Source: Bradyrhizobium zhanjiangense
GTDB lineage: Bacteria > Pseudomonadota > Alphaproteobacteria > Rhizobiales > Xanthobacteraceae
Reading direction: 5' to 3'
NCBI RefSeq assembly: GCF_004114935.1
Contig: NZ_CP022221.1
Span: forward strand, 7,833,001 to 7,897,000
DNA: 64,000 nt
Positions within the stretch are counted from its first letter, which is position 1. Each line of letters begins with the position of its first letter. Below, in pieces: positions 1-64,000 of this stretch. The notes beneath the pieces were generated by a model. It searched no databases, was not told the DNA's origin, and worked only from the letters and a program-made list of their open reading frames with translations. The position numbers and the translations under genes are program-made.

Positions 1-212
1 GATTTTTGTTTCTTGCAGGCCCATGGCCGGTCTCCCGATGTGGTCGTCGGATTGATTTTTGCCGCGGAGCCGCGGGGTGCAAGGGAGCAGGTGCAAATAG
101 CAATGACGATGTTGTCAGACGTGAAGAACGAAGAAGGAAAACGTCGAGGAATGCGAGTACCATGGAAGCAGTGTCTCGACTCACGGATGCTTGAGAACTT
201 CGTGAGGTTTCG
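1..212. other. Left edge without a recognisable gene
   Basis: The reading frames here have no recognisable protein family, no convincing ribosome binding site, and run straight into a palindromic repeat. I see nothing coding that can be supported. Confidence 0.5.
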
Positions 213-350
213 TGCCCCGGACGCAGCGCAGCGCTTCTTCAGCGATGCGCTGCTGAGCCGGGGCCTATCCAACCGAGAGAGCATTCTGTGCGGCATGGGT
301 CCCGGCTCTGCGGAGCAGCGTTTCACGCTGCGCCGCGTCCGGGACACGAG
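213..350. repeat. Palindromic intergenic repeat, CCCCGGACGCAGCGCAGC type
   Basis: The left arm (CCCCGGACGCAGCGCAGCGC) and the right arm (GCTGCGCCGCGTCCGGG) are inverted copies, each with its own smaller hairpin. A related, more decayed copy lies at 39629-39737. This matches the class of dispersed palindromic elements common between Bradyrhizobium genes. It lies directly beside the broken gene at 359-577. Confidence 0.75.
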
Positions 351-358
351 AGGCTGCG

Positions 359-577
359 CTACAATCCCGCCTTCGCGATTGCTTCGGCGAACGAACGGTC
401 CACGATCTCCGCGGCATCCAGCTTCTGCTTGATCAGGCCCCAGCGGAAGTAGAGGTCGATCGTGCTCTGCTCGTCCGCGACCACGCCATCGTCGATCGGC
501 GCGATGCGGATCTTTGCGCGCGAGAGCCAGTTCTGTGGCACGGCGGTTGGAATGCCTTCGGACTGCGCCGCGAGCTC
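359..577 (-). pseudogene. 3' remnant of an NMT1/THI5-type ABC substrate-binding protein
   Basis: About 72 codons read leftwards to a normal stop and look like the C-terminal tail of a periplasmic binding protein of the nitrate/sulfonate/taurine kind (…STIDLYFRWGLIKQKLDAA… and an Ala-rich end). The frame shows protein-like composition only up to about 577. Beyond that it runs into the CTCTCCCGCTTGCGGGAGAG repeat, where the translation becomes repeat-derived low-complexity sequence. No start codon, signal peptide or ligand-binding lobes remain. I infer a gene truncated by a deletion or rearrangement at the repeat. Family assignment rests on the tail alone and is tentative. Confidence 0.55.
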
Positions 578-582
578 GCTCA

Positions 583-705
583 ACCTCTCCCGCTTGCGGG
601 AGAGGTCGGCGCAGCGCGCCGGGTGAGGGCTTTCTCCTCTGGGGGTTCTCGTCCGTGGAGACACCCCCACCCCGACCCCCCCCCGCAAGCGGGAGAGGGA
701 GCGCA
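583..705. repeat. Palindromic repeat, CTCTCCCGCTTGCGGGAGAG type
   Basis: Two inverted copies of a CTCTCCCGC/GCGGGAGAG hairpin flank a GGGTGAGGGCTTTCTC…GACACCCCCACC core. The same architecture recurs at 4790-4926 and 31801-31921, so this is a dispersed element and not a gene-specific terminator. It marks the break point of the gene remnant at 359-577. Confidence 0.85.
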
Positions 706-860
706 CTGTGTTCGCGGCAATAGGCAAATCCAGCAAGGCAAAGGGCGGCGAGATGCGCGGCCTTCGCCTAAGCCAGGCCCGCTGCATCTCGCCGCGATCG
801 TGCTCGCGCATCTGGCCTGCATGAGCCTGATCGTGTGGCTTTCGCTTTAGCCGCGTGAAA

Positions 861-1280
861 TCACCAATAGGCACGGTAGTACGGACGCGGATACGGCCGA
901 TAGCCATAATAAGGCCGATAGTACCGGCGATAGCCATAGTACCGCGGATAGGCGTAGGCCGGCCCGTAGCCGTAATAGGCCGGCGCATAACCATAGCCGT
1001 ATCCCGGATATCCATAGCCGCCGTAATATGGGCCGCCATAATAGCCATAGCCGTACGGCGCGCCGCTGGCGATGGCGCCGCCGATGATCGCGCCAGCCGC
1101 GAGGCCACCGAGGCCCCATCCCCAGCCGCCGCGCCAATGCACCTGCGCGACATCATCACCGGCCGCGGCCTTCATGGTCGCGACGTTGGTCGGCATCGGA
1201 CCCGCCGCAGCCTGCTCGATTTGGCCGGCCATGACCACGCCGGCCAGCGAACAGGCAATTGCCGTTTTCCAGATCCTCAT
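861..1280 (-). CDS. Secreted Gly/Tyr-rich repeat protein
   Basis: A 139-aa protein starting at MRIWKTA, chosen because a purine-rich RBS (GGGAGTAGGA) precedes it and the N-terminus becomes a clean signal peptide (hydrophobic stretch ending near AQIEQAAAG). After a short middle part and a Gly/Ala-rich hydrophobic segment (GWGWGLGGLAAGAIIGG), the last 65 residues are almost all Tyr, Gly, Pro and Arg in PYYG/YGYGY-like repeats. It resembles the small exported YXGY-rich proteins common in Bradyrhizobium. The function is unknown; an envelope-associated structural role is only a guess. The protein at 63705-63986 has a shorter tail of similar type. Confidence 0.75.
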   Translation of the reverse strand: MRIWKTAIACSLAGVVMAGQIEQAAAGPMPTNVATMKAAAGDDVAQVHWRGGWGWGLGGLAAGAIIGGAIASGAPYGYGYYGGPYYGGYGYPGYGYGYAPAYYGYGPAYAYPRYYGYRRYYRPYYGYRPYPRPYYRAYW

Positions 1281-1659
1281 CGTCCTACTCCCTGTCTGAC
1301 GTTTCGCTTGAAAAAGGATCGCAACACCATGATCGGACATCCTTGCGCCAAGTCAAAGCGCCAAGTCAAAGCCCGGACTTTGCGTGCGGCGCACAAGTCC
1401 CGTTCACACCCAGCTGCGAAATGGTCGCCGGCACGTGAGGCCCAACGATCTGCTCCGCCCGATGTGACAGCGGCGCGACGCTGTAGCACTTCGGCCACGG
1501 CAAAGACATCAAGGCAAAGCATTAAGCTTCCCGTTGCGCGCAACCAACAACCCACTTCCCGATTTACTATTCGTACCGTTACTATCGGTTCCAATGAGCG
1601 CGGGACCGCGGGGCTTCTCGCGACAAAAAGCCCGGCATGCCAGAGTGTGGGAGGATGAC
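1281..1659. other. Divergent intergenic region upstream of glgC
   Basis: This holds the promoters of the secreted protein (leftward) and glgCA (rightward). A tandem 13-nt direct repeat, GCGCCAAGTCAAA, occurs twice back to back near 1346-1372. I see no clear operator and no supported gene. Confidence 0.4.
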
Positions 1660-2922
1660 ATGAGTGCCGTCGGTAATGAACCGCTTGCCCGCCAAGCGTT
1701 GGCGTTCGTCCTCGCCGGTGGACGCGGCAGCCGGCTTTTGGAGCTGACCGACCGGCGCGCCAAGCCGGCGGTCTATTTTGGCGGCAAGTCCCGCATCATC
1801 GACTTCGCGCTGTCGAACGCGGTGAACTCGGGCATCCGCCGTATCGCGGTCGCGACCCAATACAAAGCGCACAGCCTGATCCGGCACCTTCAGATGGGCT
1901 GGAACTTCTTCCGCCCGGAGCGAAACGAGAGTTTTGACATTCTCCCGGCCAGCCAGCGCGTCTCCGAGAACATGTGGTATGTCGGCACGGCGGACGCCGT
2001 CTACCAGAACATCGACATCATCGAATCCCACGCCTGCCGCTTCATCGTGGTGCTGGCCGGCGACCACATCTATAAGATGGACTACGAGGTGATGCTGCGC
2101 GAGCATGTCGAGAGCGGCGCCGACGTCACGGTGGGTTGCCTCGAGATGCCGCGCGCGGAATCTTCGGGCTTTGGCATCATGCATATCGACGAGAAAGGCT
2201 GGATCCATTCGTTCCTGGAGAAGCCGAAAGATCCGCCGCCGATGCCCGGCAAGCCGGACGTCTCGCTCGCCAGCATGGGCATCTACGTCTTCAACGCGAA
2301 ATTCCTGTTCGACCAGCTCAAGCGCGACGCCGAGGACCCGAACTCGAACCACGATTTCGGCAGAGACATCATTCCATACCTCGTCAAGAACGGCCGCGCG
2401 TTCGCGCACCAGTTCTCGACTTCGTGCGTGCGCTCCAGCAGCCACAACGGCGCCTATTGGCGCGACGTCGGCACCGTCGACGCCTATTGGTCCGCCAATA
2501 TCGATCTCACCGATGTCGTGCCGGAACTCGATCTGTTTGACCGCGCCTGGCCGATCTGGTCCTATGCGGAGATCACGCCGCCGGCCAAATTCGTCCACGA
2601 CGAGGAGAGCCGGCGCGGTCAGGCCGTGAGCTCGCTGGTCTCGGGCGGCTGCATCATCTCCGGCGCCGCACTGCGCCGCGCGCTGCTGTTCACCGGCGTG
2701 CGGGTCAACTCCTACGCCAATGTCGAGAACGCCGTGATCATGCCCTATGTCAATGTCGGCCGCGGCGCTCGCCTGAAGAACGTCGTGATCGACCGCGGCG
2801 TCGACATCCCCGAGGGCCTCGTCGTCGGCGAAGATCCCGAGTTCGACGCCAAGCGCTTCCGCACCACCGAGCAGGGCATCTCGCTGATCACCCAGCCGAT
2901 GATCGACAAGCTGAATACATGA
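1660..2922 (+). CDS. glgC: Glucose-1-phosphate adenylyltransferase
   Basis: A 420-aa enzyme making ADP-glucose from ATP and glucose-1-phosphate, the committed step of glycogen synthesis. The N-terminal nucleotidyltransferase signature [11 protein letters not shown] (residues 16-26) is followed by the sugar-phosphate/activator region [19 protein letters not shown] (35-53). The mid-protein GDHIYKMDY and the C-terminal left-handed beta-helix with the [13 protein letters not shown] repeat are also present. The start at 1660 was chosen for the GGGAGG RBS and its match to the family N-terminus; an upstream frame extension is not family-like. The stop overlaps the glgA start as ATGA, implying translational coupling. 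Confidence 0.97.
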
Positions 2923-4376
2923 CACCTGTTCGCGTCCTCGCGGTCGCTTCTGAAGTCTATCCCATCGTCAAGACCGGCGGCCTCGCGGATGTCGCCGGCG
3001 CGCTGCCGGTTGCACTGAAGGCGCATGGCGTCGAGATGCGCACCCTGATGCCCGGTTATTCCGACGTGACACGGATGCTCGCCGGCGCGGAGGAAATCCG
3101 GCGCTGGCCGGATTATTTCGGCGGGCCGGGCCGGCTGCTCGCGGGCTCGCACGACGGCCTCGATCTGTTCGTGCTCGACGTGCCGCATCTCTACGCGCGG
3201 CCCGGTAACCCCTACGTCACCAGCGAGGGTGTCGACTGGCCGGACAATGGCGTGCGCTTCGCCGCGCTTTCGCGCGTCGCCGCCGATATCGGTCACGGCC
3301 TCGTGCCTGCCTTCGTGCCCGACATCGTGCACGCCCACGATTGGCAGGCGGGGCTCGCGCCGGCCTATCTGCACTATGATAACCGGCCGCGGCCCGGCAC
3401 CGTGATGACCATTCACAACATGGCCTATCAGGGTAAGTTTGCCCCTGAGCTGATCGGTGCGATCGGCCTGCCCTGGCACTCCCTCAACGTCAACGAAATC
3501 GAATATTTCGGCGGCATCAGCTTTTTAAAGGCGGGCCTGCAATTCGCCGATCGCATTACCACGGTGTCGCCGACCTACGCGCGGGAGATCCAGAGCGACG
3601 AAGGCGGCATGGGGCTCGGCGGCTTGCTACGTGCACGCGCGGGCGTGCTCAGCGGCATCCTCAACGGCATCGACATTTCCGTGTGGAATCCGCAAACCGA
3701 TCCGCACATCGCCTACCGCTTCGGCGCGGAAGACCTCACCTTTCGGGCCGCGAACAAGGCGGCGCTTCAACAGCAGTTCAATCTCGATTCCTCGGACGAG
3801 GCGCCATTGCTCGGCGTCATCAGCCGCCTGTCCTGGCAGAAGGGGCTCGATCTCCTGCTCGAAGCCATTCCGACCATTTTGGACCAAGGCATGCAGCTCG
3901 CGCTGCTCGGCAGCGGCGATCGCGATCTCCAGGACGGTTACCAGGCCGCCGCACGCGCCAATCGCGGCCGGATCGGAGTCGTGATCGGCTATGACGAGAT
4001 CTTGGCGCATCTGATCCAGGCCGGCTCGGACGCGCTGATCGTGCCGTCGCGCTTCGAGCCATGCGGCCTGACCCAGCTCTGCGCGCTGCGCTATGGCGCT
4101 GTCCCAATCGTGTCACGTGTCGGCGGCCTCGAGGATACCATCGTCGACATCGGCGAGGCCGACGCGTCCGGCCACGATGCCACCGGCTTCAAGTTCGGCC
4201 CCGTGACGGCGGACGCCCTCGCCGGCACGCTGCGCAAGGCCAATACCACCTTCCACGACAAGCTGACCTGGCGCCGGCTGCAACGAAGCGGCCTTGCGAC
4301 CGACGTCTCCTGGCGCAACCGCGCCGGCGACTACGCCGCGCTCTACCGCAACCTCATGGCGGCGCGCCGCACGTAG
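2919..4376 (+). CDS. glgA: Glycogen synthase (ADP-glucose type, GT5)
   Basis: A 485-aa glucosyltransferase that extends alpha-1,4-glucan from ADP-glucose. It has the diagnostic KTGGLADV loop (about residues 18-25) that binds the ADP-glucose phosphate and the HAHDWQAGL motif. In the C-terminal GT-B lobe are [13 protein letters not shown] and [18 protein letters not shown], with the catalytic glutamate region, then VGGLEDTI. Length is normal for bacterial GlgA. The start codon overlaps the glgC stop by four bases, so the two are one operon. No branching enzyme or phosphorylase gene is in the window. Confidence 0.97.
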
Positions 4377-4475
4377 AGCGTTTTCGAGCGAAGTGGATGC
4401 CGGTTCGCGTGAAGAAAACGCGTCAAAACTAGAATCTAGAGTCCCGTTCCGATTTCATCGGAACGGGACTCTAGG
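4376..4475. repeat. Repetitive element with a long perfect hairpin after glgA
   Basis: Two parts. GCGTTTTCGAGCGAAGTGG…GAAGAAAACGC (about 4379-4422) has complementary GCGTTTTC/GAAAACGC ends. A perfect 18-bp stem CTAGAGTCCCGTTCCGAT / ATCGGAACGGGACTCTAG with a 3-nt loop lies at 4436-4474. This combination is a familiar intergenic element of Bradyrhizobium. It may also stop glgCA transcripts, but no T-run follows. Confidence 0.75.
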
Positions 4476-4511
4476 CATGGCCATTGTCGAATCCATGCTA
4501 TAGAGCCCGGC

Positions 4512-4772
4512 ATGGACCCCTTCGTGATCAAGCTGCTCGGCTTTGCCGCCGCCACCTGCACCACCGTCGCCTACGCGCCGCAATTCATCAAGGTCTGGAA
4601 AACCCGCTCGGCGCGCGACATCTCACTCGGCATGTTCCTGGTCATGGTGCTGGGCTTGGCGCTCTGGCTGCTCTACGGCCTGCTCTCTGGCGACGCCCCG
4701 TTGGTCGCCGCCAACGCCATCACCATGCTGCTCGCCGGCGGCATCCTGTTCATGAAGCTGAAATACGGATGA
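4512..4772 (+). CDS. SemiSWEET-type sugar transporter (MtN3/PQ-loop)
   Basis: An 86-aa inner-membrane protein with three predicted helices (about residues 5-22, 39-58, 63-82). The PQ-loop YAPQF lies at residues 21-25 and is followed by KVWKTRSARDIS, the hallmark of single-repeat SWEET proteins. These act as dimers and carry mono- or disaccharides down their gradient. It lies about 135 bp downstream of glgA, separated by a hairpin element, so cotranscription is uncertain; a link to sugar supply for glycogen is inference. Confidence 0.9.
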   Translation: MDPFVIKLLGFAAATCTTVAYAPQFIKVWKTRSARDISLGMFLVMVLGLALWLLYGLLSGDAPLVAANAITMLLAGGILFMKLKYG

Positions 4773-4789
4773 GCTGCCCTTCACCTCTC

Positions 4790-4926
4790 CCAGCTTGCGG
4801 GGAGAGGTCGGAATTCGCGCGCAGCGCGGATTCCGGGTGAGAGGGACTCTCCACGAATCCAACTCTCACCTCGCTCGCGGAGACTCCCCCTCACCCCGAC
4901 CCTCTCCCCGCAAGCGGGGTGGGGGA
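4790..4926. repeat. Palindromic repeat, CTCTCCC…GCGGGGAGAG type
   Basis: Inverted copies CACCTCTCCCAGCTTGCGGG and CCTCTCCCCGCAAGCGGGG flank a GGGTGAGAGGG…CCCCCTCACCC core. It is the same family as the elements at 583-705 and 31801-31921. It sits between two convergent genes, where it could end both transcripts. Confidence 0.85.
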
Positions 4927-4932
4927 GAAAAG

Positions 4933-5730
4933 TCACGCACCAAACACATACGACGCCATCGCCACGCCCGCGACCTCGTCGACGAAGACGCGGCGGCCGA
5001 AATCGCTGCCGGCGGCACCGGCTGCGACCATCAGCGGCAGCAGATGGTCCTCGCGCGGATGCGCAAGGCGCGCGCTCGGTGCGTTCTCCCAGTCGACCAG
5101 CATGGCATTGCGGCACGCCGCATCCGGTGTGCTGATGGCCTCGTTCAGATAGGCCTCGAAATCGTACGAGACCGGCTTCGACTCCGGTCGATTGAAGCCG
5201 CGCATGTTGTGATAGGTCAGCCCGCTGCCGACGATCAGAATGCCTTGGTCGCGCAAGGGCGCGATCGCCTCCCCCACTTTGACGTGCTCGGCCGCGTCAT
5301 AGCTCGACTTCAGCGACAACAGCACGATCGGCATGTCCGCGTTCGGATACATCAGGCCGATCGGCACGAAGGTGCCGTGGTCAAAACCCTGATTGGGATC
5401 CTCCCGACAATCGAGGCCGGCGCGCGCGAGCAGCGCCTTCACCTCTGCGGCAAGCGCGGGCTGGCCCGGCGCCGGATATTTGAGGTGATAGGTATGCTCG
5501 GGGGAACCGTAATAGTCGTACACCATCGGCGGATGCGCCGAGGTCGACACGGTGAAGGCGTCGGCCTCCCAATGTCCGGTGATGACGAGCACAGCCTTCG
5601 GCCTTTCGGGGAGCAGCTGCGGCAGCCGGCCGAACTCCGCGGCGGTCTTCGCATATTGCACCCGCCTGTCCTCCATGAACGGCCAGGGGCCGCCACCATG
5701 CGACAGGAACAAGGTCGGAAGTCGCGTCAT
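4933..5730 (-). CDS. LigB/DODA-type extradiol dioxygenase
   Basis: A 265-aa member of the class III extradiol dioxygenase family, closest in style to 4,5-DOPA dioxygenases (YgiD/DODA). These open catechol rings using a protein-bound divalent metal. Conserved features are FLSHGGGP (His11), VITGHWEA (His53), FDHGTFVPI (His118), GLTYHNMR (His174) and HPREDHLLPL (His224/His229); several of these histidines bind metal and substrate. The start was placed at MTRLPTLFLS because the family begins there; upstream codons read through an intergenic stretch. The physiological substrate cannot be read from sequence. Confidence 0.9.
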   Translation of the reverse strand: MTRLPTLFLSHGGGPWPFMEDRRVQYAKTAAEFGRLPQLLPERPKAVLVITGHWEADAFTVSTSAHPPMVYDYYGSPEHTYHLKYPAPGQPALAAEVKALLARAGLDCREDPNQGFDHGTFVPIGLMYPNADMPIVLLSLKSSYDAAEHVKVGEAIAPLRDQGILIVGSGLTYHNMRGFNRPESKPVSYDFEAYLNEAISTPDAACRNAMLVDWENAPSARLAHPREDHLLPLMVAAGAAGSDFGRRVFVDEVAGVAMASYVFGA

Positions 5731-5884
5731 AGGCTCGTGTCTCGTTGGCAACAGGCGCGTGCGAGCTGCCCGCGCGATCGGCGGCGAGCATAGGCAAACT
5801 GGCATGGTTAGCAAGCCGTTAACGATTTGGCTTCCAAAATCTCCGGCGTGGCCGAAGCAGTCGGCCAGAAGACGAGGACGGAAG

Positions 5885-6064
5885 ATGAGGAAGTTTGCGC
5901 TGGGGGACGTCGTCAACAGTGACAAGGGCCGCCGCGGCGTCGTTCGCGCCGCCTTCAAGTCGCGGGAAGGCCAGCAGTTCTACGCCGTCGAAAAGGACGG
6001 CGCGATCGACTATCTGGAAGAAGACCGGCTGAGCCCGGCGCCGCGCGTCGAGCTCGCGGCATAA
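5885..6064 (+). CDS. Small conserved-looking hypothetical protein (59 aa)
   Basis: A charged 59-residue protein beginning MRKFALGDVVNSDKGRRG, preceded by a GAGGACGGAAG purine-rich RBS. The sequence looks like a small beta-rich fold: a GDVV start, a GVVRAAFKSREGQQFYAVEKDG strand pattern, and an acidic LEEDRL turn. It resembles small KOW/SH3-like domains, but I do not recognise a named family. It lies divergently from the dioxygenase gene and tail-to-tail with the carboxylesterase. No function is claimed. Confidence 0.7.
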   Translation: MRKFALGDVVNSDKGRRGVVRAAFKSREGQQFYAVEKDGAIDYLEEDRLSPAPRVELAA

Positions 6065-6070
6065 TCCAAC

Positions 6071-7543
6071 TCATTTCCTGCCCTCACCTGCCATCCGATC
6101 GAGACGCTCCGTGAAGGGGTCGTCTCCGCTCGCGATGCGGTCGTCGGTGATCAGCAGTAGGCGATCACGCTCTGCGGCCGCGTCCCAATGGGGCAAACCG
6201 GGACCATTGGGATCGCCGCTTCTTGCAAAGTTGATCCAGTAGCCGCGCATGCGGCTCGCGACCTCGCGATCGCCTCGCGAGAAGATTCCTGCACCGGGCA
6301 CGCCTTCCGCACCGAAAATGAACTGCAACTCGCGTCCGTGCCCACGATCGGGATTTGCGCGCCGCGCCTCGGGCACATAGCCAAAGCGATAGCGAAAGGT
6401 CGGCGCGCCCGTGGCCGCGTGAAGACGGGCCAGCAGTCTGACCGGCTCGGAGAAGACCTTGTCGGTATAGAACCGAGCTTTCAGCTCCGAAGGTTTCAAA
6501 AGGTTGGGATAGAGCTCGCGCAGCCCATCGATCGTGCGGCCCGATGATGCAAGATCGTCTTGGTCGTCGAGTTCATCGCCGAAACCCGTCTCGTCGTCAT
6601 TCGAGCCGATGATGAGGGGAATGCGGCTCTCGTGCCCCGCCGTGAATCCCGCAGCGATGTTCTCCGTCACCAGGCTCCCATCCATGACCGGCACAAAGGC
6701 GCGCGCGAACTTCGCCAGCAGGCGATCTTCGGCAGCCAGCAATCGTGCCGGCGGGACCGCCCGCAAATCCGGCTCGGAAGCGAGGCCAGCGGCGAAATAC
6801 GCGCTCACGACCTCCGCCTCCTGCGGCGAGTGCAGAGCTGCGCGGCCGGGCACCGATTGCAAAATGGCTTTCTGGAATAAACCGCGCGCCTGCCGGCACA
6901 GCATCAGCAGTGCGATCGATGTCGCGCCTGCGCCGTTGCCGAACAGAGTGACGTTGTTTGGATCGCCGCCGAATGCCGCGATATTGTCCTGCACCCAATG
7001 CAGCGCCGCAATCTGGTCCATCAGGCCGTAATTGCCGGAGCCGCCCTCCGACAGCGCCGGGTGAGTGAGCCAGCCGAGCACACCGAGGCGATAATTCACG
7101 GTGACGACGATGAGGCCGGCCTGTGCCAGCCTGGCGCCGTCGAACACCGCATCGTTCGCGGTGCCCGTGACGAAGGCGCCGCCATGGATGAACATCATCA
7201 CCGGCAACGGACCATCGACCCCGAAGGGACGAAACACGTTCAGCGTGAGGCAATCCTCGCGCGCGGCCGGCAGCGACGGTTGAAGGCACGGCGCGCCGTA
7301 GTCGTAGGCGGTGTGCATCTCCGAACTCTCGGCCGTCGGCTGCGGCGGGCGCCAGCGCAGCGCACCGACCGGCGGCGCCGCGTAAGCCAGCCCCTTGAAG
7401 GAGGCCACCTCGCCTTCGACGGCGCCAAGCATCTGTCCTTCACGCGTCAGCGCAAATGGAAACTGTCCGACCGGCTGTGCCACGGCCGAGCCGACGCCAC
7501 ACAGGACAATGGAAGCCGCAACAAGCGCGAGCACGGATCGCAT
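6071..7543 (-). CDS. Type-B carboxylesterase-family protein lacking the catalytic serine
   Basis: A 490-aa exported alpha/beta-hydrolase (signal peptide about 1-22, ending AVAQP). Type-B carboxylesterase marks are present: EDCLTLNVF (97-105), the oxyanion loop HGGAF (120-124), an acidic GSNDDETG near 313-320, and the histidine in RGHGREL (His402). The nucleophile elbow, normally G-E-S-A-G, reads G-N-G-A-G (202-206). The serine is a glycine (codon GGC at 6932-6934), so esterase activity by the usual mechanism is not expected. It is otherwise full length with no frameshift. Possible readings are a binding-only pseudoenzyme (as in neuroligins) or a recently inactivated enzyme. Confidence 0.9.
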   Translation of the reverse strand: MRSVLALVAASIVLCGVGSAVAQPVGQFPFALTREGQMLGAVEGEVASFKGLAYAAPPVGALRWRPPQPTAESSEMHTAYDYGAPCLQPSLPAAREDCLTLNVFRPFGVDGPLPVMMFIHGGAFVTGTANDAVFDGARLAQAGLIVVTVNYRLGVLGWLTHPALSEGGSGNYGLMDQIAALHWVQDNIAAFGGDPNNVTLFGNGAGATSIALLMLCRQARGLFQKAILQSVPGRAALHSPQEAEVVSAYFAAGLASEPDLRAVPPARLLAAEDRLLAKFARAFVPVMDGSLVTENIAAGFTAGHESRIPLIIGSNDDETGFGDELDDQDDLASSGRTIDGLRELYPNLLKPSELKARFYTDKVFSEPVRLLARLHAATGAPTFRYRFGYVPEARRANPDRGHGRELQFIFGAEGVPGAGIFSRGDREVASRMRGYWINFARSGDPNGPGLPHWDAAAERDRLLLITDDRIASGDDPFTERLDRMAGEGRK

Positions 7544-7718
7544 CTTCGGAGTATCTCGATGCGCGGAACGGTTCCAGCAGGTTACGTCCGCGGCCGCCAG
7601 CGAGGCAAGCTAGGTCTTACCTCCCAGCGCGAGCGAAGCTCGTCGCGGCCCCGTAAGCGCGGGGCGAGGGAGCGCACCTTCGATGCGGCCAGACGCTTGG
7701 CTCAATCGCGCCTGCGAC

Positions 7719-7928
7719 CTAACCACTCTTGGCGAGGAGCTCCGCCAGCGCGCGGCGCGCGATGATGCCGAGCTCACCGAGCGTGGAGTGCCCTGACTGT
7801 GCCGCCTCGATCAGGCGCTCGGCGATGAATCTGCGGCTGTCGTGATCGCCGCCATGTGGCAATTGGCGGCACGTCTCCTCCAGGACGACGTCCATGTTCG
7901 CTTTGGTTCGCTCGCTCAACTCTGTCAT
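7719..7928 (-). CDS. Hypothetical protein (69 aa)
   Basis: A short acidic and helical protein starting MTELSERTKANMDVVLEE. The pattern of charged and hydrophobic residues and the high GC3 suggest a real gene. The upstream start at 7967 is possible but would add a poorly structured 13-residue extension. I do not recognise a domain. It lies between the esterase-like gene and the divergently transcribed monooxygenase fusion. Confidence 0.6.
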   Translation of the reverse strand: MTELSERTKANMDVVLEETCRQLPHGGDHDSRRFIAERLIEAAQSGHSTLGELGIIARRALAELLAKSG

Positions 7929-8156
7929 GACGCCCGGTCGGTACGCGTGGCTTGTAAGCGCAAGCATACACAGAAGGATGTGGTCTGATTAGCCCGGACA
8001 ATCCCGGCGATTGTGCATCGCGGTGCGTGTATCGCCATAACCTTCCCGCGGCCACGATGCCGCCGCAAACGACTACCGAAGATTGCACTTGTCCTGATGA
8101 CAAGCCGAACCTGCAGCGATAGCCTGCCGGCAAAACAAATACACGGGAGGAATGCC
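7929..8156. promoter_or_regulatory. Divergent promoter region before the monooxygenase-esterase gene
   Basis: About 228 bp separate the start of the 69-aa gene (leftward) from the fusion gene (rightward). The latter has a strong GGGAGG RBS at 8145-8150. I cannot identify a specific operator. Confidence 0.35.
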
Positions 8157-10844
8157 ATGCCTGACGCAATGGTCGCCGCACGTGAATCCCAAGCGGCGGG
8201 CGGGACAGCCCAGCAGGTCGACGTCGCCGTGGTGGGCGCCGGATTTGCCGGGCTCTATCTCCTGCATCGCCTGCGCAAGGCCGGCTTCAAGGCGATCGCC
8301 CTCGATGAGGCCGGCGACGTCGGCGGCACCTGGTACTGGAACCGCTATCCCGGCGCGCGCTGCGACATCCAGACCATCGATTACAGCTACACCTTCGATC
8401 CGGATCTCGAGACCGCCTGGACCTGGTCGGAGAAATACGCGACCCAGCCCGAAATCCTTCGCTATCTCGGCTTCGTCGCCGATCGCTATGACCTCAGGCG
8501 CGACATCCGCTTCAAGACCAAGGTGACCGAAGCCAAATGGGACGAGGCGACGGAGCGCTGGCAGCTCACGACCGATAACGGCGCGCCGGTCTCCTGCCGC
8601 CACTACATCATGGCCACCGGCTGCCTCTCCGCGCCAAAGCCGCCGGAGATCGACGGCGTCAAGGACTTCAAGGGGGAGATCTATTTCACCGGACGCTGGC
8701 CGCATGACGGCGTCAATCTCGCGGGAAAACGCGTCGCTGTGATCGGCACGGGCTCGTCGGCCATCCAGTCGATCCCGCTGATCGCCGAGCAGGCCGCGCA
8801 TCTGACTGTGTTCCAGCGCACGCCGAATTTCGCGCTGCCTGCACACAATGGTCCGGCGCCAGCAGACCGCATGAGCCTGCTGCAAGGCGATCGCGCGGCC
8901 TATCGCGAGCAGGCGCGCCAGTCGATGGCCGGCGTCCCCTACCCGCAGCAGACCGTCGTGAGCTGGCAATTGAGCGATGCCGAGCGTCGCGAGCGGTTCG
9001 AACGCGCCTGGGCAGCCGGCGACCTCGTCCACATCCTGACGCAGCTCTGGGCCGACCAGGCCGTCGATGTCGACGGCAACAAGATCGTCCAGGACCTGAT
9101 CCGCGAGAAGATCCGCGCCGCCGTCAACGACCCCGAAACCGCTGCGGCGCTGACGCCGCACGATCATCCCTTCGGCGCCAAGCGTCCCTGCCTCGATACC
9201 AACTACTACGCCACCTACAACCGGCCGAACGTCACGCTGGTCAATCTGCGCGAGGAGCCGATCAAGGCGATCACCGCGAGCGGCATCTCCACGAACGGCC
9301 GCAGCTTCGATCTCGACATCATCGTGTTCGCGACCGGTTTCGACGCCATGACCGGCGCGATCCGTGCCGTGTATCCGATCACCGGGCGGGGCGGCAGGTC
9401 GCTCTCCGACGTCTGGGCGCAGGGACCGCAGACCTATCTCGGCCTCACGGTCGAAGGCTTCCCGAACTTCTTCATGATCACCGGCCCCGGCAGCCCGTCG
9501 GTGCTGTCGAACATGGCGGTGTCGATCGAGCAGCATGTCGACTGGGTCGTCGATCGCCTTGCCGCGCTGCGCGATGCCGGTTTCAACACGATCGAGCCGA
9601 CCGAGACGGCGCAGGCCGCATGGGGCCGGCACATGGCCGACTGTTCGATGCTGACGCTGCACCGGCTCGCCAACACCTGGTACACGGGCGCCAACGTGCC
9701 CGGCAAGGTCCAGGGCTTGATGCCCTATACCGGCGGCGTCGGCCCCTATCGCAGCATCTGCGACGAGGTGGTCAGCCGCGGCATGCTCGGCTTCAGGCTC
9801 ACCGGCCCCAACAGCGCCGCGCAATGCAATGACGGCGAAGTGGTGCGCCTGCAGCCGGACGTGCGGCTGGTGCTGAACCTGCTCGTGTCGCTGAACCTGC
9901 CGCCGATCGAGTCGATGGGCGCGCTCGGCGCACGTGCCTTCGTCAACGAGTTCAACAAGGGCCGGCCTGCGGGGCGGCCGATCGGCGACATCGTCGACGG
10001 CACTCTGCCAGTTACCGACGGCGACCTGCCTTACCGCGTCTACAAGCCCGCAACAGCAGGACCGCATCCGATCGTGGTCTATTTCCACGGCGGCGGCTGG
10101 GTGCTCGGTGACGAGCAGTCGGACGAGCCGTTCTGCCGCGACATGGTGCGGCGGACCGGCATGATCTTCGTCAGCGTCGGCTATCGCCATGCGCCGGAGC
10201 ACCGCTTCCCCACCGCGGCCGAGGACGGTTATGCGGCGACGCGCTGGATCGCCGAGCACGCCGCCGAGCTCGGCGGCACGCCGGGCCCGGTGCTGGTCGC
10301 AGGCTGGAGCGCCGGCGGCAACATCGCCGCCGTCACCTGCCAGCTTGCGCGCGACCGCGGCGGGCCTGACATCGCCGGCCAGCTCCTGGTCTGCCCGGTC
10401 ACCGACTGCACCTTCGATCGTCCGTCCTACAACGACAATGCGACCGGCTACTTCCTGACGCGCTCGCTGATGTATTGGTTCTGGGACCTGTACTGCTCGC
10501 CGGCCGACCGCACCGACCCGCGCGTCTCGCCACTCCGCGGCAAGGTCGCCGGCCTGCCGCCGGCCTTTGTCGTCACCTGCGAGTTCGATCCGTTACGCGA
10601 CGAGGGCGCCGCCTATGCCGAGGCGATGGCCGCCGCCGGCGTCCCGGTCGAGCAGCTCCGTGCGCGCGGCCATTTCCACTCGTCCTTTGCGATGGTGGAC
10701 GTGGTGATCACCGGCGTGCCAGGCCGGGCGCAGATGGCCGGGGCTTTGCGGCGCTTCGCGGGGCTGCCGGAGGTCAGCCGCGGCGACGAGGGCAGCAAGG
10801 GCCATGACAGCCCGGAGCACAGAATCGCGGCCGCCGCGAGCTGA
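8157..10844 (+). CDS. Fusion of Baeyer-Villiger-type flavin monooxygenase and HSL-family esterase
   Basis: An 895-aa two-domain enzyme. The N-terminal part (about 20-580) is a class B flavin monooxygenase with an FAD Rossmann motif VVGAGFAG (26-33), [15 protein letters not shown] and an NADPH motif VIGTGSSA (196-202). The C-terminal part (about 620-885) is a hormone-sensitive-lipase-type hydrolase with HGGGW (644-648), nucleophile Ser718 in GWSAGG, Asp811 in [10 protein letters not shown], and His839/841 in GHFHSS. The first half would insert oxygen beside a ketone to give an ester or lactone, and the second would hydrolyse it. In the Baeyer-Villiger fingerprint F-x-G-x3-H-x3-W-P (171-182) the histidine is Phe177. 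The start follows GGGAGG. The substrate is unknown. Confidence 0.92.
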
Positions 10845-10925
10845 AGCGGCACAACGCCGCCGGGAACCTTTTCCCGGCTGCCGCGTTGAGTTTTCGTGGC
10901 ATTGAGATGCAGCGACAGGTGTGTA

Positions 10926-10964
10926 GACCCCGGCACGCGAACCCGTGTGCTGGGGTCGTTTTTT
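10926..10964 (+). terminator. Rho-independent terminator after the fusion gene
   Basis: An 11-bp stem GACCCCGGCAC / GTGCTGGGGTC (one G-U pair) with a 10-nt loop is followed by GTTTTTT. It lies 82 bp after the monooxygenase-esterase stop. Confidence 0.85.
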
Positions 10965-10976
10965 GTGTGAGGCAGG

Positions 10977-11252
10977 ATGATGGGGGACGTGGCCGGAGAT
11001 TCAAAAGTCGATTTCGGCGCGCTTGCGGTGCTGCATAAATGGCCATCGCTGGCAAACCAGCGAAGGCCGGACAGAGACTCCTATCAAGTGAGTGAAGGCA
11101 CGCTCGACGAGTGTATCTCGGCCTTCATGCAGAAGCCTGCGGCAACCCGGCACCTCTACGAGATCCGCACCGTGGCGCAGCCACCGCTCGTCACCGAAAT
11201 CCTCTCGCCCGAGCACGTCATCGAGCTATCACGCTTAAGAGAATTTCTCTGA
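10977..11252 (+). CDS. Hypothetical protein (91 aa)
   Basis: A 91-residue soluble protein without signal peptide or membrane segment, preceded by GTGAGGCAGG. The middle (VSEGTLDECISAFMQKPAATRHLYEI) and C-terminus (PLVTEILSPEHVIELSRLREFL) look like structured helical protein. I do not recognise the family. It begins just after the terminator of the upstream gene and is followed, after 84 bp, by another small gene on the same strand. Confidence 0.6.
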   Translation: MMGDVAGDSKVDFGALAVLHKWPSLANQRRPDRDSYQVSEGTLDECISAFMQKPAATRHLYEIRTVAQPPLVTEILSPEHVIELSRLREFL

Positions 11253-11336
11253 CGGCCTTCACAAGCACGCGAGCAGGAACCTTCTTCCGGCTTTTCCCGT
11301 TGTTAGGGATCGGAAGCAAAGACGTGAGCGCCTCAG

Positions 11337-11642
11337 ATGTTTGACGCCGACGTATCATCACCGATCGTACCCTACGGCGCAGACGAGACCCTCTTCGTGG
11401 TGATCGATCGCCGCGACGAGGCGACCGAAATCCGCATTGAGCGTAGCGATCTCGAAGCCACCATCGGCGAGCTTGTCGCCGGATGCTTCAACGACCCGAT
11501 CAAGGTGATTTCGTTCAATACGCTTGAGCATTGGATGAAGGACATCTCGACCGACGTCGCCGGCGAGATTCGTGCGCGCTGCGAGATTTACGGCATCGAG
11601 CTGCCCGATTATCTCAGCGACTTCGTCGAGACCCACCGCTGA
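11337..11642 (+). CDS. Hypothetical acidic protein (101 aa)
   Basis: A 101-aa acidic soluble protein (MFDADVSSPIVPYGADETLFVVIDRRDE…). The alternation TLFVVIDRR…TEIRIERSDLEATIGELVAGCFNDPIKVISFNT suggests a mixed alpha/beta fold. No catalytic motif, signal peptide or membrane segment is seen. It resembles small uncharacterised proteins of Bradyrhizobium; no function is proposed. Confidence 0.7.
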   Translation: MFDADVSSPIVPYGADETLFVVIDRRDEATEIRIERSDLEATIGELVAGCFNDPIKVISFNTLEHWMKDISTDVAGEIRARCEIYGIELPDYLSDFVETHR

Positions 11643-11710
11643 GCGGGCGTTGTCTCAATTGCGCAGATAGGGAAGCAAGAGCGGATGCGCTTAGCGCGTG
11701 GTTCGCAGAG

Positions 11711-11866
11711 TTAGGCGCGCCGGTGCTTGCCGGCGATGACCTCGATCTCGCGGCGGCGCTCGCCGGCGAAGGTCAGCAGCTTTTCGATCGTCAGCGTATC
11801 CGTGATCCGTTTGGCCAGCCGCTCGGCGCGCGCGGCCTGATCTTCGAGATACTGGATCGTGTTCAA
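11711..11866 (-). CDS. Small helical protein with TTG start (51 aa)
   Basis: Read leftwards, a TTG codon at 11864-11866 lies about 7 nt after an excellent RBS (GGGGGAGG). It opens a 51-codon frame ending at TAA. The product starts NTIQYLEDQAARAERLA and continues through LTIEKLLTFAGERRREIEVIAG, a charged amphipathic helix with protein-like composition throughout. The frame is too short for a 60-residue cut-off and has no ATG, so routine calling would miss it. I do not know a function; two helices suggest a small oligomerising protein. Confidence 0.65.
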   Translation of the reverse strand: MNTIQYLEDQAARAERLAKRITDTLTIEKLLTFAGERRREIEVIAGKHRRA

Positions 11867-11957
11867 GCGCCGCCTCCCCCAAAGCCCCGAATTGTTGGAC
11901 AGCCATGGTGCGACAGAGCAGCTAACAGCCGGTTAAGCGCTGCGATGGGCTTGAGGC

Positions 11958-12476
11958 TCATTGCACGACGTCGAGCCGGACATTGGTGATGCCCTTGTCG
12001 ACCATGCCGAGCGCCTCGGCCGCGGAAGGGGAGATATCGACCACGCGCCCGCGAACATAGGGCCCGCGATCGTTGACCCTGACGGTGACGAAGCGGCCCG
12101 AGGAGGTATCGGTGACGCGCAGCTTGGTGCCGAACGGCAGGGTGGGATGGGCCGCGGTCAATTCGTTCTTGTCGAACTTCTCGCCGCTCGCGGTCTCCGT
12201 GTCCGAGTAGAAGCTGGCAACGCCACGCGAAGCTGCCTGTTTTGCGTCACCGCCAGAGGCGCGCGGCCGGCTGATCGGCCGTGGATGCAGCGCCGCCACC
12301 CGGTGCGGGCGTTCCACCGCGGCCTGCCGGCCGGTCGCGGCGAGATCGGCCTTCTGACGGCCGACCGGCGATTGCGCGCAGGCGGCGAGCGAGGCGGCGC
12401 CGGCAATGGTGAGCAGCAGCCGGCACGAGGTTGCGAGGGAAATCCGGGCAGTTTCGGCACGTGCAATGCGAGACAT
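11958..12476 (-). CDS. rlpA: RlpA-family lipoprotein (septal ring lytic transglycosylase-like)
   Basis: A 172-aa protein starting at MSRIARAETARIS. The signal peptide ends in a lipobox LAAC, so it should be lipid-anchored and periplasmic. A basic, disordered linker follows, then a double-psi beta-barrel domain with GVASFYSDTETASGEKFD, HPTLPFGTKLRVTD, VRVNDRGPYVRGRVVDIS and AAEALGM. These include the Asp and His residues used by RlpA enzymes that cut glycan strands lacking stem peptides. There is no C-terminal SPOR domain, so this is the short form. The start was selected by the signal peptide; an upstream in-frame start would bury it. Confidence 0.9.
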   Translation of the reverse strand: MSRIARAETARISLATSCRLLLTIAGAASLAACAQSPVGRQKADLAATGRQAAVERPHRVAALHPRPISRPRASGGDAKQAASRGVASFYSDTETASGEKFDKNELTAAHPTLPFGTKLRVTDTSSGRFVTVRVNDRGPYVRGRVVDISPSAAEALGMVDKGITNVRLDVVQ

Positions 12477-12644
12477 GGTACGCCCCTCCGAACGGCCGGA
12501 TTTTCGGTGGGGAATGAGGGCAGAACCTTGTCGGAACAAAAGCGGACCTGGGGCCGCGGCCGTTTCACGCCAGCTGTGACGATTCCACCACAGTGCCTGT
12601 CCTGAATCGGGACAGAGACTGCCTCCCAGAGGCGGCGGCCCAGC

Positions 12645-13814
12645 TCAGGCCGGAGGCGGGATCGCGCGCAACACGTCCCGGAATACGCCGAATTGCAATC
12701 GAAACGCTTGCGGGCTGTAGTCCTGATAGTAACCCGCGGTCACCGCGACGACGAGATCGAGCTCCGGGACGATGCGGATCGACTGCCCGCCGCGACCAAG
12801 CGCGCCGATCCAGTTGACCTTCCCGTGATTGAGCCGCGCTTGGCCACGCCACCACAGATATCCGTAGGATTGATCGTCCGTCCCTTTGATCTTCTCTGCC
12901 GTCGAGGCGTCGATCCATGCCTTGGAAACGATCTGGCGGTCGTTCCAGCGACCGCCCGCAAGAACCAGCTGGCCGATCTTGGCCATATCGCGCGGTCGCA
13001 AGCGCAATCCCCCTCCGGCATCGGTATCTCCCCTGTACCGACCCCACGCTGTGCTGGTGATCCCCAGAGGCTCGAACAACGTCTCATGCGCAAACTCGTC
13101 GAGGGGACGTCCGGTCGCCTTGCGGATGATAGCCGACACCAGCGTGAGCGCGCCGGTGTTATAGAAGAACTCCTGCCCCGCCGCGGCGGTCACTGGAAGA
13201 CCGAGAACGTAACGGCACGGATCCCATGCCATATGCATGCGCGCCTCGTCGTTGTCGTAGTCCCCCGCTGCCGGCGTCGCTTCGACCCACTTCAGACCCA
13301 TCGACATGGTCAGCACGTGCGCCAGCCGGATGCGGTCCTTTTCAGGGGAGCGCAGGTCGGCCAGCTCGGGGAAGAAGCTCCAGATCGGTTCGTCGACGCT
13401 GCGTATCAACCCGCGATCGATCGCGATTCCGACTGCGAGGGACGCGACGCTCTTCGAAACTGACTTCATGTCATGCAGCGTGTCAGCATCAAAGGCGACG
13501 GTTTCCACCAGGCGGCCGTAAATATGGCCGGGTACCTCTTCGGCTCCCTTGAAGTACCGCTCGAACGCCAGCTTGCCGTTGCGGACGACCAGCACGGCAT
13601 GAATATTGGCATCGCTTGATGCGAGCCGATCAGCCATCTCGCACAGCGCGTCCCGATTGACGAGCCCATCGTCATTGACGGGACCGACCGGCCAGCCATC
13701 GTCTCGCGCAAGCGGAACGCCGCGGGCGCCCGATGGGTCCGCATACACTGGCAGCGCGGAGAGAGGCGCCAATGCGGCTCCCCCGAGAAGTGAAATGAAC
13801 CGGCGCCGTCTCAT
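12645..13814 (-). CDS. Exported beta-lactamase-fold serine hydrolase
   Basis: A 389-aa class C beta-lactamase/DD-peptidase-like protein. The chosen start gives MRRRRFISLLGG, a twin-arginine-like signal peptide. Motifs are the SxxK nucleophile SVSK within HDMKSVSKSVASLAVG, YNTG as the YxN equivalent, and a late GRGGQS segment replacing KTG. Such enzymes are usually esterases, peptidases or envelope-remodelling hydrolases and not true beta-lactamases. A longer start at 13937 is possible. The dyad at 13998-14016, also found before the blaI-like gene, would fit an mRNA beginning near there and suggests repression by that regulator. Confidence 0.88.
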   Translation of the reverse strand: MRRRRFISLLGGAALAPLSALPVYADPSGARGVPLARDDGWPVGPVNDDGLVNRDALCEMADRLASSDANIHAVLVVRNGKLAFERYFKGAEEVPGHIYGRLVETVAFDADTLHDMKSVSKSVASLAVGIAIDRGLIRSVDEPIWSFFPELADLRSPEKDRIRLAHVLTMSMGLKWVEATPAAGDYDNDEARMHMAWDPCRYVLGLPVTAAAGQEFFYNTGALTLVSAIIRKATGRPLDEFAHETLFEPLGITSTAWGRYRGDTDAGGGLRLRPRDMAKIGQLVLAGGRWNDRQIVSKAWIDASTAEKIKGTDDQSYGYLWWRGQARLNHGKVNWIGALGRGGQSIRIVPELDLVVAVTAGYYQDYSPQAFRLQFGVFRDVLRAIPPPA

Positions 13815-13993
13815 CCGAGCTGCTCGTTCACACTCTTTGCGAGACGGGCAAAAGCCGGCGCGGGCCTCGCTGGACTCCGCACCCTCCCTGAGAATACGCG
13901 CGAACTCACGCCAATAGGCCTTTGCAGAATTGCTCATGGCGCACGCCCAATTCTTTCGAGCCTGCCGAGGCAGGCCGGCTCGAAGCTACGAAT

Positions 13994-14016
13994 TGTAATG
14001 CTACAAATAGTAGCAT
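13994..14016 (-). promoter_or_regulatory. BlaI-type operator upstream of the serine hydrolase gene
   Basis: A perfect dyad ATGCTAC-AAATA-GTAGCAT (13998-14016) overlaps a TGTA-N4-TACA dyad (13994-14005). BlaI/MecI repressors recognise TACA/TGTA-containing dyads. A near copy (TGTAACGCTAC-AGATC-GTCGCAT) stands at 17014-17036 before the blaI-like gene. Assignment to that repressor is inference. Confidence 0.7.
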
Positions 14017-14077
14017 TCGAGGGTATGAGCGGGCAATCGGAGAATGAGACCCCGCACTCAAGAAATCGGAGCCGTCC

Positions 14078-16597
14078 CTAGAAATTCGGCCCCAACGCGA
14101 TCTTGGTGATCGTGCCGTTCCTGACGCCGATGCGCCATTCCGCCGACCCATTGGCGAACTGCGCGACATAGATGTCGCTGTCGAGCGCTGTGACGCCGCG
14201 GAAGGAGACGGCACGCAGCGCGCCGAGCCGCGCCAGGATCGCCTGATCGAACGGAAGCTGCTGACGCGTGATGTCGGCCACCTCCGACGTCATGCGGTCG
14301 TAGTCTGGCTGTCCCTTGCCGACGCCCTCGATGTAGCGGCGCAGCATCTCCTCGCCATTGGCAATCGGAACGGCGCGGCGCGCGGCGCGCCCCGGACGCG
14401 CACCGAGGCTCATCGCTTCGACATTGTGGAAGCGCGTCTGCCGGCCCGGCACCAGGATCTCCAGGCATCGTCCGGACTTGTCGGCAATCACCCAGGGATT
14501 GTTCACGGAGGTCGTGGAAGCCCAGGACATATTGGGCCTGACCACGCTCTGCGTCCTGCGATTGCCGTCGGCGTCGAGATTGGAGATCTGGATGTCATCA
14601 CCCATCTCGTTATAGACCATGATCCTGATCGGCGAAGTGCCGGCGCGTCCGCGCACGCTCGCCTCGTCCGCGCAGGAGACGATACCGCCGAGTTCGTCAT
14701 TGCCGTCGGCCCGGAACAGCACGTCGCCGACCTTGCCGTCGGGCTCGAGCAGCAGGCGGAATTCCGCCGAGCCGTTCTCGAATTTCGCGCCATAGATGTC
14801 GTAGCCGCCGGGGCCGACGCCGCGAAAGAAGATCGACTCGAGGGCGCCGAGCGCCACGAAAGTCGCCTGCGTCTCGTTGAGCTGACGGTGGATCTTCGCA
14901 GCCAGCGGCGCGCTCATGCGATCATAGTTCGGCGTGCCCCGGCGCAGATCTTCGATCCCGCGCAGGATCATCTCCTTGCCGCCCGCAACGGGGACCTGCT
15001 CGCGGAAACGGTCCGGCACCTCCGCAACACGGCGTGCGAAGTCCGCCTCGATCGCCTGCGCCACGGCCGCATCGATCCGCGGCGCGAGACGGGCACCAAA
15101 CACCGCATTCTGGACCAGCACGCGCGAGACCCTGGCTTGTTCGTCGCGCAGGAAGATCAGGAGGTTGTCGCCATGGATCGAGAAGACGTCGGCGCCTTCC
15201 GCGAGAAGTGCCGTCCGGCCCTGCACGGTTTCCTGCACCTGAAGCCGATCGCCGTCGCGGCGCACGGTGAGAACGCGGTTCGGTGCAACCCTGTACCAGC
15301 CGACATATTGATCGAGCGGCGCGGGTCCAGTTGCCGATGCCGGCATCTCGGCGACGCGAAGCGCGCGCACGTCGCGACCGTTCATGCGCAGCATCAGCTC
15401 GGAGGAACGACGCTCCGCGTCGATCGGGAAGCTGATCTCGCCGGATGAAGCCGGGTACGACGCCGTGCCATCACCGCCGATCGTCAGACGCAATCTGCGC
15501 TGCCCGGTGAGCTGGCCGTAGAGCTCGTCGCCCTCGCGGAAGATGGCGAAGACCGAGGCCGGGCCCATGGCATAGAAATTGACGAAGGGGCGGTAATGCT
15601 GGGCCGGGACATCGCCGAGATCGGCGGTGACGGGCGCGACGTCCGGCGTGCGATAGGCGATCATGCCGGCGGACACGACCACGGCGGGGACGATCGCGGC
15701 CGCGATCGACAACCGTTTGCGCCAGCCGACCGCCACCGGCATCGCGGCGGCCGCGATGATGCGCTCGACGCGAGCGCGCACCGTCGAGGCCCGCGCCATC
15801 GCGAGCTCGACCGAGCGCGGTCTTACGGTGCTGGCAAAATCGAGCAGGATCTCCGCATAGGACAGCCGGTCTTCGATCACCTCGATCGCCCGGGCGTCGC
15901 TGATGATCTCGGCGAGCTCGGCGAGGCGCGCAAGCTGCCACCACGAGAACGGGCTGAACCAGAACACCGCGCGATTGAGCGAGGCCAGCAGCAGGACGTA
16001 GAAATCGCGATTGGCGGCATGCGCGCCTTCATGCGCGAGCACGGCGAGGCGCTTCTTCGCATCCCAGCCGGCGAATTGCGGCGGCACTAGAATGGTCGAG
16101 CCGAAGGTGACGGGACCGCCGACGTCACGGCTGATGCGGACGTCGGCAGCGATCAGCTGCGTACCCTTCATCGGCGCCGCCGCCCGTGCCATGCGCCAGG
16201 TCAGGCAGAGGCCGATCATCAGCCGCAACAGCAGGCAAGCGGTGACGCCGGCATAGATGATGGTGGCCACCAGCCACCAATTGATCGAGAGCCCGCTTCC
16301 GGCCGGCGGAACGATCGCCCCGCCTGATGCGACCGGCAGCGACGGCTGCGGCAGCTCCAGCATCGAAAGGTCAGCCGGCAGAAAATCGTCCGGCGCCGGC
16401 ATCGGCACAGGCGGCCGGGTGATCGTGAGCGTCGGCCAATGCATCACGAAGGGCATCGCCAGCGACGCCAGCAGCACGACGACCCACGCCGTCATGTGGA
16501 CGTGCGGATTGCGCACGCGAAACAGGGTGAGACCGAACCAGACGATGCCTCCCAGCACGAAGGAGCGCAGCGCCGCCTCAGCCAGAGTTGCGATCAT
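14078..16597 (-). CDS. M56-family membrane metallopeptidase, BlaR1-like sensor
   Basis: An 839-aa protein. Membrane segments lie near 5-25, 37-53, 107-130 and 200-220. The cytoplasmic zinc-protease motif HEGAH (189-193) is followed by AEIISDARAIE, which provides the third ligand. After another hydrophobic segment near 300, the rest is a long extracytoplasmic region. It contains two similar units (each with IRRY/LRGIEDLRRGTPNYDRMS-like and LGALRAVSFRGV-like segments followed by FANGSAEWRI-like segments) instead of the penicillin-binding domain of BlaR1. It should cleave the linked repressor on sensing a signal; that signal is unknown. Its start overlaps the end of the blaI-like gene by 20 bases. 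Confidence 0.9.
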   Translation of the reverse strand: MIATLAEAALRSFVLGGIVWFGLTLFRVRNPHVHMTAWVVVLLASLAMPFVMHWPTLTITRPPVPMPAPDDFLPADLSMLELPQPSLPVASGGAIVPPAGSGLSINWWLVATIIYAGVTACLLLRLMIGLCLTWRMARAAAPMKGTQLIAADVRISRDVGGPVTFGSTILVPPQFAGWDAKKRLAVLAHEGAHAANRDFYVLLLASLNRAVFWFSPFSWWQLARLAELAEIISDARAIEVIEDRLSYAEILLDFASTVRPRSVELAMARASTVRARVERIIAAAAMPVAVGWRKRLSIAAAIVPAVVVSAGMIAYRTPDVAPVTADLGDVPAQHYRPFVNFYAMGPASVFAIFREGDELYGQLTGQRRLRLTIGGDGTASYPASSGEISFPIDAERRSSELMLRMNGRDVRALRVAEMPASATGPAPLDQYVGWYRVAPNRVLTVRRDGDRLQVQETVQGRTALLAEGADVFSIHGDNLLIFLRDEQARVSRVLVQNAVFGARLAPRIDAAVAQAIEADFARRVAEVPDRFREQVPVAGGKEMILRGIEDLRRGTPNYDRMSAPLAAKIHRQLNETQATFVALGALESIFFRGVGPGGYDIYGAKFENGSAEFRLLLEPDGKVGDVLFRADGNDELGGIVSCADEASVRGRAGTSPIRIMVYNEMGDDIQISNLDADGNRRTQSVVRPNMSWASTTSVNNPWVIADKSGRCLEILVPGRQTRFHNVEAMSLGARPGRAARRAVPIANGEEMLRRYIEGVGKGQPDYDRMTSEVADITRQQLPFDQAILARLGALRAVSFRGVTALDSDIYVAQFANGSAEWRIGVRNGTITKIALGPNF

Positions 16598-16985
16598 CTT
16601 TCTTCACTCCCCTCGCCTTCTTCGCCTTGGCCACCGTGTCGGCCAGCGTGCGCAGCTGCTGCTGGTCGAGCATCTTGTTGTCCACCATGCCGACGAGAAC
16701 TTCTTCAATTGAACCGTTGCAGAACCAGTCGACGATGCGCTGCACTGCCTTGGCCGCCACACGCGCACGTGGTTCGGCGGCGTGGTAGACGTAAGTGCGG
16801 CCGTCCACGGTGTGGTTGGCATAGCCCTTTTCTTCCAGCCGGCGCAGCACCGTGCGGACCGTGGATTCCTTCAGACGCCGCGGCAGACGCTCACGCACGA
16901 TTTCGGCCGTGACGGGACCATGGGCCCAAACCAATTGCATGACCTCGCGCTCGAGGTCCCCCAGTTCGGGCAAACGATCGTCCAT
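16578..16985 (-). CDS. BlaI/MecI-family transcriptional repressor
   Basis: A 135-aa winged-helix regulator. The N-terminal half has LGDLEREVMQLVWAHGPVTA and ESTVRTVLRRLEEKGYANH, the recognition-helix and wing pattern of PF03965. The C-terminal half is a helical dimerisation tail. The start at MDDRLPELG was selected on family length; the codons upstream are intergenic. It is cotranscribed with the M56 protease gene (20-bp overlap). An operator-like dyad 29-51 bp upstream indicates autorepression, and a second copy precedes the serine hydrolase gene. Confidence 0.93.
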   Translation of the reverse strand: MDDRLPELGDLEREVMQLVWAHGPVTAEIVRERLPRRLKESTVRTVLRRLEEKGYANHTVDGRTYVYHAAEPRARVAAKAVQRIVDWFCNGSIEEVLVGMVDNKMLDQQQLRTLADTVAKAKKARGVKKDDRNSG

Positions 16986-17013
16986 GGCACTTACCTTGCG
17001 GATAGAGTTTTCT

Positions 17014-17036
17014 TGTAACGCTACAGATCGTCGCAT
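17014..17036 (-). promoter_or_regulatory. BlaI-type operator upstream of the blaI-like gene
   Basis: TGTA-ACGC-TACA (17014-17025) overlaps the imperfect dyad ACGCTAC-AGATC-GTCGCAT (17018-17036). It lies about 30 bp before the repressor start and closely resembles 13994-14016. Confidence 0.7.
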
Positions 17037-17086
17037 ATGCGGCCGCGCCGCGCAACGGCGATTCCACCTGAAATGGTATCGCGAGA

Positions 17087-17173
17087 CCGTCATGCCCGGG
17101 CTTATCCCGGGCATCCACGTTCTTCGTTCTGCGGGGCAACACGTGGATGGCCGGGACAAGCCCGGCCATGACG
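17087..17173. repeat. Palindromic repeat, CGTCATGCCCGGGC type
   Basis: A hairpin GCCCGGGCTTATCCCGGGC on the left pairs as a unit with GGCCGGGACAAGCCCGGCC on the right; the outer ends are CGTCATG/CATGACG. This is a dispersed alphaproteobacterial element, placed between malic enzyme and the blaI-like gene. Confidence 0.8.
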
Positions 17174-17223
17174 ATGTTGAGACGTCAGCGCAATAACCGC
17201 GCCGCTCTAGGCGCGCAGCGGCC

Positions 17224-18876
17224 TCAATAATGCGGCTCGTACATCTGCGACTGGACCAGGGTCTTCACGTCGTTGGGCGCGGGTCCGTCGGCGAGGCCGC
17301 GCTGAAAGGCGACGTCTGCGACGGCGGCGGCGATGCGGACCGAGACCTCGCGGATGCGCGGCAGCGCCGGATAGAGGCTGCCCTGCGCGAGGTCCTCCTT
17401 GCCGACGCAATCGGCGAGCGTGTGGGCAGCCGCCATGAACATTTCGTCCGTGACGAGGCGCGAGCGGCTGGCGATGACGCCCAGGCCGACGCCGGGGAAG
17501 ATGTAGGAATTGTTGCCCTGGCGCGGCACGAAGGTGCGGCCGCTGAGCGTCACCGGATCATATGGACTGCCGCAGGCGAACAGCGCGCGGCCCTCGGTGT
17601 AGCGGTAGGCATCCTCCGCCGAGCACTCGGCCTTCGAGGTCGGATTGGAGAGCGCGAATACGATCGGCTGCTCGTTGAGCTCGGCCATCGCCTTGAGCAC
17701 CTCGGGTGTGAAGGCGCCGCCGACCGCGGCAACGCCGATGATCGCCGTCGGCTTCAGCGTCTTGATCGCGGTGAGGAAATCAGCGATCGGCGCCTGGTCC
17801 GTGTGGGCATAGCGCAGCTTGTGGCCGGACAGGCCATCGCGGCCGCCGACGACGAGGCCACGGGAATCCACCAGCCAGTTGCGCCGGAGCGCTTCGTCCT
17901 CCGCCAGCCCCTCCGCCATCATGGCGGAGACCACGAGATCGGCGATGCCGGTCGCCGCCTCGCCCGCGCCGAGGAACAGGATGCGCTGATCCCTGAGCTT
18001 GCCGCCGGAGACGCGCAGAGCCGAGAACAGGCCGGCGAGCGCCACCGCCGCGGTGCCCTGGATGTCGTCGTTGAAGACGCAGGCTTCATCCCGGTATTTG
18101 TGCAGCAGCTTGAACGCCGAATGGTTGGCGAAATCCTCGAACTGGATCAGCACGCCCGGAAAGGTCTTGCGCGCGGCCTGCATGAATTCGTCGACGAAGC
18201 TGTCATAGGCCTCGCCCGTCAGCCGCCGCTCGCGCAGGCCGAGATAATAGGGATCGTTCAAGAGCTCTTCGTTGTTGGTGCCGACGTCGAGCACGATCGG
18301 CAAGCACAGCTCGGGATGCACGCCGGCGCAGGCCGAATAGAGCGAGAGCTTGCCGACCGGAATCCCCATGCCGTTGGCGCCGAGATCGCCAAGGCCGAGG
18401 ATGCGCTCGCCGTCGGTCACGACGATCAGCTTGGCCGGATAAGGCCAGTTCTTCAGGATCTCGGCGATCTGGCCGCGATCGCGCGAGGAGATGAACATGC
18501 CGCGCGGCCGCTGGAAGATCAGGCCGTATTTCTGGCAGGCGAGCCCGACGGTCGGGGTGTAGATGATCGGCTGGATCTCGTCGATATTGTCGACGACGAC
18601 GCGGAAGAACAGCGCTTCGTTGCGGTCATGCAGCGCGTTCAGCGCGACGTATTTTTCCAGATCCGTCGGCAGCGTGCGCAGATTGGTGAGCACGCGCTGG
18701 GCTTGCGTCTCCATCGTCAGCACGCAGGGCGGCAGCAGGCCGCGCAGGCCCAGCGCCTCGCGCTCGGATTCCGTGAAGGCGGTGCCCTTATTGAGCAGAG
18801 GATCGCGCAGCAGCGTCATGCCTTGCGATTGATCGGATGATGTCGCTTGGGCAGCGACACGGGCAGGTCTATTCAC
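17224..18876 (-). CDS. maeA: NAD-dependent malic enzyme
   Basis: A 550-aa oxidative decarboxylase converting malate to pyruvate and CO2. Family marks are IIYTPTVGLACQKYG, VVTDGERILGLGDLGANGMGIPVGKLSLY, the metal-binding FEDF, FNDDIQGTAAVALAGL, the NAD-site GAGEAATGIA, and ALSNPTSKAECSAEDAY. It has only the malic domain and no phosphotransacetylase extension, so it is the SfcA/MaeA type of about 550 residues. A GTG start at 18876 was selected because it follows GGGGGAATTC and gives the family length. The cofactor choice is inferred from overall similarity. In rhizobia, malic enzymes feed acetyl-CoA synthesis from C4-dicarboxylates. Confidence 0.93.
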   Translation of the reverse strand: MNRPARVAAQATSSDQSQGMTLLRDPLLNKGTAFTESEREALGLRGLLPPCVLTMETQAQRVLTNLRTLPTDLEKYVALNALHDRNEALFFRVVVDNIDEIQPIIYTPTVGLACQKYGLIFQRPRGMFISSRDRGQIAEILKNWPYPAKLIVVTDGERILGLGDLGANGMGIPVGKLSLYSACAGVHPELCLPIVLDVGTNNEELLNDPYYLGLRERRLTGEAYDSFVDEFMQAARKTFPGVLIQFEDFANHSAFKLLHKYRDEACVFNDDIQGTAAVALAGLFSALRVSGGKLRDQRILFLGAGEAATGIADLVVSAMMAEGLAEDEALRRNWLVDSRGLVVGGRDGLSGHKLRYAHTDQAPIADFLTAIKTLKPTAIIGVAAVGGAFTPEVLKAMAELNEQPIVFALSNPTSKAECSAEDAYRYTEGRALFACGSPYDPVTLSGRTFVPRQGNNSYIFPGVGLGVIASRSRLVTDEMFMAAAHTLADCVGKEDLAQGSLYPALPRIREVSVRIAAAVADVAFQRGLADGPAPNDVKTLVQSQMYEPHY

Positions 18877-19062
18877 GAATTCCCCCAAGGAGTTTCTTAT
18901 TGAACCGCGGTCATTGTCGGCCAGCGCTCCCCGGAGATCAAGGACGTTGGGACTGAGGCATCGATTGTGATCTCGCACCGCAGCGAGATTGTCGCCCGAG
19001 ATCGCAGGTCGCGCGCGACGCAAAGGTTAACGCCGCAAAGCTCTTGAGAGCCTGCTCTCTCC

Positions 19063-19194
19063 TCTCGTCATTCCGGGGCGCGCGTCAGCGCGAGCCCGGA
19101 ATCCATGGCGCGGCCGTCTCTGCGGCCCGATGGACTCCCAGGTGCGCAATTTCGCACCATAGCTCGCGACTTCGTCGCGCCCCGGAATGACGAG
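19063..19194. repeat. Palindromic repeat, CTCGTCATTCCGGGGCGCG type
   Basis: The outer arms TCTCGTCATTCCGGGGCGCG and CGCGCCCCGGAATGACGAGA are complementary over 19-20 bases, with smaller hairpins between them. A short single-hairpin relative lies at 22141-22170. It adjoins the broken TctC tail at 19243-19377. Confidence 0.85.
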
Positions 19195-19242
19195 AAAACC
19201 CCACGATCTGTCAAGATGAGGAAGTGTTGTGAGGCGGCAGCA

Positions 19243-19377
19243 CTACTCAACCTTGATGTCGGCGGCCTTCACGACCGGCCACCATTTCTCGGTCTCGGCC
19301 TTCTGGAAGGCCGCGAGCGCTGCGGGCGTTTGCTGCTCCCTCGGCGGAATCTCCTGCCCCAGCGCGATATCGAGCCG
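19243..19377 (-). pseudogene. C-terminal remnant of a TctC/Bug substrate-binding protein
   Basis: Directly after the mscS stop and in the same frame, 44 codons read leftwards as RLDIALGQEIPPREQQ…AFQKAETEKWWPVVKAADIKVE followed by TAG. This is the typical C-terminal tail of tripartite-tricarboxylate binding receptors (…PPREQQTPEALAxFxKAEIEKWWPVIKAAxIKxE). The rest of the gene is missing. I infer that a deletion joined the tail of such a gene to the end of the channel gene. The intact TctC gene at 53982-54962 has a different tail, so this is not a recent copy of it. Confidence 0.75.
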
Positions 19378-21711
19378 CTATCCGGCCGCCCGCCTTGGCG
19401 TCAGATTGGCGGCGCCGTCGGCCGGTGGCGCGATCTGCATCAAGATGGTCTGGGTGGCGGAGGCGACCTCGATGCCGCTCTGCTGGAAGCGCAGTTTCAT
19501 GCGGCGGTTAAATTCGCGCTGGACCGGCCAGCGGCCGGCCTCGGTGCAGCGGATCTGGCCGACGATCGACACCATTGCGCCATCGACCTTATCGATACCC
19601 CAGAGCTCGAGGTCACCGCGGATCAATGCACGGAATTCCGGTTCGCGGCGCATCTCCTCCACGATGTCCTTGAGGATCTGCCCGGCGCGATCGGTGTCTT
19701 CCTTGTAGGCGACGTTGACGCTGACGGAGGCGTTGCCGGCGCCGCGGCTGGCATTGGTGATGGTCGTGACCGCGCTGAACGGCACGATGTGCACGGCGCC
19801 ATCGCCGGCGCGCAGGCGGATGGTGCGGATCGAGACGTTCTCCACCACGCCTGACAACCCTGAGACGCTGACATTGTCGCCGACCTGCACCGTGTTCTCC
19901 AGGAGCAGGAACAGACCCGTGATGAGGTCCTGCACCAGCTTCTGCGAACCGAAGCCGATGGCAATGCCGACGATGCCGGCGCCCGCGAGCAGCGGGGCGA
20001 CATTGACGCCGATCTCGCTCAGCGCGGTAAGGCCGACGACGGTGGCGATCAGGCAGAGCAGCGCCGTCCGCAGCATCGGTTGGAAGGTGCGTAAGCGAGC
20101 GGCGCGGGCATAATGGCCGTCCCGGGACAGCGCATTGATCTGGCGGTCCAGCAGCGCGTTGCTGGCTTCCCAGATCGCGGCCGCGATGAACACGGCGAGC
20201 CCGATCGTCACCAAGGCCGAGATCAGCCGGCTGCCAATCTGACCGCCATAGAACCAGACGATCGCGTCCACGCCCCAGACTTCTAGCACCGCCACGAAGC
20301 CGATGAAGGCGATCACGCCAGATACGATCTTGCGCAGCAGCGGCAGATAGCGGTTGGCGCGGATCTCGAGACCGGGAAAGCGCTGGAGGATCTCCGGCTT
20401 GATGCGGAAGCCGCGGTCGATCAGGCTCAGCGTCAGCATGATGGCGACGCGCGTGATCAGCACCACCACGACCGTCCCGACGAAATACTGCAAGAGCAGC
20501 GAATAGCCGTTGCGGATGTTGAGCGCCCACACGGCCCACAGCGCGAGATCGAGCGCGATGGCAAGATAGTGCCAGCCGCCGGCGATGCGGTTGCGCAGAC
20601 GAGCCGCGATGCCCTGCCGATCGGCCGGCGCGCGGATGGCTTCGGCGACCTGGCGGCGGCATTGCAAGATGATGACGACGATGAAGAGGTGCACGATCAG
20701 CATCACCATGCGCAGCAGCGCAGCGTAACCGGCGCGATGCAGGCCGAGCAGCAGCGCCACATTGGCGAAGGCGATGCCGGATACACCGACGCCGACGATG
20801 CGGCGCGCCCAGATCTCGATATAGGCTGCGGTCTCGGCCCGAACCGGAAACAGGCCGAACGGTCCCGCCAGCGCCCGGATCACGCAGATGAGTCCGCGGG
20901 AGAACGCATAGGCGTTGATGACAGCGAGGATCACGAGGCGAACGGTCGTGGGCTCGCCGATCTCGGTCCCGAGCAGCGCCGTGGCGATCCCCACCAAGAC
21001 GACCACCGGCAGCAGTTCGAGCACGAGGCGTCCCAGCACGAAGGGCAGCCGCAGCAGGACCTGCCAGACCCTTACCAGACTGTGGTGGCGCTTGTTCAGT
21101 TCGGGCGCGGAGGTGACATCGGCTACCGATGACGGCGGATCGGCGATCGGCAGGGCCTGTGCCGGCAAGCGCGCAGTCTGCGGCACGCGCCCTTCCAGGA
21201 AGGCGACCGGCCGCCGGATCAGGCGGAACATGACCCATTCGGCCGAAAGGGCGCAACCGAGCACCAGCGCCAGCTTCCAGGCGATCTCGATCAGAAGATT
21301 GTAGGCGACGGGATCGTTCGCGGTCCGCATGATCCAGTAATAGAACGTCGGAAAATGCGTGAGCGTCCGCGCCATGCTGGCGATCTCGCTCGAGATCGCA
21401 CCGATCTCCTCCGACACCGTGAGCAGGAGCTGCGCACCGAGGCCGTCGGCCGAGAGCGGGATCGGCGATTTCTGCTCCGGCGCAGCGGGTGCAGGCTGCT
21501 GCTGACCGGACACATTCGCGATCACGCGCAGCGTATCGATCATCTGCGCACGCTTCTTGTCGTCCTGCAGCGTCTCCAGCGCACGCTTGGCCTCGTCAGG
21601 CGACAGCGCGGCCACACTGCTCGCGGCCGGCGTCTCGGCGCGGGCGCCGCAGAGAGATGAGATCGCGAGGAAGAGAGCGGCGAGGAGCGCCGGGGCAAGC
21701 TTATGCGACAC
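19378..21711 (-). CDS. Large MscS-family mechanosensitive channel
   Basis: A 777-aa inner-membrane channel. A cleavable signal peptide (about 1-25) leads to a periplasmic helical region rich in Ala/Gln, then many hydrophobic segments from about residue 140 to 560. The conserved MscS pore helix and beta domain follow: ALLAGAGIVGIAIGFGSQKLVQDLITGLFLLLENTVQVGD and VENVSIRTIRLR. The size and extra helices match the YnaI/YbdG-like or larger mini-conductance channels. It should release solutes on hypo-osmotic shock. The stop is followed in frame by the tail of a lost gene, so the last residues (about TPRRAAG) may have been altered at that junction. Confidence 0.92.
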   Translation of the reverse strand: MSHKLAPALLAALFLAISSLCGARAETPAASSVAALSPDEAKRALETLQDDKKRAQMIDTLRVIANVSGQQQPAPAAPEQKSPIPLSADGLGAQLLLTVSEEIGAISSEIASMARTLTHFPTFYYWIMRTANDPVAYNLLIEIAWKLALVLGCALSAEWVMFRLIRRPVAFLEGRVPQTARLPAQALPIADPPSSVADVTSAPELNKRHHSLVRVWQVLLRLPFVLGRLVLELLPVVVLVGIATALLGTEIGEPTTVRLVILAVINAYAFSRGLICVIRALAGPFGLFPVRAETAAYIEIWARRIVGVGVSGIAFANVALLLGLHRAGYAALLRMVMLIVHLFIVVIILQCRRQVAEAIRAPADRQGIAARLRNRIAGGWHYLAIALDLALWAVWALNIRNGYSLLLQYFVGTVVVVLITRVAIMLTLSLIDRGFRIKPEILQRFPGLEIRANRYLPLLRKIVSGVIAFIGFVAVLEVWGVDAIVWFYGGQIGSRLISALVTIGLAVFIAAAIWEASNALLDRQINALSRDGHYARAARLRTFQPMLRTALLCLIATVVGLTALSEIGVNVAPLLAGAGIVGIAIGFGSQKLVQDLITGLFLLLENTVQVGDNVSVSGLSGVVENVSIRTIRLRAGDGAVHIVPFSAVTTITNASRGAGNASVSVNVAYKEDTDRAGQILKDIVEEMRREPEFRALIRGDLELWGIDKVDGAMVSIVGQIRCTEAGRWPVQREFNRRMKLRFQQSGIEVASATQTILMQIAPPADGAANLTPRRAAG

Positions 21712-21965
21712 GCGGATTCCCTGAAAAAAATGAATGCGCTGGCGGTGCCGGGACCGTCACCACCGAAGCACATGCGTCATGTCGGATGACCGTTATTCGC
21801 CTCGGACCTGTGTCGGAAGTTGGCCTTTGAGGCGACATTCTCTTGGCATTTGGCCATGCAGGATTGGAGACGGCATAGGCTCAGCGCAGCGAGACGGCTT
21901 AAGAACGCTGAGCGCGCTCCCGCCGTTCCGCAGAGCAGTTGCTTTTGAGGGCGGTTTCCCTGTGG

Positions 21966-22100
21966 CCATCCTTCGAGACGCCTGCTTTATGCGGCCACCT
22001 CAGGATGAGGACTGAATGCGCGGCAACAGTTTCAACGAGCACCGCTGCCGCTTAGCCTCATCCTGAGGAGCTTGCGGAGCAAGCGTCTCGAAGGACGAGG
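21966..22100. repeat. Inverted pair of CCTCATCCTGAGG…GTCTCGAAGGA repeats
   Basis: The first unit begins CCATCCTTCGAGACGC and ends CTCAGGATGAGG; the second begins CCTCATCCTGAGGAGC and ends GCGTCTCGAAGGACGAGG. They are inverted relative to each other. A variant lies at 36199-36346. This is a very common intergenic element in Bradyrhizobium. Confidence 0.85.
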
Positions 22101-22140
22101 CGCGCGCAGGCCGCCTAAAGTGCCACGAGCGATAGCCCAG

Positions 22141-22170
22141 CGTCATTCCGGGCGTCGGCCCGGAATGACG
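22141..22170. repeat. Short hairpin repeat CGTCATTCCGGGC
   Basis: A perfect 13-bp stem, CGTCATTCCGGGC / GCCCGGAATGACG, with a GTCG loop. It is a minimal version of the element at 19063-19194. Confidence 0.8.
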
Positions 22171-22705
22171 GCAAGGAGGGAGGAGGGACAAGGCAGAACT
22201 TTAATGCGTTCGTCGTGGCGGCCTCGGCGCGGTCAGCCATTGATCGACGTGATGCAAATTACAGCGCCGGGAAGGTAGGGGCTTTGCCTCACTGATGTAG
22301 CCCGCTAAACCTTGACCCGGCGTGCCGTTCGCGGTTTTCGCCGCTATGCGATAGTCCGAACGAGCTCCATCGCACTTAGCGGCTGGATTTGCGGAGGTGG
22401 TGTCATAGACCTCCCCTTGCTCATGAGGTGAACGTTGCGCGTCGCTTGTTTGCGACCTCTGCGATGCTCCTCCCGAGACACAAAACTGTCAAGCAGGATC
22501 GATGACCTGAAGGATCACATTTGAACGCGCGAGTTCCCTGGACGGGGCATGGTGACATTATGCGCCTGTTTTGCCCGACGCGTCAAGCGAATTTCGTAAA
22601 ATCCGCATAAGCACGACATGGCCGGCAAGCCATTGATTCCGCTATCCCCGGCTACTGTGCATGGGGTTGTTTTCGCAATTATTGTCCATGGCCGGCTCGC
22701 GCCGC

Positions 22706-23743
22706 CTAGAGAAACATGTCTGTCAGGTCGACCGTCGAGGACTTTCCGACCCGGTCGAAGTTTCGCGCCAGCCAGCTTCGCGCCGCCTCGCGGCCCTCGT
22801 CGCGCAGGCGACACAACAGGCTCCATTCGGGATGGAATTGCGTGGCCGTACCGAGCTGCGACATCAGCTGATCGTTGCCGATCCAGTGCATGTACATGCG
22901 GCTGTGCCTGTCGCTGTCGAGCTCGCCGTCGTCGATCAGCCGTGTGGCGAAGGCGATCGCGCGCATCTCGCGCATCAAGGACGAATTGAAGCTGATCTCG
23001 TTGATGCGGTGGAGGACATCGGCCGCGCTGGTCGGCAGCTCATCGCGCCGGATCGCCGTGACCTGCACGATGATGACGTCGTGACTGCCCTTGCGGTAGA
23101 TCAGCGGAAAGATCGCGGGATTGCCGAGATAGCCGCCATCCCAATAATGCTCGCCGTCGATCTCGACGGCCTGAAAATAGGGCGGCAGGCAAGCCGAGGC
23201 GAGCACGGTTTCCGCGCTGAGAAACGGGCTCTGGAACACCTTGATCTTGCCGGTGCGGACGTTGGTGGCGTTGAGAAACAGCTCTGGCGCCTCGGGCGAG
23301 GAGTTGAGCCGGTCGAAATCGATCACGCGCTGCAGCAGCGCGCGGAGCGGATTGAAGTTGAAGGGATTGAGCAGGTTCGGCGGCAGCGTGTGCGTCAGCG
23401 TGTGGATGAAGGCATGGACCGGATGATATTCCGGCGGCAGCTTCAGGGCCTGGATCCACTGGTTTAGCGGCGAGAGCAAATCGTACGCCAAGTCCATGCG
23501 CGACACTTCGTACCAGAATGCGTGCAGGCTCTGCCGCGCCGCCTCCGCGCCTCCGTTCGCCATGCCGGAGGCCATCGCCACCGCATTCATCGCGCCGGCA
23601 CTGGTGGCGCTGATCGCCTCGATCGCGAGCCGGCCATCCTCGAGCACCTGGTCGAGCACGCCCCAGACGAAGGCGCCGTGCGCGCCGCCGCCCTGCAGCG
23701 CGAAGTTGACGTTCTTGCGGTTCGCGGTCCCGTTGGCTGTCAC
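22706..23743 (-). CDS. Patatin-like phospholipase
   Basis: A 345-aa lipid acyl hydrolase of the RssA/patatin type. The oxyanion-hole loop GGGAHG is at 18-23, the nucleophile Ser48 lies in ATSAG (the usual first Gly is Ala), and the catalytic Asp is in DGGYLGNP. There is no signal peptide, so it should act from the cytoplasm on the inner-membrane face. I chose a GTG start at 23743 because it follows GGAGGCAGGAAG and overlaps the ppk2 stop as GTGA. This is tight translational coupling and makes the gene the last of the liv-ppk2 transcript. Confidence 0.9.
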   Translation of the reverse strand: MTANGTANRKNVNFALQGGGAHGAFVWGVLDQVLEDGRLAIEAISATSAGAMNAVAMASGMANGGAEAARQSLHAFWYEVSRMDLAYDLLSPLNQWIQALKLPPEYHPVHAFIHTLTHTLPPNLLNPFNFNPLRALLQRVIDFDRLNSSPEAPELFLNATNVRTGKIKVFQSPFLSAETVLASACLPPYFQAVEIDGEHYWDGGYLGNPAIFPLIYRKGSHDVIIVQVTAIRRDELPTSAADVLHRINEISFNSSLMREMRAIAFATRLIDDGELDSDRHSRMYMHWIGNDQLMSQLGTATQFHPEWSLLCRLRDEGREAARSWLARNFDRVGKSSTVDLTDMFL

Positions 23744-24669
23744 TTTGCCCGCTTCCTGCCTCCTGTCCCTTCTTTCTCCAGCGCCATGCGCACTTGCTCG
23801 AATTCCTGCAGCGAGGCCCTGTCGGCACGCGGAAAGCGCAGGTCCAGCTTTTCGAGCGCTGCATTGATCACCGAGCCGATCACGACGCGGGCGAACCATT
23901 TATGGTCGGCAGGCACGACGTACCACGGCGCATGTGGTGTCGACGTGTGGCGGACGATGTCCTGATAGACCGCCTGGTAGCGCGGCCACAGCGCGCGCTC
24001 CTTGATGTCATCCATCGAGAACTTCCACTGCTTGGCCGGCTCTTCCAGCCGGTCGAGGAAGCGCTGGCGCTGCTCCTCCCTGGAGACGTTGAGGAAGAAC
24101 TTCAGCACCACGGTGCCGTTGCGGCCGAGATAGCGCTCGAAGGCGGAGATGTCCTCGAACCGCTCCTTCCAGATGTTCTTGGTGACGAGCTTTGCCGGCA
24201 GCTTCTCCTTGGCGAGGATCTCCGGATGCACCCGCGTCACCAGGCATTCCTCGTAATGGGAGCGGTTGAAGATGCCGATATGGCCGCGCTCCGGCAGCGC
24301 GACCACGTGGCGCCAGAGGAAGTCGTGGTCGAGCTCCTTGCTGTTCGGCGCCTTGAAGGCACGGACCTCGCAGCCCTGCGGATTGATGCCCTCGAAGATC
24401 GCCTTGATCGCACTGTCCTTGCCGCCGGCGTCCATAGCCTGGAATACGATCAGGAGCGACCAGCGGTCCTGGGCGTAGAGCTTCTCCTGAAACGCGATCA
24501 GCCGCTTCTTGTTGGCATCGAGGATCTCCTGCGCCGTCTCCTTGTCGAGATCGCCCTTCTCGTCGGTCTTGTGGTCCTTGAGGTGAAACTTGCCGGATCC
24601 GTCGTAACGGAACGGCGTGATGTAACGGTCGAGCTGGTCGGCGATCGATTTGGACGGCTTCTTGCTCAT
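23740..24669 (-). CDS. ppk2: PPK2-family polyphosphate kinase / nucleotide phosphotransferase
   Basis: A 309-aa kinase with the Walker A motif AMDAGGKDS (78-86), the PPK2 signature GCEVRAFKAPNSKELDHDFLWR, GIFNRSHYEECLVTRVHP (Walker B/lid region) and DRWSLLIVFQ. PPK2 enzymes move phosphate between polyphosphate and nucleoside mono- or diphosphates. The one-domain form with an N-terminal extension (about 40 residues) resembles class I/III members that make ATP from ADP or ADP from AMP. Class cannot be fixed by eye. The start overlaps the livM stop (ATGA) and the stop overlaps the patatin start (GTGA), so it is embedded in the operon. Confidence 0.93.
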   Translation of the reverse strand: MSKKPSKSIADQLDRYITPFRYDGSGKFHLKDHKTDEKGDLDKETAQEILDANKKRLIAFQEKLYAQDRWSLLIVFQAMDAGGKDSAIKAIFEGINPQGCEVRAFKAPNSKELDHDFLWRHVVALPERGHIGIFNRSHYEECLVTRVHPEILAKEKLPAKLVTKNIWKERFEDISAFERYLGRNGTVVLKFFLNVSREEQRQRFLDRLEEPAKQWKFSMDDIKERALWPRYQAVYQDIVRHTSTPHAPWYVVPADHKWFARVVIGSVINAALEKLDLRFPRADRASLQEFEQVRMALEKEGTGGRKRAK

Positions 24670-25649
24670 GAGTTCGGGGACACCTTGCGTTGCGGCTTCA
24701 GTCGGTCGAGCACGCTACCAAGGATGCCCTTGGGAAGAAATATGATGAAAAGCACGAGCAGCACGCCATAGACGAGATTGTCCCAGCCGACCGCCTTGGT
24801 GCCGAAGCCGATACGCAAGCTCTCCGCGAGCAGGATGGTGATGATGGCGCCGACGGTCGGGCCGAGCGAGACGAACAGGCCGCCGACGATGGCCGCGAAC
24901 ACCATCTGCAGCGACACCGCGATGCCGCTGACGGTGTCGGGCGTGATGAACATCTGGTACTGGCAGTAGATCGCGCCGGCGAGCGCCGTCATCAGCGCGC
25001 TGAGCAGCGTGATCTTCAGCTTCTCCGCGGTGACGTCGACACCGGCCGCAGCCGCGGCGTCCTCGTCCTCCGAGATCGCCTCCAGCGCATGGCGAGCCAT
25101 GCTGCGGTCGACCCAGTGCCAGACCACGATGCCGAACAGCCAAATCGCAAGTGCGATCAGATACCAGGTGGTCTTGTCGTCGAATTGCAGCGCCAGCAGC
25201 TTGTTGCCGGACGCACGGTTCGGCGTGTAGCCGAGCGAGCCGCCGGTATAGTCGCGCGTCGCGGTGATGACCTGGAGCACGATGCCTGATAGCGCCAGCG
25301 TCACCAGCACGAAATAGTGCCCGGTGATGCGGAAACGAAAGCAGGGATAGCCGACGATCAGCGCCAGTGCGCCGGCCGCGACCATGCTGACGGGAATGCC
25401 GATCCATGGCGAGAGGCCGAGGTGATTCCACAAAAGCGCGGTGACGTAGGCGCCGATCCCCATGAAGCCGCCGTGCCCGAGCGAGACCAGGCCGAACCGT
25501 CCCATCATCGACCAGGATGTATAGGCGAACGACCAGATCAGGATCAGCACCAGGATGTGCAGGTGATAAGGATCGCGATAGACGAAGGGCAGCGCGATCA
25601 GCGCCGCCAGCCCTATCCCCCAGGCTGCAAGCCGCCCCTGCCCCATCAT
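24666..25649 (-). CDS. livM: Branched-chain amino-acid-type ABC permease, LivM
   Basis: A 327-aa inner-membrane permease with about nine hydrophobic helices. The LivM loops are GRFGLVSLGHGGFMGIGAYVTAL, ITGHYFVLVTLALSGI and SMARHALEAISEDEDAAAAAGVD, the cytoplasmic coupling segment for the ATPases. The start at 25649 overlaps the livH stop as ATGA, which excludes a longer upstream start. With the other Liv genes it would import branched-chain amino acids, other amino acids, or aromatic or urea-like solutes; such sets are numerous in Bradyrhizobium. Confidence 0.92.
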   Translation of the reverse strand: MMGQGRLAAWGIGLAALIALPFVYRDPYHLHILVLILIWSFAYTSWSMMGRFGLVSLGHGGFMGIGAYVTALLWNHLGLSPWIGIPVSMVAAGALALIVGYPCFRFRITGHYFVLVTLALSGIVLQVITATRDYTGGSLGYTPNRASGNKLLALQFDDKTTWYLIALAIWLFGIVVWHWVDRSMARHALEAISEDEDAAAAAGVDVTAEKLKITLLSALMTALAGAIYCQYQMFITPDTVSGIAVSLQMVFAAIVGGLFVSLGPTVGAIITILLAESLRIGFGTKAVGWDNLVYGVLLVLFIIFLPKGILGSVLDRLKPQRKVSPNS

Positions 25650-26527
25650 CGGCGCCTCGCCAGGAGCCCTGCGGGCCGGATGAACATCATGACGATGAAG
25701 AAGGCGAAGGCGAGCACATAGCCCCATTCGAGATCAGAGAACAGGCCGCCGAGCGAGATGATCTCGGCGAACAGGAACGAGGCGATGAAGCCGCCGATGA
25801 AATTGCCTAAGCCCCCGAGCACGCAGATCAGGAAGGTGATCGGTCCGAAGGAGAGGCCGACGAAGGGATGCACGTCATACTGCAGCACCAGGAGGCAGGC
25901 CGCCAGCCCGGCCAGCGCACCGCCGAGCGCGGACGTGATGAGATAGATCCGCTTGGCGTCGACGCCCATCAGCGCCATGATCTGTCGGTCCTGCGAAATG
26001 GCGCGGATCGCGGTGCCGGTGAAGGTTCGCGTCATGAACAGATAGACCGCGACCATGCCGACCAGTGCCGCCACGAAGGACAGCAGCCGTGCGTAGCTGA
26101 AATTCATGTCGCCGAAGGCGAGCACCGGCAGGCGGATGCCGAGGTTGCGGAAGTCGATGCCGAAGGCGACGGTGGCAAAGCTCTGCAGCACGAACAGCAC
26201 GCCGCCGGTCGCGAGCAACTGATTGATCGGCGGTGCCGTGAGCAGCGGCGCGATCACGAGGTAGTGCAGCGCCGCCCCGAGGAGCGCGACCAGCAGGACG
26301 GTAAAGGGAGCGGCGATGAAATAGCTGACCCCGTAATACTGCACCATAAAGTACATGGCGTACATGCCGATCATCACGAGCTCGGCATAGCAGATCCAGG
26401 TCACGTCAATGACGCCGAAGATCAGGTTGAGACCGAGCGCAAGCAACGCCAGCACGCCGCCGAGCAGGATGCCGTTGATCACGGCCTCCAGCAGATAAAT
26501 GTCGAAGACGTCCAGAAATGCCTGCAT
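25646..26527 (-). CDS. livH: Branched-chain amino-acid-type ABC permease, LivH
   Basis: A 293-aa permease with typical LivH features: INGILLGGVLALLALGLNLIFGVIDV near the N-terminus, the coupling segment GTAIRAISQDRQIMALMGVDAKRIY, and LGGLGNFIGGFIASFLFAEIISLGG. Eight or more helices are predicted. The start has a GAGGGG RBS and lies 6 bp after livF, so the permeases follow the two ATPases. The C-terminus overlaps livM. Confidence 0.92.
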   Translation of the reverse strand: MQAFLDVFDIYLLEAVINGILLGGVLALLALGLNLIFGVIDVTWICYAELVMIGMYAMYFMVQYYGVSYFIAAPFTVLLVALLGAALHYLVIAPLLTAPPINQLLATGGVLFVLQSFATVAFGIDFRNLGIRLPVLAFGDMNFSYARLLSFVAALVGMVAVYLFMTRTFTGTAIRAISQDRQIMALMGVDAKRIYLITSALGGALAGLAACLLVLQYDVHPFVGLSFGPITFLICVLGGLGNFIGGFIASFLFAEIISLGGLFSDLEWGYVLAFAFFIVMMFIRPAGLLARRR

Positions 26528-26533
26528 GCCCCC

Positions 26534-27238
<705 letters not shown>

Positions 27239-27241
27239 CGG

Positions 27242-28009
27242 CTAACCTCCCGCGCGGCGGCGCGCCTCGGCGGCCGCGGCCTGCGTGGTCTCGGCATCGG
27301 TGCCGAGATAGACCTCGATCACCCGCGGGTCTCCGGCAACCGCGCTGGGCAGTCCCTCCGAGATCTTCTCGCCGTGATCGAGCACCATGACGCGATCGAC
27401 GACGCGCATCAGCACGCCCATGATGTGCTCGACCCAGATGATGGTGATACCGAGCTCGTCGCGGATGTTGCGCAGCATGTCGGCGGCCTGATCCATCTCG
27501 GCCTCGTCGAGGCCGCCGAGGCTTTCGTCGGCGAGCAACAGCTTCGGCGCGGTGGCGAGCGCCTTCGCAAGCTCGAGCTTCTTCAAGCCGGCAGCGCCGA
27601 GGCCATCGACACTGGCATGGCGATCGGTCGGCAGGCCGACCATCGCCAGCGACCGCTCGGCCGCTTCCTCGGCCTTGACGCGACTGTGGCGTCCCTGGCC
27701 GTAGAAGCCGGCCAGCGCGACATTCTCGAAGATGGTCAGGCGGCGGAAGGGTCGCGGAATCTGGAAGGTGCGGCCGATGCCGCGGTTGATGATCCGGTGC
27801 GGTGCAAGGCCTGCGATCTCATGCCCGGCGAACAGGATCGATCCGGAGCTCGGCACCAGCGTGCCGGAGAGCATGTTGAAGATCGTGCTCTTGCCGGAAC
27901 CGTTGGGTCCGATCAGGCCGAGGATCTCGCCCTGGTCGACCCTGAACGAGACGTTGTTGACGGCCGTGAAGCCGCCAAACCGCTTCACCAGCCCGCTGAC
28001 TTCCAACAC
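27242..28009 (-). CDS. livG: Branched-chain amino-acid-type ABC ATPase, LivG
   Basis: A 255-aa ATPase with Walker A GPNGSGKST and the LivG-specific insertion FRRLTIFENVALAGFYG. The signature region is degenerate (GLGAAGLKKLELAKALA in place of LSGGQ-like). Walker B reads LLLADESLGGLDEAEM, and the switch segment WVEHIMG fits the LivG pattern. Asp-Glu-Ser instead of Asp-Glu-Pro in Walker B is a mild variation. It is preceded by the binding-protein gene (15-bp gap) and followed by livF (3-bp gap). Confidence 0.92.
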   Translation of the reverse strand: MLEVSGLVKRFGGFTAVNNVSFRVDQGEILGLIGPNGSGKSTIFNMLSGTLVPSSGSILFAGHEIAGLAPHRIINRGIGRTFQIPRPFRRLTIFENVALAGFYGQGRHSRVKAEEAAERSLAMVGLPTDRHASVDGLGAAGLKKLELAKALATAPKLLLADESLGGLDEAEMDQAADMLRNIRDELGITIIWVEHIMGVLMRVVDRVMVLDHGEKISEGLPSAVAGDPRVIEVYLGTDAETTQAAAAEARRRAGG

Positions 28010-28024
28010 CGAAGCACTCCGCCG

Positions 28025-29347
28025 CTACTGGTTGCTGTAGGTGGTGCCTTTCGGCAGCGGCAGCACCGCCTCGCGCTGCGCCTGGCTCTTGGGCCACACC
28101 ACAGAGGACTTGTCGTCGATGTACTGGATCACGACGGGAAAGGAGCGTTCGTTCTGCCCGGCCATCGGCGTGCCCTCACCGTAGAACTTCACGCCGAAGC
28201 CGAGCATGGTTCCGCCCTCGGGAATGTCGGTGTCGAGCGCCGCCTTGCGCAGCGCGTCGGGATCGACACCGCCATACTTCTTGATCGCGCGCGGCAGCAC
28301 GTCGCTCATGAATAAATACGTGTTGGACGCGCCGATGCCGACATGGGCCGAGCGGATCGCGACTCCGGGCTTGATCCTGTCGAACTCCTCGCCGACCATC
28401 TTGATCACGGGCGGCAGCTTCGGATCCATGGTCTTCTGGTTGGCGAGCCAGATCGAGATCGGGTCGGCGTTGAAGATGTAGGCGGCGTCTGCGCCCATGC
28501 CTTCCTTCAGCTTCTCGTAGACGCCGTAGCCGGCGCCATGTCCCATCAGCGCGCCGAACTTCAATCCCTGCTCGCGGGCCTGGCGCAGCAACAGCGTGAT
28601 GTCGGGGTTGTAGCCGGTGTGGAAGATGACGTCGGGCTTGGCGCGCTTCAGCTTGGTCACCAGCGCGGAGAGATCAGGCGCGGTTGCCGAGTAACCTTCC
28701 TTCAGCACGACATTGAAGCCGGCCTTCTTCGCACCGGCCTCATTGCCCTTGGAGACGTCGACGCCATAGGCGCCGTCCTCGTGGATGATGGCGACGCGCA
28801 GGTCCTTCGGCTCCTTGCCGAACTTCTCCTTGGCGTTCTGCGCGATGAAATCCATCGTCATCATGCCGAACTGGTCACCGCTCGCTTGCGGGCGGAACAC
28901 GTATTTGTAGCCCTTCTCGTTGAACACGGCCGACGAGATGCAGGTCGTGATCCACATGAATTTCTTGAGCTGCTCGACACGGGCCGCGACCGGCACGCAT
29001 TGCGCCGAGGAGAAGAAGCCGAGCACCATGTCGACCTTCTCCTGCTCGAGCAGGCGGACGGATTCGTTGATGGCGATGTCAGGCTTGCTTTGCGCGTCGG
29101 CGTAGACGGCCTCGATCTTGTAACCCTCGACACCGGTCTTGGCGAAATGATCGAGGATGATCTTTGCGCCGACGTAGTTCAGCTCGGACCCGCCGCCGGC
29201 GAGGGGTCCGGTCAAATCAAAGACGACGCCGATCTTGATCTTTTTCTCTAAGGCTTGATCTTGGGCCTGGGCGGACACCGCCAAGCCGGTCGCTGCAATC
29301 GCGACCAACAGCCCACGTATCAAACGGGCAGCCATGCGCAGGCGCAT
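28025..29347 (-). CDS. LivK-like periplasmic substrate-binding protein
   Basis: A 440-aa exported type I periplasmic binding protein (signal peptide ending SAQAQ, about 1-28). The receptor starts KIKIGVVFDLTGPLAGGG and has VDMVLGFFSSAQCVPVAARVEQLKKFMW, a Leu/Ile/Val-receptor-like hinge, and PDVIFHTGYNPDITLLLRQAREQGLKF. The ATG at 29347 follows GGGAGG; a TTG just upstream is also in frame. It is the first gene of the liv operon and sets ligand choice. Its greater length (over 400 residues) places it with the atypical LivK-like receptors for varied ligands. Confidence 0.92.
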   Translation of the reverse strand: MRLRMAARLIRGLLVAIAATGLAVSAQAQDQALEKKIKIGVVFDLTGPLAGGGSELNYVGAKIILDHFAKTGVEGYKIEAVYADAQSKPDIAINESVRLLEQEKVDMVLGFFSSAQCVPVAARVEQLKKFMWITTCISSAVFNEKGYKYVFRPQASGDQFGMMTMDFIAQNAKEKFGKEPKDLRVAIIHEDGAYGVDVSKGNEAGAKKAGFNVVLKEGYSATAPDLSALVTKLKRAKPDVIFHTGYNPDITLLLRQAREQGLKFGALMGHGAGYGVYEKLKEGMGADAAYIFNADPISIWLANQKTMDPKLPPVIKMVGEEFDRIKPGVAIRSAHVGIGASNTYLFMSDVLPRAIKKYGGVDPDALRKAALDTDIPEGGTMLGFGVKFYGEGTPMAGQNERSFPVVIQYIDDKSSVVWPKSQAQREAVLPLPKGTTYSNQ

Positions 29348-29442
29348 CAAAACCTCCCTGGACGATTGTGCATCGCATTCTTGTTGATCTTGCTTTTTCG
29401 CCCATCACATGGGGTGAGCGAAGCGATGTCAAGCCTCGCGCG

Positions 29443-30147
29443 TCAGCGAGAGGCGAACTGCTGCGCAATAAAGGCCGTGACAAATCGCGGCATGGTCGGC
29501 GTGAGATCATCCATCCCGCGCACGAGATGAATGGCCGACAGTTCGGGCTCGACCTCGCGCGCCAGATTGGCTTCGATCCGGGAGCGGGCCACCTCGCCCG
29601 GCATATCCAGGTTGAGGACCTGAATCATCGCAATCGCACGGCCCGAGACCACGCAGTGCCAGTCTGCCTCCGCGGCATAGTCGGCCACGGTGAGGCCGGT
29701 CTCCTCCGCGATCTCGCGGACGACGCTGCCGGGGATGTCGAGGGTACCAGCCCTGATGTCGTCGAGGTCGGGCGTTCCCGACGGGAAATAGACCCGGCCG
29801 GCATTGGCGGTGTGCTGCGCCATTTCGCCCATCACGAAGGCGCCGTCGGAGGTACGCAGCGCGCCCATGCCAAAGCCGTTGAACACGGCCGGATCAGGAA
29901 AGCCCCAGTCGCGCCAGGCGAGGAAGCTGGCGAAATCGGTCTCGAAATAAGTCGCGGCGAGATGGCCGTCCGTGAACACGGCATCGCGCCCGAGCAGGAC
30001 GCGGCCGTTCCAGATCTTCGGCCGCTCGCGCTGCATCTCGGCGAAATGCGCCGCAATCTCGGCGCGGCGCTCCTCCGCGAACGGCCACACGATCGGCCGC
30101 ACCGCAAGATCAAGCGTCGCAACGCGATGAATGACCGGTGACGTCAT
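29443..30147 (-). CDS. Nudix-like hydrolase with degenerate box
   Basis: A 234-aa cytoplasmic protein. A Nudix-like box is visible as AGTLDIPGSVVREIAEETGLTV, which keeps the REx2EE metal-binding core. The upstream Gly-x5-Glu part is irregular. The N-terminal half contains IWNGRVLLGRDAVFTDGHLAATYFETDF. The arrangement fits Nudix proteins that cleave nucleoside-diphosphate-linked compounds, but neither substrate nor activity is certain. It starts 29 bp after the binding-protein gene at 30177-31202, on the same strand. Confidence 0.75.
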   Translation of the reverse strand: MTSPVIHRVATLDLAVRPIVWPFAEERRAEIAAHFAEMQRERPKIWNGRVLLGRDAVFTDGHLAATYFETDFASFLAWRDWGFPDPAVFNGFGMGALRTSDGAFVMGEMAQHTANAGRVYFPSGTPDLDDIRAGTLDIPGSVVREIAEETGLTVADYAAEADWHCVVSGRAIAMIQVLNLDMPGEVARSRIEANLAREVEPELSAIHLVRGMDDLTPTMPRFVTAFIAQQFASR

Positions 30148-30176
30148 GACGCCTGACTACTTCGCCTTCGCGTCAG

Positions 30177-31202
30177 CTATTTGGCATTCCCCGTCGTCTT
30201 CTTGGCCTGATCGACGAATTTGTTGGTGAAGGTCTTGCTGACGTCGATCTTGGCGTTCGCTACCTCGGGCGAACCGACGCTGAACACCGCAAGCACGGCG
30301 TCGGCGCCCTTCGGGTCCATCTTGCCGGTTTCGGAGAACATCGGGATCGTGTTCTTCAGCGCGGCGAGATAGAGGTCCCTATTCTTGCCGACCGCTTCAT
30401 CCGGCATCTTCGCCATGATCTCCTCGGGCGAGTGCGAGTGGATCCAGGTCAGCGTCGCCAGGATCGCATTGGTGAGCGCCTGCGTTTCCTTCTCGTGACC
30501 GTTGACCCAGGCCGCCGTCGAGTACAGCGCGCCGCCCGGATATTCGCCGCCGAACGTCTCGAGCGTGTCCTTCTGGGTGCGGGTGTCCGAAAGGATGCGC
30601 AGATCCTTGTGGCTGCCCTGGAGCACGGTGACGGAAGGATCGAGCATCACGGCCGCGTCGATCTGGCCCTGCTCCATGGCGGCGACCGCGGTGGCGCCGA
30701 GGCCGACGCCGATCACGGCGGCACTGGTGGGATCGAGCCCGTTCTTCTTGAGCATATATTTGAGGAAGAAGTCGGTGGAGGAGCCGGGGGCACTCACGCC
30801 GACCTTCTTGCCGGCAAGGTCCTTCACCGACTTGATGTCGTTGGTCCGAGAAGGCGCGACCACCAGCACGAGGCCGGGATAGCGGTCATAGACCACGAAG
30901 GCCTGAAGCTCCTGCTTCTTGGCAGCGAGATTGACGCAATGATCGAAATAGCCGGAAACGACGTCGGCACTGCCGCCGAGCACGGCCTTCAGCGCGTCAG
31001 AGCCGCCCTTGAGGTCGACCAGCTCGACATTGACGCCGGCCTTCTCGTACTCGCCGAGCTGCTTGGCCAGCACGGTGGGGAGATAGCACAGGCAAGAGCC
31101 GCCGCCGACCGCGATGGTGACCTTGCTTTGCGCCGCGGCAAGCGAGGTGGTGAGCGTCAGCGCGAGCAGCGCGCCGGCGAGCCTGGCAATCGTGTTCTTC
31201 AT
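30177..31202 (-). CDS. NMT1/SsuA-type ABC substrate-binding protein
   Basis: A 341-aa exported binding protein (MKNTIARLAGALLALTLTTSLAAAQ signal peptide). The type II fold begins KVTIAVGGGSCLCYLPTVLAKQLGEYEKAGVNVELVD; GVSAPGSSTDFFLKYMLKKNGLDP and VGLGATAVAAMEQGQIDAAVMLDPS are typical of nitrate, sulfonate, taurine and pyrimidine-precursor receptors. The adjacent cysteines (SCLCY) at the ligand lip are unusual. The matching ATPase and permease lie at 31964-33570 on the same strand, separated by an opposite-strand cupin gene. The ligand is not identifiable. Confidence 0.9.
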   Translation of the reverse strand: MKNTIARLAGALLALTLTTSLAAAQSKVTIAVGGGSCLCYLPTVLAKQLGEYEKAGVNVELVDLKGGSDALKAVLGGSADVVSGYFDHCVNLAAKKQELQAFVVYDRYPGLVLVVAPSRTNDIKSVKDLAGKKVGVSAPGSSTDFFLKYMLKKNGLDPTSAAVIGVGLGATAVAAMEQGQIDAAVMLDPSVTVLQGSHKDLRILSDTRTQKDTLETFGGEYPGGALYSTAAWVNGHEKETQALTNAILATLTWIHSHSPEEIMAKMPDEAVGKNRDLYLAALKNTIPMFSETGKMDPKGADAVLAVFSVGSPEVANAKIDVSKTFTNKFVDQAKKTTGNAK

Positions 31203-31340
31203 TGGTTTCCTCCGTTCGGCCGGCGGCACCATAGAGCAGCGGGGCTGGCTTGAGAAGCACCGCCTATGTGGGCTGGCCATCGGCCTTTCGGCGCAATAGC
31301 ATGCCCAAACAAGAACAATTCCTGATGGGGAGGATCATCC

Positions 31341-31790
31341 ATGAATCGCCTTGCTGCCGGGCTGTCGATCGCCGCCGCCTTTGCCGCCGGATGCGGCGCC
31401 ACCCATCTGCTCCGGCCGGCGCTCGCCGCTGAAAACATCACCGCGCAGATCATCCATACCGGCGAGATGGAAGGCGACGCGCTCGGGTCCGCCAACGCCG
31501 TCGGCTACCGTTCCAAGATGTTCGCGAGCGCGGACGGTGCCACCATCTCGATCCAGGTCGGCAACGTCCCCAAGCATCTGCATCCCAACACCAATGAGAT
31601 CCAGTACATCCTGGACGGCACGGGGACGATCTGGCTCGGCGACAAGGAGGTGACGGTGAAGCCCGGAGACCTCGTGATCATCCCGAAGGGGACGCCGCAT
31701 GGCGGCACCAAGCCGATCAGTGGCCAGGTCAAGGCGATCGCGATCAAGACGCCGCCGCAGGCGCCCGACGACACCAAGCTGCTGGATTGA
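31341..31790 (+). CDS. Exported single-domain cupin
   Basis: A 149-aa protein with a signal peptide (about 1-29, cleaved near ALAAE) and one cupin barrel. The metal-site residues are in PKHLHPNTNEIQYILDG (two His and a Glu) with the last His in IPKGTPHGGT. Cupins of this size may be metal enzymes or small-ligand binding proteins; substrate is unknown. It lies on the opposite strand inside an ABC transporter locus, divergent from the binding-protein gene (138 bp between starts). This suggests a periplasmic accessory role, which is inference only. Confidence 0.85.
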   Translation: MNRLAAGLSIAAAFAAGCGATHLLRPALAAENITAQIIHTGEMEGDALGSANAVGYRSKMFASADGATISIQVGNVPKHLHPNTNEIQYILDGTGTIWLGDKEVTVKPGDLVIIPKGTPHGGTKPISGQVKAIAIKTPPQAPDDTKLLD

Positions 31791-31800
31791 TGACGGTGGG

Positions 31801-31921
31801 CTCCCTCTCCCGCTTGCGGGAGAGGGCTGGGGAGAGGGTGTCTCCACACGCGAGAACCCCCGAGAGGAAAGAGCCCTCACCCGCCGCTACGCGCCGACCT
31901 CTCCCGCAAGCGGGAGAGGTG
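31801..31921. repeat. Palindromic repeat, CCCTCTCCCGCTTGCGGGAG type
   Basis: Inverted copies CTCTCCCGCTTGCGGGAGAG and CTCTCCCGCAAGCGGGAGAG flank the core GGGTGTCTCC…AGAGCCCTCACCC. It is the same family as 583-705 and 4790-4926, and separates the convergent cupin and permease genes. Confidence 0.85.
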
Positions 31922-31963
31922 AACTCCTGCAGCGGCGCGCACCAAACCAAATGAATTTGCGCC

Positions 31964-32752
31964 CTAGCCCCGCCCATCCGACGCAGTTGGCCGCCACACC
32001 AACAGACGGCGCTCCACCAGCGTCACGCCGAAGTCGATCAGGATGACGAAGGCCGACAGCACGAACATGCCGGCGAACACGCCGGCGACGTCGAAGATGC
32101 CTTCGGCCTGCTGAATGAGATAACCGAGCCCAGCCGCCGATCCCAGATATTCGCCGACGACCGCACCGACCACGGCGAAGCCGACCGAGGTGTGCAGCGA
32201 GGAGAACATCCAGGACAGCGCCGAGGGCCAATAGACGTGCTGCATCAGCTGCCGCTCACTCATGCCGAGCATGCGGCCGTTGTCGAGCACGGTGCGGCTG
32301 ACTTCCTTCACGCCCTGATAGACGTTGAAGAACACGATGAAGAACACCAGCGTCACGCCGAGCGCGACCTTGGACCAGATGCCAAGGCCGAGCCACAGCG
32401 CGAAGATCGGCGCCAGCACAACGCGCGGCAGCGCGTTAACCATCTTGACGTAAGGGTCGAACACGGCTGCGACCAGGGGCTGGCGCGCAAACCAGAAGCC
32501 GACCAGCACGCCGCCGAGCGATCCGATCACGAACGCCAGGATCGATTCCGCGAGCGTGATGGCGAGATGCTTCCAGATCACGCCGGATGCGAACCACTTC
32601 ACGATCTGGCTGAACACGTCGAATGGGTTGGAGAAGAAGAACGGCGGCAGCAGGATCTTGCCGAATACGGGGACGGTCGACAGCACTTGCCACAGCACAA
32701 TGCAGACGACCGCGACCAGGACTTGCAGCGCAAGCAGCGTCGGGCGCGACAT
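31964..32752 (-). CDS. ABC permease, SsuC/TauC type
   Basis: A 262-aa inner-membrane permease with about six helices. The cytoplasmic EAA-like loop GVKEVSRTVLDNGRMLGMSERQLMQHVYWPSALSWMFSSLHTSVGFAVVGAVVGE is characteristic of the nitrate/sulfonate/taurine group (BPD_transp_1). It overlaps the upstream ATPase by one TGATG junction, so the pair is translationally coupled. It should act with the binding protein at 30177-31202. Confidence 0.92.
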   Translation of the reverse strand: MSRPTLLALQVLVAVVCIVLWQVLSTVPVFGKILLPPFFFSNPFDVFSQIVKWFASGVIWKHLAITLAESILAFVIGSLGGVLVGFWFARQPLVAAVFDPYVKMVNALPRVVLAPIFALWLGLGIWSKVALGVTLVFFIVFFNVYQGVKEVSRTVLDNGRMLGMSERQLMQHVYWPSALSWMFSSLHTSVGFAVVGAVVGEYLGSAAGLGYLIQQAEGIFDVAGVFAGMFVLSAFVILIDFGVTLVERRLLVWRPTASDGRG

Positions 32753-33570
32753 CAGACCGTCTCCTTCGCGTGAGTGGACTGCTCGTAACCCTTCATCACC
32801 TCGTCCTTCAGCACGCTCCAGATCTCGCGATGCAGTGAGTGAAACTCTTTGTCGAGCCGCACCTCAAAAATATCGCGCGGGCGCGGCAAGCCGACGCGCC
32901 AGTCGCCGATGATGCGCGAGGATGGCCCTGCCGACATGATCACGACGCGGTCGGCGAGCGCGATCGCCTCTTCGAGGTCGTGGGTGACGAACAGCACCGC
33001 CTTGCGGTCGGCATTCCAGAGGTCGAGCAGCAGATTGCCCATGACCTGCCGCGTCTGCGCATCGAGCGGCCCGAACGGCTCGTCCATCAGCAGGATCTTT
33101 GGGTCGCGGATCAGCACCTGTGCCAGCGCCACGCGCTTGCGCTGGCCGCCGGAGAGCATGTGCGGATAGCGGTTCGCGAAGGCGCCGAGGCCGACGGAGG
33201 TCAGCCATTGCTGCGCCCGCGGCAACGCTTCGGAACGCGGCGTGCCCTTGATCTCGAGCCCGATGGCGACATTGTCGAGCGCGGTCTTCCACGGGAACAG
33301 CGCGTCGGCCTGGAACAGGTAGCCGGCATCCCGGTTCAGCCCCGCGAGCGGCTGGTCGAATATCCTGACGCTGCCGGCCGCGGGCTTGAGCAGCCCGGCG
33401 GCAACGTTGAGCAGCGTGGATTTCCCGCAGCCGGTCGGGCCGACAATGGCGACGAACTCGCCCTGCGCCACCGCGAGATGGGCTTTCTCAACCGCCGTAT
33501 AGACCCGGCCGTCCCCGAGGCGGAACGCGACCTTGGCATCTTCCAGCGCCACCGCCGTGGGCGTCGTCAT
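32752..33570 (-). CDS. ABC ATPase, SsuB/TauB type
   Basis: A 272-aa ATPase with Walker A GPTGCGKST, Q-loop GYLFQADALFPWKTALDNV, the signature LSGGQRKRVALAQVL, Walker B ILLMDEPFGPLD and switch VTHDLEEAIALADRV. This set is typical of nitrate/sulfonate/taurine importers. The start MTTPTAVALED was selected over an upstream frame that reads from the intergenic region. It is the first gene of the split transporter operon. Confidence 0.93.
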   Translation of the reverse strand: MTTPTAVALEDAKVAFRLGDGRVYTAVEKAHLAVAQGEFVAIVGPTGCGKSTLLNVAAGLLKPAAGSVRIFDQPLAGLNRDAGYLFQADALFPWKTALDNVAIGLEIKGTPRSEALPRAQQWLTSVGLGAFANRYPHMLSGGQRKRVALAQVLIRDPKILLMDEPFGPLDAQTRQVMGNLLLDLWNADRKAVLFVTHDLEEAIALADRVVIMSAGPSSRIIGDWRVGLPRPRDIFEVRLDKEFHSLHREIWSVLKDEVMKGYEQSTHAKETV

Positions 33571-33666
33571 GTGCTTCCTCCAAACCTGGACCGATGCCTT
33601 AGCCGCTCGCGCAGCCAAGTTCAATCAAGGCGCCAAGCGTGCTACGCATGGGGTGCCGGGGCGCTC

Positions 33667-33830
33667 TTACCCTCCCCTGGAGGGGGAGGGTCGCTGGGCA
33701 TGTAGCGAAGCGAAATGCACAGCGGGGTGGGGTGACGGTCTTTCCACGTCCAACACTACCTGTGTTGAGAGATCACCCCACCCCGCCCGCGCTTCGCGCG
33801 AGCGACCCTCCCCCTCCAGGGGAGGGTAAG
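33667..33830. repeat. Palindromic repeat, TTACCCTCCCCTGGAGGGGG type
   Basis: The arms TTACCCTCCCCTGGAGGGGG and CCCCCTCCAGGGGAGGGTAA are perfect inverted copies (the same arm reversed), each itself a hairpin. The interior CGAAGCGAAATGCACAGCGGGGTGGGG and CCCCACCCCGCCCGCGCTTCG pair less perfectly. It fills the divergent region between two ABC loci, 20 bp before the next gene. Confidence 0.85.
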
Positions 33831-33849
33831 GAAGAATGAGCCGCGTCGG

Positions 33850-34632
33850 ATGTCTCCCAAGCCAGCAATCAGCTATGCGCATGTCACCAAGAGCTTCGGC
33901 CCGCTCAAGGCCGTCGACGATGTATCGCTCGACATCGCCGAAGGCGAATTTGTGGCCGTCGTCGGCGGCTCGGGCTCCGGCAAGACCACCCTGCTGCGGC
34001 TCGCCAACCGGCTGATCGAGGCGGATGGCGGCACGATCACGGTCGAGGGCGAGGACGTGCAAAACGTCGATCCGGTCGCGCTGCGGCGGCGGATCGGCTA
34101 CGTGTTCCAGGCCGGCGGGCTGTTTCCGCATTTGAGCGTTGCGGACAATATCGGGATCACGCCAAGACTGCAGGGCGTGTCGGCTACGGATATCGCCGCA
34201 CGTGTCGACGAACTGCTGGAGCTCGTGCAGCTCGATCGTGCCGCGCATCGCGACCGGCTGCCGGAAGCGCTCTCGGGCGGCCAACGCCAGCGCGTCGGCG
34301 TGGCGCGGGCGCTCGCGGCAAAGCCCCGCATCATGCTGATGGACGAGCCGTTCGGCGCGCTCGATCCCCTCACCCGCGATGCGCTCGGCGAGGATTTTCG
34401 CGACCTGCACCGCAAGCTCGGCCTGACCACCGTGATGATCACGCATGACATGACGGAGGCGATTTTGCTGGCCGACCGCATCGCCGTGATGCGCGCTGGA
34501 ACGCTGCTGGCCCAGGGCACGCCGGCAGAGCTGTCGAAGAGCGGCGACGCCTATGTGCTGGAGCTGTTGCGCACGCCCCGGCGCCAAGTCGAGCGATTGA
34601 ACGCGCTGTTGCCGCAGGGCGGTGGGGCATGA
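33850..34632 (+). CDS. ABC ATPase of an osmoprotectant/ergothioneine-type importer
   Basis: A 260-aa ATPase with Walker A GGSGSGKTT, YVFQAGGLFPHLSVADNI, signature LSGGQRQRVGVARAL, Walker B IMLMDEPFGALDPLTRDAL and switch ITHDMTEAILLADR. FGALDPLTR is typical of OpuA/OpuC/OsmV-type ATPases. No C-terminal CBS domains are present, unlike ProV or OpuAA. The last four bases overlap the start of the fused permease-receptor gene. Confidence 0.92.
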   Translation: MSPKPAISYAHVTKSFGPLKAVDDVSLDIAEGEFVAVVGGSGSGKTTLLRLANRLIEADGGTITVEGEDVQNVDPVALRRRIGYVFQAGGLFPHLSVADNIGITPRLQGVSATDIAARVDELLELVQLDRAAHRDRLPEALSGGQRQRVGVARALAAKPRIMLMDEPFGALDPLTRDALGEDFRDLHRKLGLTTVMITHDMTEAILLADRIAVMRAGTLLAQGTPAELSKSGDAYVLELLRTPRRQVERLNALLPQGGGA

Positions 34633-36185
34633 GCTTCTTCACCGACCCGCGCTGGGGCGAGGCGCTGTCGCATTTGCCCGACTATCTCGGCAACCATGTG
34701 CGGGTGAGCCTTGCCGCGCTCGCGCTCGGTCTCGCCGTCAGCCTGCCACTGGCCATCCTGACGCGCAATCGCCCGGCGCCGCGCGGCATGCTGCTCGCGT
34801 TCGCCAGCATCGTGCAGACCGTGCCTGGGCTGGCGCTGCTTGCGCTGTTCTATCCGTTGCTGCTGCTGGCGGCTTCCGTCACGCTCGCCTGGTTCGGCGT
34901 TTCCTTCTCCGCTTTCGGCTTCCTCCCGGCGATGCTGGCGCTCGCGCTCTATTCGATGTTGCCGGTGCTGCGCAATGACATCACCGGTCTCAACGGCATC
35001 GATCCGGCGCTGCTCGAAGCGGCCAAGGGTGTCGGAATGACCGCACGACAGTCGCTTCTCATGGTCGAACTCCCGCTGGCGCTGCCGGTGATGATGGCGG
35101 GCATCCGCACCGCCGCGGTGTGGGTGATCGGCACGGCGACGCTGTCGACGCCGATCGGGCAGACCAGCCTCGGCAATTACATTTTCGCCGGGCTTCAGAC
35201 CCAGAACTGGGTGTTCGTGCTGTTCGGCTGCCTGGCCTCGGCCCTGCTCGCGCTTGCGGTCGATGAGTTGCTCGGCCTGATTGAGACAGGCCTGCGCCAA
35301 CGCAGGCGCCTACGCGCCGGACTCGGCGCGATCGGGATCGCCGCACTTGTCGCTGCCACGCTGGTGCCGACGCTGGGACGCTCGTCGCAGAGCTATGTGG
35401 TCGGCGCCAAAACCTTCGCCGAGCAATATGTGCTCTCGGCGCTGCTCAGGGACCGCCTCCAGGCGGCCGGGCTTTCCGCCACCGCGCGATCCGGCCTCGG
35501 CTCCAGCGTGATCTTCGAGGCACTGAAGGCCGGGGACATCGATCTCTATGTCGACTATTCCGGTACGCTCTGGGCCAACCAGTTGCATCGCACCGACATC
35601 AAGCCGCGCGCGGAGCTGCTTGCAGAGCTGAAGACAGCCCTCGCGAAAGAGAACATCACCTTGCTCGGCGAGCTCGGATTCGAGAATGCCTATGCGTTGG
35701 TGATGCCGAGAAGGCGCGCCGAGGCGCTAGGCATCCGCAGCATCGCCGATCTCGCCGCGCACACATCGACGATGTCGATCGCCGGCGACTACGAGTTCTT
35801 CTCGCGCCCCGAATGGGCCGCGCTGCAAAAGGCCTACGGCCTTTCCTTCCGCGCCCAACGCCAGATGCAGCCGGACTTCATGTATGCCACGGTCGCCAGC
35901 GGCGAGGTCGACGTGATCGCCGGCTACACCAGCGACGGCCTGATCGCGAAATACGATCTCGTTGCGCTCAACGATCCCAGGCATGCGATCCCGCCCTACG
36001 ACGCGATCCTGTTGCTCGCACCGAAGCGAGCCGGTGACGAGCGGCTACAGGCGGCATTCAAGCCGCTGCTCGGCAAGATCGACATCGCGACCATGCGCGA
36101 AGCCAATTTGCGCGCCAGCGGCAACGATGCGAATTCATCACCCGATGCGGTGGCGAAGTGGCTGTGGGGAAAAATTAATCCGTAG
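34629..36185 (+). CDS. Fused ABC permease and substrate-binding protein (OpuC/EgtU-like)
   Basis: A 518-aa protein. Residues about 1-245 form a six-helix permease with the coupling loop GIDPALLEAAKGVGMTARQSLLMVELPLALPVMMAGIRTAAVWVIGTATL. Residues about 255-518 are a type II binding domain starting SYVVGAKTFAEQYVLSALL, with GDIDLYVDYSGTLW, FMYATVASGEVDVIAGYTSDGLIAKYDL and LLLAP. Such permease-receptor fusions occur in glycine-betaine/choline/carnitine importers and in the ergothioneine importer EgtU. I cannot assign the ligand without the aromatic-cage residues. Confidence 0.92.
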   Translation: MSFFTDPRWGEALSHLPDYLGNHVRVSLAALALGLAVSLPLAILTRNRPAPRGMLLAFASIVQTVPGLALLALFYPLLLLAASVTLAWFGVSFSAFGFLPAMLALALYSMLPVLRNDITGLNGIDPALLEAAKGVGMTARQSLLMVELPLALPVMMAGIRTAAVWVIGTATLSTPIGQTSLGNYIFAGLQTQNWVFVLFGCLASALLALAVDELLGLIETGLRQRRRLRAGLGAIGIAALVAATLVPTLGRSSQSYVVGAKTFAEQYVLSALLRDRLQAAGLSATARSGLGSSVIFEALKAGDIDLYVDYSGTLWANQLHRTDIKPRAELLAELKTALAKENITLLGELGFENAYALVMPRRRAEALGIRSIADLAAHTSTMSIAGDYEFFSRPEWAALQKAYGLSFRAQRQMQPDFMYATVASGEVDVIAGYTSDGLIAKYDLVALNDPRHAIPPYDAILLLAPKRAGDERLQAAFKPLLGKIDIATMREANLRASGNDANSSPDAVAKWLWGKINP

Positions 36186-36198
36186 GCACGCAGACGAC

Positions 36199-36346
36199 CC
36201 GTCATCCTGAGGCGCGAGCCGTGCGCTGCAAAGCAGCGCGCGGGGAGCCTCGAAGGATGAGCGGCCCCGATGCAGCCGGGCCGTCGCCCTTCGAGGCTCA
36301 CCCAGCGGCGCCTTTGCGCCGCAGGGCTCGCACCTCAGGGTGACGG
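36199..36346. repeat. Palindromic repeat, CCGTCATCCTGAGG type
   Basis: The outer arms CCGTCATCCTGAGGCGCGAGCC and GGGCTCGCACCTCAGGGTGACGG are inverted. Inner arms GAGCCTCGAAGGATGAG and CCCTTCGAGGCTCACC are also inverted. It is a relative of 21966-22100, placed between convergent genes. Confidence 0.85.
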
Positions 36347-36380
36347 TCAATGAGTAGCGCTTGGGGGTACAGCAAGACAG

Positions 36381-38093
36381 CTACAGCCCCCGGATCATCC
36401 CCGCTTCGATCAGAAGCCGGTTCAGCCGCCGCGCCTCGGCGCCGTCCTTGCAGCCGTAGAAGATGCCCTTGCAGCGGAGCATGATCGCCTTCTGCTCGGC
36501 GAAGGATGGATCGAGCGGGATGCCGGCGGCCTCCTGGATCACCAGCGGCAGATACGGGCCGTCGATCGTGTCCATCACGGCGTCGCTCTTCACCGGTTCG
36601 AAATTGACGGCGTCGATCGCGTAATAGGTTGCGTAGAGACGCGGATCGTAAGCGTCGAGCTTCTTGCCGAGAGCGCCCTCGTCGAGTCCGGGCTCGAGCA
36701 GGTTCGGCGCAAATTCCGGCTGGTGATCTCCGTAGCGCACGATCAAGAAAGGCTCGCCGGGAAAATTCTTCTTCAGGCCGGCGACGAAAGTCCTGTACTG
36801 CTCGGCGCTCATCGCCTGGCGGCGCAGATATTCGTCGATCGACGGCACGTTGCCCGGCGCGCGCCAGTTCGGCAGCAGGTCAGGACGGAACCGCGTCTCC
36901 CAGGGGAAATGATTGGCACCGAGATAGATGAAGGTGAACAGCGGCTTGTTCGGCGGCTGTTGCCCCATCAGCTGAAGCGCCTTGTCGTAGAAGAAGGAGT
37001 CCGGTTCGACGTCCTTGGCGCCGAGATCCTTCGAGTCGAGGAAGCGTTCGATGCCGGTCGTCATCTGGAAGCTGCGCGCGCCCATGAAGCCGCCATGGGC
37101 AGGATAGAGCGACATTGTGTCGTAGCCGCAACGACGCAGCGCCAACGGCAGGCCGCGTTCGACGCGGTTCGAGGCGATGCGCGTCACGAAATAGGCGAAG
37201 CGGCCGAACGAACGCGAGGAGAGCCCCGCAAGCACGTTGTATTCGGTGAACCAGCTCGGCCCGCCATTGCTCTCGGCCAGGAACGCGCGCTGCTTGCCGT
37301 CCCAGGACTTGAAGTGGTCGCCATAGCGCGGCGGCACCTTGATGCCCTGCGCGGCGCGGATGTCGAAGCTCGATTCGTCGTGGATCATGATGATGTTGGG
37401 CCGGCGACCCGCAGGGTGGCACTCATCGACCAGCGGCACGTTGAGCCGCTCGTTGGTCGCGGCGGCGGATTCCATGAAACCGTACTGCACGAAATCGGCG
37501 ACCGCGGTGACGCCGGAGCGGAAGAATTTCGAGAGATAGCCGTCGTCGTAATAGCCGCGCCAGGCTTCATCAGGATGATAGAGCGAATAGCCCACCAGCG
37601 CAGCAAGGCAGGCGAGCTTGCAGGCGAACGCCGGCAGACGGCGGATGCGGAACGGATCGAGCCACCACAGCGCGTACATCAGCGGCAGCGTGACGAGGCC
37701 GGCCAGGATCACCGACCAGCGCAGATTCGGGAAGATCGTGAACAGGAATGCGACGGTGTCGCGGTCGATCATCATCAGATCGATGAAGTTGACCGTCATC
37801 TGCACGACGTCGTGCTTGAGCCGGGACAGCAGCACCAGCACGACGACCATGGTCAGCGACAGCGCACCCGACAGCGCCGGCCGCCGCAGCAGCGTGATCC
37901 AGAAGAAGTTGAGGATGCCCCAGGCCAGCGCGAAGGAGAGGCGCGAGCCGAAATCGGTCTCGGTCTCGTACATCAGCGCGATCGCTGCGAAATGTGGCGC
38001 TGTGACCGCGAGCAGCCGCCAGATGCCGAGCGCGGCGACGCTCGCCAGGACGGCGGTGGTGGCAGAAGGACCTGGATTGGGCGCGGACGCCAT
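36381..38093 (-). CDS. Membrane sulfatase-fold protein (phosphoethanolamine/phosphoglycerol-transferase-like)
   Basis: A 570-aa inner-membrane protein: four or five N-terminal helices, then an extracytoplasmic alkaline-phosphatase/sulfatase domain. The metal site begins IIMIHDESSFD. The nucleophile region is GPSWFTEYNVLAGLSSRSFG, GYDTMSLYPAHGGFMG is the mid-domain, and IVRYGDHQPEF is the late Asp-His metal pair. The organisation matches EptA/LtaS/OpgB-like enzymes that add phosphoethanolamine or phosphoglycerol to envelope glycolipids or glucans. The start at MASAP is preferred to a TTG 13 codons upstream. A Pho-box-like set of repeats lies about 100 bp upstream. Confidence 0.87.
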   Translation of the reverse strand: MASAPNPGPSATTAVLASVAALGIWRLLAVTAPHFAAIALMYETETDFGSRLSFALAWGILNFFWITLLRRPALSGALSLTMVVVLVLLSRLKHDVVQMTVNFIDLMMIDRDTVAFLFTIFPNLRWSVILAGLVTLPLMYALWWLDPFRIRRLPAFACKLACLAALVGYSLYHPDEAWRGYYDDGYLSKFFRSGVTAVADFVQYGFMESAAATNERLNVPLVDECHPAGRRPNIIMIHDESSFDIRAAQGIKVPPRYGDHFKSWDGKQRAFLAESNGGPSWFTEYNVLAGLSSRSFGRFAYFVTRIASNRVERGLPLALRRCGYDTMSLYPAHGGFMGARSFQMTTGIERFLDSKDLGAKDVEPDSFFYDKALQLMGQQPPNKPLFTFIYLGANHFPWETRFRPDLLPNWRAPGNVPSIDEYLRRQAMSAEQYRTFVAGLKKNFPGEPFLIVRYGDHQPEFAPNLLEPGLDEGALGKKLDAYDPRLYATYYAIDAVNFEPVKSDAVMDTIDGPYLPLVIQEAAGIPLDPSFAEQKAIMLRCKGIFYGCKDGAEARRLNRLLIEAGMIRGL

Positions 38094-38190
38094 CGACGAC
38101 ACGCAACTTCCGATCCGGCGCGGTGATGCCAAGCCGTCTGGCCGGCCTCGAGGCAGCTAGCGGCGTCCGGCGCAGCCGGAAGTCTGCACC

Positions 38191-38219
38191 GTGTCATAAA
38201 ACTGTAACGGAACAGTCAC
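38191..38219. promoter_or_regulatory. Pho-box-like direct repeats
   Basis: TGTCATAAAAC-TGTAACGGAAC-AGTCACGG shows three TGTCA-like half-sites spaced by 11 bp, as in PhoB boxes (CTGTCAT-N4-CTGTCAT). It lies about 100 bp before the leftward sulfatase-fold gene but is oriented rightwards. Function is therefore uncertain. Confidence 0.45.
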
Positions 38220-38354
38220 GGTCAGGCAACGCGTCCGGCGATCCGACTTTCGCTTATTGTTAGCGGGAGACGTGGGCCGCAGGCCCGGCAGGCCGCTGCT
38301 CGCAACGTCAGGGCTTGGCGATAGGATGGACGGCCGAGGCGAACTGAACGTCGG

Positions 38355-39206
38355 TCACCCCCGCGGCAGCAGCCCGAGGCGCTTGGCGATGATGCGGTCC
38401 AGCGTCCGTTTCGGCAGCACGGCGCCGATCAGATGGCGGAGCGGATCCGGCGTGATCTGGTAGCGCACCTTTGGGCTTGCCGCCGTCAGCGCCTCGAACA
38501 CCACTTCGGCGATACGCTCGGCAGGCAGGCCCTTGGCGCCGATGTCCATCATGAACGCCATCGCCTTGTTTAGTGCCGGCAGATAGGGCGAGTTCTGGTA
38601 GACGGAGAGGTCGATCTCTTCGGCCTTGCTCCAGATCGGGGTCTTCACCGCGCCGGGGGCGACGATGATGACGTCGATGCCGAACAGCATCAGCTCGCGG
38701 CGCAGGCTCTCCGACAGGCCCTCGATGGCGTGCTTGGAGGTGCTGTAAGGTGCCGACAGCGGATTGCCGTTCTTGCCGGCGACCGAGCTGATCATCACGA
38801 TCCGGCCCTTCGGCCCCTTCAGCGCGGGGTCTGCGCCCAGCAGCGGCCCGAACGCCTGCGTCGCGATGACGGGACCGATGACGTTGACGTCCATCTGGCG
38901 GCGGAAATCGTCGACCGACAATTCGAGCACGGGGCCGGCGACCGCGATGCCTGCATTGTTGACGAGCCCCGCGAGCGTCTCGCCGCCCAGCGCATCGCGA
39001 ACTTTTCGCGCAGCAGCGAGGACTGCTGCCTCGTCGGTGACGTCGAACAGCAATGGCGTGAAATTGGTGCCGAACTCACTCTTGAGCCGGTCGGCGTCGG
39101 CCTGCTTGCGGACACTGCCGAACACGCGATAGCCACGCCCGATCAGATATTTCGCAACGGCCCAGCGGATGCCGGTGGACGCACCGGTAACGACGACAGA
39201 TCGCAT
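38355..39206 (-). CDS. Short-chain dehydrogenase/reductase with altered nucleotide loop
   Basis: A 283-aa classical-type SDR. It has NNAG (in LAGLVNNAGIAVAG), the catalytic Ser in MISSVAG and Tyr-x3-Lys in YSTSK, and IDVIIVAPGAVKTPIW afterwards. The cofactor-binding loop reads TGASTGIRWA where the family has TGxxxGIG, so the third glycine is arginine (codon CGC). This may shift cofactor binding or preference. The C-terminal extension (about 40 residues, ending AKRLGLLPRG) is basic. The start at MRSVVVTGAS is preferred because the Rossmann strand should be near the N-terminus. Confidence 0.9.
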   Translation of the reverse strand: MRSVVVTGASTGIRWAVAKYLIGRGYRVFGSVRKQADADRLKSEFGTNFTPLLFDVTDEAAVLAAARKVRDALGGETLAGLVNNAGIAVAGPVLELSVDDFRRQMDVNVIGPVIATQAFGPLLGADPALKGPKGRIVMISSVAGKNGNPLSAPYSTSKHAIEGLSESLRRELMLFGIDVIIVAPGAVKTPIWSKAEEIDLSVYQNSPYLPALNKAMAFMMDIGAKGLPAERIAEVVFEALTAASPKVRYQITPDPLRHLIGAVLPKRTLDRIIAKRLGLLPRG

Positions 39207-39742
39207 GGTCCCCTCCCCTCGAGTTCCCGCGATCATGTAGGAGGAAGGTGCCCGTGCGCAATGCCGCCCAGCCCGCAAGTCCGCGCAGCAGGTGTCGGTT
39301 CTTGAGATGAAGCGGCGCGCGAGCGTTGCGACATGACGTCGAAAGGCGCGTTAAAAAGGCGGATGAAGAGCCGAATCCTTGGCTTTCACGACGCAGCACT
39401 TTTGACGATCAGGAAGTTCTAAGAAGCCTTGAAAAACGACGCGAGACCAAGAATGTGGTTTAAGCGTCAGTTCTTGGCGCTCAAGCAGCCCGTCAACTCG
39501 CGAAGAATTTGAATGAAGCAACTATGCTTCGCGCGAGAAGGAACGAGCGAGACCGCTGTCTGCGATCTTGCTCGAGCCTATTCGCGAAGGTTTAAGATTT
39601 GGTGTGACGAGCGAAGCTCGTGTTCGCTCGTATCCCGGACAAGCGCAGCGAAGCGGAGCCCAGCCGGGACCCAGAGGCCGCATTGGCCCCCGGATCAGCA
39701 GCGCATCACCAGAGTGCTGCGCTGCGTCCGGGGCAGAACGGC
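39207..39742. other. Intergenic region between the SDR and ilvC
   Basis: No supported gene. It contains the decayed palindromic repeat at 39629-39737. The remainder is relatively AT-richer and frame-poor; I see nothing else. Confidence 0.45.
39629..39737. repeat. Decayed palindromic repeat, CGGACGCAGCGCAGC type
   Basis: TATCCCGGACAAGCGCAGCG…CCGGGAC on the left, then CCCCGGATCAGCAGCGCATCACC…GTGCTGCGCTGCGTCCGGGG on the right. It is related to 213-350 and lies immediately downstream of ilvC, where it could end the transcript. Confidence 0.65.
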
Positions 39743-41498
<1,756 letters not shown>

Positions 41499-41505
41499 GC
41501 TCACC

Positions 41506-42396
41506 TCACGCGACTTTGGGCAGCGGCTCTTCAGGCAGCGCCTTGGGTCGCTTCGCGAGCACCATCACCGCGATACCGCCGATCACGGTCAGCATGCCGG
41601 CGAGCCTTAGGGGTCCGAACCGCTCGCCGAACACGACGCTGGAGGCCGCCGATCCCACGAATGGCACCAGCAGCGCGAACGGCACCACCTGGGCGGCTGG
41701 ATAGTCGCGCAGCAACCGACCCCACAGCCAATAGGCGATGCTTGTCGAGACGCCGCCAAGCGCCAGCATGCAGAGCGCCGACGTCAGCGAGATGTGGGTC
41801 AGCGATGTCCAGGTCGACACCGGGCCGTTAGCGATAAGCGCCAGCGCGAACAGCGGTATCGCCGAGGCGAGACACAACCACGCGAACAGGTCGAACATGG
41901 GCACGCCGCGGGCGCCACGCAGCAAGAGATTGCCGACGGCAAAGCTGACTGGCGAGATCATCAGCACCGCAAACGCAGCAACGCTGAAATCATAGCCGAC
42001 AGTGCCGCAGATCATCAGAAGACCGATCGCAGCAATGCCGGTGCCGAGTGCCTGCATCGGCGTCGGCCGCTCGCCGAATGCGAGCGCGGCAAAGCCGATG
42101 GTGAACAGCGCCTGGCTCTGCACGACGACACTGGTCAGCCCCACCGGCACGCCATGGGCGATGCCATAGGCCTGGGACAGGAACTGGCCGAGAAACAGCG
42201 TGAAGCTGATCGCGATCAGGAGCGACCAGGCAATCTTCGGCTTGCGAATGAACAGGCATGGGACCGCAGCGATGGTGAAGCGTAGCGCCGTCATCAACTC
42301 CGGTGACAGTTCGTCGAGCGCGATCCGGCTCGCCACGAAGGCAAGCCCCCAGATGATCGCCACCAGGATGGCGATGAGGATGTCAGCCGGCTTCAT
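41506..42396 (-). CDS. EamA/DMT-family transporter
   Basis: A 296-aa protein with two five-helix EamA repeats (about 5-140 and 150-285). The first repeat has IIWGLAFVASRIALDELSPELMTALRF, the second LGGVSTSIAYWLWGRLLRDYPAAQVVPFALLVPFVG. Such carriers export amino acids, nucleotides or drugs; substrate is unknown. It is upstream of and tightly linked to the LysE gene. Confidence 0.92.
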   Translation of the reverse strand: MKPADILIAILVAIIWGLAFVASRIALDELSPELMTALRFTIAAVPCLFIRKPKIAWSLLIAISFTLFLGQFLSQAYGIAHGVPVGLTSVVVQSQALFTIGFAALAFGERPTPMQALGTGIAAIGLLMICGTVGYDFSVAAFAVLMISPVSFAVGNLLLRGARGVPMFDLFAWLCLASAIPLFALALIANGPVSTWTSLTHISLTSALCMLALGGVSTSIAYWLWGRLLRDYPAAQVVPFALLVPFVGSAASSVVFGERFGPLRLAGMLTVIGGIAVMVLAKRPKALPEEPLPKVA

Positions 42397-42444
42397 TGTT
42401 GTTCCCGGTTCTGCACTATCGTGCAGCCCTGTTACTTTTTCTGT

Positions 42445-43140
42445 CTAGCCTTGCTCGCCGGCTTTCGGTTTCCGCAGCAGATAAGTGCCGTGCATGGGGG
42501 CGTGATAATCGGCCGAGATCAGCGTGAAGCCGACGTCGGTCAGCATCCGCTCCATCACCCAGCCGAAGGTGGAATATTCGTCACGCATGTGCGTGACGAC
42601 GCCTTCGCGCGAAAAGTCGTGGTTCTTGATCTGGAAGTCCGCCCATTGCTCGACATCGCGCTCGATCGCATCCGGCATCGAAGCGTAGACGATGTCGCGC
42701 AGGTAGAAGCTCGCGCCCGGCTTCAGCGCGCGATAGATCCGCGATATCGCCACCGCCTTCCAGAAGTCCGGCAGATGATGCAGCGTGAACTCGCTGACGA
42801 TCAAATCGTAGGATTCCGGCCGGTAGGAGAAGCTCAGCAGGCCCGCCGATTGGGTGCGGACAGGCGCCTTGCGGTCACGCGCATAGATTTCGGCGAGCGC
42901 CAGCATCGCGGGCGAGATGTCGATGGCATCGACCTCGGCGCCCATCAGCGCTGCTTCAGTCGCCAGCACACCGTTGCCGCAGCCGATGTCGGCGATGCGC
43001 CAGCCGCGCTGGACTCCGAGCATTTTCAGCGCGGCGCGCGCTCGCAGATCGGCATCGTCATGGCTGTCGTAGATCGAGGCCACCGCGGGCTCGATCCCCA
43101 TCCGGTTCCGCTCGTTATAGTACCAGTCGCGCGCCAGCAT
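42445..43140 (-). CDS. Class I SAM-dependent methyltransferase
   Basis: A 231-aa soluble enzyme. Motif I is IADIGCGNGVLATEAALMGAEVDAIDIS; SYDLIVSEFTLHHLPDFWKAVAISRIYRALKPGASFYLRD shows motifs II and III of Methyltransf_11/25. The N-terminus (WYYNERNRMGIEPAVASIYDSHDD) resembles small-molecule methyltransferases. The target is unknown. It begins 3 bp after the ilvH stop, so it is probably cotranscribed with the acetolactate synthase genes. Confidence 0.88.
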   Translation of the reverse strand: MLARDWYYNERNRMGIEPAVASIYDSHDDADLRARAALKMLGVQRGWRIADIGCGNGVLATEAALMGAEVDAIDISPAMLALAEIYARDRKAPVRTQSAGLLSFSYRPESYDLIVSEFTLHHLPDFWKAVAISRIYRALKPGASFYLRDIVYASMPDAIERDVEQWADFQIKNHDFSREGVVTHMRDEYSTFGWVMERMLTDVGFTLISADYHAPMHGTYLLRKPKAGEQG

Positions 43141-43143
43141 GGT

Positions 43144-43686
43144 TCACATCCCTTCAGGCCCGCGACCAATCGCGGCAACGCCGGTGCGCGACACCTCGAC
43201 GAGGCCGAGCGGACGCATCAGGTCGATAAACTGGTTGATTTTGTCCGTATTGCCTGTGATCTCGAACACAAAGCTCTCGGTGGTGGCGTCGATCACGCGG
43301 GCGCGGAACGCGTCCGCCAGCCTGAGCGCCTCGACCCGGTGCTCGCCCTGCCCGCGCACCTTCACCATGGCGAGTTCGCGCTCGATCGAGCGCTTGGTCT
43401 GGGTCATGTCGACGACGCGGTAGACCGGGATCATGCGATCGAGCTGATGCTTGATCTGCTCGATCACCATCGGCGTGCCGGTGGTGACGATGGTGATGCG
43501 CGACAGATGCTTCTGGGCCTCGGTCTCCGAGACCGTGAGACTCTCGATGTTGTAGCCGCGGCCCGAGAACAAGCCGATGACGCGTGCGAGCACGCCCGGC
43601 TCGTTCTGCACGAGCACCGCGAGCGTGTGCGTCTCGTTGGGATCGTGGCGGTCCTCGATGAAGTAGGCAGATGCCGGCTGGTTCAT
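43144..43686 (-). CDS. ilvH: Acetolactate synthase regulatory subunit
   Basis: A 180-aa small subunit with an N-terminal ACT domain, THTLAVLVQNEPGVLARVIGLFSGRGYNIESLTV. The second half includes QLDRMIPVYRVVDMT and the C-terminal ALS_ss_C domain ending GLVEVSRTGVAAIGRG. It binds valine for feedback control and activates the large subunit. It lies 113 bp after ilvI on the same strand, with a short hairpin repeat between. Confidence 0.97.
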   Translation of the reverse strand: MNQPASAYFIEDRHDPNETHTLAVLVQNEPGVLARVIGLFSGRGYNIESLTVSETEAQKHLSRITIVTTGTPMVIEQIKHQLDRMIPVYRVVDMTQTKRSIERELAMVKVRGQGEHRVEALRLADAFRARVIDATTESFVFEITGNTDKINQFIDLMRPLGLVEVSRTGVAAIGRGPEGM

Positions 43687-43744
43687 TGTCGTCCCCTCAA
43701 ATGTCTCTCGTCATGACCTGCGAGATCTTCACACAGGCCGCGGC

Positions 43745-43783
43745 GTACTGGATCGCCCGATCAAGCCGGGCGATGACAGCGAG
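43745..43783. repeat. Short hairpin element between ilvI and ilvH
   Basis: TACTGGATCGCCCGATCAAGCCGGGCGATGACAGCG contains the stem CGCCCG-GCTTGAT-type loop-CGGGCG and ends like the elements at 17087-17173 and 47782-47890. It may adjust the ratio of the two subunits by affecting mRNA stability; this is inference. Confidence 0.55.
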
Positions 43784-43799
43784 TTTGTGTATGTCGCGC

Positions 43800-45575
43800 T
43801 CACACCAGCGCCTTACCGGCAGCGAATGCCTTCGCGGTGGCCTCGTCGTTGGCCTGCTCAGGCAACAGCATCTCGTTATGCGCCTTGCCGGAGGGGATCA
43901 TCGGGAAGCAGTTTTCCAGCGCGGCGACGCGGCAGTCGAACAGCACCGGGCGCTTGACCGCGATCATCTCCTTGATGGCGCCCTCGAGATCGGCGGGCTT
44001 GTGCACCTGGAGGCCGACGCCGCCATAGGCTTCGGCGAGCTTGACGAAATCCGGCAGCGCCTCCGAATAGGAATGCGACAGGCGGTTACCGTGCAGCAGC
44101 TGCTGCCACTGCCGCACCATGCCCATATACTGGTTGTTCAGGATGAAGATCTTGATCGGCAGCTCGTACTGCACTGCCGTCGACATCTCCTGCATCGTCA
44201 TCTGCACCGAGGCATCACCCGCGATGTCGATGACGAGGCTATCCGGGTGGGCCACCTGCACACCGATCGCCGCCGGCAGGCCGTAGCCCATGGTGCCGAG
44301 GCCGCCCGACGTCATCCAGCGATGCGGCTCCTCGAAGCCGTAGAACTGCGCCGCCCACATCTGATGCTGGCCGACCTCGGTCGTGATGTAGGTATCCTTG
44401 CCACGCGTCAGTTCGAACAGGCTCTGGATCGCGTGTTGCGGCAGGATGACGTCGTTGCTCTTCTTGTAGTAGAGCGAGTTGCGGGCACGCCACTGCGCGA
44501 TCTGCTGCCACCACGACTTGATGTCGGGCTTCTTCGCCTCTGCCTTGAACACCTGGAGGATGTCGCCGAGGATGTTGCCGCAATCGCCGATGATCGGCAC
44601 GTCGACGCGGATGTTCTTGTTGATCGAGGACGGGTCGATATCGATGTGGATCTTCTTCGAGCTAGGGGAGAACGCATCGACGCGGCCGGTGATGCGGTCG
44701 TCGAAGCGCGCGCCGACGCACAGCATGACGTCGCAATCATGCATGGTCATGTTGGCTTCGTAAGTGCCGTGCATGCCGAGCATGCCGAGCCAGTTCTTGC
44801 CCGACGCCGGATAGGCTCCGAGGCCCATCAGCGTGGAGGTGATCGGGAAGCCGGTGACCTCGACCAGTTCGCGCAACAGCTTGGTCGCCTCGGGGCCGGA
44901 ATTGATGACACCGCCGCCGCTGTAGATCACCGGGCGCTTGGCGTTGGCGAGCAGCGCAACGGCCTTGCGGATCTGCGTCGCATCGCCCTTCACGCGCGGC
45001 GCATAGGAGCGGTGCACGTCGGACTTGCGCGGCGGATGATAGGTGCCGGTCGCGAATTGCACGTCCTTGGGAACGTCGACCAGCACCGGACCCGGCCGGC
45101 CGGAGGTCGCAACGTAGAACGCCTCGTGCAGCACCTTGGCGAGATCGTTGACGTCACGGACCAGCCAGTTGTGCTTGGTGCAGGGGCGCGTGATGCCGAC
45201 GGTGTCGCATTCCTGGAAGGCGTCGTTGCCGATCAGATGCGTCGGCACCTGGCCGGAGATGCAGACCAGCGGGATCGAGTCCATCAATGCGTCGGTCAGC
45301 GGCGTCACCATGTTGGTGGCGCCGGGGCCGGAAGTCACCAGGGCGACGCCCGGCTTGCCGGTCGAGCGCGCATAACCCTCGGCGGCGTGGCCCGCACCCT
45401 GCTCATGGCGGACCAGGATGTGCTGGACCTCGCTCTGCTGGAAGATCTCGTCATAGATCGGAAGCACCGCACCGCCGGGATAGCCGAAAATGTCGGTCAC
45501 GCCGTGATCGATGAGCGCGCGGACGATCATCGCGGCGCCGGTCATCTGGTTCGGATCGTGGCTCTTGTCGCTCAT
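43800..45575 (-). CDS. ilvI: Acetolactate synthase catalytic subunit
   Basis: A 591-aa thiamine-diphosphate enzyme condensing pyruvate with pyruvate or 2-ketobutyrate, the first common step to Val, Leu and Ile. The N-terminal FGYPGGAVLPIYDEIF and the catalytic Glu region LVRHEQGAGHAAEGYARSTGKPG are followed by an FAD/middle domain. The C-terminal ThDP-Mg motif is GDASVQMTMQEMSTAVQYELPIKIFILNNQYMGMV. Upstream are a leader peptide rich in branched-chain residues and a terminator-like hairpin, so expression should be attenuated when charged Ile/Leu/Val tRNAs are plentiful. Confidence 0.97.
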   Translation of the reverse strand: MSDKSHDPNQMTGAAMIVRALIDHGVTDIFGYPGGAVLPIYDEIFQQSEVQHILVRHEQGAGHAAEGYARSTGKPGVALVTSGPGATNMVTPLTDALMDSIPLVCISGQVPTHLIGNDAFQECDTVGITRPCTKHNWLVRDVNDLAKVLHEAFYVATSGRPGPVLVDVPKDVQFATGTYHPPRKSDVHRSYAPRVKGDATQIRKAVALLANAKRPVIYSGGGVINSGPEATKLLRELVEVTGFPITSTLMGLGAYPASGKNWLGMLGMHGTYEANMTMHDCDVMLCVGARFDDRITGRVDAFSPSSKKIHIDIDPSSINKNIRVDVPIIGDCGNILGDILQVFKAEAKKPDIKSWWQQIAQWRARNSLYYKKSNDVILPQHAIQSLFELTRGKDTYITTEVGQHQMWAAQFYGFEEPHRWMTSGGLGTMGYGLPAAIGVQVAHPDSLVIDIAGDASVQMTMQEMSTAVQYELPIKIFILNNQYMGMVRQWQQLLHGNRLSHSYSEALPDFVKLAEAYGGVGLQVHKPADLEGAIKEMIAVKRPVLFDCRVAALENCFPMIPSGKAHNEMLLPEQANDEATAKAFAAGKALV

Positions 45576-45632
45576 AGGCTTGCTCCGGATGCGCTGTTGT
45601 CAGCGGCTTCGTTCGTGTCGGGTTCGGGAAAT

Positions 45633-45706
45633 AAAAAAGGCCCCGAAGAGGGCCCACGCACACCGCCTGTCTTGTGGATGGCAGCTAGCCACCCCCGGCG
45701 GTGTGC
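45633..45706 (-). promoter_or_regulatory. ilv attenuator: terminator and alternative stem
   Basis: On the minus strand, GGCCC-TCTTCG-GGGCC followed by TTTTTT (45633-45655) forms a rho-independent terminator 58 bp before ilvI. Just upstream, GCACACCGCC (45697-45706) and GGCGGTGTGC (45658-45667) are perfectly complementary. This gives a competing stem that begins inside the end of the leader-peptide frame. Confidence 0.85.
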
Positions 45707-45750
45707 CTGGGTACGACGGCGATAAGGAGGTTGGTAATAATGTTACGCAT
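45685..45750 (-). CDS. ilv operon leader peptide (21 aa)
   Basis: A 21-codon frame starting MRN and containing the run IITNLLIAVV: three Ile, two Leu and two Val within ten residues, then PRHTAGGG and TAG. It has a clear RBS-length spacing to upstream purines. Ribosome stalling at these codons when branched-chain aminoacyl-tRNAs are scarce would favour antitermination into ilvI-ilvH. The leader overlaps the first strand of the attenuator stem, as in classical systems. The peptide itself needs no function. Confidence 0.85.
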   Translation of the reverse strand: MRNIITNLLIAVVPRHTAGGG

Positions 45751-45903
45751 GGCAGGCGCCCGGCTTCCCAAAGGTTGCGCGAAACATAGCGGCCAAAGCC
45801 CGGATGTCAAGGCAATGCGGCCGTTCCCGCGCGATTTTGGCAGTGTAGCGGTGTTCCCGGGGTTCGGCGAGAGGTAAATTCGGGAACCGGGCACAAAAGC
45901 ACG

Positions 45904-46851
45904 TCAGTCCGAGTCCGCAGTCGCCGCCGCGAGCCATCCCCTCGCCTCCTCCGGCTTGACCCATTCGAACTCCGGCAATTGGTGCCGGAACCAGGTGAAC
46001 TGGCGCTTGGCGTAATGGCGGGTGTCGGCACGGCCGATTGTGGCTGCTTCGTCCAGGCTGAGCTCACCGCGCAGATGCCGGATCAGCGCCGGCACGCCAT
46101 GGGCCTTCATGGCCGGCAGCAGTGGATCGAGATGTCGGGCGGCGAGCCGCTCGACCTCCCCCAGCGCGCCGGCGCCTAGCATGGCATCGAAGCGGGCATC
46201 GATGCGGGCATAGAGCTCGTCGCGCTCGGGGGCGAGAAACACCGCGCGAAAACTACCCTTCGACAGCAACGGCGGCTGGCCCTCGCCGTGCCAGTCGAGC
46301 AGCGAACGGCCGGTCGCCTCGACCACTTCGAGCGCGCGCGCGATCCGGGTGCGGTCGCGCAGATTCAATCGTTCGGCCGCGCGCGGATCGCGGTGTGCGA
46401 GTTCCGCGTGCAGCGCCTCGACGCCGTTCCGTTCCAGCCGCGCGCGCACGTCCCCGCGCACCTCGGCGGGAATTTGCGGCACCACGGAAAGGCCCGCCGT
46501 CAGTGCCTTGAAATAGAGCCCGGTGCCGCCGATGAAGATCGGCAGGCGGCCTTCGGCCGTCGCCGCTTCCAGCACCCTCGCCGCGTCGCGCACCCAGGCA
46601 CCGGCCGAGAAATTCACGGCCGCATCGACGTGGCCATAGAGACGATGCGGCGCGAGCGCCTCATCCGCCCCTGTCGGCCGTGCCGTGATGGTGCGCAGGT
46701 CGCGGTAGACCTGCATGGAATCGGCGTTGATGACGACACCGCCGGTGGCGAGCGCAAGCTCGAGCGCCAGCGCCGACTTGCCGCTGGCGGTCGGGCCTGC
46801 GATAAGCACGGCCTTGCCAACATGCCCTCTGCTGACTTGCCCCTCGCTCAC
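45904..46851 (-). CDS. miaA: tRNA dimethylallyltransferase
   Basis: A 315-aa enzyme transferring an isopentenyl group to A37 of tRNAs reading UNN codons. P-loop [12 protein letters not shown] (19-30), [41 protein letters not shown] and the C-terminal [14 protein letters not shown] are diagnostic. The start is a GTG at 46851 after GAGG; it lies only 11 bp from the divergent serB start, so the promoters must overlap the opposing genes. Confidence 0.96.
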
Positions 46852-46862
46852 GAAAACCTCAA

Positions 46863-47768
46863 ATGTCCCTCGTCGCCACGCTGATCTGCAATCCTGACAA
46901 TCCTGCGCTCGACTCTACCATCGTCGACGGCGCCCGCGCCGTGCTGCCAAAGGCAGCTCCCGCGCATTGGCTGTTCGACGGGGTTGCGGTCGACATTCCC
47001 TTCGGCGCCGACAGTAACCTCGAAGGCGACCGCCACGCCATCGAGCAGCGGCTCCGCGAGCTTCGCGGCGACCTGCCCATCGACATCGTCGTGCAGCCAG
47101 TCGGCTTCCGGCGCAAGAAGCTTTTTCTCGCCGACATGGATTCCACCATGATCGGCCAGGAATGCGTCGACGAGCTCGCCGACTTCGTCGGGGTGAAGGC
47201 GCATGTGGCCGCCATCACCGAACGCGCGATGCGCGGCGAGATCGAGTTCGAGCCGGCGCTGCGCGAGCGCGTTGCGCTGCTCAAGGATCTGCCCGCCAGC
47301 GCGGTCGACGAGGTGCTGGCCAAGCGCATCACGATGACCCCCGGCGGCCGTGAGCTGGTCGCGACCATGCGCGCGCACGGCGCTTACACCTGTCTCGTCT
47401 CGGGCGGTTTCACGCTGTTCACGACCGCGGTCGCCGCCAAGCTCGGCTTTCAGGAAAACCGCGCCAACGAGCTCGTGGTACGCGACGGCAAGTTCACGGG
47501 CGAGGTGAAGCAACCGATCTTGGGCCGCGCCGCGAAACTCGCGACGTTGGTGGATCTGATGGAATCGTTCGATCTCGACGACCTCGAGTCGGTCGTGGTC
47601 GGCGACGGCGCCAATGACCTTGGGATGATCCAGGCGGCCGGGCTGGGCGTGGCGTATCATGCCAAGCCGGCGGTGGCTGCTGCGGCGGCGGCGCGGATCG
47701 ATCACGGCGATCTCACCGCGCTGCTCTATGCGCAGGGATATCGGCGCGAGGAGTTCGTGGAGGCTTAG
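46863..47768 (+). CDS. serB: Phosphoserine phosphatase
   Basis: A 301-aa HAD-family enzyme for the last step of serine synthesis. The nucleophile motif is [11 protein letters not shown] (Asp91, Asp93). Motif II is [10 protein letters not shown], and motif [28 protein letters not shown]. The N-terminal 80 residues form the ACT-like domain usual for alphaproteobacterial SerB. It is divergent from miaA. Confidence 0.96.
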
Positions 47769-47781
47769 AGCCTCCTCTCCG

Positions 47782-47890
47782 CTGTCATCACCCGCGAAAG
47801 CGGGTGATCCAGTATTCCAGAGACCATGCGAGGAGGATACGGAGAGGCCGTGGCGTACTGGATGCCCCGCCTTCGCGGGGCATGACAGTG
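47782..47890. repeat. Palindromic repeat, TGTCATCACCCGCGAAAGCGGGTG type
   Basis: Left hairpin CACCCGCGAAAGCGGGTG and right hairpin TGCCCCGCCTTCGCGGGGCA are joined by inverted GATCCAGTA/TACTGGAT segments. It lies between convergent serB and the Deg protease gene and may end both transcripts. Confidence 0.85.
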
Positions 47891-47905
47891 AGTGCTAAGC
47901 GTCTC

Positions 47906-49411
47906 CTACTGCACGCTCAGCGCCACGAAGCGCAGCTCGCCGTCGGCATTGGAGACGAGCAGCAGCACCGACTTCTTGCCGTCCTTCTTGAGCTGGTCGA
48001 CCCGCTTCTGGATCTCGGCGCCGCTAGACACCGCCTCCTGCGCCACCTCGACGATGACGTCGCCGGCGGACAGCCGCTTCTCGGCAGCGTCGGAATTGGC
48101 GTCGACACTGGTGACGACCACGCCCTTGACGGTGTCCTTGATCTTGTAGCGCGTGCGCAGATCCTTGCTCAGCGTTGCCAGATCGAGACCGAGCGCCTTC
48201 TGCGTCACAGGCTTCTCGGGCGCGGGTTCGTCGGTCTTCACCGCGGCCTGAACCTTCTCGGGATCCTGGAGGCGGCCGAGCGTGACCTTCTTGGTCTGCT
48301 CCTGGCCCTTGCGGATGATGATCACGTCGACCTCCTTGCCGACCGCCGTGTCGGCGACGACGCGGGACAGGTCCTTCGGGTCCTTGACGTCCTTGCCGTC
48401 GAACTTGACGACGACGTCGCCGGGCTCGATGCCGGCGGGCTTGGCCGGGCCCTTGTCGTCGACGCCGGCGATCAGCGCGCCACGCGCGGGCTTGATGCTG
48501 AGGCTCTCGGCGATCTCGTCGGTGACGCTCTGGATGCGCACCCCTAACCAGCCGCGGCGCAGCTCGCCGAACTGCCGGAGCTGGTCGACGACGCCCACGA
48601 CGGTCTTCGACGGCACGGCGAAGCCGATGCCGATGGAGCCGCCGGAGGGCGAGATGATCAGCGTGTTGACGCCGATGACGTCACCGTCGAGGTTGAACAG
48701 CGGGCCGCCGGAATTGCCGCGGTTGATGGAGGCGTCGGTCTGGATGTAGCTGTCATATGGCCCTGAGGAGATGTCGCGGTTCTTGGCCGAGACGATACCG
48801 GCCGTGACCGTGCCACCGAGACTGAAGGGGTTGCCGATCGCGACCACCCAGTCGCCGAGGCGCAGCTTGTCGGAGTCGCCGAACTTCACCGCGACCAACG
48901 GCTTCGGCGGCTTGATCTTGAGCACGGCGAGGTCGGTCTTCTTGTCGACGCCGACCAGTTCGGCCTTGATCTTGGTTCCATCGTTGAGAATGACGTGGAT
49001 CTCGTCGGCATCAGCAATGACGTGGTTGTTGGTGACGACCACGCCTGATGTGTCGATGATGAAACCGGAGCCGAGCGAATTGGTCTTGCGCGGCGGATTG
49101 TTGTCACCGCCTTTGCTGCCACCGCCGGGACCCCTGCGGTTCTTGAAGAAGTCGTCGAAGAACTCCTCGAAGGGCGAGCCGGGCGGCAGTTGCGGCATGG
49201 TGTTGCTGCCGCCGCCCTTGGCATCGACGGTCTGCGACGTGGAGATGTTGACGACCGCGTCGATCACCTTCTCGGCGACGTCGGCGATGCCGTCCGGTCC
49301 ACGCGCATGAGCCGGCGTGCCGAACGCGCCGAAAGCACCGATGGCGAGCGCGGCCAGCCCAGTTCGCACCCAATGGCGCAAGCGGGACGGGGCAATGGTG
49401 GCAGCGGTCAT
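47906..49411 (-). CDS. degP: Deg/HtrA-family periplasmic serine protease
   Basis: A 501-aa exported protease (signal peptide about 1-36). The trypsin-like triad is His130 in VVTNNHV, Asp160 in KKTDLAVLKI and Ser234 in RGNSGGPLF. Two PDZ domains follow (about 285-375 with RGWLGVRIQSVT, and 400-495). A flexible Gly/Asn-rich loop lies near residues 90-115. It degrades or refolds damaged envelope proteins. It follows hflK-hflC-DUF2065 on the same strand, the usual alphaproteobacterial order. Confidence 0.95.
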   Translation of the reverse strand: MTAATIAPSRLRHWVRTGLAALAIGAFGAFGTPAHARGPDGIADVAEKVIDAVVNISTSQTVDAKGGGSNTMPQLPPGSPFEEFFDDFFKNRRGPGGGSKGGDNNPPRKTNSLGSGFIIDTSGVVVTNNHVIADADEIHVILNDGTKIKAELVGVDKKTDLAVLKIKPPKPLVAVKFGDSDKLRLGDWVVAIGNPFSLGGTVTAGIVSAKNRDISSGPYDSYIQTDASINRGNSGGPLFNLDGDVIGVNTLIISPSGGSIGIGFAVPSKTVVGVVDQLRQFGELRRGWLGVRIQSVTDEIAESLSIKPARGALIAGVDDKGPAKPAGIEPGDVVVKFDGKDVKDPKDLSRVVADTAVGKEVDVIIIRKGQEQTKKVTLGRLQDPEKVQAAVKTDEPAPEKPVTQKALGLDLATLSKDLRTRYKIKDTVKGVVVTSVDANSDAAEKRLSAGDVIVEVAQEAVSSGAEIQKRVDQLKKDGKKSVLLLVSNADGELRFVALSVQ

Positions 49412-49555
49412 TGTGATCTCCAGAGAATAGGGGGTTCGGCGCCAGACTGCGCTCGAACGGGGGGACGGCGCAAGCGCAGAGCTTAACGGGTCTCAACACC
49501 CCGATAATACGGCGAAAACCAGTCGTTCGCCTTCACTTTGGCGTTGGCATGACGC

Positions 49556-49762
49556 CTAAACCGGGCGCCGCATCACCCAGATCAGGATCAGGCCGGCCAC
49601 GGCCGAACCGATCCCGACCGCCCGCAGGATGTTGTCCGGCGTGGCGATGGCGCTCTTCATGGCCTTGCGCATCCAGTTGGGACTTGCCGCGAACATCAAG
49701 CCTTCGAGCACGAACAGGATGCCTAGGCCGATGAGGAAGTCGGCGAACGCAATGGACCTCAT
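49556..49762 (-). CDS. DUF2065 small membrane protein
   Basis: A 68-aa protein with two hydrophobic helices (about 5-25 and 46-63) and the family pattern DFLIGLGILFVLEGLMFAASPNWMRKAM. DUF2065 (YjeT) proteins sit next to hflKC in many proteobacteria, as here (hflC 72 bp upstream, Deg protease 145 bp downstream). Their role is unknown. Confidence 0.9.
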   Translation of the reverse strand: MRSIAFADFLIGLGILFVLEGLMFAASPNWMRKAMKSAIATPDNILRAVGIGSAVAGLILIWVMRRPV

Positions 49763-49801
49763 CGGAATGGAACCTCCCGTTATGCTGTTCTTGTCTGGAC
49801 A

Positions 49802-49826
49802 AAGGGCGGCCAGACCGGCCGCCCTT
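49802..49826 (-). terminator. Hairpin after hflC
   Basis: A perfect 10-bp stem AAGGGCGGCC / GGCCGCCCTT with a 5-nt loop lies 8 bp after the hflC stop. The following sequence (TTGTCC) is only weakly T-rich, so it may be a processing or stabilising hairpin. Confidence 0.5.
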
Positions 49827-49833
49827 GTCTAGC

Positions 49834-50730
49834 TTACGGCTTCGCCGGCGTCTCGGTCGCCGTCTTGCCGGACGGGCTACCGAAGTACCGGAAGAAATCC
49901 GAGTCCGGCCGCAACAGGAAGCGGGTGTCGTTCGAACGCAACCCGTTCTCATAGGCCGTCATCGACCGGTAGAAGGCGAAGAAGTCGGCGTCCTTGCTGT
50001 AGGCTTCCGCAAACAGGCGGTTGCGCTCGGCATCGCCCGCACCGCGGGTCTGCTCAGCCTGCGAATTGGCTTCTGCGACGATGACGGTCGCCTCGCGGTC
50101 GGCCTTGGACTTGATCTCCTGAGCCTTCTGGCCACCCTGTGCACGGAACTCGGCGGCCTCGCGCTCACGCTCGGTCTTCATGCGCTGGTAGACCGCCTGG
50201 CTGTTCTGCTCCGGCAGGTCGGCGCGGCGGATCCGGACGTCGACGACCTGAATGCCGTAGCCATCGGCCTCGCGGTCGAGCTGGTCGCGGATGCGCAGCA
50301 TCAGCTTTTCGCGGTCGTCGCGCACCACGTTGATGAAGGTGACTTCGCCGAGCACGCGGCGCAGCGCCGCGTTCAAGAGCGTGGTCAGCTGAATGTTGGC
50401 AGCCTGGATCGAGCCGACACTCTGATAGAAGCGCAGCGCGTCCTTGATGCGGTAGCGCGCGAAGGCGTCGACCACCAGCCGCTTCTGGTCGGAGGCGATC
50501 GCTTCCTGCGACGGGTTCTCCAGGTCGAGGATCCGCTTGTCGATGTTGATCACCGAATTCCACGGCGCCTTGAAATGCAGGCCGGGCACGGTGACGACGT
50601 CGACAGGCTTGCCGAACTGGAGCACGATGGTCTGCTCAGTCTGCTGCACCGTGAACAGCGACATGTAGGCCACGATCAGGATCAGAAGCAGCCCGAGCAG
50701 CGAGACGAAACCTGTAACCGGAGACCTCAT
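49834..50730 (-). CDS. hflC: Membrane protease-regulating subunit HflC
   Basis: A 298-aa SPFH (prohibitin) protein with one N-terminal membrane helix (about 8-24), then FTVQQTEQTIVLQFGKPVDVVTVPGLHFKAPW. The C-terminal coiled coil is rich in Glu/Arg/Ala (REREAAEFRAQGGQKAQEIKSKADREATVIVAEA). With HflK it forms a large periplasmic ring around FtsH and restrains its proteolysis. It overlaps the hflK stop by four bases. Confidence 0.95.
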   Translation of the reverse strand: MRSPVTGFVSLLGLLLILIVAYMSLFTVQQTEQTIVLQFGKPVDVVTVPGLHFKAPWNSVINIDKRILDLENPSQEAIASDQKRLVVDAFARYRIKDALRFYQSVGSIQAANIQLTTLLNAALRRVLGEVTFINVVRDDREKLMLRIRDQLDREADGYGIQVVDVRIRRADLPEQNSQAVYQRMKTEREREAAEFRAQGGQKAQEIKSKADREATVIVAEANSQAEQTRGAGDAERNRLFAEAYSKDADFFAFYRSMTAYENGLRSNDTRFLLRPDSDFFRYFGSPSGKTATETPAKP

Positions 50731-51863
50731 CGGCTGCCTCCGCTCGACTGCGGACCGGTCATAGGTGCCCGCTTGGGCGCCAGTTCGGGAAGCGGCAGAT
50801 AGGGCACGACGCCTTGGCCCGAGGGGCCACCGTCATAGACGAGCTTGTCGGCACCGCCGAGCACGCGCTCCATCGTCTCCAGATAAATCCGTTCTCGCGT
50901 CACGTCGGGCGCCTTCTTGTATTCGTCGTACACTTTCAGGAAGCGCGCGCTCTGGCCCTTGGCCTCGGCGACCGCCTGCTCCTTGTAGCCTTCGGCGTCC
51001 TGGAGGATCTTGGCCGCCCGTCCGCGCGCCTGCGGGACCACCTGGTTGGCGTAGGTCTGCGCCTCGTTTTGCAGCTGCTCGAGATTGGCGCGTGCAGCCT
51101 GCACGTCGCGGAAGGCGTCGATCACCTGCGCCGGCGGATCGACCTTCTGCATCTGCACCTGGGTGATGAGAATGCCCGCGCCATAGCTGTCGAGGGTCTT
51201 CTGGATCAGCTCCTGCACGCCCTGTTCGGTGACATTGCGCGCCCCGGTCAGGATCGGCTGGATCTGCGAGCGACCAATCACCTCGCGCATCGCGCTCTCG
51301 GCGACTGCCTTCACGGTGCCTTCGGGATTCTGGATGTTGAAGAGGAAGTCGCCGACGCCATCCGGCTTGATGCGCCAGAGCACGGTGAAGTCGACGTCAA
51401 CGATGTTTTCGTCGCCGGTCAGCATCAGGCTCTCTTCCGGGACGTCACGTATGGAGCGGCCGCGCCGCGCCGGATCGTCGATCAGCGTCATGCCGATGGA
51501 GATGGTGTTGACGCGTAGCGCCTTGGGCAGCAGTACTGTCTCGATCGGATAGGGCAGATGGTAATTCAGGCCCGGCTGCACCGTACGGACATGCTTGCCG
51601 AAGCGCAGCACGACGCCGAGCTCTTCGGACTGCACGCGGAAGAAGCCCGACAGCAGCCAGAACGCGACGATGAGCAGGATGATCAGCGTGATGCCCACGC
51701 CGGAGAAATAGCCGCCGGGCATGATCTGCTGGAGGCGGTCCTGGCCGCGTCGCAGAAGGTCTTCCAGATCCGGCGGCCTCGGCCCGACCGGTTGCGGGCC
51801 TGAGCCCCATGGTCCCTTTGGACCCGAGCCCCACGGGCCACCGCCCTGATTCTTCCACGGCAT
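50727..51863 (-). CDS. hflK: Membrane protease-regulating subunit HflK
   Basis: A 378-aa SPFH protein. The Gly/Pro/Trp-rich cytoplasmic N-terminus has tandem GPWGSGP-type repeats (about 8-26). A membrane helix follows (about 55-75), then FRVQSEELGVVLRFGKHVRTVQPGLNYHLPYP and a long coiled coil. The start has a GAGGAGAG RBS. It is translationally coupled with hflC. It is placed after the folA gene, with about 150 bp between them. Confidence 0.95.
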   Translation of the reverse strand: MPWKNQGGGPWGSGPKGPWGSGPQPVGPRPPDLEDLLRRGQDRLQQIMPGGYFSGVGITLIILLIVAFWLLSGFFRVQSEELGVVLRFGKHVRTVQPGLNYHLPYPIETVLLPKALRVNTISIGMTLIDDPARRGRSIRDVPEESLMLTGDENIVDVDFTVLWRIKPDGVGDFLFNIQNPEGTVKAVAESAMREVIGRSQIQPILTGARNVTEQGVQELIQKTLDSYGAGILITQVQMQKVDPPAQVIDAFRDVQAARANLEQLQNEAQTYANQVVPQARGRAAKILQDAEGYKEQAVAEAKGQSARFLKVYDEYKKAPDVTRERIYLETMERVLGGADKLVYDGGPSGQGVVPYLPLPELAPKRAPMTGPQSSGGSR

Positions 51864-52016
51864 ACGACGCTCTCCTCGGCAGGGTGGAAATGCCCCCCGC
51901 CCGCTTGTCCGGTCCGGCTTTATAGGGGACGGGCAGGTCCCTTACAACGCAGCCCTGACTGTCTTCCGAGCTATGCTCGGGCACGAAAAAGTCAATGTAA
52001 ACATTGGCGAATGCGG

Positions 52017-52526
52017 TTAATGGGCCGCCCGCCGACGATATGTCACATAGGAGAAGTCGGCGCTGTCGTCGGGGCCGGCAGGATGCCGGATGCGTGCCAC
52101 CTCATCCCACTCCGCCTTGTCGATGTCGAAATGCGTGTCGCCTTCGGGCCGCGCATGCACTTCAGTGATTTCGAGGCGATCGGCGCGATCGAGCAACTGC
52201 CGATAGATCTCGGCGCCGCCGATCACCGCGATCTCGGCGACCGAACGCCGCAGGGCGTCGCCCCGCGCAACCTCGTTTGCATCCGCCACCGATGTTGTGA
52301 CGATGGCCCCGATGGCGCGATACCCCGCATCGCGCGTGATCACGATGTTGGTGCGGCCCGGCAGCGGCCGGCGCAGAGATTCGAAGGTCTTGCGCCCCAT
52401 GATCACGGGCTTGCCGATCGTGAGCGCCTTGAAGCGCGCCATGTCGGATTTCAAGCGCCACGGGATCGCGTTGCCTGCGCCAATGACCCCGTTCTCGGCG
52501 ATCGCGACGACGAAAACGATCTCCAT
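52017..52526 (-). CDS. folA: Dihydrofolate reductase
   Basis: A 169-aa enzyme reducing dihydrofolate with NADPH. Motifs are VVAIAENGVIGAGNAIPWRLKSDMARFKALT, with the catalytic Asp28, then IGKPVIMGRKTFESLRRPLPGRTNIVITRD and IAVIGGAEIYRQLL. The start MEIVFVVAIA fits the family. Its start codon overlaps the GNAT stop by one base and it lies downstream of thyA, giving the usual thymidylate-folate module: ThyA makes dihydrofolate and FolA recycles it. Confidence 0.97.
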   Translation of the reverse strand: MEIVFVVAIAENGVIGAGNAIPWRLKSDMARFKALTIGKPVIMGRKTFESLRRPLPGRTNIVITRDAGYRAIGAIVTTSVADANEVARGDALRRSVAEIAVIGGAEIYRQLLDRADRLEITEVHARPEGDTHFDIDKAEWDEVARIRHPAGPDDSADFSYVTYRRRAAH

Positions 52527-53011
52527 CAGGTCGCGCTCCCGGCAAGTCGTGTCAGCGCTGGCCCGGTGACGCGACACAGCGTCCAGTCGTCCATCATGAC
52601 GGCACCGAGCGATTTGTAGAACGCGATCGACGGCGCGTTCCAGTCGAGCACCGCCCATTGCAGGCGCGACCAGCCGTTATCGATGCATTCCTTCGCGAGA
52701 TAGACCAGCAGCGCCTTGCCGAGGCCCCTGCCCCGATGCGACGGCCGCACATAGAGGTCTTCGAGATAGATGCCGTGCCGGCCGCTGAAGGTGGAGAAAT
52801 TCGCAAACCACACCGCAAAACCGACCGCCTCGCCGTTCCATTCGGCGATCGCGCAATAGAGTTGCGGCCTGTCGCCGAACAGCGCGTCCGCGATGTCAGC
52901 CTCGGTCGCCTCGACCTCGTGTGAAAGCTTCTCGTATTCGGCGAGTTCACGGATGAAGGAAAGAACGAGCCCGGCTTCTCCGGGCTGTGCGCGACGGATG
53001 TTGAGCGACAT
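52526..53011 (-). CDS. GNAT-family N-acetyltransferase
   Basis: A 161-aa acetyltransferase. The acetyl-CoA loop is RPSHRGRGLGKALLVYLAKECIDNG, preceded by YLEDLYVRPS, and the C-terminal DWNAPSIAFYKSLGAVMMDDWTLCRV fits diamine or amino-acid acetyltransferases (SSAT/YhdJ-like). Its insertion between thyA and folA, with tight spacing on both sides, is common in this group and has no known link to folate. The acceptor is unknown. Confidence 0.92.
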   Translation of the reverse strand: MSLNIRRAQPGEAGLVLSFIRELAEYEKLSHEVEATEADIADALFGDRPQLYCAIAEWNGEAVGFAVWFANFSTFSGRHGIYLEDLYVRPSHRGRGLGKALLVYLAKECIDNGWSRLQWAVLDWNAPSIAFYKSLGAVMMDDWTLCRVTGPALTRLAGSAT

Positions 53012-53017
53012 AGGACG

Positions 53018-53812
53018 CTAGACCGCGACTTCCGCCTTGATGTGCGGATGCGGATCGTAGCCGACGAGCTCGAAATCCTCGAAGCGGAAGGAGAAGATGT
53101 CCTTCACCTCGGGGTTGATCCGCATCACCGGCAACGCGCGCGGCGCGCGGGTGAGCTGGAGCTTCGCCTGCTCCAGATGGTTGGAATAGAGATGCGTATC
53201 GCCGAACGAATGCACGAAATCGCCCGGCTTGAGGCCGGTGACCTGCGCGACCATCATCGTCAGCAGTGAATAGGAGGCGATGTTGAAGGGCACGCCGAGG
53301 AACACGTCGGCCGAGCGCTGATAAAGCTGGCACGACAGCCTGCCATTGGCGACGTAGAACTGGAACAGGCAGTGGCACGGCGGCAGCGCCATCTTGTCGA
53401 CCTCGGCCGGATTCCAGGCCGAGACGATCAGGCGGCGCGAGTCCGGATTGCGCTTGATCATGTCGATAACGTTCGCGATCTGGTCGATGCTGCGGCCATC
53501 AGGCGCGGGCCAGGAGCGCCACTGATGGCCGTAGACCGGGCCAAGATCGCCATTGGCATCGGCCCATTCGTCCCAGATGGTGACGCCGTTGTCGCGCAGA
53601 TATTTGATGTTGGTGTCGCCCTTCAGAAACCAGAGCAGCTCGTGCACGATCGCTTTCAGCGGCAGCCGCTTGGTGGTCAGCATCGGAAAGCCGGCGGACA
53701 GATCGAAGCGCATCTGGTGGCCGAACACCGACAGCGTGCCGGTGCCGGTCCGGTCCGTCTTCTCGGCGCCGTCTGAAAGAATCCGCTCGAGCAGGTCCTG
53801 ATACTGGTGCAT
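53018..53812 (-). CDS. thyA: Thymidylate synthase
   Basis: A 264-aa enzyme methylating dUMP to dTMP with methylene-tetrahydrofolate. The active site has Cys146 in [14 protein letters not shown], with [18 protein letters not shown] (folate/dUMP loop), [11 protein letters not shown] and the C-terminal [15 protein letters not shown]. The length and cysteine position match the Escherichia coli enzyme. It begins the thyA-GNAT-folA operon. Confidence 0.98.
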
Positions 53813-53930
53813 GTGTCGTGAGCCTTTGGGAGGCGGGAAACTTAACGGCCGCCTCTGCGCTGCGACAGCGGCGATTCGCTGCCCGCACCGATTATACCCG
53901 GAAAAGTGAGCGTTCCCGGCGCAAACGACA

Positions 53931-53957
53931 AGGGGCGGAACTCGGCATTCCGCCCCT
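53931..53957 (-). terminator. Terminator-like hairpin after tctC
   Basis: A perfect 10-bp stem AGGGGCGGAA / TTCCGCCCCT with a 7-nt loop lies 25 bp after the tctC stop, followed by TGTCGTTTGC on the minus strand. The T-run is weak. Confidence 0.6.
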
Positions 53958-53981
53958 CACCTATCAGCTTGATCCTGCTGG

Positions 53982-54962
53982 CTAAGTTGCCGGCTTGAGC
54001 ACCGGGCTCCACTTCGCGATCTCGTTCTTGACGAGGGTCGCCAGCGCCTCCGGCGTACGGTCCTTAGGCCCCGGAATGACGCTGCCGAGCTCGAGCAGGC
54101 GCTTGCGCACGGTCTCGTCGTCGAGCGCCTTGATGGCGGCGGCGTTCAGGCTCGCCACGATCGCCGGCGAGGTTCCCTTCGGTGCGAACATCGCATTCCA
54201 GGCCTGGGCCTGGAATGCCGGCAGGCCGGCTTCCGCCGTCGTCGGCACGCTCGGCAGCGACGGATTGCGCTCCGCCGTTGCGATCGCATAGGCCTTGATG
54301 GTGCCGGCATTGATCTGCGGGACGGCGTTGACGATCTGGTCGCACATGTAGTCGACCTGTCCCGCCACCAGCGCGTTCATCGCGGGACCCGTGCCATTGA
54401 AGGGCACACCGACCGGTTTGATGTCGAGGATGGAGTGCAGAAGCTCGCATGAGGCGTGCGAGACCGAGCCGACGCCGGCATGCGCGGCATTCACCTTCTC
54501 GGCATTCGCCTTCACATAGGTGACGAACTCCTTGAGGTCCCTCGGCGGAAAATCCTTGCGCGCCAGGATCAGGATCGGCGTGCCCGCGAGCAGCGCGACC
54601 GGCTCGAAGTCCTTCTCGGGATGATAGGCGAGTTTCGGATAGAGCGGCACGGAGGCGGCATGCGTGCCCATATGTCCGGTGATGAGCGTATAGCCGTCAT
54701 TGGCCGCACGCGCGGCGCGCGTTGTGGCGGTGGTGCCGCCGGCGCCGACCACGTTCTCGATGATGATGCTCTGCCCCAGCGTCTGCGCCATGTGTGCGGT
54801 GACGATGCGCGCGACGACGTCGGTCGGTCCGCCGGCCGCAAACGGCACGATCATGGTGATGCTGCGCGTCGGATAGGTCTGCGCCTCAGCCGGTGCGGCA
54901 AGGACGCACAACGATGCGAACGCCGCGGCACATGCGCCCGCAAGCGCGCGAATGACAGTCAT
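53982..54962 (-). CDS. tctC: TctC/Bug-family periplasmic tricarboxylate-type receptor
   Basis: A 326-aa exported receptor (signal peptide ending AEAQ). The Bug fold begins YPTRSITMIVPFAAGGPTDVVARIVTAHMAQTLGQSIIIENVVGAGG and has NAAHAGVGSVSHASCELL, VPFNGTGPAMNALVAGQVDYMCDQI and KAYAIATAERNPSLPSVPTTAEAGLP. Such receptors deliver citrate or other carboxylates to TctAB. It lies downstream of tctB-tctA, with a strong hairpin between, which is not the classical C-B-A order. Ligand is not determinable. Confidence 0.92.
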   Translation of the reverse strand: MTVIRALAGACAAAFASLCVLAAPAEAQTYPTRSITMIVPFAAGGPTDVVARIVTAHMAQTLGQSIIIENVVGAGGTTATTRAARAANDGYTLITGHMGTHAASVPLYPKLAYHPEKDFEPVALLAGTPILILARKDFPPRDLKEFVTYVKANAEKVNAAHAGVGSVSHASCELLHSILDIKPVGVPFNGTGPAMNALVAGQVDYMCDQIVNAVPQINAGTIKAYAIATAERNPSLPSVPTTAEAGLPAFQAQAWNAMFAPKGTSPAIVASLNAAAIKALDDETVRKRLLELGSVIPGPKDRTPEALATLVKNEIAKWSPVLKPAT

Positions 54963-54983
54963 CTCGATCTCCGGGAAACAAAC

Positions 54984-55012
54984 AAAAATGCCGGCCACAA
55001 GGCCGGCATTTT
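54984..55012 (-). terminator. Strong hairpin between tctA and tctC
   Basis: A perfect 8-bp GC-rich stem TGCCGGCC / GGCCGGCA with a 4-nt loop is flanked by A5 and T4, so it can act in both directions. Read leftwards it is followed by TTTTTGTTTGTTT. It would terminate or attenuate tctBA transcripts before tctC. Confidence 0.75.
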
Positions 55013-55098
55013 CATTTCACGAAGCCGTCACACAAGTCGATTCGACTTCCGAATGCGGCGCGCCGACGCAGGGCGCGGCGCCGACGCAGGGCGGCGCC

Positions 55099-56613
55099 TC
55101 AGTTCTCGGACTCGGTGAACACCTCATCGCGCTTGGCGCGCAAGACCGGCAGCACCGTAAGGACAAGAAGAGTCGCCGCCACCGCGAGCAGCACTGCCGA
55201 CAACGGACGCGTCAGGAACACGCTCCAGTCGCCGCGCGAGATCAGCAGCGCACGGCGCAGGTTCTCTTCCATCAGCGGTCCCAGCACCATGCCGAGCAGC
55301 AGGGGCGCCGGCTCGAAATCGTGCTTGATCAGCCAGTAACCGACGAGGCCGAACACACCCGCGAGGATGACGTCGACCGGCGCGTTGTTCACCGAATAGA
55401 TGCCGATCGCGCAGAAGATCACGATCGAGGGAAACATCAGCCGGTACGGCACGCGCAGCAGCCGGACCCAGATTCCGACCAGCGGCAGATTGATGATGAT
55501 CAGCATCAGATTGCCGATCCACATCGAGGCGATCATGCCCCAGACGAGATCCGGCTGCTTCTGCATCACCTGCGGACCCGGCACGATGCCGTGGATGGTC
55601 ATCGCGCCCACCATCAGCGCCATCACCGCGTTCGGCGGGATGCCGAGGGTGAGCAGCGGGATGAAGGAGGTCTGCGCCGCGGCGTTGTTGGCACTCTCCG
55701 GCCCGGCCACGCCTTCAATCGCGCCGCGGCCGAACCGCGACGGGTTCTTGGCGAGCTTCTTCTCGAGCGTATAAGCCCCGAATGATGCGATGGTCGCACC
55801 GCCGCCGGGCAAGATGCCGAGGATCGAGCCGAGTACGGTGCCGCGCAGGATGGCGGGCGTCGAGTCGACCAGATCCTTCCTGGTCGGCATCAGACCTGTA
55901 ATCTTCTGCTGCACGAGATCGCGGCTCATCTCGGCGCCAGCGTCGAGATTGCGGATGATCTCGGCAAAACCGAATACGCCCATCGCCACCGTCGCAAAGC
56001 CGAGGCCGTCGGCGAGTTCCGGAATGTTGAAGGCCATGCGCGAGGCGCCGGTCTCGATGTCCGAGCCGACCATCGAGAGCAACAGACCGAATACGATCAT
56101 GGCGATCGCCTTCAGCACCGAGCCCTTGGCCAGCACCACCGCGAAGATCAGGCCGAGCACCATCAGCGAGAAATATTCGGCCGGGCCGAACGCCAGCGCG
56201 AGTTTCGTGAGCGGCGCGCCGAGGACGGCAATCAAGACGGTCGCGACGCAGCCGGCGAAGAACGAGCCGATCGCGGCGATCGCCAGCGCCGGGCCGGCGC
56301 GGCCTTGCCTCGCCATCTGGTGGCCGTCGATGGCGGTGACGACCGATGTCGCCTCACCGGGTATGTTGACCAGGATCGACGTGGTCGAGCCGCCGTACTG
56401 GGCGCCGTAATAGATGCCGGCGAGCATGATCAGCGCGCCGACTGGCGGCAATCCAAAGGTGATCGGCAGCAGCATCGCGACCGTTGCGATGGTGCCGATG
56501 CCCGGGAGCACGCCGACCAGCGTCCCGACCAGGGCGCCGATCAGGCACATCAGAAGGTTGATCGGGGAGAACGCGACGGCGAAGCCGTGAGCGAGGTTGG
56601 CAAAGATATCCAT
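55099..56613 (-). CDS. tctA: Tripartite tricarboxylate transporter large membrane subunit
   Basis: A 504-aa protein with about 11-12 hydrophobic helices and the TctA motifs GALVGTLVGVLPGIGTIATVAMLLPITFGLPPVGALIMLAGIYYGAQYGGSTTSILVNIPGE and GSILGILPGGGATIASFGAYTLEKKLAK. The ATG at 56613 follows GAGGGCG; a GTG one codon upstream is possible. It forms the ion-coupled channel with TctB. Five bases separate it from tctB. Confidence 0.95.
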   Translation of the reverse strand: MDIFANLAHGFAVAFSPINLLMCLIGALVGTLVGVLPGIGTIATVAMLLPITFGLPPVGALIMLAGIYYGAQYGGSTTSILVNIPGEATSVVTAIDGHQMARQGRAGPALAIAAIGSFFAGCVATVLIAVLGAPLTKLALAFGPAEYFSLMVLGLIFAVVLAKGSVLKAIAMIVFGLLLSMVGSDIETGASRMAFNIPELADGLGFATVAMGVFGFAEIIRNLDAGAEMSRDLVQQKITGLMPTRKDLVDSTPAILRGTVLGSILGILPGGGATIASFGAYTLEKKLAKNPSRFGRGAIEGVAGPESANNAAAQTSFIPLLTLGIPPNAVMALMVGAMTIHGIVPGPQVMQKQPDLVWGMIASMWIGNLMLIIINLPLVGIWVRLLRVPYRLMFPSIVIFCAIGIYSVNNAPVDVILAGVFGLVGYWLIKHDFEPAPLLLGMVLGPLMEENLRRALLISRGDWSVFLTRPLSAVLLAVAATLLVLTVLPVLRAKRDEVFTESEN

Positions 56614-56620
56614 CACGCCC

Positions 56621-57382
56621 TCACTGGATCAGGAAACGCGGAAACATCGGCATCGGCAGCCCGAGCACGTATGGAAACAGGATCGCGCAACCAACCGTCA
56701 GGCAGGCGCCGACGATCGCCGCTTCAAGCCAGCGCGTCTCATTCGATCCGGTCGCCGCGATCATGAAGCTTAGGAAGGCCGTGACCACGAGGCCGAGGGG
56801 CCGGATCGCCAGCGCAAAGAAGAGGATCGCCGCCACCACAAACAGCGGTCCCCGCCAGGAGTAATGGGAAAGCGGGGCTCCCTCCGTCAGGAGGCCCGTC
56901 AAGGCGATGCCGGCGGACAAGGCGACCAGCAGGCCGCCGAACATGCGCGGCGCGGTCCCCGCGCCGAAGGAGAAGCCGCGCATGCCCTGCAAATCACTCG
57001 ACGCCCATAGCGCGAACAGGGCGACCGCCATCAGGACGATGCCGCCGACATAGTCCTGCGCCGACCGGATCGTCATGAACAGCGTGAGGATCGCCACCAC
57101 AAATAGCGGATAGGAATAGATCAGTGCCAGCAGCACCTCGGTCGACACCTTCTTGGCACCGCCACCGAGCGACCCGAAGATCGCGCTGGGCGCTCCGGCG
57201 AGCAGCGCCGTCGCGTGGCTGGTGACGACCGTTGCCGGGCCGCGGCCGGTGCCCCAGCCGAAGATCGTCCCGATCGACCAGATCAATTCGAAAATCTGCG
57301 GCGCAATCGCCAGCAGACAAAAACCGAGCGCCAGCTTTGTGTTTCGAGTGGCTGTCGCTGAGTGGCCCATCGTGTCGGCCAT
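56621..57382 (-). CDS. tctB: Tripartite tricarboxylate transporter small membrane subunit
   Basis: A 253-aa membrane protein. The TctB domain is in the C-terminal two-thirds, with helices near 85-105, 113-130, 145-165 and 185-245 and the pattern GTAPRMFGGLLVALSAGIALTGLL. It is longer than the usual 150-170 aa TctB because of an N-terminal extension that includes two further helices (about 15-30 and 50-70). The start follows GGAGGAGA. It leads the tctBAC set. Confidence 0.87.
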   Translation of the reverse strand: MADTMGHSATATRNTKLALGFCLLAIAPQIFELIWSIGTIFGWGTGRGPATVVTSHATALLAGAPSAIFGSLGGGAKKVSTEVLLALIYSYPLFVVAILTLFMTIRSAQDYVGGIVLMAVALFALWASSDLQGMRGFSFGAGTAPRMFGGLLVALSAGIALTGLLTEGAPLSHYSWRGPLFVVAAILFFALAIRPLGLVVTAFLSFMIAATGSNETRWLEAAIVGACLTVGCAILFPYVLGLPMPMFPRFLIQ

Positions 57383-57903
57383 GCCTGTCTCCTCCGCGAC
57401 CCGTAAGTCACGAGCACTGTTGTTCTAAATCGGCTGGAACTGGATCCCCCGCCCGGATCATTGCCTAGCGATTTTCATCACACAATGCCAGCAAAACCCA
57501 ACAACCCCCAGCATGCAGGAACCAGAGTGGATTGATGCGCGAAACCGATGCGATCACCGCAACCATCGCGGTCAGGAGCAGTGCAGCAATTGTGCGATCG
57601 GTCGCAGGGCGCTCGCCGCCGTAGCCCATTAACGTCACGATAAGCACGTTCGCACCGGACGAGAGGTGCACGATCGCATAGGCGTCAGTGAACGGCTGTC
57701 GCTCATCCAGTGATGCACCTCGACCGCGATACGGTGCATCTCCGGCGCCGCCGCCGCGGTCTTGGACGGCCAGTGCTGAATCCGGGGACATGTCAGACGC
57801 TTAGGAACGAGGATCGCGCCACGGCCAAGACGGGCCCGAACTATCCAAAGGAACCGCAGCCAATTCGCTCGAAACCCCTGTTTTTCGAAAGCTTTGCGCC
57901 CTA
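57383..57903. other. Intergenic region between tctB and tmRNA
   Basis: A leftward frame of up to 108 codons (57465-57791) encodes a possible membrane segment (TIAALLLTAMVAVIASVSRINPLWF). It has no clear RBS, a repeat-like Gly/Arg start and no recognised family. It may be a degraded membrane-protein tail. I do not claim it as a gene. The right part must contain the tmRNA promoter. Confidence 0.35.
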
Positions 57904-58245
57904 TATTGGGGATGCCGGTTCGCCGGCTATGGAAATAAACGGTCGTCGCAATAAACCATTCGGACCCGGGGGCGGTACCCGGCGCCTCCACCAAAGCCCA
58001 CCCACGGGCAGGCCTAGAAGCGGGCTTTGGCGGGGGCGAAATAGGATCGACGAGGGCGTAAAGGGCGTACTTTTTCCCGGTATTGTTCCGCCGTTATCGG
58101 GCTACTGCAATAGTTGCCAACGACAACTTTGCTCCGGTTGCTCAGGCTGCGTAACGCAGTTTGAAAGACCACTCTAAAGTCCTAGCGGGTTAAGCTCCGC
58201 TAGGCGGGGTTCGGAGGCACCTGGCAACAGAAGCCTCCACTTTGC
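57904..58245 (+). ncRNA. ssrA: Two-piece (permuted) transfer-messenger RNA
   Basis: The gene has the alphaproteobacterial permuted order. First comes the acceptor piece ending GGCGCCTCCACCA (CCA at 57991-57993). Next is a spacer removed during processing (about 57994-58031). The coding piece then opens GGGGGCGAAATAGGATCGACG at 58032. GGGGGCG pairs with CGCCTCC to rebuild the acceptor stem. The tag frame at 58116-58154 reads ANDNFAPVAQAA and TAA. The 3' part has GGAGGC/GCCTCC stem-loop elements and then CTTTTT. It rescues stalled ribosomes and tags proteins for ClpXP. Exact 5' and 3' ends are approximate. Confidence 0.95.
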
Positions 58246-58357
58246 TTTTTGATTTCTTCCACGGCGGGGACTCCTGCTGACCCGTCAGGCGCGATACTAT
58301 TGCGGCTTGGCGAGTCGGACCGGCAGGGTCCGGCTTCGGGGATGCAACAGGACCACC

Positions 58358-58876
58358 ATGGCGACCGATCATATCCGATACGATGTGCTGGCCCGCGACG
58401 CGCTGCGCGGTGTGCTGCGCAAGGTGCTGACCGATGCCGCGGCCCATGGCCTGCCGGGTGAGCACCATTTCTTCATCACCTTCGTGTCGAAGGCCGAGGG
58501 CGTGAAGCTGTCGTCGCGGTTGCTCGCGCAATATCCGGAAGAGATGACGATCATCCTCCAGCACCAGTTCTGGGATCTGACCGTGCTCGAGGACCGGTTC
58601 GAGGTCGGCCTGTCCTTCGGCGGCATTCCAGAGCGACTGGTGGTGCCGTTCAGCGCCATCAAGAGCTTCCTCGATCCGTCCGTGAAATTCGGACTCCAGT
58701 TCGACACCTCCGACGTCGCCGAGGTGGCGCCCGAGAGTTTGCCGGCAGCACCCGCACCGTCGGCCGTCGCGGTCCCCGCGTCTGCCGCTGAGCCGGCGGA
58801 AAGCGCGGAGGAGCCGGCGGCCCCAAACCAGGGCGGCGCCGAAGTCGTGCGGCTCGATCGTTTCCGCAAGAAATGA
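58358..58876 (+). CDS. sspB: SspB-family ClpXP adaptor
   Basis: A 172-aa protein of the alphaproteobacterial SspB group. The folded domain (about 1-115) contains HHFFITFVSKAEGVKLSSRLLAQYPEEMTIILQHQFWDLTVLEDRFEVGLSFGGIPERLVVPFSAIKSFLDPSVKFGLQF, which binds ssrA-tag residues. An Ala/Pro/Glu-rich linker follows, and the short tail VVRLDRFRKK should dock on the ClpX zinc domain. It begins about 110 bp after the tmRNA gene on the same strand, so tag maker and tag reader are neighbours. Confidence 0.94.
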   Translation: MATDHIRYDVLARDALRGVLRKVLTDAAAHGLPGEHHFFITFVSKAEGVKLSSRLLAQYPEEMTIILQHQFWDLTVLEDRFEVGLSFGGIPERLVVPFSAIKSFLDPSVKFGLQFDTSDVAEVAPESLPAAPAPSAVAVPASAAEPAESAEEPAAPNQGGAEVVRLDRFRKK

Positions 58877-58966
58877 TCTAGGTTGGGCCCGCCCCCGTCG
58901 CACACGGCCAGACTCCCTATATAGAAGAGCATATCAAGAGGCCCGCGCGGCATTTCGCGCGGCGGA

Positions 58967-60400
58967 ATGGATGTGCTCATGGCCAAAACTGCCCGCTCGA
59001 AGACTGCTCGCCCCGCCACCCGCACCGAGACCGACAGTTTTGGTCCGATCGAGGTCGCCGCCGACCGCTATTGGGGGGCGCAGACCGAGCGCTCGCGGCA
59101 GAATTTCCGCATCGGGACGGATCGCATGCCGATCTCGCTCGTGCATGCCCTCGGCATCGTCAAGCTCGCCGCAGCACAGTCCAACCGCGAGCTCGGCCTG
59201 CTCGACCAGCGCCGCGCCAATGCCATCATCCGTGCCGCGCGCGAGGTGATCGACGGCAGCCTCGACGATCATTTCCCGCTGGTGGTGTGGCAGACCGGCT
59301 CGGGCACCCAGACCAACATGAACCTCAACGAGGTCATCGCCAACCGTGCCAACGAGCTGCTCGGCGGCGAGCTCGGCACCAAGAAGCCGGTGCATCCCAA
59401 CGATCACGTCAACATGAGCCAGTCGTCGAACGACTCTTTTCCCACGGCGATGCATATCGCGGCGGCGAGCCGCATCACTGCGGATCTCGTTCCTGCGCTC
59501 GGTGAGCTGCTCCGCGCGCTGCGCAAGAAAGAGAAGGAGTTCGCCAAAATCGTGAAGATCGGCCGGACCCACACCCAGGACGCGACGCCGCTGACGCTCG
59601 GCCAGGAGTTTTCCGGCTATGCCGCGCAGGTCGAGAGCGGCATCACCCGCCTCAAGGGCGCGGTGAAGGAGCTTTATCCGCTGGCGCAGGGCGGCACCGC
59701 CGTCGGCACCGGCCTCAACTCGAAGCCGCGCTTTGCAAAACTGTTCGCTAAGCACGTTGCCGGGATCACGAAGCTCCCCTTCACCAGCGCCGCCAACAAA
59801 TTCGAGGCGCTGGCCTCGAACGATGCCTATGTGCTGGCGCACGGCGCCATCAATTCGCTGGCGACGGGCCTGTTCAAGATCGCCAACGACATCCGCCTGC
59901 TCGGATCCGGCCCGCGCTCAGGGCTAGGCGAACTGATCCTGCCGGAGAATGAGCCGGGCTCCTCGATCATGCCGGGCAAGGTCAATCCGACCCAGTGCGA
60001 GGCGATGACCATGGTCTGCTGCCAGGTGTTCGGCAATCACACCGCGATCACCGTCGCCGGCAGCCAGGGCCATTTCGAGCTCAACGTCTTCAAGCCCGTG
60101 CTGGCCTACAACATGCTGCACTCGATCCGCCTGATGGCGGACGCTGCGCGCTCCTTCACCGAACATTGCGTCAGCGGCATCCGCGCCGACGAGAAGCGCA
60201 TCAAGGAGCTGATGCAGCGCTCGCTGATGCTGGTGACGGCGCTCGCGCCCAAAATCGGCTACGACAATGCGGCCAAGGTGGCCAAGACGGCGCATGCCAA
60301 CGGAACCACGCTGAAGGAAGAGGCGCTGCGACTCGGCTTCGTCTCGGCGGATGAATTCGACCGCCTGGTACGCCCCGAGAAGATGACCAGCCCGGGATAA
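58967..60400 (+). CDS. fumC: Fumarate hydratase class II
   Basis: A 477-aa iron-independent fumarase interconverting fumarate and malate in the TCA cycle. Signatures are [62 protein letters not shown] and [16 protein letters not shown]. An N-terminal Lys/Arg/Thr-rich extension of about 15 residues precedes the family start. An alternative ATG four codons downstream would shorten it slightly. Confidence 0.97.
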
Positions 60401-60676
60401 AATTCCGAATTCCGATAGCCATCCGTAGTGATACGGACGCCGGACCCGCAGAAATATAGGGCTTTGAGCGCGGGATTTGATTACCGTCAATGTTGCGGCG
60501 GGGCGGCGTGTTACGCAGCCCCTCTGCCCTTGACGGGGCTAATTCATCGTTTGATGGCCCGAGGGGCCGATTACGAGGACGAGCTAATGGCGATCAAGTC
60601 TTTTGGGGCGCAATGCGGCGCCCTGTTTCTGAATGTTTCATCCGGCGCAGAGAGGATCGGGTGATGGAGACACGGC
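60401..60676. promoter_or_regulatory. Control region before the DUF4169-RHH-feoAB genes
   Basis: Contains a FixK/FNR-type box at 60477-60490 (listed separately). A weak rightward frame at 60428-60664 crosses it and is not supported by family resemblance or an RBS. Confidence 0.5.
60477..60490 (+). promoter_or_regulatory. FixK/FNR-type box upstream of the feo region
   Basis: TTGA-TTACCG-TCAA fits the rhizobial FixK2 consensus TTG(A/C)-N6-(T/G)CAA exactly. It lies about 190 bp before the DUF4169 gene and about 740 bp before feoA. Oxygen-limited activation of the downstream genes is the inferred role. Confidence 0.6.
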
Positions 60677-60865
60677 ATGGGGAACGTCATCAACCTGAAT
60701 CGTTTCAGGAAGCGCGCCGAGCGGGAAGCCTCGGCGAAGCAGGCGGACGCCAACCGGGCGAAGTTCGGTCGCACGAAGGCGGAGCGGTCGGCGGCGGAGA
60801 AGCGGGCGGACCAGGCGAAGGAGCATCTGGACCAGCACCGGATCGATCGCGAGGAGCAGCCATGA
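60677..60865 (+). CDS. DUF4169 small protein
   Basis: A 62-aa very basic and charged protein: MGNVINLNRFRKRAERE… AKFGRTKAERSAAEKRADQAKEHLDQH, typical of DUF4169, probably one long helix. The function is unknown. Its stop overlaps the start of the RHH-domain gene (ATGA), and it lies between fumC and feoA. Confidence 0.85.
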   Translation: MGNVINLNRFRKRAEREASAKQADANRAKFGRTKAERSAAEKRADQAKEHLDQHRIDREEQP

Positions 60866-61113
60866 AGTCGCCCGTCGTGAAACGATCGATCGTCGTCGCC
60901 GGCCACAAGACCAGCGTCAGCCTGGAAGAGGCGTTCTGGAACGGCATGAAGGAGATCTCGGGCCTGCGCAACATGACGCTGTCCGAGCTCGTCGGCGAGA
61001 TCGACGGCGCCCGCCAGCAGGGCAATTTGTCCTCGGCGATCCGCCTGTTCGTTCTGGACTACTTCAAGAGCCGCGCCATGGCCGTCCAGCCGGAAAAGGT
61101 CCCGGCCCAGTAG
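60862..61113 (+). CDS. Ribbon-helix-helix domain protein
   Basis: An 83-aa protein of the RHH_4-like type (KRSIVVAGHKTSVSLEEAFWNGMKEISGLRNMTLSELVGEIDGARQQGNLSSAIRLFVLDYFKSR). The beta-strand TSVSLEEAFW and two helices could make an Arc/MetJ-type DNA-binding dimer. It is translationally coupled to the DUF4169 gene. The target is unknown; with feoAB 115 bp downstream, a role in metal or oxygen response is possible but only inferred. Confidence 0.85.
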   Translation: MKSPVVKRSIVVAGHKTSVSLEEAFWNGMKEISGLRNMTLSELVGEIDGARQQGNLSSAIRLFVLDYFKSRAMAVQPEKVPAQ

Positions 61114-61152
61114 CCGCCGGAGCGCTTTCCCGGAGCGCCCCGCGATCTGCAC

Positions 61153-61169
61153 TTTAAAATCACTCTAAG
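61153..61169 (+). promoter_or_regulatory. Irr/ICE-like iron control motif before feoA
   Basis: TTTAAAA-TCA-CTCTAAG resembles the rhizobial iron control element (about TTTAGAA-N3-TTCTAAA, from memory) and sits in a larger inverted repeat TGCACTTTA / TAAGGTGCA (61149-61174). It is about 60-75 bp before feoA. Irr control is inference. Confidence 0.5.
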
Positions 61170-61203
61170 GTGCAGCTTCGGCGGGCGAGCGCGCTTGACC
61201 TCA

Positions 61204-61230
61204 ATGCCCTGCATTGAAAATACAGGGCAT
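61204..61230 (+). promoter_or_regulatory. Inverted repeat covering the feoA start
   Basis: ATGCCCTG and CAGGGCAT form a perfect 8-bp stem with an 11-nt loop. The right arm includes the putative RBS and the first two bases of the feoA ATG at 61229. It could hide the translation start or serve as a protein-binding dyad. Confidence 0.55.
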
Positions 61231-61504
61231 GACCGACACCAATGACATACGCCCGCACATGCCGCTGGGTCTGGCCCAGCGTGGCTATACCGGCGTCATC
61301 CAGCATCTGTCCGCCCGCGAGGCAGGCTCGGCGCTCTCGGACATCGAGCTCGAGAGCCGGCTGATCGAGCTCGGCTTCGTCGAGGGCGCCCAGGTCGAGG
61401 TCCTGCATGAGGGGCTGGTCGGACGCGACCCGATCGCCGTGCGGGTCGACAACATCACCATCGCGGTCCGTCGTCGCGAAGCCATGGCCATCATCGTCGC
61501 TTAG
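61229..61504 (+). CDS. feoA: Ferrous iron transport protein A
   Basis: A 91-aa SH3-like protein. The FeoA core has PLGLAQRGYTGVIQHL, LESRLIELGFVEGAQVEVLHEG and DPIAVRVDNITIAVRRREAMAIIV. FeoA binds the FeoB G domain and is needed for Fe(II) uptake. The ATG at 61229 matches the family; an upstream TTG is in frame. It lies 23 bp before feoB. Confidence 0.93.
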   Translation: MTDTNDIRPHMPLGLAQRGYTGVIQHLSAREAGSALSDIELESRLIELGFVEGAQVEVLHEGLVGRDPIAVRVDNITIAVRRREAMAIIVA

Positions 61505-61527
61505 GTAGCGGCCGGATATTTTCTCCC

Positions 61528-63399
61528 ATGGAATTACCCCTGCTGCATCTCGCCTTGGTGGGCACGCCAAACAGCGGCAAGACCTCGCTGTTCAATGCCC
61601 TGACCGGCAGCCGGCAGAAGGTCGCGAACTATCCGGGCGTCACGGTCGAGCGCAAGGAAGGCTTCTTCGTCACCCCGCTCGGCCGCCAGGTCTCCGTGGT
61701 CGACCTGCCCGGCACGTATTCGCTGCGCGGCCGCAGCCCGGACGAGGAGATCACCCGCGACTTCGTGCTCGGCAAGGCCTCCGGCGAGACAGTGCCCGAT
61801 CTCGTGCTGTGCGTGGCCGACTCGACCAATCTGCGCCTGACCATCCGCCTGCTGCTCGAGCTCAAGCGCACGGGACGGCCGATGATCCTCGTGCTCAACA
61901 TGTTCGACATCGCGACGCGTCGCGGCATCGATGTAGACGTGGAGCGGCTCGCCAAGGAGCTCGGCGTGCCCGTGGTCACCTCGATCGCGGTGCGCAAGGG
62001 CGGCACGGCCGATCTGCTGGCTCTGACCGACGAGATTGCGGCAAAACTCGCCGCCGAGCCCCAGGAGAACAGCTGGCGCGCGCTCAGCGTCAGCGAATTG
62101 CGCGCGACCCAGCGCGAGGCCGACCGCATCATCGCCGACTGCGTCAGCCTGCCTGCGAGCCCCGACACCTGGACCGCGCGGATCGACGCCGTCGTGCTGC
62201 ATCCGGTCGCCGGCCTCATCGTGCTCGCGCTGATCCTGTTCGTGATGTTCCAGGCGGTGTTCGCCTGGGCGAAGCCGCTGATGGAGCTGCTGCAGTCCGG
62301 CTTCGATGTACTCGGCGGGTTCGTCCACGCCACCCTCCCCGACGGTCTGTTGCAGAGCTTCCTTCAGAACGGCGTGATCGCGGGCGTCGGCAGCGTCATC
62401 GTGTTCCTGCCGCAGATCATCATCATCTTCCTGTTCATCCTGCTCCTGGAAGATTTCGGCTACATGGCGCGCGCCGCGTTCCTGATGGACCGCATCATGG
62501 GCGGCGCCGGCCTGCACGGCCGTGCCTTCATTCCGCTGTTGTCGAGCTTTGCCTGCGCCATTCCCGGCATCATGGCAACGCGCGTCATCGACAACAAGCG
62601 CGACCGACTGACCACGATCCTGATCGCGCCGCTGATGACCTGCTCGGCGCGTATTCCGGTCTACACGCTGATCATCTCCGCCTTCATCCCGGCCAGGGAC
62701 GTCTGGAGCTTCATCAACCTGCAAGGCCTCGTGATGTTCGGCCTCTATGCGGCCGGCATCACCAGCGCGCTTGTGGTCTCGTTCCTGATCAAATTCTTCA
62801 TGCTGCGCGACTATGCGCCGGCGCCGTTCATGCTGGAGCTGCCGGACTACAAGATGCCGCGGCTGAAATCGATCGCGATCGGCATCTACACGCGCGCCAA
62901 GATGTTCTTGCAGCGTGCCGGCACCACGATCTTCTCGATGATGGTGCTGATCTGGTTCCTGGCCTCGTTTCCGCAGCCGCCGGTGGGCGCCACCGAGCCG
63001 GCGATCGACTTCAGCCTGGCTGCGATGATCGGCAAGGCGCTCGCGCCACTGCTCGCGCCCGTCGGCTTCAACTGGCAGATCGCGGTCGCCCTGATCCCCG
63101 GCATGGCGGCGCGCGAGGTCGCGGTCGCAGCGCTCGGCACCGTCTATGCGATCGAGGGCGGCAAGGAGGCGGCCGAGCAGATCGGCCAGGTGCTGGCGAC
63201 GAAATGGTCGCTCGCGACCGCCCTGTCGATGCTGGCCTGGTACATCTTCGCCCCGCAATGCGCCTCCACCCTCGCCGTGATCCGGCGCGAGACCGGAAGC
63301 TGGGCCTGGATGGCCGTGACCTTCACCTACATGCTGGTGCTGGCCTATGCGGCGAGCCTCGTCACCTACAATGCCGCGGTCGCGCTAGGCGCGGGCTAA
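61528..63399 (+). CDS. feoB: Ferrous iron transport protein B
   Basis: A 623-aa inner-membrane Fe(II) transporter. The N-terminal G protein shows G1 GTPNSGKTSLFNALTG (about 12-27), G2 YPGVTVERKEG, G3 DLPGTYSL and G4 LNMFD. The helical membrane core contains two gate repeats, including GFVHATLPDG, VIVFLPQIIIIFLFILLLEDFGYMARAAFLMDRIMGGAGLHGRAFIPLLSSFACAIPGIMATR and AREVAVAALGTVYAI. It is the short FeoB form lacking FeoC-type tails. It acts with FeoA at low oxygen, when Fe(II) dominates. Confidence 0.97.
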   Translation: MELPLLHLALVGTPNSGKTSLFNALTGSRQKVANYPGVTVERKEGFFVTPLGRQVSVVDLPGTYSLRGRSPDEEITRDFVLGKASGETVPDLVLCVADSTNLRLTIRLLLELKRTGRPMILVLNMFDIATRRGIDVDVERLAKELGVPVVTSIAVRKGGTADLLALTDEIAAKLAAEPQENSWRALSVSELRATQREADRIIADCVSLPASPDTWTARIDAVVLHPVAGLIVLALILFVMFQAVFAWAKPLMELLQSGFDVLGGFVHATLPDGLLQSFLQNGVIAGVGSVIVFLPQIIIIFLFILLLEDFGYMARAAFLMDRIMGGAGLHGRAFIPLLSSFACAIPGIMATRVIDNKRDRLTTILIAPLMTCSARIPVYTLIISAFIPARDVWSFINLQGLVMFGLYAAGITSALVVSFLIKFFMLRDYAPAPFMLELPDYKMPRLKSIAIGIYTRAKMFLQRAGTTIFSMMVLIWFLASFPQPPVGATEPAIDFSLAAMIGKALAPLLAPVGFNWQIAVALIPGMAAREVAVAALGTVYAIEGGKEAAEQIGQVLATKWSLATALSMLAWYIFAPQCASTLAVIRRETGSWAWMAVTFTYMLVLAYAASLVTYNAAVALGAG

Positions 63400-63633
63400 A
63401 GCCCGTTCCAAAACAAAAACTGCGAAAACAACCCCATGCACAGTAGACGGGGGTCGTGAAATCAATGGCTTACGCATGTGCGAACGTCATCCGACCGTCG
63501 ATGGGGCAACTGGGCCAAAATTCGGAAAATCAGTTGACCCGTCGGGCAAAACACCGGCATGATGGCATCGTGGAAAGAAAGGCAAGATGCGCCCTCGGCG
63601 CGATGCTTGCGATCCCCTCGAACTACGACCGCA

Positions 63634-63647
63634 TTGATTTCGGTCAA
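63634..63647 (+). promoter_or_regulatory. FixK/FNR-type box upstream of the last gene
   Basis: TTGA-TTTCGG-TCAA matches TTG(A/C)-N6-(T/G)CAA exactly. Its centre is about 64 bp before the ATG at 63705, a spacing that fits a class II activator site with a short leader. Confidence 0.65.
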
Positions 63648-63704
63648 TGGTCCACCTCACCGGCCTGTCACGCTTTCTCGTCGTCCTGCAAAGGGAGAGA
63701 GCAC

Positions 63705-63986
63705 ATGACTGGACATGCCAAGCTGATCGGACTGTTCGTCGCCGCCGCGCTGTTCACGGCAGCGCCTCTGTCGTTCCGCACCTCGCCGGTGGATGCGCTC
63801 GCCGTGTCCGTTGACACCGCCGAGGCCCGCGTCGGACGCCCGCTCACGCCCGGAAGCGTTGCTGGCGTCAATCGCAGGGTCCATCGGCGCGCCTACTATG
63901 GTGCAGCAGCGGCCGGAGCTGCAGCCTATGGTGCCTATGGCTATCGCCGGGCTTGTGGATATTACCCCTATCCGCCCTGCTATTGA
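63705..63986 (+). CDS. Small exported protein with Tyr/Gly/Ala-rich tail
   Basis: A 93-aa protein starting MTGHAKLIGLFVAAALFTAAP after a GGGAGAGAGC RBS. A signal peptide or membrane anchor covers about 1-32. A short Arg-rich middle (GVNRRVHRRAYYG) leads to an AAAAGAAAYGAYGYRR tail ending CGYYPYPPCY with two Cys. It resembles small exported proteins of Bradyrhizobium with unknown function. The FixK-like box upstream suggests low-oxygen expression. Confidence 0.75.
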   Translation: MTGHAKLIGLFVAAALFTAAPLSFRTSPVDALAVSVDTAEARVGRPLTPGSVAGVNRRVHRRAYYGAAAAGAAAYGAYGYRRACGYYPYPPCY

Positions 63987-64000
63987 GACGCGTGCGAGGC

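Follow-up and report, generated by a model that had tools for sequence, protein, structure and literature searches.

The gene at 8157–10844 on the forward strand of the window, as we call the whole 64,000-nucleotide stretch of Bradyrhizobium zhanjiangense DNA that was analysed, is confirmed to encode a flavin monooxygenase and a complete HSL-type esterase as one covalent chain, with a short linker between them. We put a probability of about 0.6 on the reading that this protein is a two-step ketone-cleaving enzyme, in which the PAMO/steroid-monooxygenase-like N-terminal domain would bind FAD and NADPH and insert one oxygen beside the carbonyl of a ketone (Baeyer-Villiger oxidation), and the HSL-type C-terminal esterase would hydrolyse the ester or lactone via Ser718-Asp811-His841 to an acid plus an alcohol or to a hydroxy acid. 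Both catalytic activities and their order we infer; the proposed order, in which a ketone first becomes an ester and the ester is then split into acid and alcohol, is grounded mainly in unfused pairs of neighbouring genes and in the characterised acmA/acmB genes of Gordonia. The interpretation given in an earlier note on this DNA is, as a whole, partly supported: its two-domain reading is right, and the ketone oxidation, the hydrolysis of the matching ester and the retention of that ester that it proposes are putative.

Architecture of the fusion protein

The coding region is a single open frame with a coding-type GC content by codon position (0.67/0.50/0.87) and a GGAGG motif that ends six bases 5′ of the ATG, and it encodes a protein of 895 residues. 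The features are as follows.

8011–8022, unstranded: PhaR-type site TTGTGCATCGCG (reverse complement CGCGATGCACAA), by identity with the published blr6465 site
8146–8150, forward: ribosome-binding site GGAGG, read from the sequence
8157–10844, forward: fusion gene, 895 codons plus stop
8202–9803, forward: PAMO/steroid-monooxygenase-like domain, residues 16–549
8235–8252, forward: first Rossmann motif GAGFAG, residues 27–32
8322–8366, forward: first BVMO fingerprint, residues 56–70, read in translation
8667–8702, forward: second BVMO fingerprint, residues 171–182; codon 8685–8687 encodes Phe177, not His
8745–8762, forward: second Rossmann motif GTGSSA, residues 197–202
9183–9185, forward: Arg343, equivalent of PAMO Arg337
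9804–9836, forward: linker, residues 550–560, pLDDT about 87
9837–10763, forward: HSL-type esterase domain with cap, residues 561–869
10086–10097, forward: oxyanion-hole motif HGGG, residues 644–647
10302–10319, forward: nucleophile elbow GWSAGG, residues 716–721, with Ser718
10587–10589, forward: catalytic Asp811
10677–10679, forward: catalytic His841
10926–10957, forward: terminator-like hairpin with T run (3 in the region vs 1.8 expected; weak alone)

Pfam FMO-like and Pyr_redox matches cover the N-terminal part, and Abhydrolase_3 matches residues 640–842 with an E-value of 3.6e-76. The AlphaFold2 model is confident for both domains (pLDDT 89.7, pTM 0.87). That monooxygenase and esterase share one polypeptide, as the earlier note had claimed, is borne out alike by the open frame, the Pfam matches, the motifs, the domain order of family A (see below) and the model; as all 121 listed family A proteins carry both domains in the same order and the model is confident, the arrangement is neither chance nor an assembly join. 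The same note had placed the monooxygenase at residues 20–580 and the hydrolase at 620–885. Both Rossmann motifs and the complete catalytic set stand, whereas the boundaries shift, from residue 580 to about 549 for the end of the monooxygenase and from 620 to about 561 for the start of the hydrolase, N-terminal cap included. An antisense ORF of 728 residues at 8073–10259 has a codon bias that is the mirror image of that of the fusion gene and is for this reason taken as spurious. None of the 50 matches listed in the VIA list spans both domains.

In terms of family membership, the N-terminal half has the type I BVMO fold, both Rossmann motifs, the first type I BVMO fingerprint, [A/G]GxWxxxx[F/Y]P[G/M]xxxD, at residues 56–70, and, in R343 and D70, the counterparts of the PAMO active-site residues Arg 337 and Asp 66. 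The second fingerprint, FxGxxxHxxxW(P/D), is broken at Phe177, which aligns with PAMO His173 and takes the place of the histidine, a feature absent from the earlier note. As a result of this replacement the monooxygenase half is not fully canonical, and we regard it as probably BVMO-like in its working and do not claim formal type I BVMO membership for it; the excerpted words of one curator permit H/Q or F/Y substitutions in the BVMO fingerprint. The C-terminal half combines the profile match of an HSL-type (Abhydrolase_3) esterase with HGGG, GxSxG, Asp and His and with a fold that includes the N-terminal cap. It comes close to NCBIfam LipP1 (NF058653) and is not a member of it, with 331.2 bits over residues 567–852 against a curated cut-off of 350 bits.

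Fusion families and separate neighbouring genes

A search of protein databases for the same domain order, which the earlier note had suggested, yielded two fusion families with the order of the window protein, A and C, and a third, B, with the order reversed. The lists of families A, B and C rest on the 120 top-scoring hits out of 8000, 8000 and 4892, respectively, and are not random samples; the 121 proteins counted for family A are these 120 plus the window protein. Among the listed proteins, the monooxygenase precedes the esterase in 121/121 of family A and 119/120 of family C, and the esterase precedes the monooxygenase in 121/121 of family B; one listed family C protein has no detectable esterase. 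The catalytic Ser, Asp and His are kept in 121/121 listed proteins of family A and likewise 121/121 of family B, and D70, W181 and R343 are invariant in all 362 listed proteins of the three families. As nucleophile elbow, family A has GWSAG in 121/121, family B has GDSAG in 117/121 and family C mostly has GESAG. Asp is aligned at the catalytic Ser in 5 of the 120 listed family C proteins (among P0122 and P0244–P0362), so the fused esterase may be dead in some members of this family.

Of 117 genomes sampled from the window's genus, 100 match the fusion protein (E ≤ 1e-200), and in 5 of the 100 the match ends between query residues 615 and 784. All family A names shown among the best 120 of 8000 scored hits are Bradyrhizobium. 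One genome of this genus carries two family A fusions (G287:C1:5948807–5951500 and G287:C1:3980108–3982780), which are 84 and 81% identical to that of the window. Beyond the genus, family A includes a member from another alphaproteobacterial family (L058, 77% identity) as well as L206 and L207 (60 and 64% identity), from two genomes in a sample of the class to which a Nocardioides genome belongs; these two group with family A with an SH-aLRT of 99. Named members of family C include Zavarzinia, Nevskia, Panacagrimonas, Rhodococcus, Nocardia, Streptomyces and Xanthomonas hortorum, and those of family B are Henriciella, Hyphomonas, Pyruvatibacter and Parvibaculales. A related-locus search with P0296 returned two loci only.

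The earlier note had also suggested a tree of each domain, and of these the monooxygenase tree gives an answer and the esterase tree decides nothing. In the monooxygenase-domain tree (42 rows), the AU test rejects a single clade for A+C (p 0.005) and for B+C (p 0.003), and a single origin of all three families is rejected as well (AU p 0.003); the esterase-domain tree (41 rows) is poorly resolved (A+C, p 0.21; B weakly joined with C, 81/71) and does not decide the matter. Families A and B as one clade are compatible with both the monooxygenase tree (AU p 0.54) and the esterase tree (p 0.51). As the A+C clade is rejected by the monooxygenase tree, the fusion arose at least two times, and three times if A and B, with their opposite orders, were fused separately.

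Separate genes of the two types also lie side by side. Six of the 111 unfused ORFs of the alphaproteobacterial sample have an esterase gene of this type next to them on the same strand, with the esterase first in four (L094, L095, L130 and L040, whose genes overlap by four bases) and the monooxygenase first in two (L119 and L042). The seven best plasmid records, in which one place covers ≥80% of the query, consist of one fusion (L241) and six separate-gene pairs with the monooxygenase first, the four annotated pairs being separated by 1 to 99 bases. In one of the pairs, on a Marinibacterium plasmid (L237, 3021–8488), the genes lie one base apart after annotated 4-nitrophenol monooxygenase genes, and the unfused monooxygenase has Phe at the fingerprint His position. 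The L241 fusion (6019–8496), on a Bradyrhizobium plasmid, is C-like, with 831 residues and Arg at that position, and it sits near genes for a 4-hydroxyphenylacetate 3-hydroxylase-type enzyme and a muconolactone isomerase. At least two independent fusions, both domain orders, the kept catalytic residues and the separate neighbouring pairs together lend good support to the earlier note's view that the two reactions belong together.

The fingerprint histidine

At the fingerprint position, family A has Phe in 120 and Tyr in 1 of its 121 listed proteins. The histidine is kept in 13 of the 362 listed fusion-family proteins (0/121 in A, 1/121 in B and 12/120 in C), and the residues in its place are mixed, with Q, I, V and T in family B and R, A, F, S and more in family C. 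In the alphaproteobacterial sample, all 118 matches, found in 82 of 385 genomes (E ≤ 1e-140), were examined, and the list drawn up from them has 121 ORFs: 9 fused and 111 unfused ORFs that were scored and one unscored fragment. The histidine is present in 0/9 of the fusions vs 101/111 of the unfused ORFs (Fisher p 9e-9, a value that ignores kinship), or 98/108 of the latter once two extra flank ORFs and one half of a broken gene are set aside. The second sample, 296 genomes of the class to which a Nocardioides genome belongs, has 58 matches, 30 of which were returned as loci and examined; among these 30 loci, His is present in 0/2 fusions vs 27/28 unfused proteins. A kinship-aware pair test cannot become significant with only three fusion clades.

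Loss of the histidine as a strict mark of fusion is rejected, as 10 of the 111 unfused ORFs lack it and 13 of the 362 fusion-family proteins retain it. The His-less unfused proteins L002, L136, L040, L042 and L164 sit near families A and B in a larger tree. The first of these is encoded by another BVMO-like gene, an unfused one, of the genome that carries the window's fusion (G000:C1:6163054–6164634), and the fingerprint His is absent from it too (YAGELLRAGRWP). Separate neighbours mostly keep the residue (4/6 alphaproteobacterial and 5/6 plasmid pairs), so its loss goes with covalent joining and not with the sharing of a pathway.

Excerpts of PMC3762062 describe how mutating the fingerprint His lowered efficiency in CHMO and inactivated HAPMO, and they cite a proposed conformational-change role for the residue. 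Loss of the histidine is nevertheless no proof of a dead enzyme, since BVMOAf1 is active with Gln at this position and with a natural C-terminal domain. The attached esterase might alter the cycling of the monooxygenase by assuming the hinge role proposed for the His, a rather doubtful idea that would explain why the His is given up in fusions of either order and mostly kept in separate neighbours. If true, fused BVMOs would be a mechanistically distinct class, excluded by construction from fingerprint-based surveys. BVMOs were selected by the second-fingerprint motif in PMC4498894 and PMC6058054, according to the excerpted texts, and the fusions would have been missed there because the fingerprint His is absent. 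His-less fusions thus put a widely used definition of the BVMO family to the test.

Gene context, proposed function and known systems

The PhaR-type site upstream of the fusion gene lies 146 bases 5′ of the ATG and is the exact reverse complement of the 12-base site given for blr6465 in the available part of PMC6201568. According to the same text, blr6465 of strain USDA110, a “putative steroid monooxygenase”, has an RPKM of 39.03 vs 14.29 in a phaR mutant, 2.7-fold lower without PhaR. Judging from the identity of the site and from the name, blr6465 is probably the orthologue of the window fusion. The available part of PMC6201568 reports no PhaR binding to the blr6465 promoter and shows no gel shift of it. 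Across 31 upstream regions (26 distinct genes), the site is exact in 17 and has one mismatch in 3; the remaining 11, from seven genes in other contexts, some repeated, have nothing within two mismatches. The site is conserved upstream of the fusion in one genomic context. The window has a single copy, against 0.08 expected, and the genome has three, vs two for the pattern read backwards. In 20 upstream regions it ranks first of 289 positions compared, level with the position one base further left, a rank that is partly due to choice, as these regions were preselected for a site with at most one mismatch. For a model soybean symbiont, the site offers a way into the physiology of the gene.

Twelve family A loci were compared, and in seven of them none of the ten neighbouring window genes adjoins the fusion, which therefore seems to be its own transcription unit; the other five loci (L166, L167, L172, L173 and L177) share glgC, glgA, a LigB-type gene and a carboxylesterase gene. 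The last of these, a divergent gene (PF00135) at 6071–7543 on the reverse strand of the window, lies next to the fusion, is kept in the same number of loci (5/12) and could act on the same esters. In the loci examined from the window's genus, the family A neighbours hold no hint of a substrate or pathway.

As the nearest characterised monooxygenases make acetate esters, a methyl ketone that is converted to an acetate ester and then to an alcohol plus acetate is our tentative guess at the reaction, with the odds somewhat against it. Cyclic or terpenoid ketones, from which the protein would form and then open a lactone, are a slightly less likely choice. A family B locus (L178) adjoins short-chain-dehydrogenase and old-yellow-enzyme genes, a mix familiar from cyclic-ketone breakdown. 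BVMOAf1 makes lactones according to the excerpts of PMC3762062, but the nearest solved enzymes by sequence are steroid monooxygenase and PAMO, ahead of the cyclohexanone enzymes. With the fingerprint His gone, the monooxygenase half might instead oxygenate sulfur or nitrogen or mainly waste NADPH, as Phe177 and the published effects of mutating that His (PMC3762062, excerpts) would allow; this appears improbable, however, as every other checked BVMO residue is kept and BVMOAf1, with Gln there, oxidises a ketone and sulfides (PMC3762062, excerpts).

The two-step ketone-cleaving enzyme is compatible, except for any hand-over between the domains, with co-production without channelling, in which both domains work, the ester diffuses and the fusion only sets the enzyme ratio. 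This falls only a little short of an even prospect, as unfused neighbours come in either order, in some cases with a gap of just 1 to 99 bases, and fusions in both orders do not suggest one fixed docking geometry, whereas the short, confidently modelled linker would hold the domains close. It is very improbable that the esterase half works on unrelated esters and that the fusion is incidental: the catalytic Ser is missing from 5 of the 120 listed family C proteins, but accident would hardly account for the independent fusions and gene pairs.

Steroid monooxygenase (4ap3, 4aos) and PAMO (1w4x, 4d03) are unfused and have the fingerprint His, unlike the window protein with its fusion and Phe177. 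Est8 (4ypv), EST2 (1evq) and rPPE (4ob7) resemble the whole esterase half, including the cap and the catalytic set; they are stand-alone enzymes, whereas the window esterase is fused and has a GWSAG elbow. According to the excerpts of PMC3762062, BVMOAf1 of Aspergillus fumigatus resembles the fusion in size (905 residues), in having a natural domain of some 360 residues at its C-terminus and in the replacement of the His, by Gln, and it is active when truncated; it differs in being fungal and in that its authors describe this domain as a putative polynucleotide synthase and not as an esterase, the likeness being one of description. The acmA/acmB genes of Gordonia TY-5 have the same BVMO-then-esterase order, from acetone to methyl acetate to methanol plus acetate, but encode two separate proteins in a two-gene operon and are likened by reaction order (PMC6215540, excerpts). 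For blr6465 of B. diazoefficiens USDA110, with the same 12-base PhaR-type site and a name common for these fusions, the available part of PMC6201568 mentions no esterase half. The titles and abstract beginnings listed by searches of open-licence papers held no description of a natural BVMO-esterase fusion. The parts are known, and both halves are already named by automatic annotation; what appears to be new is the natural fusion of BVMO and esterase, in both orders, in other bacterial groups as well and with the fingerprint His mostly given up. If their halves act in sequence, these fusions would be natural one-piece catalysts, in both orders, for the conversion of ketones to acid plus alcohol.
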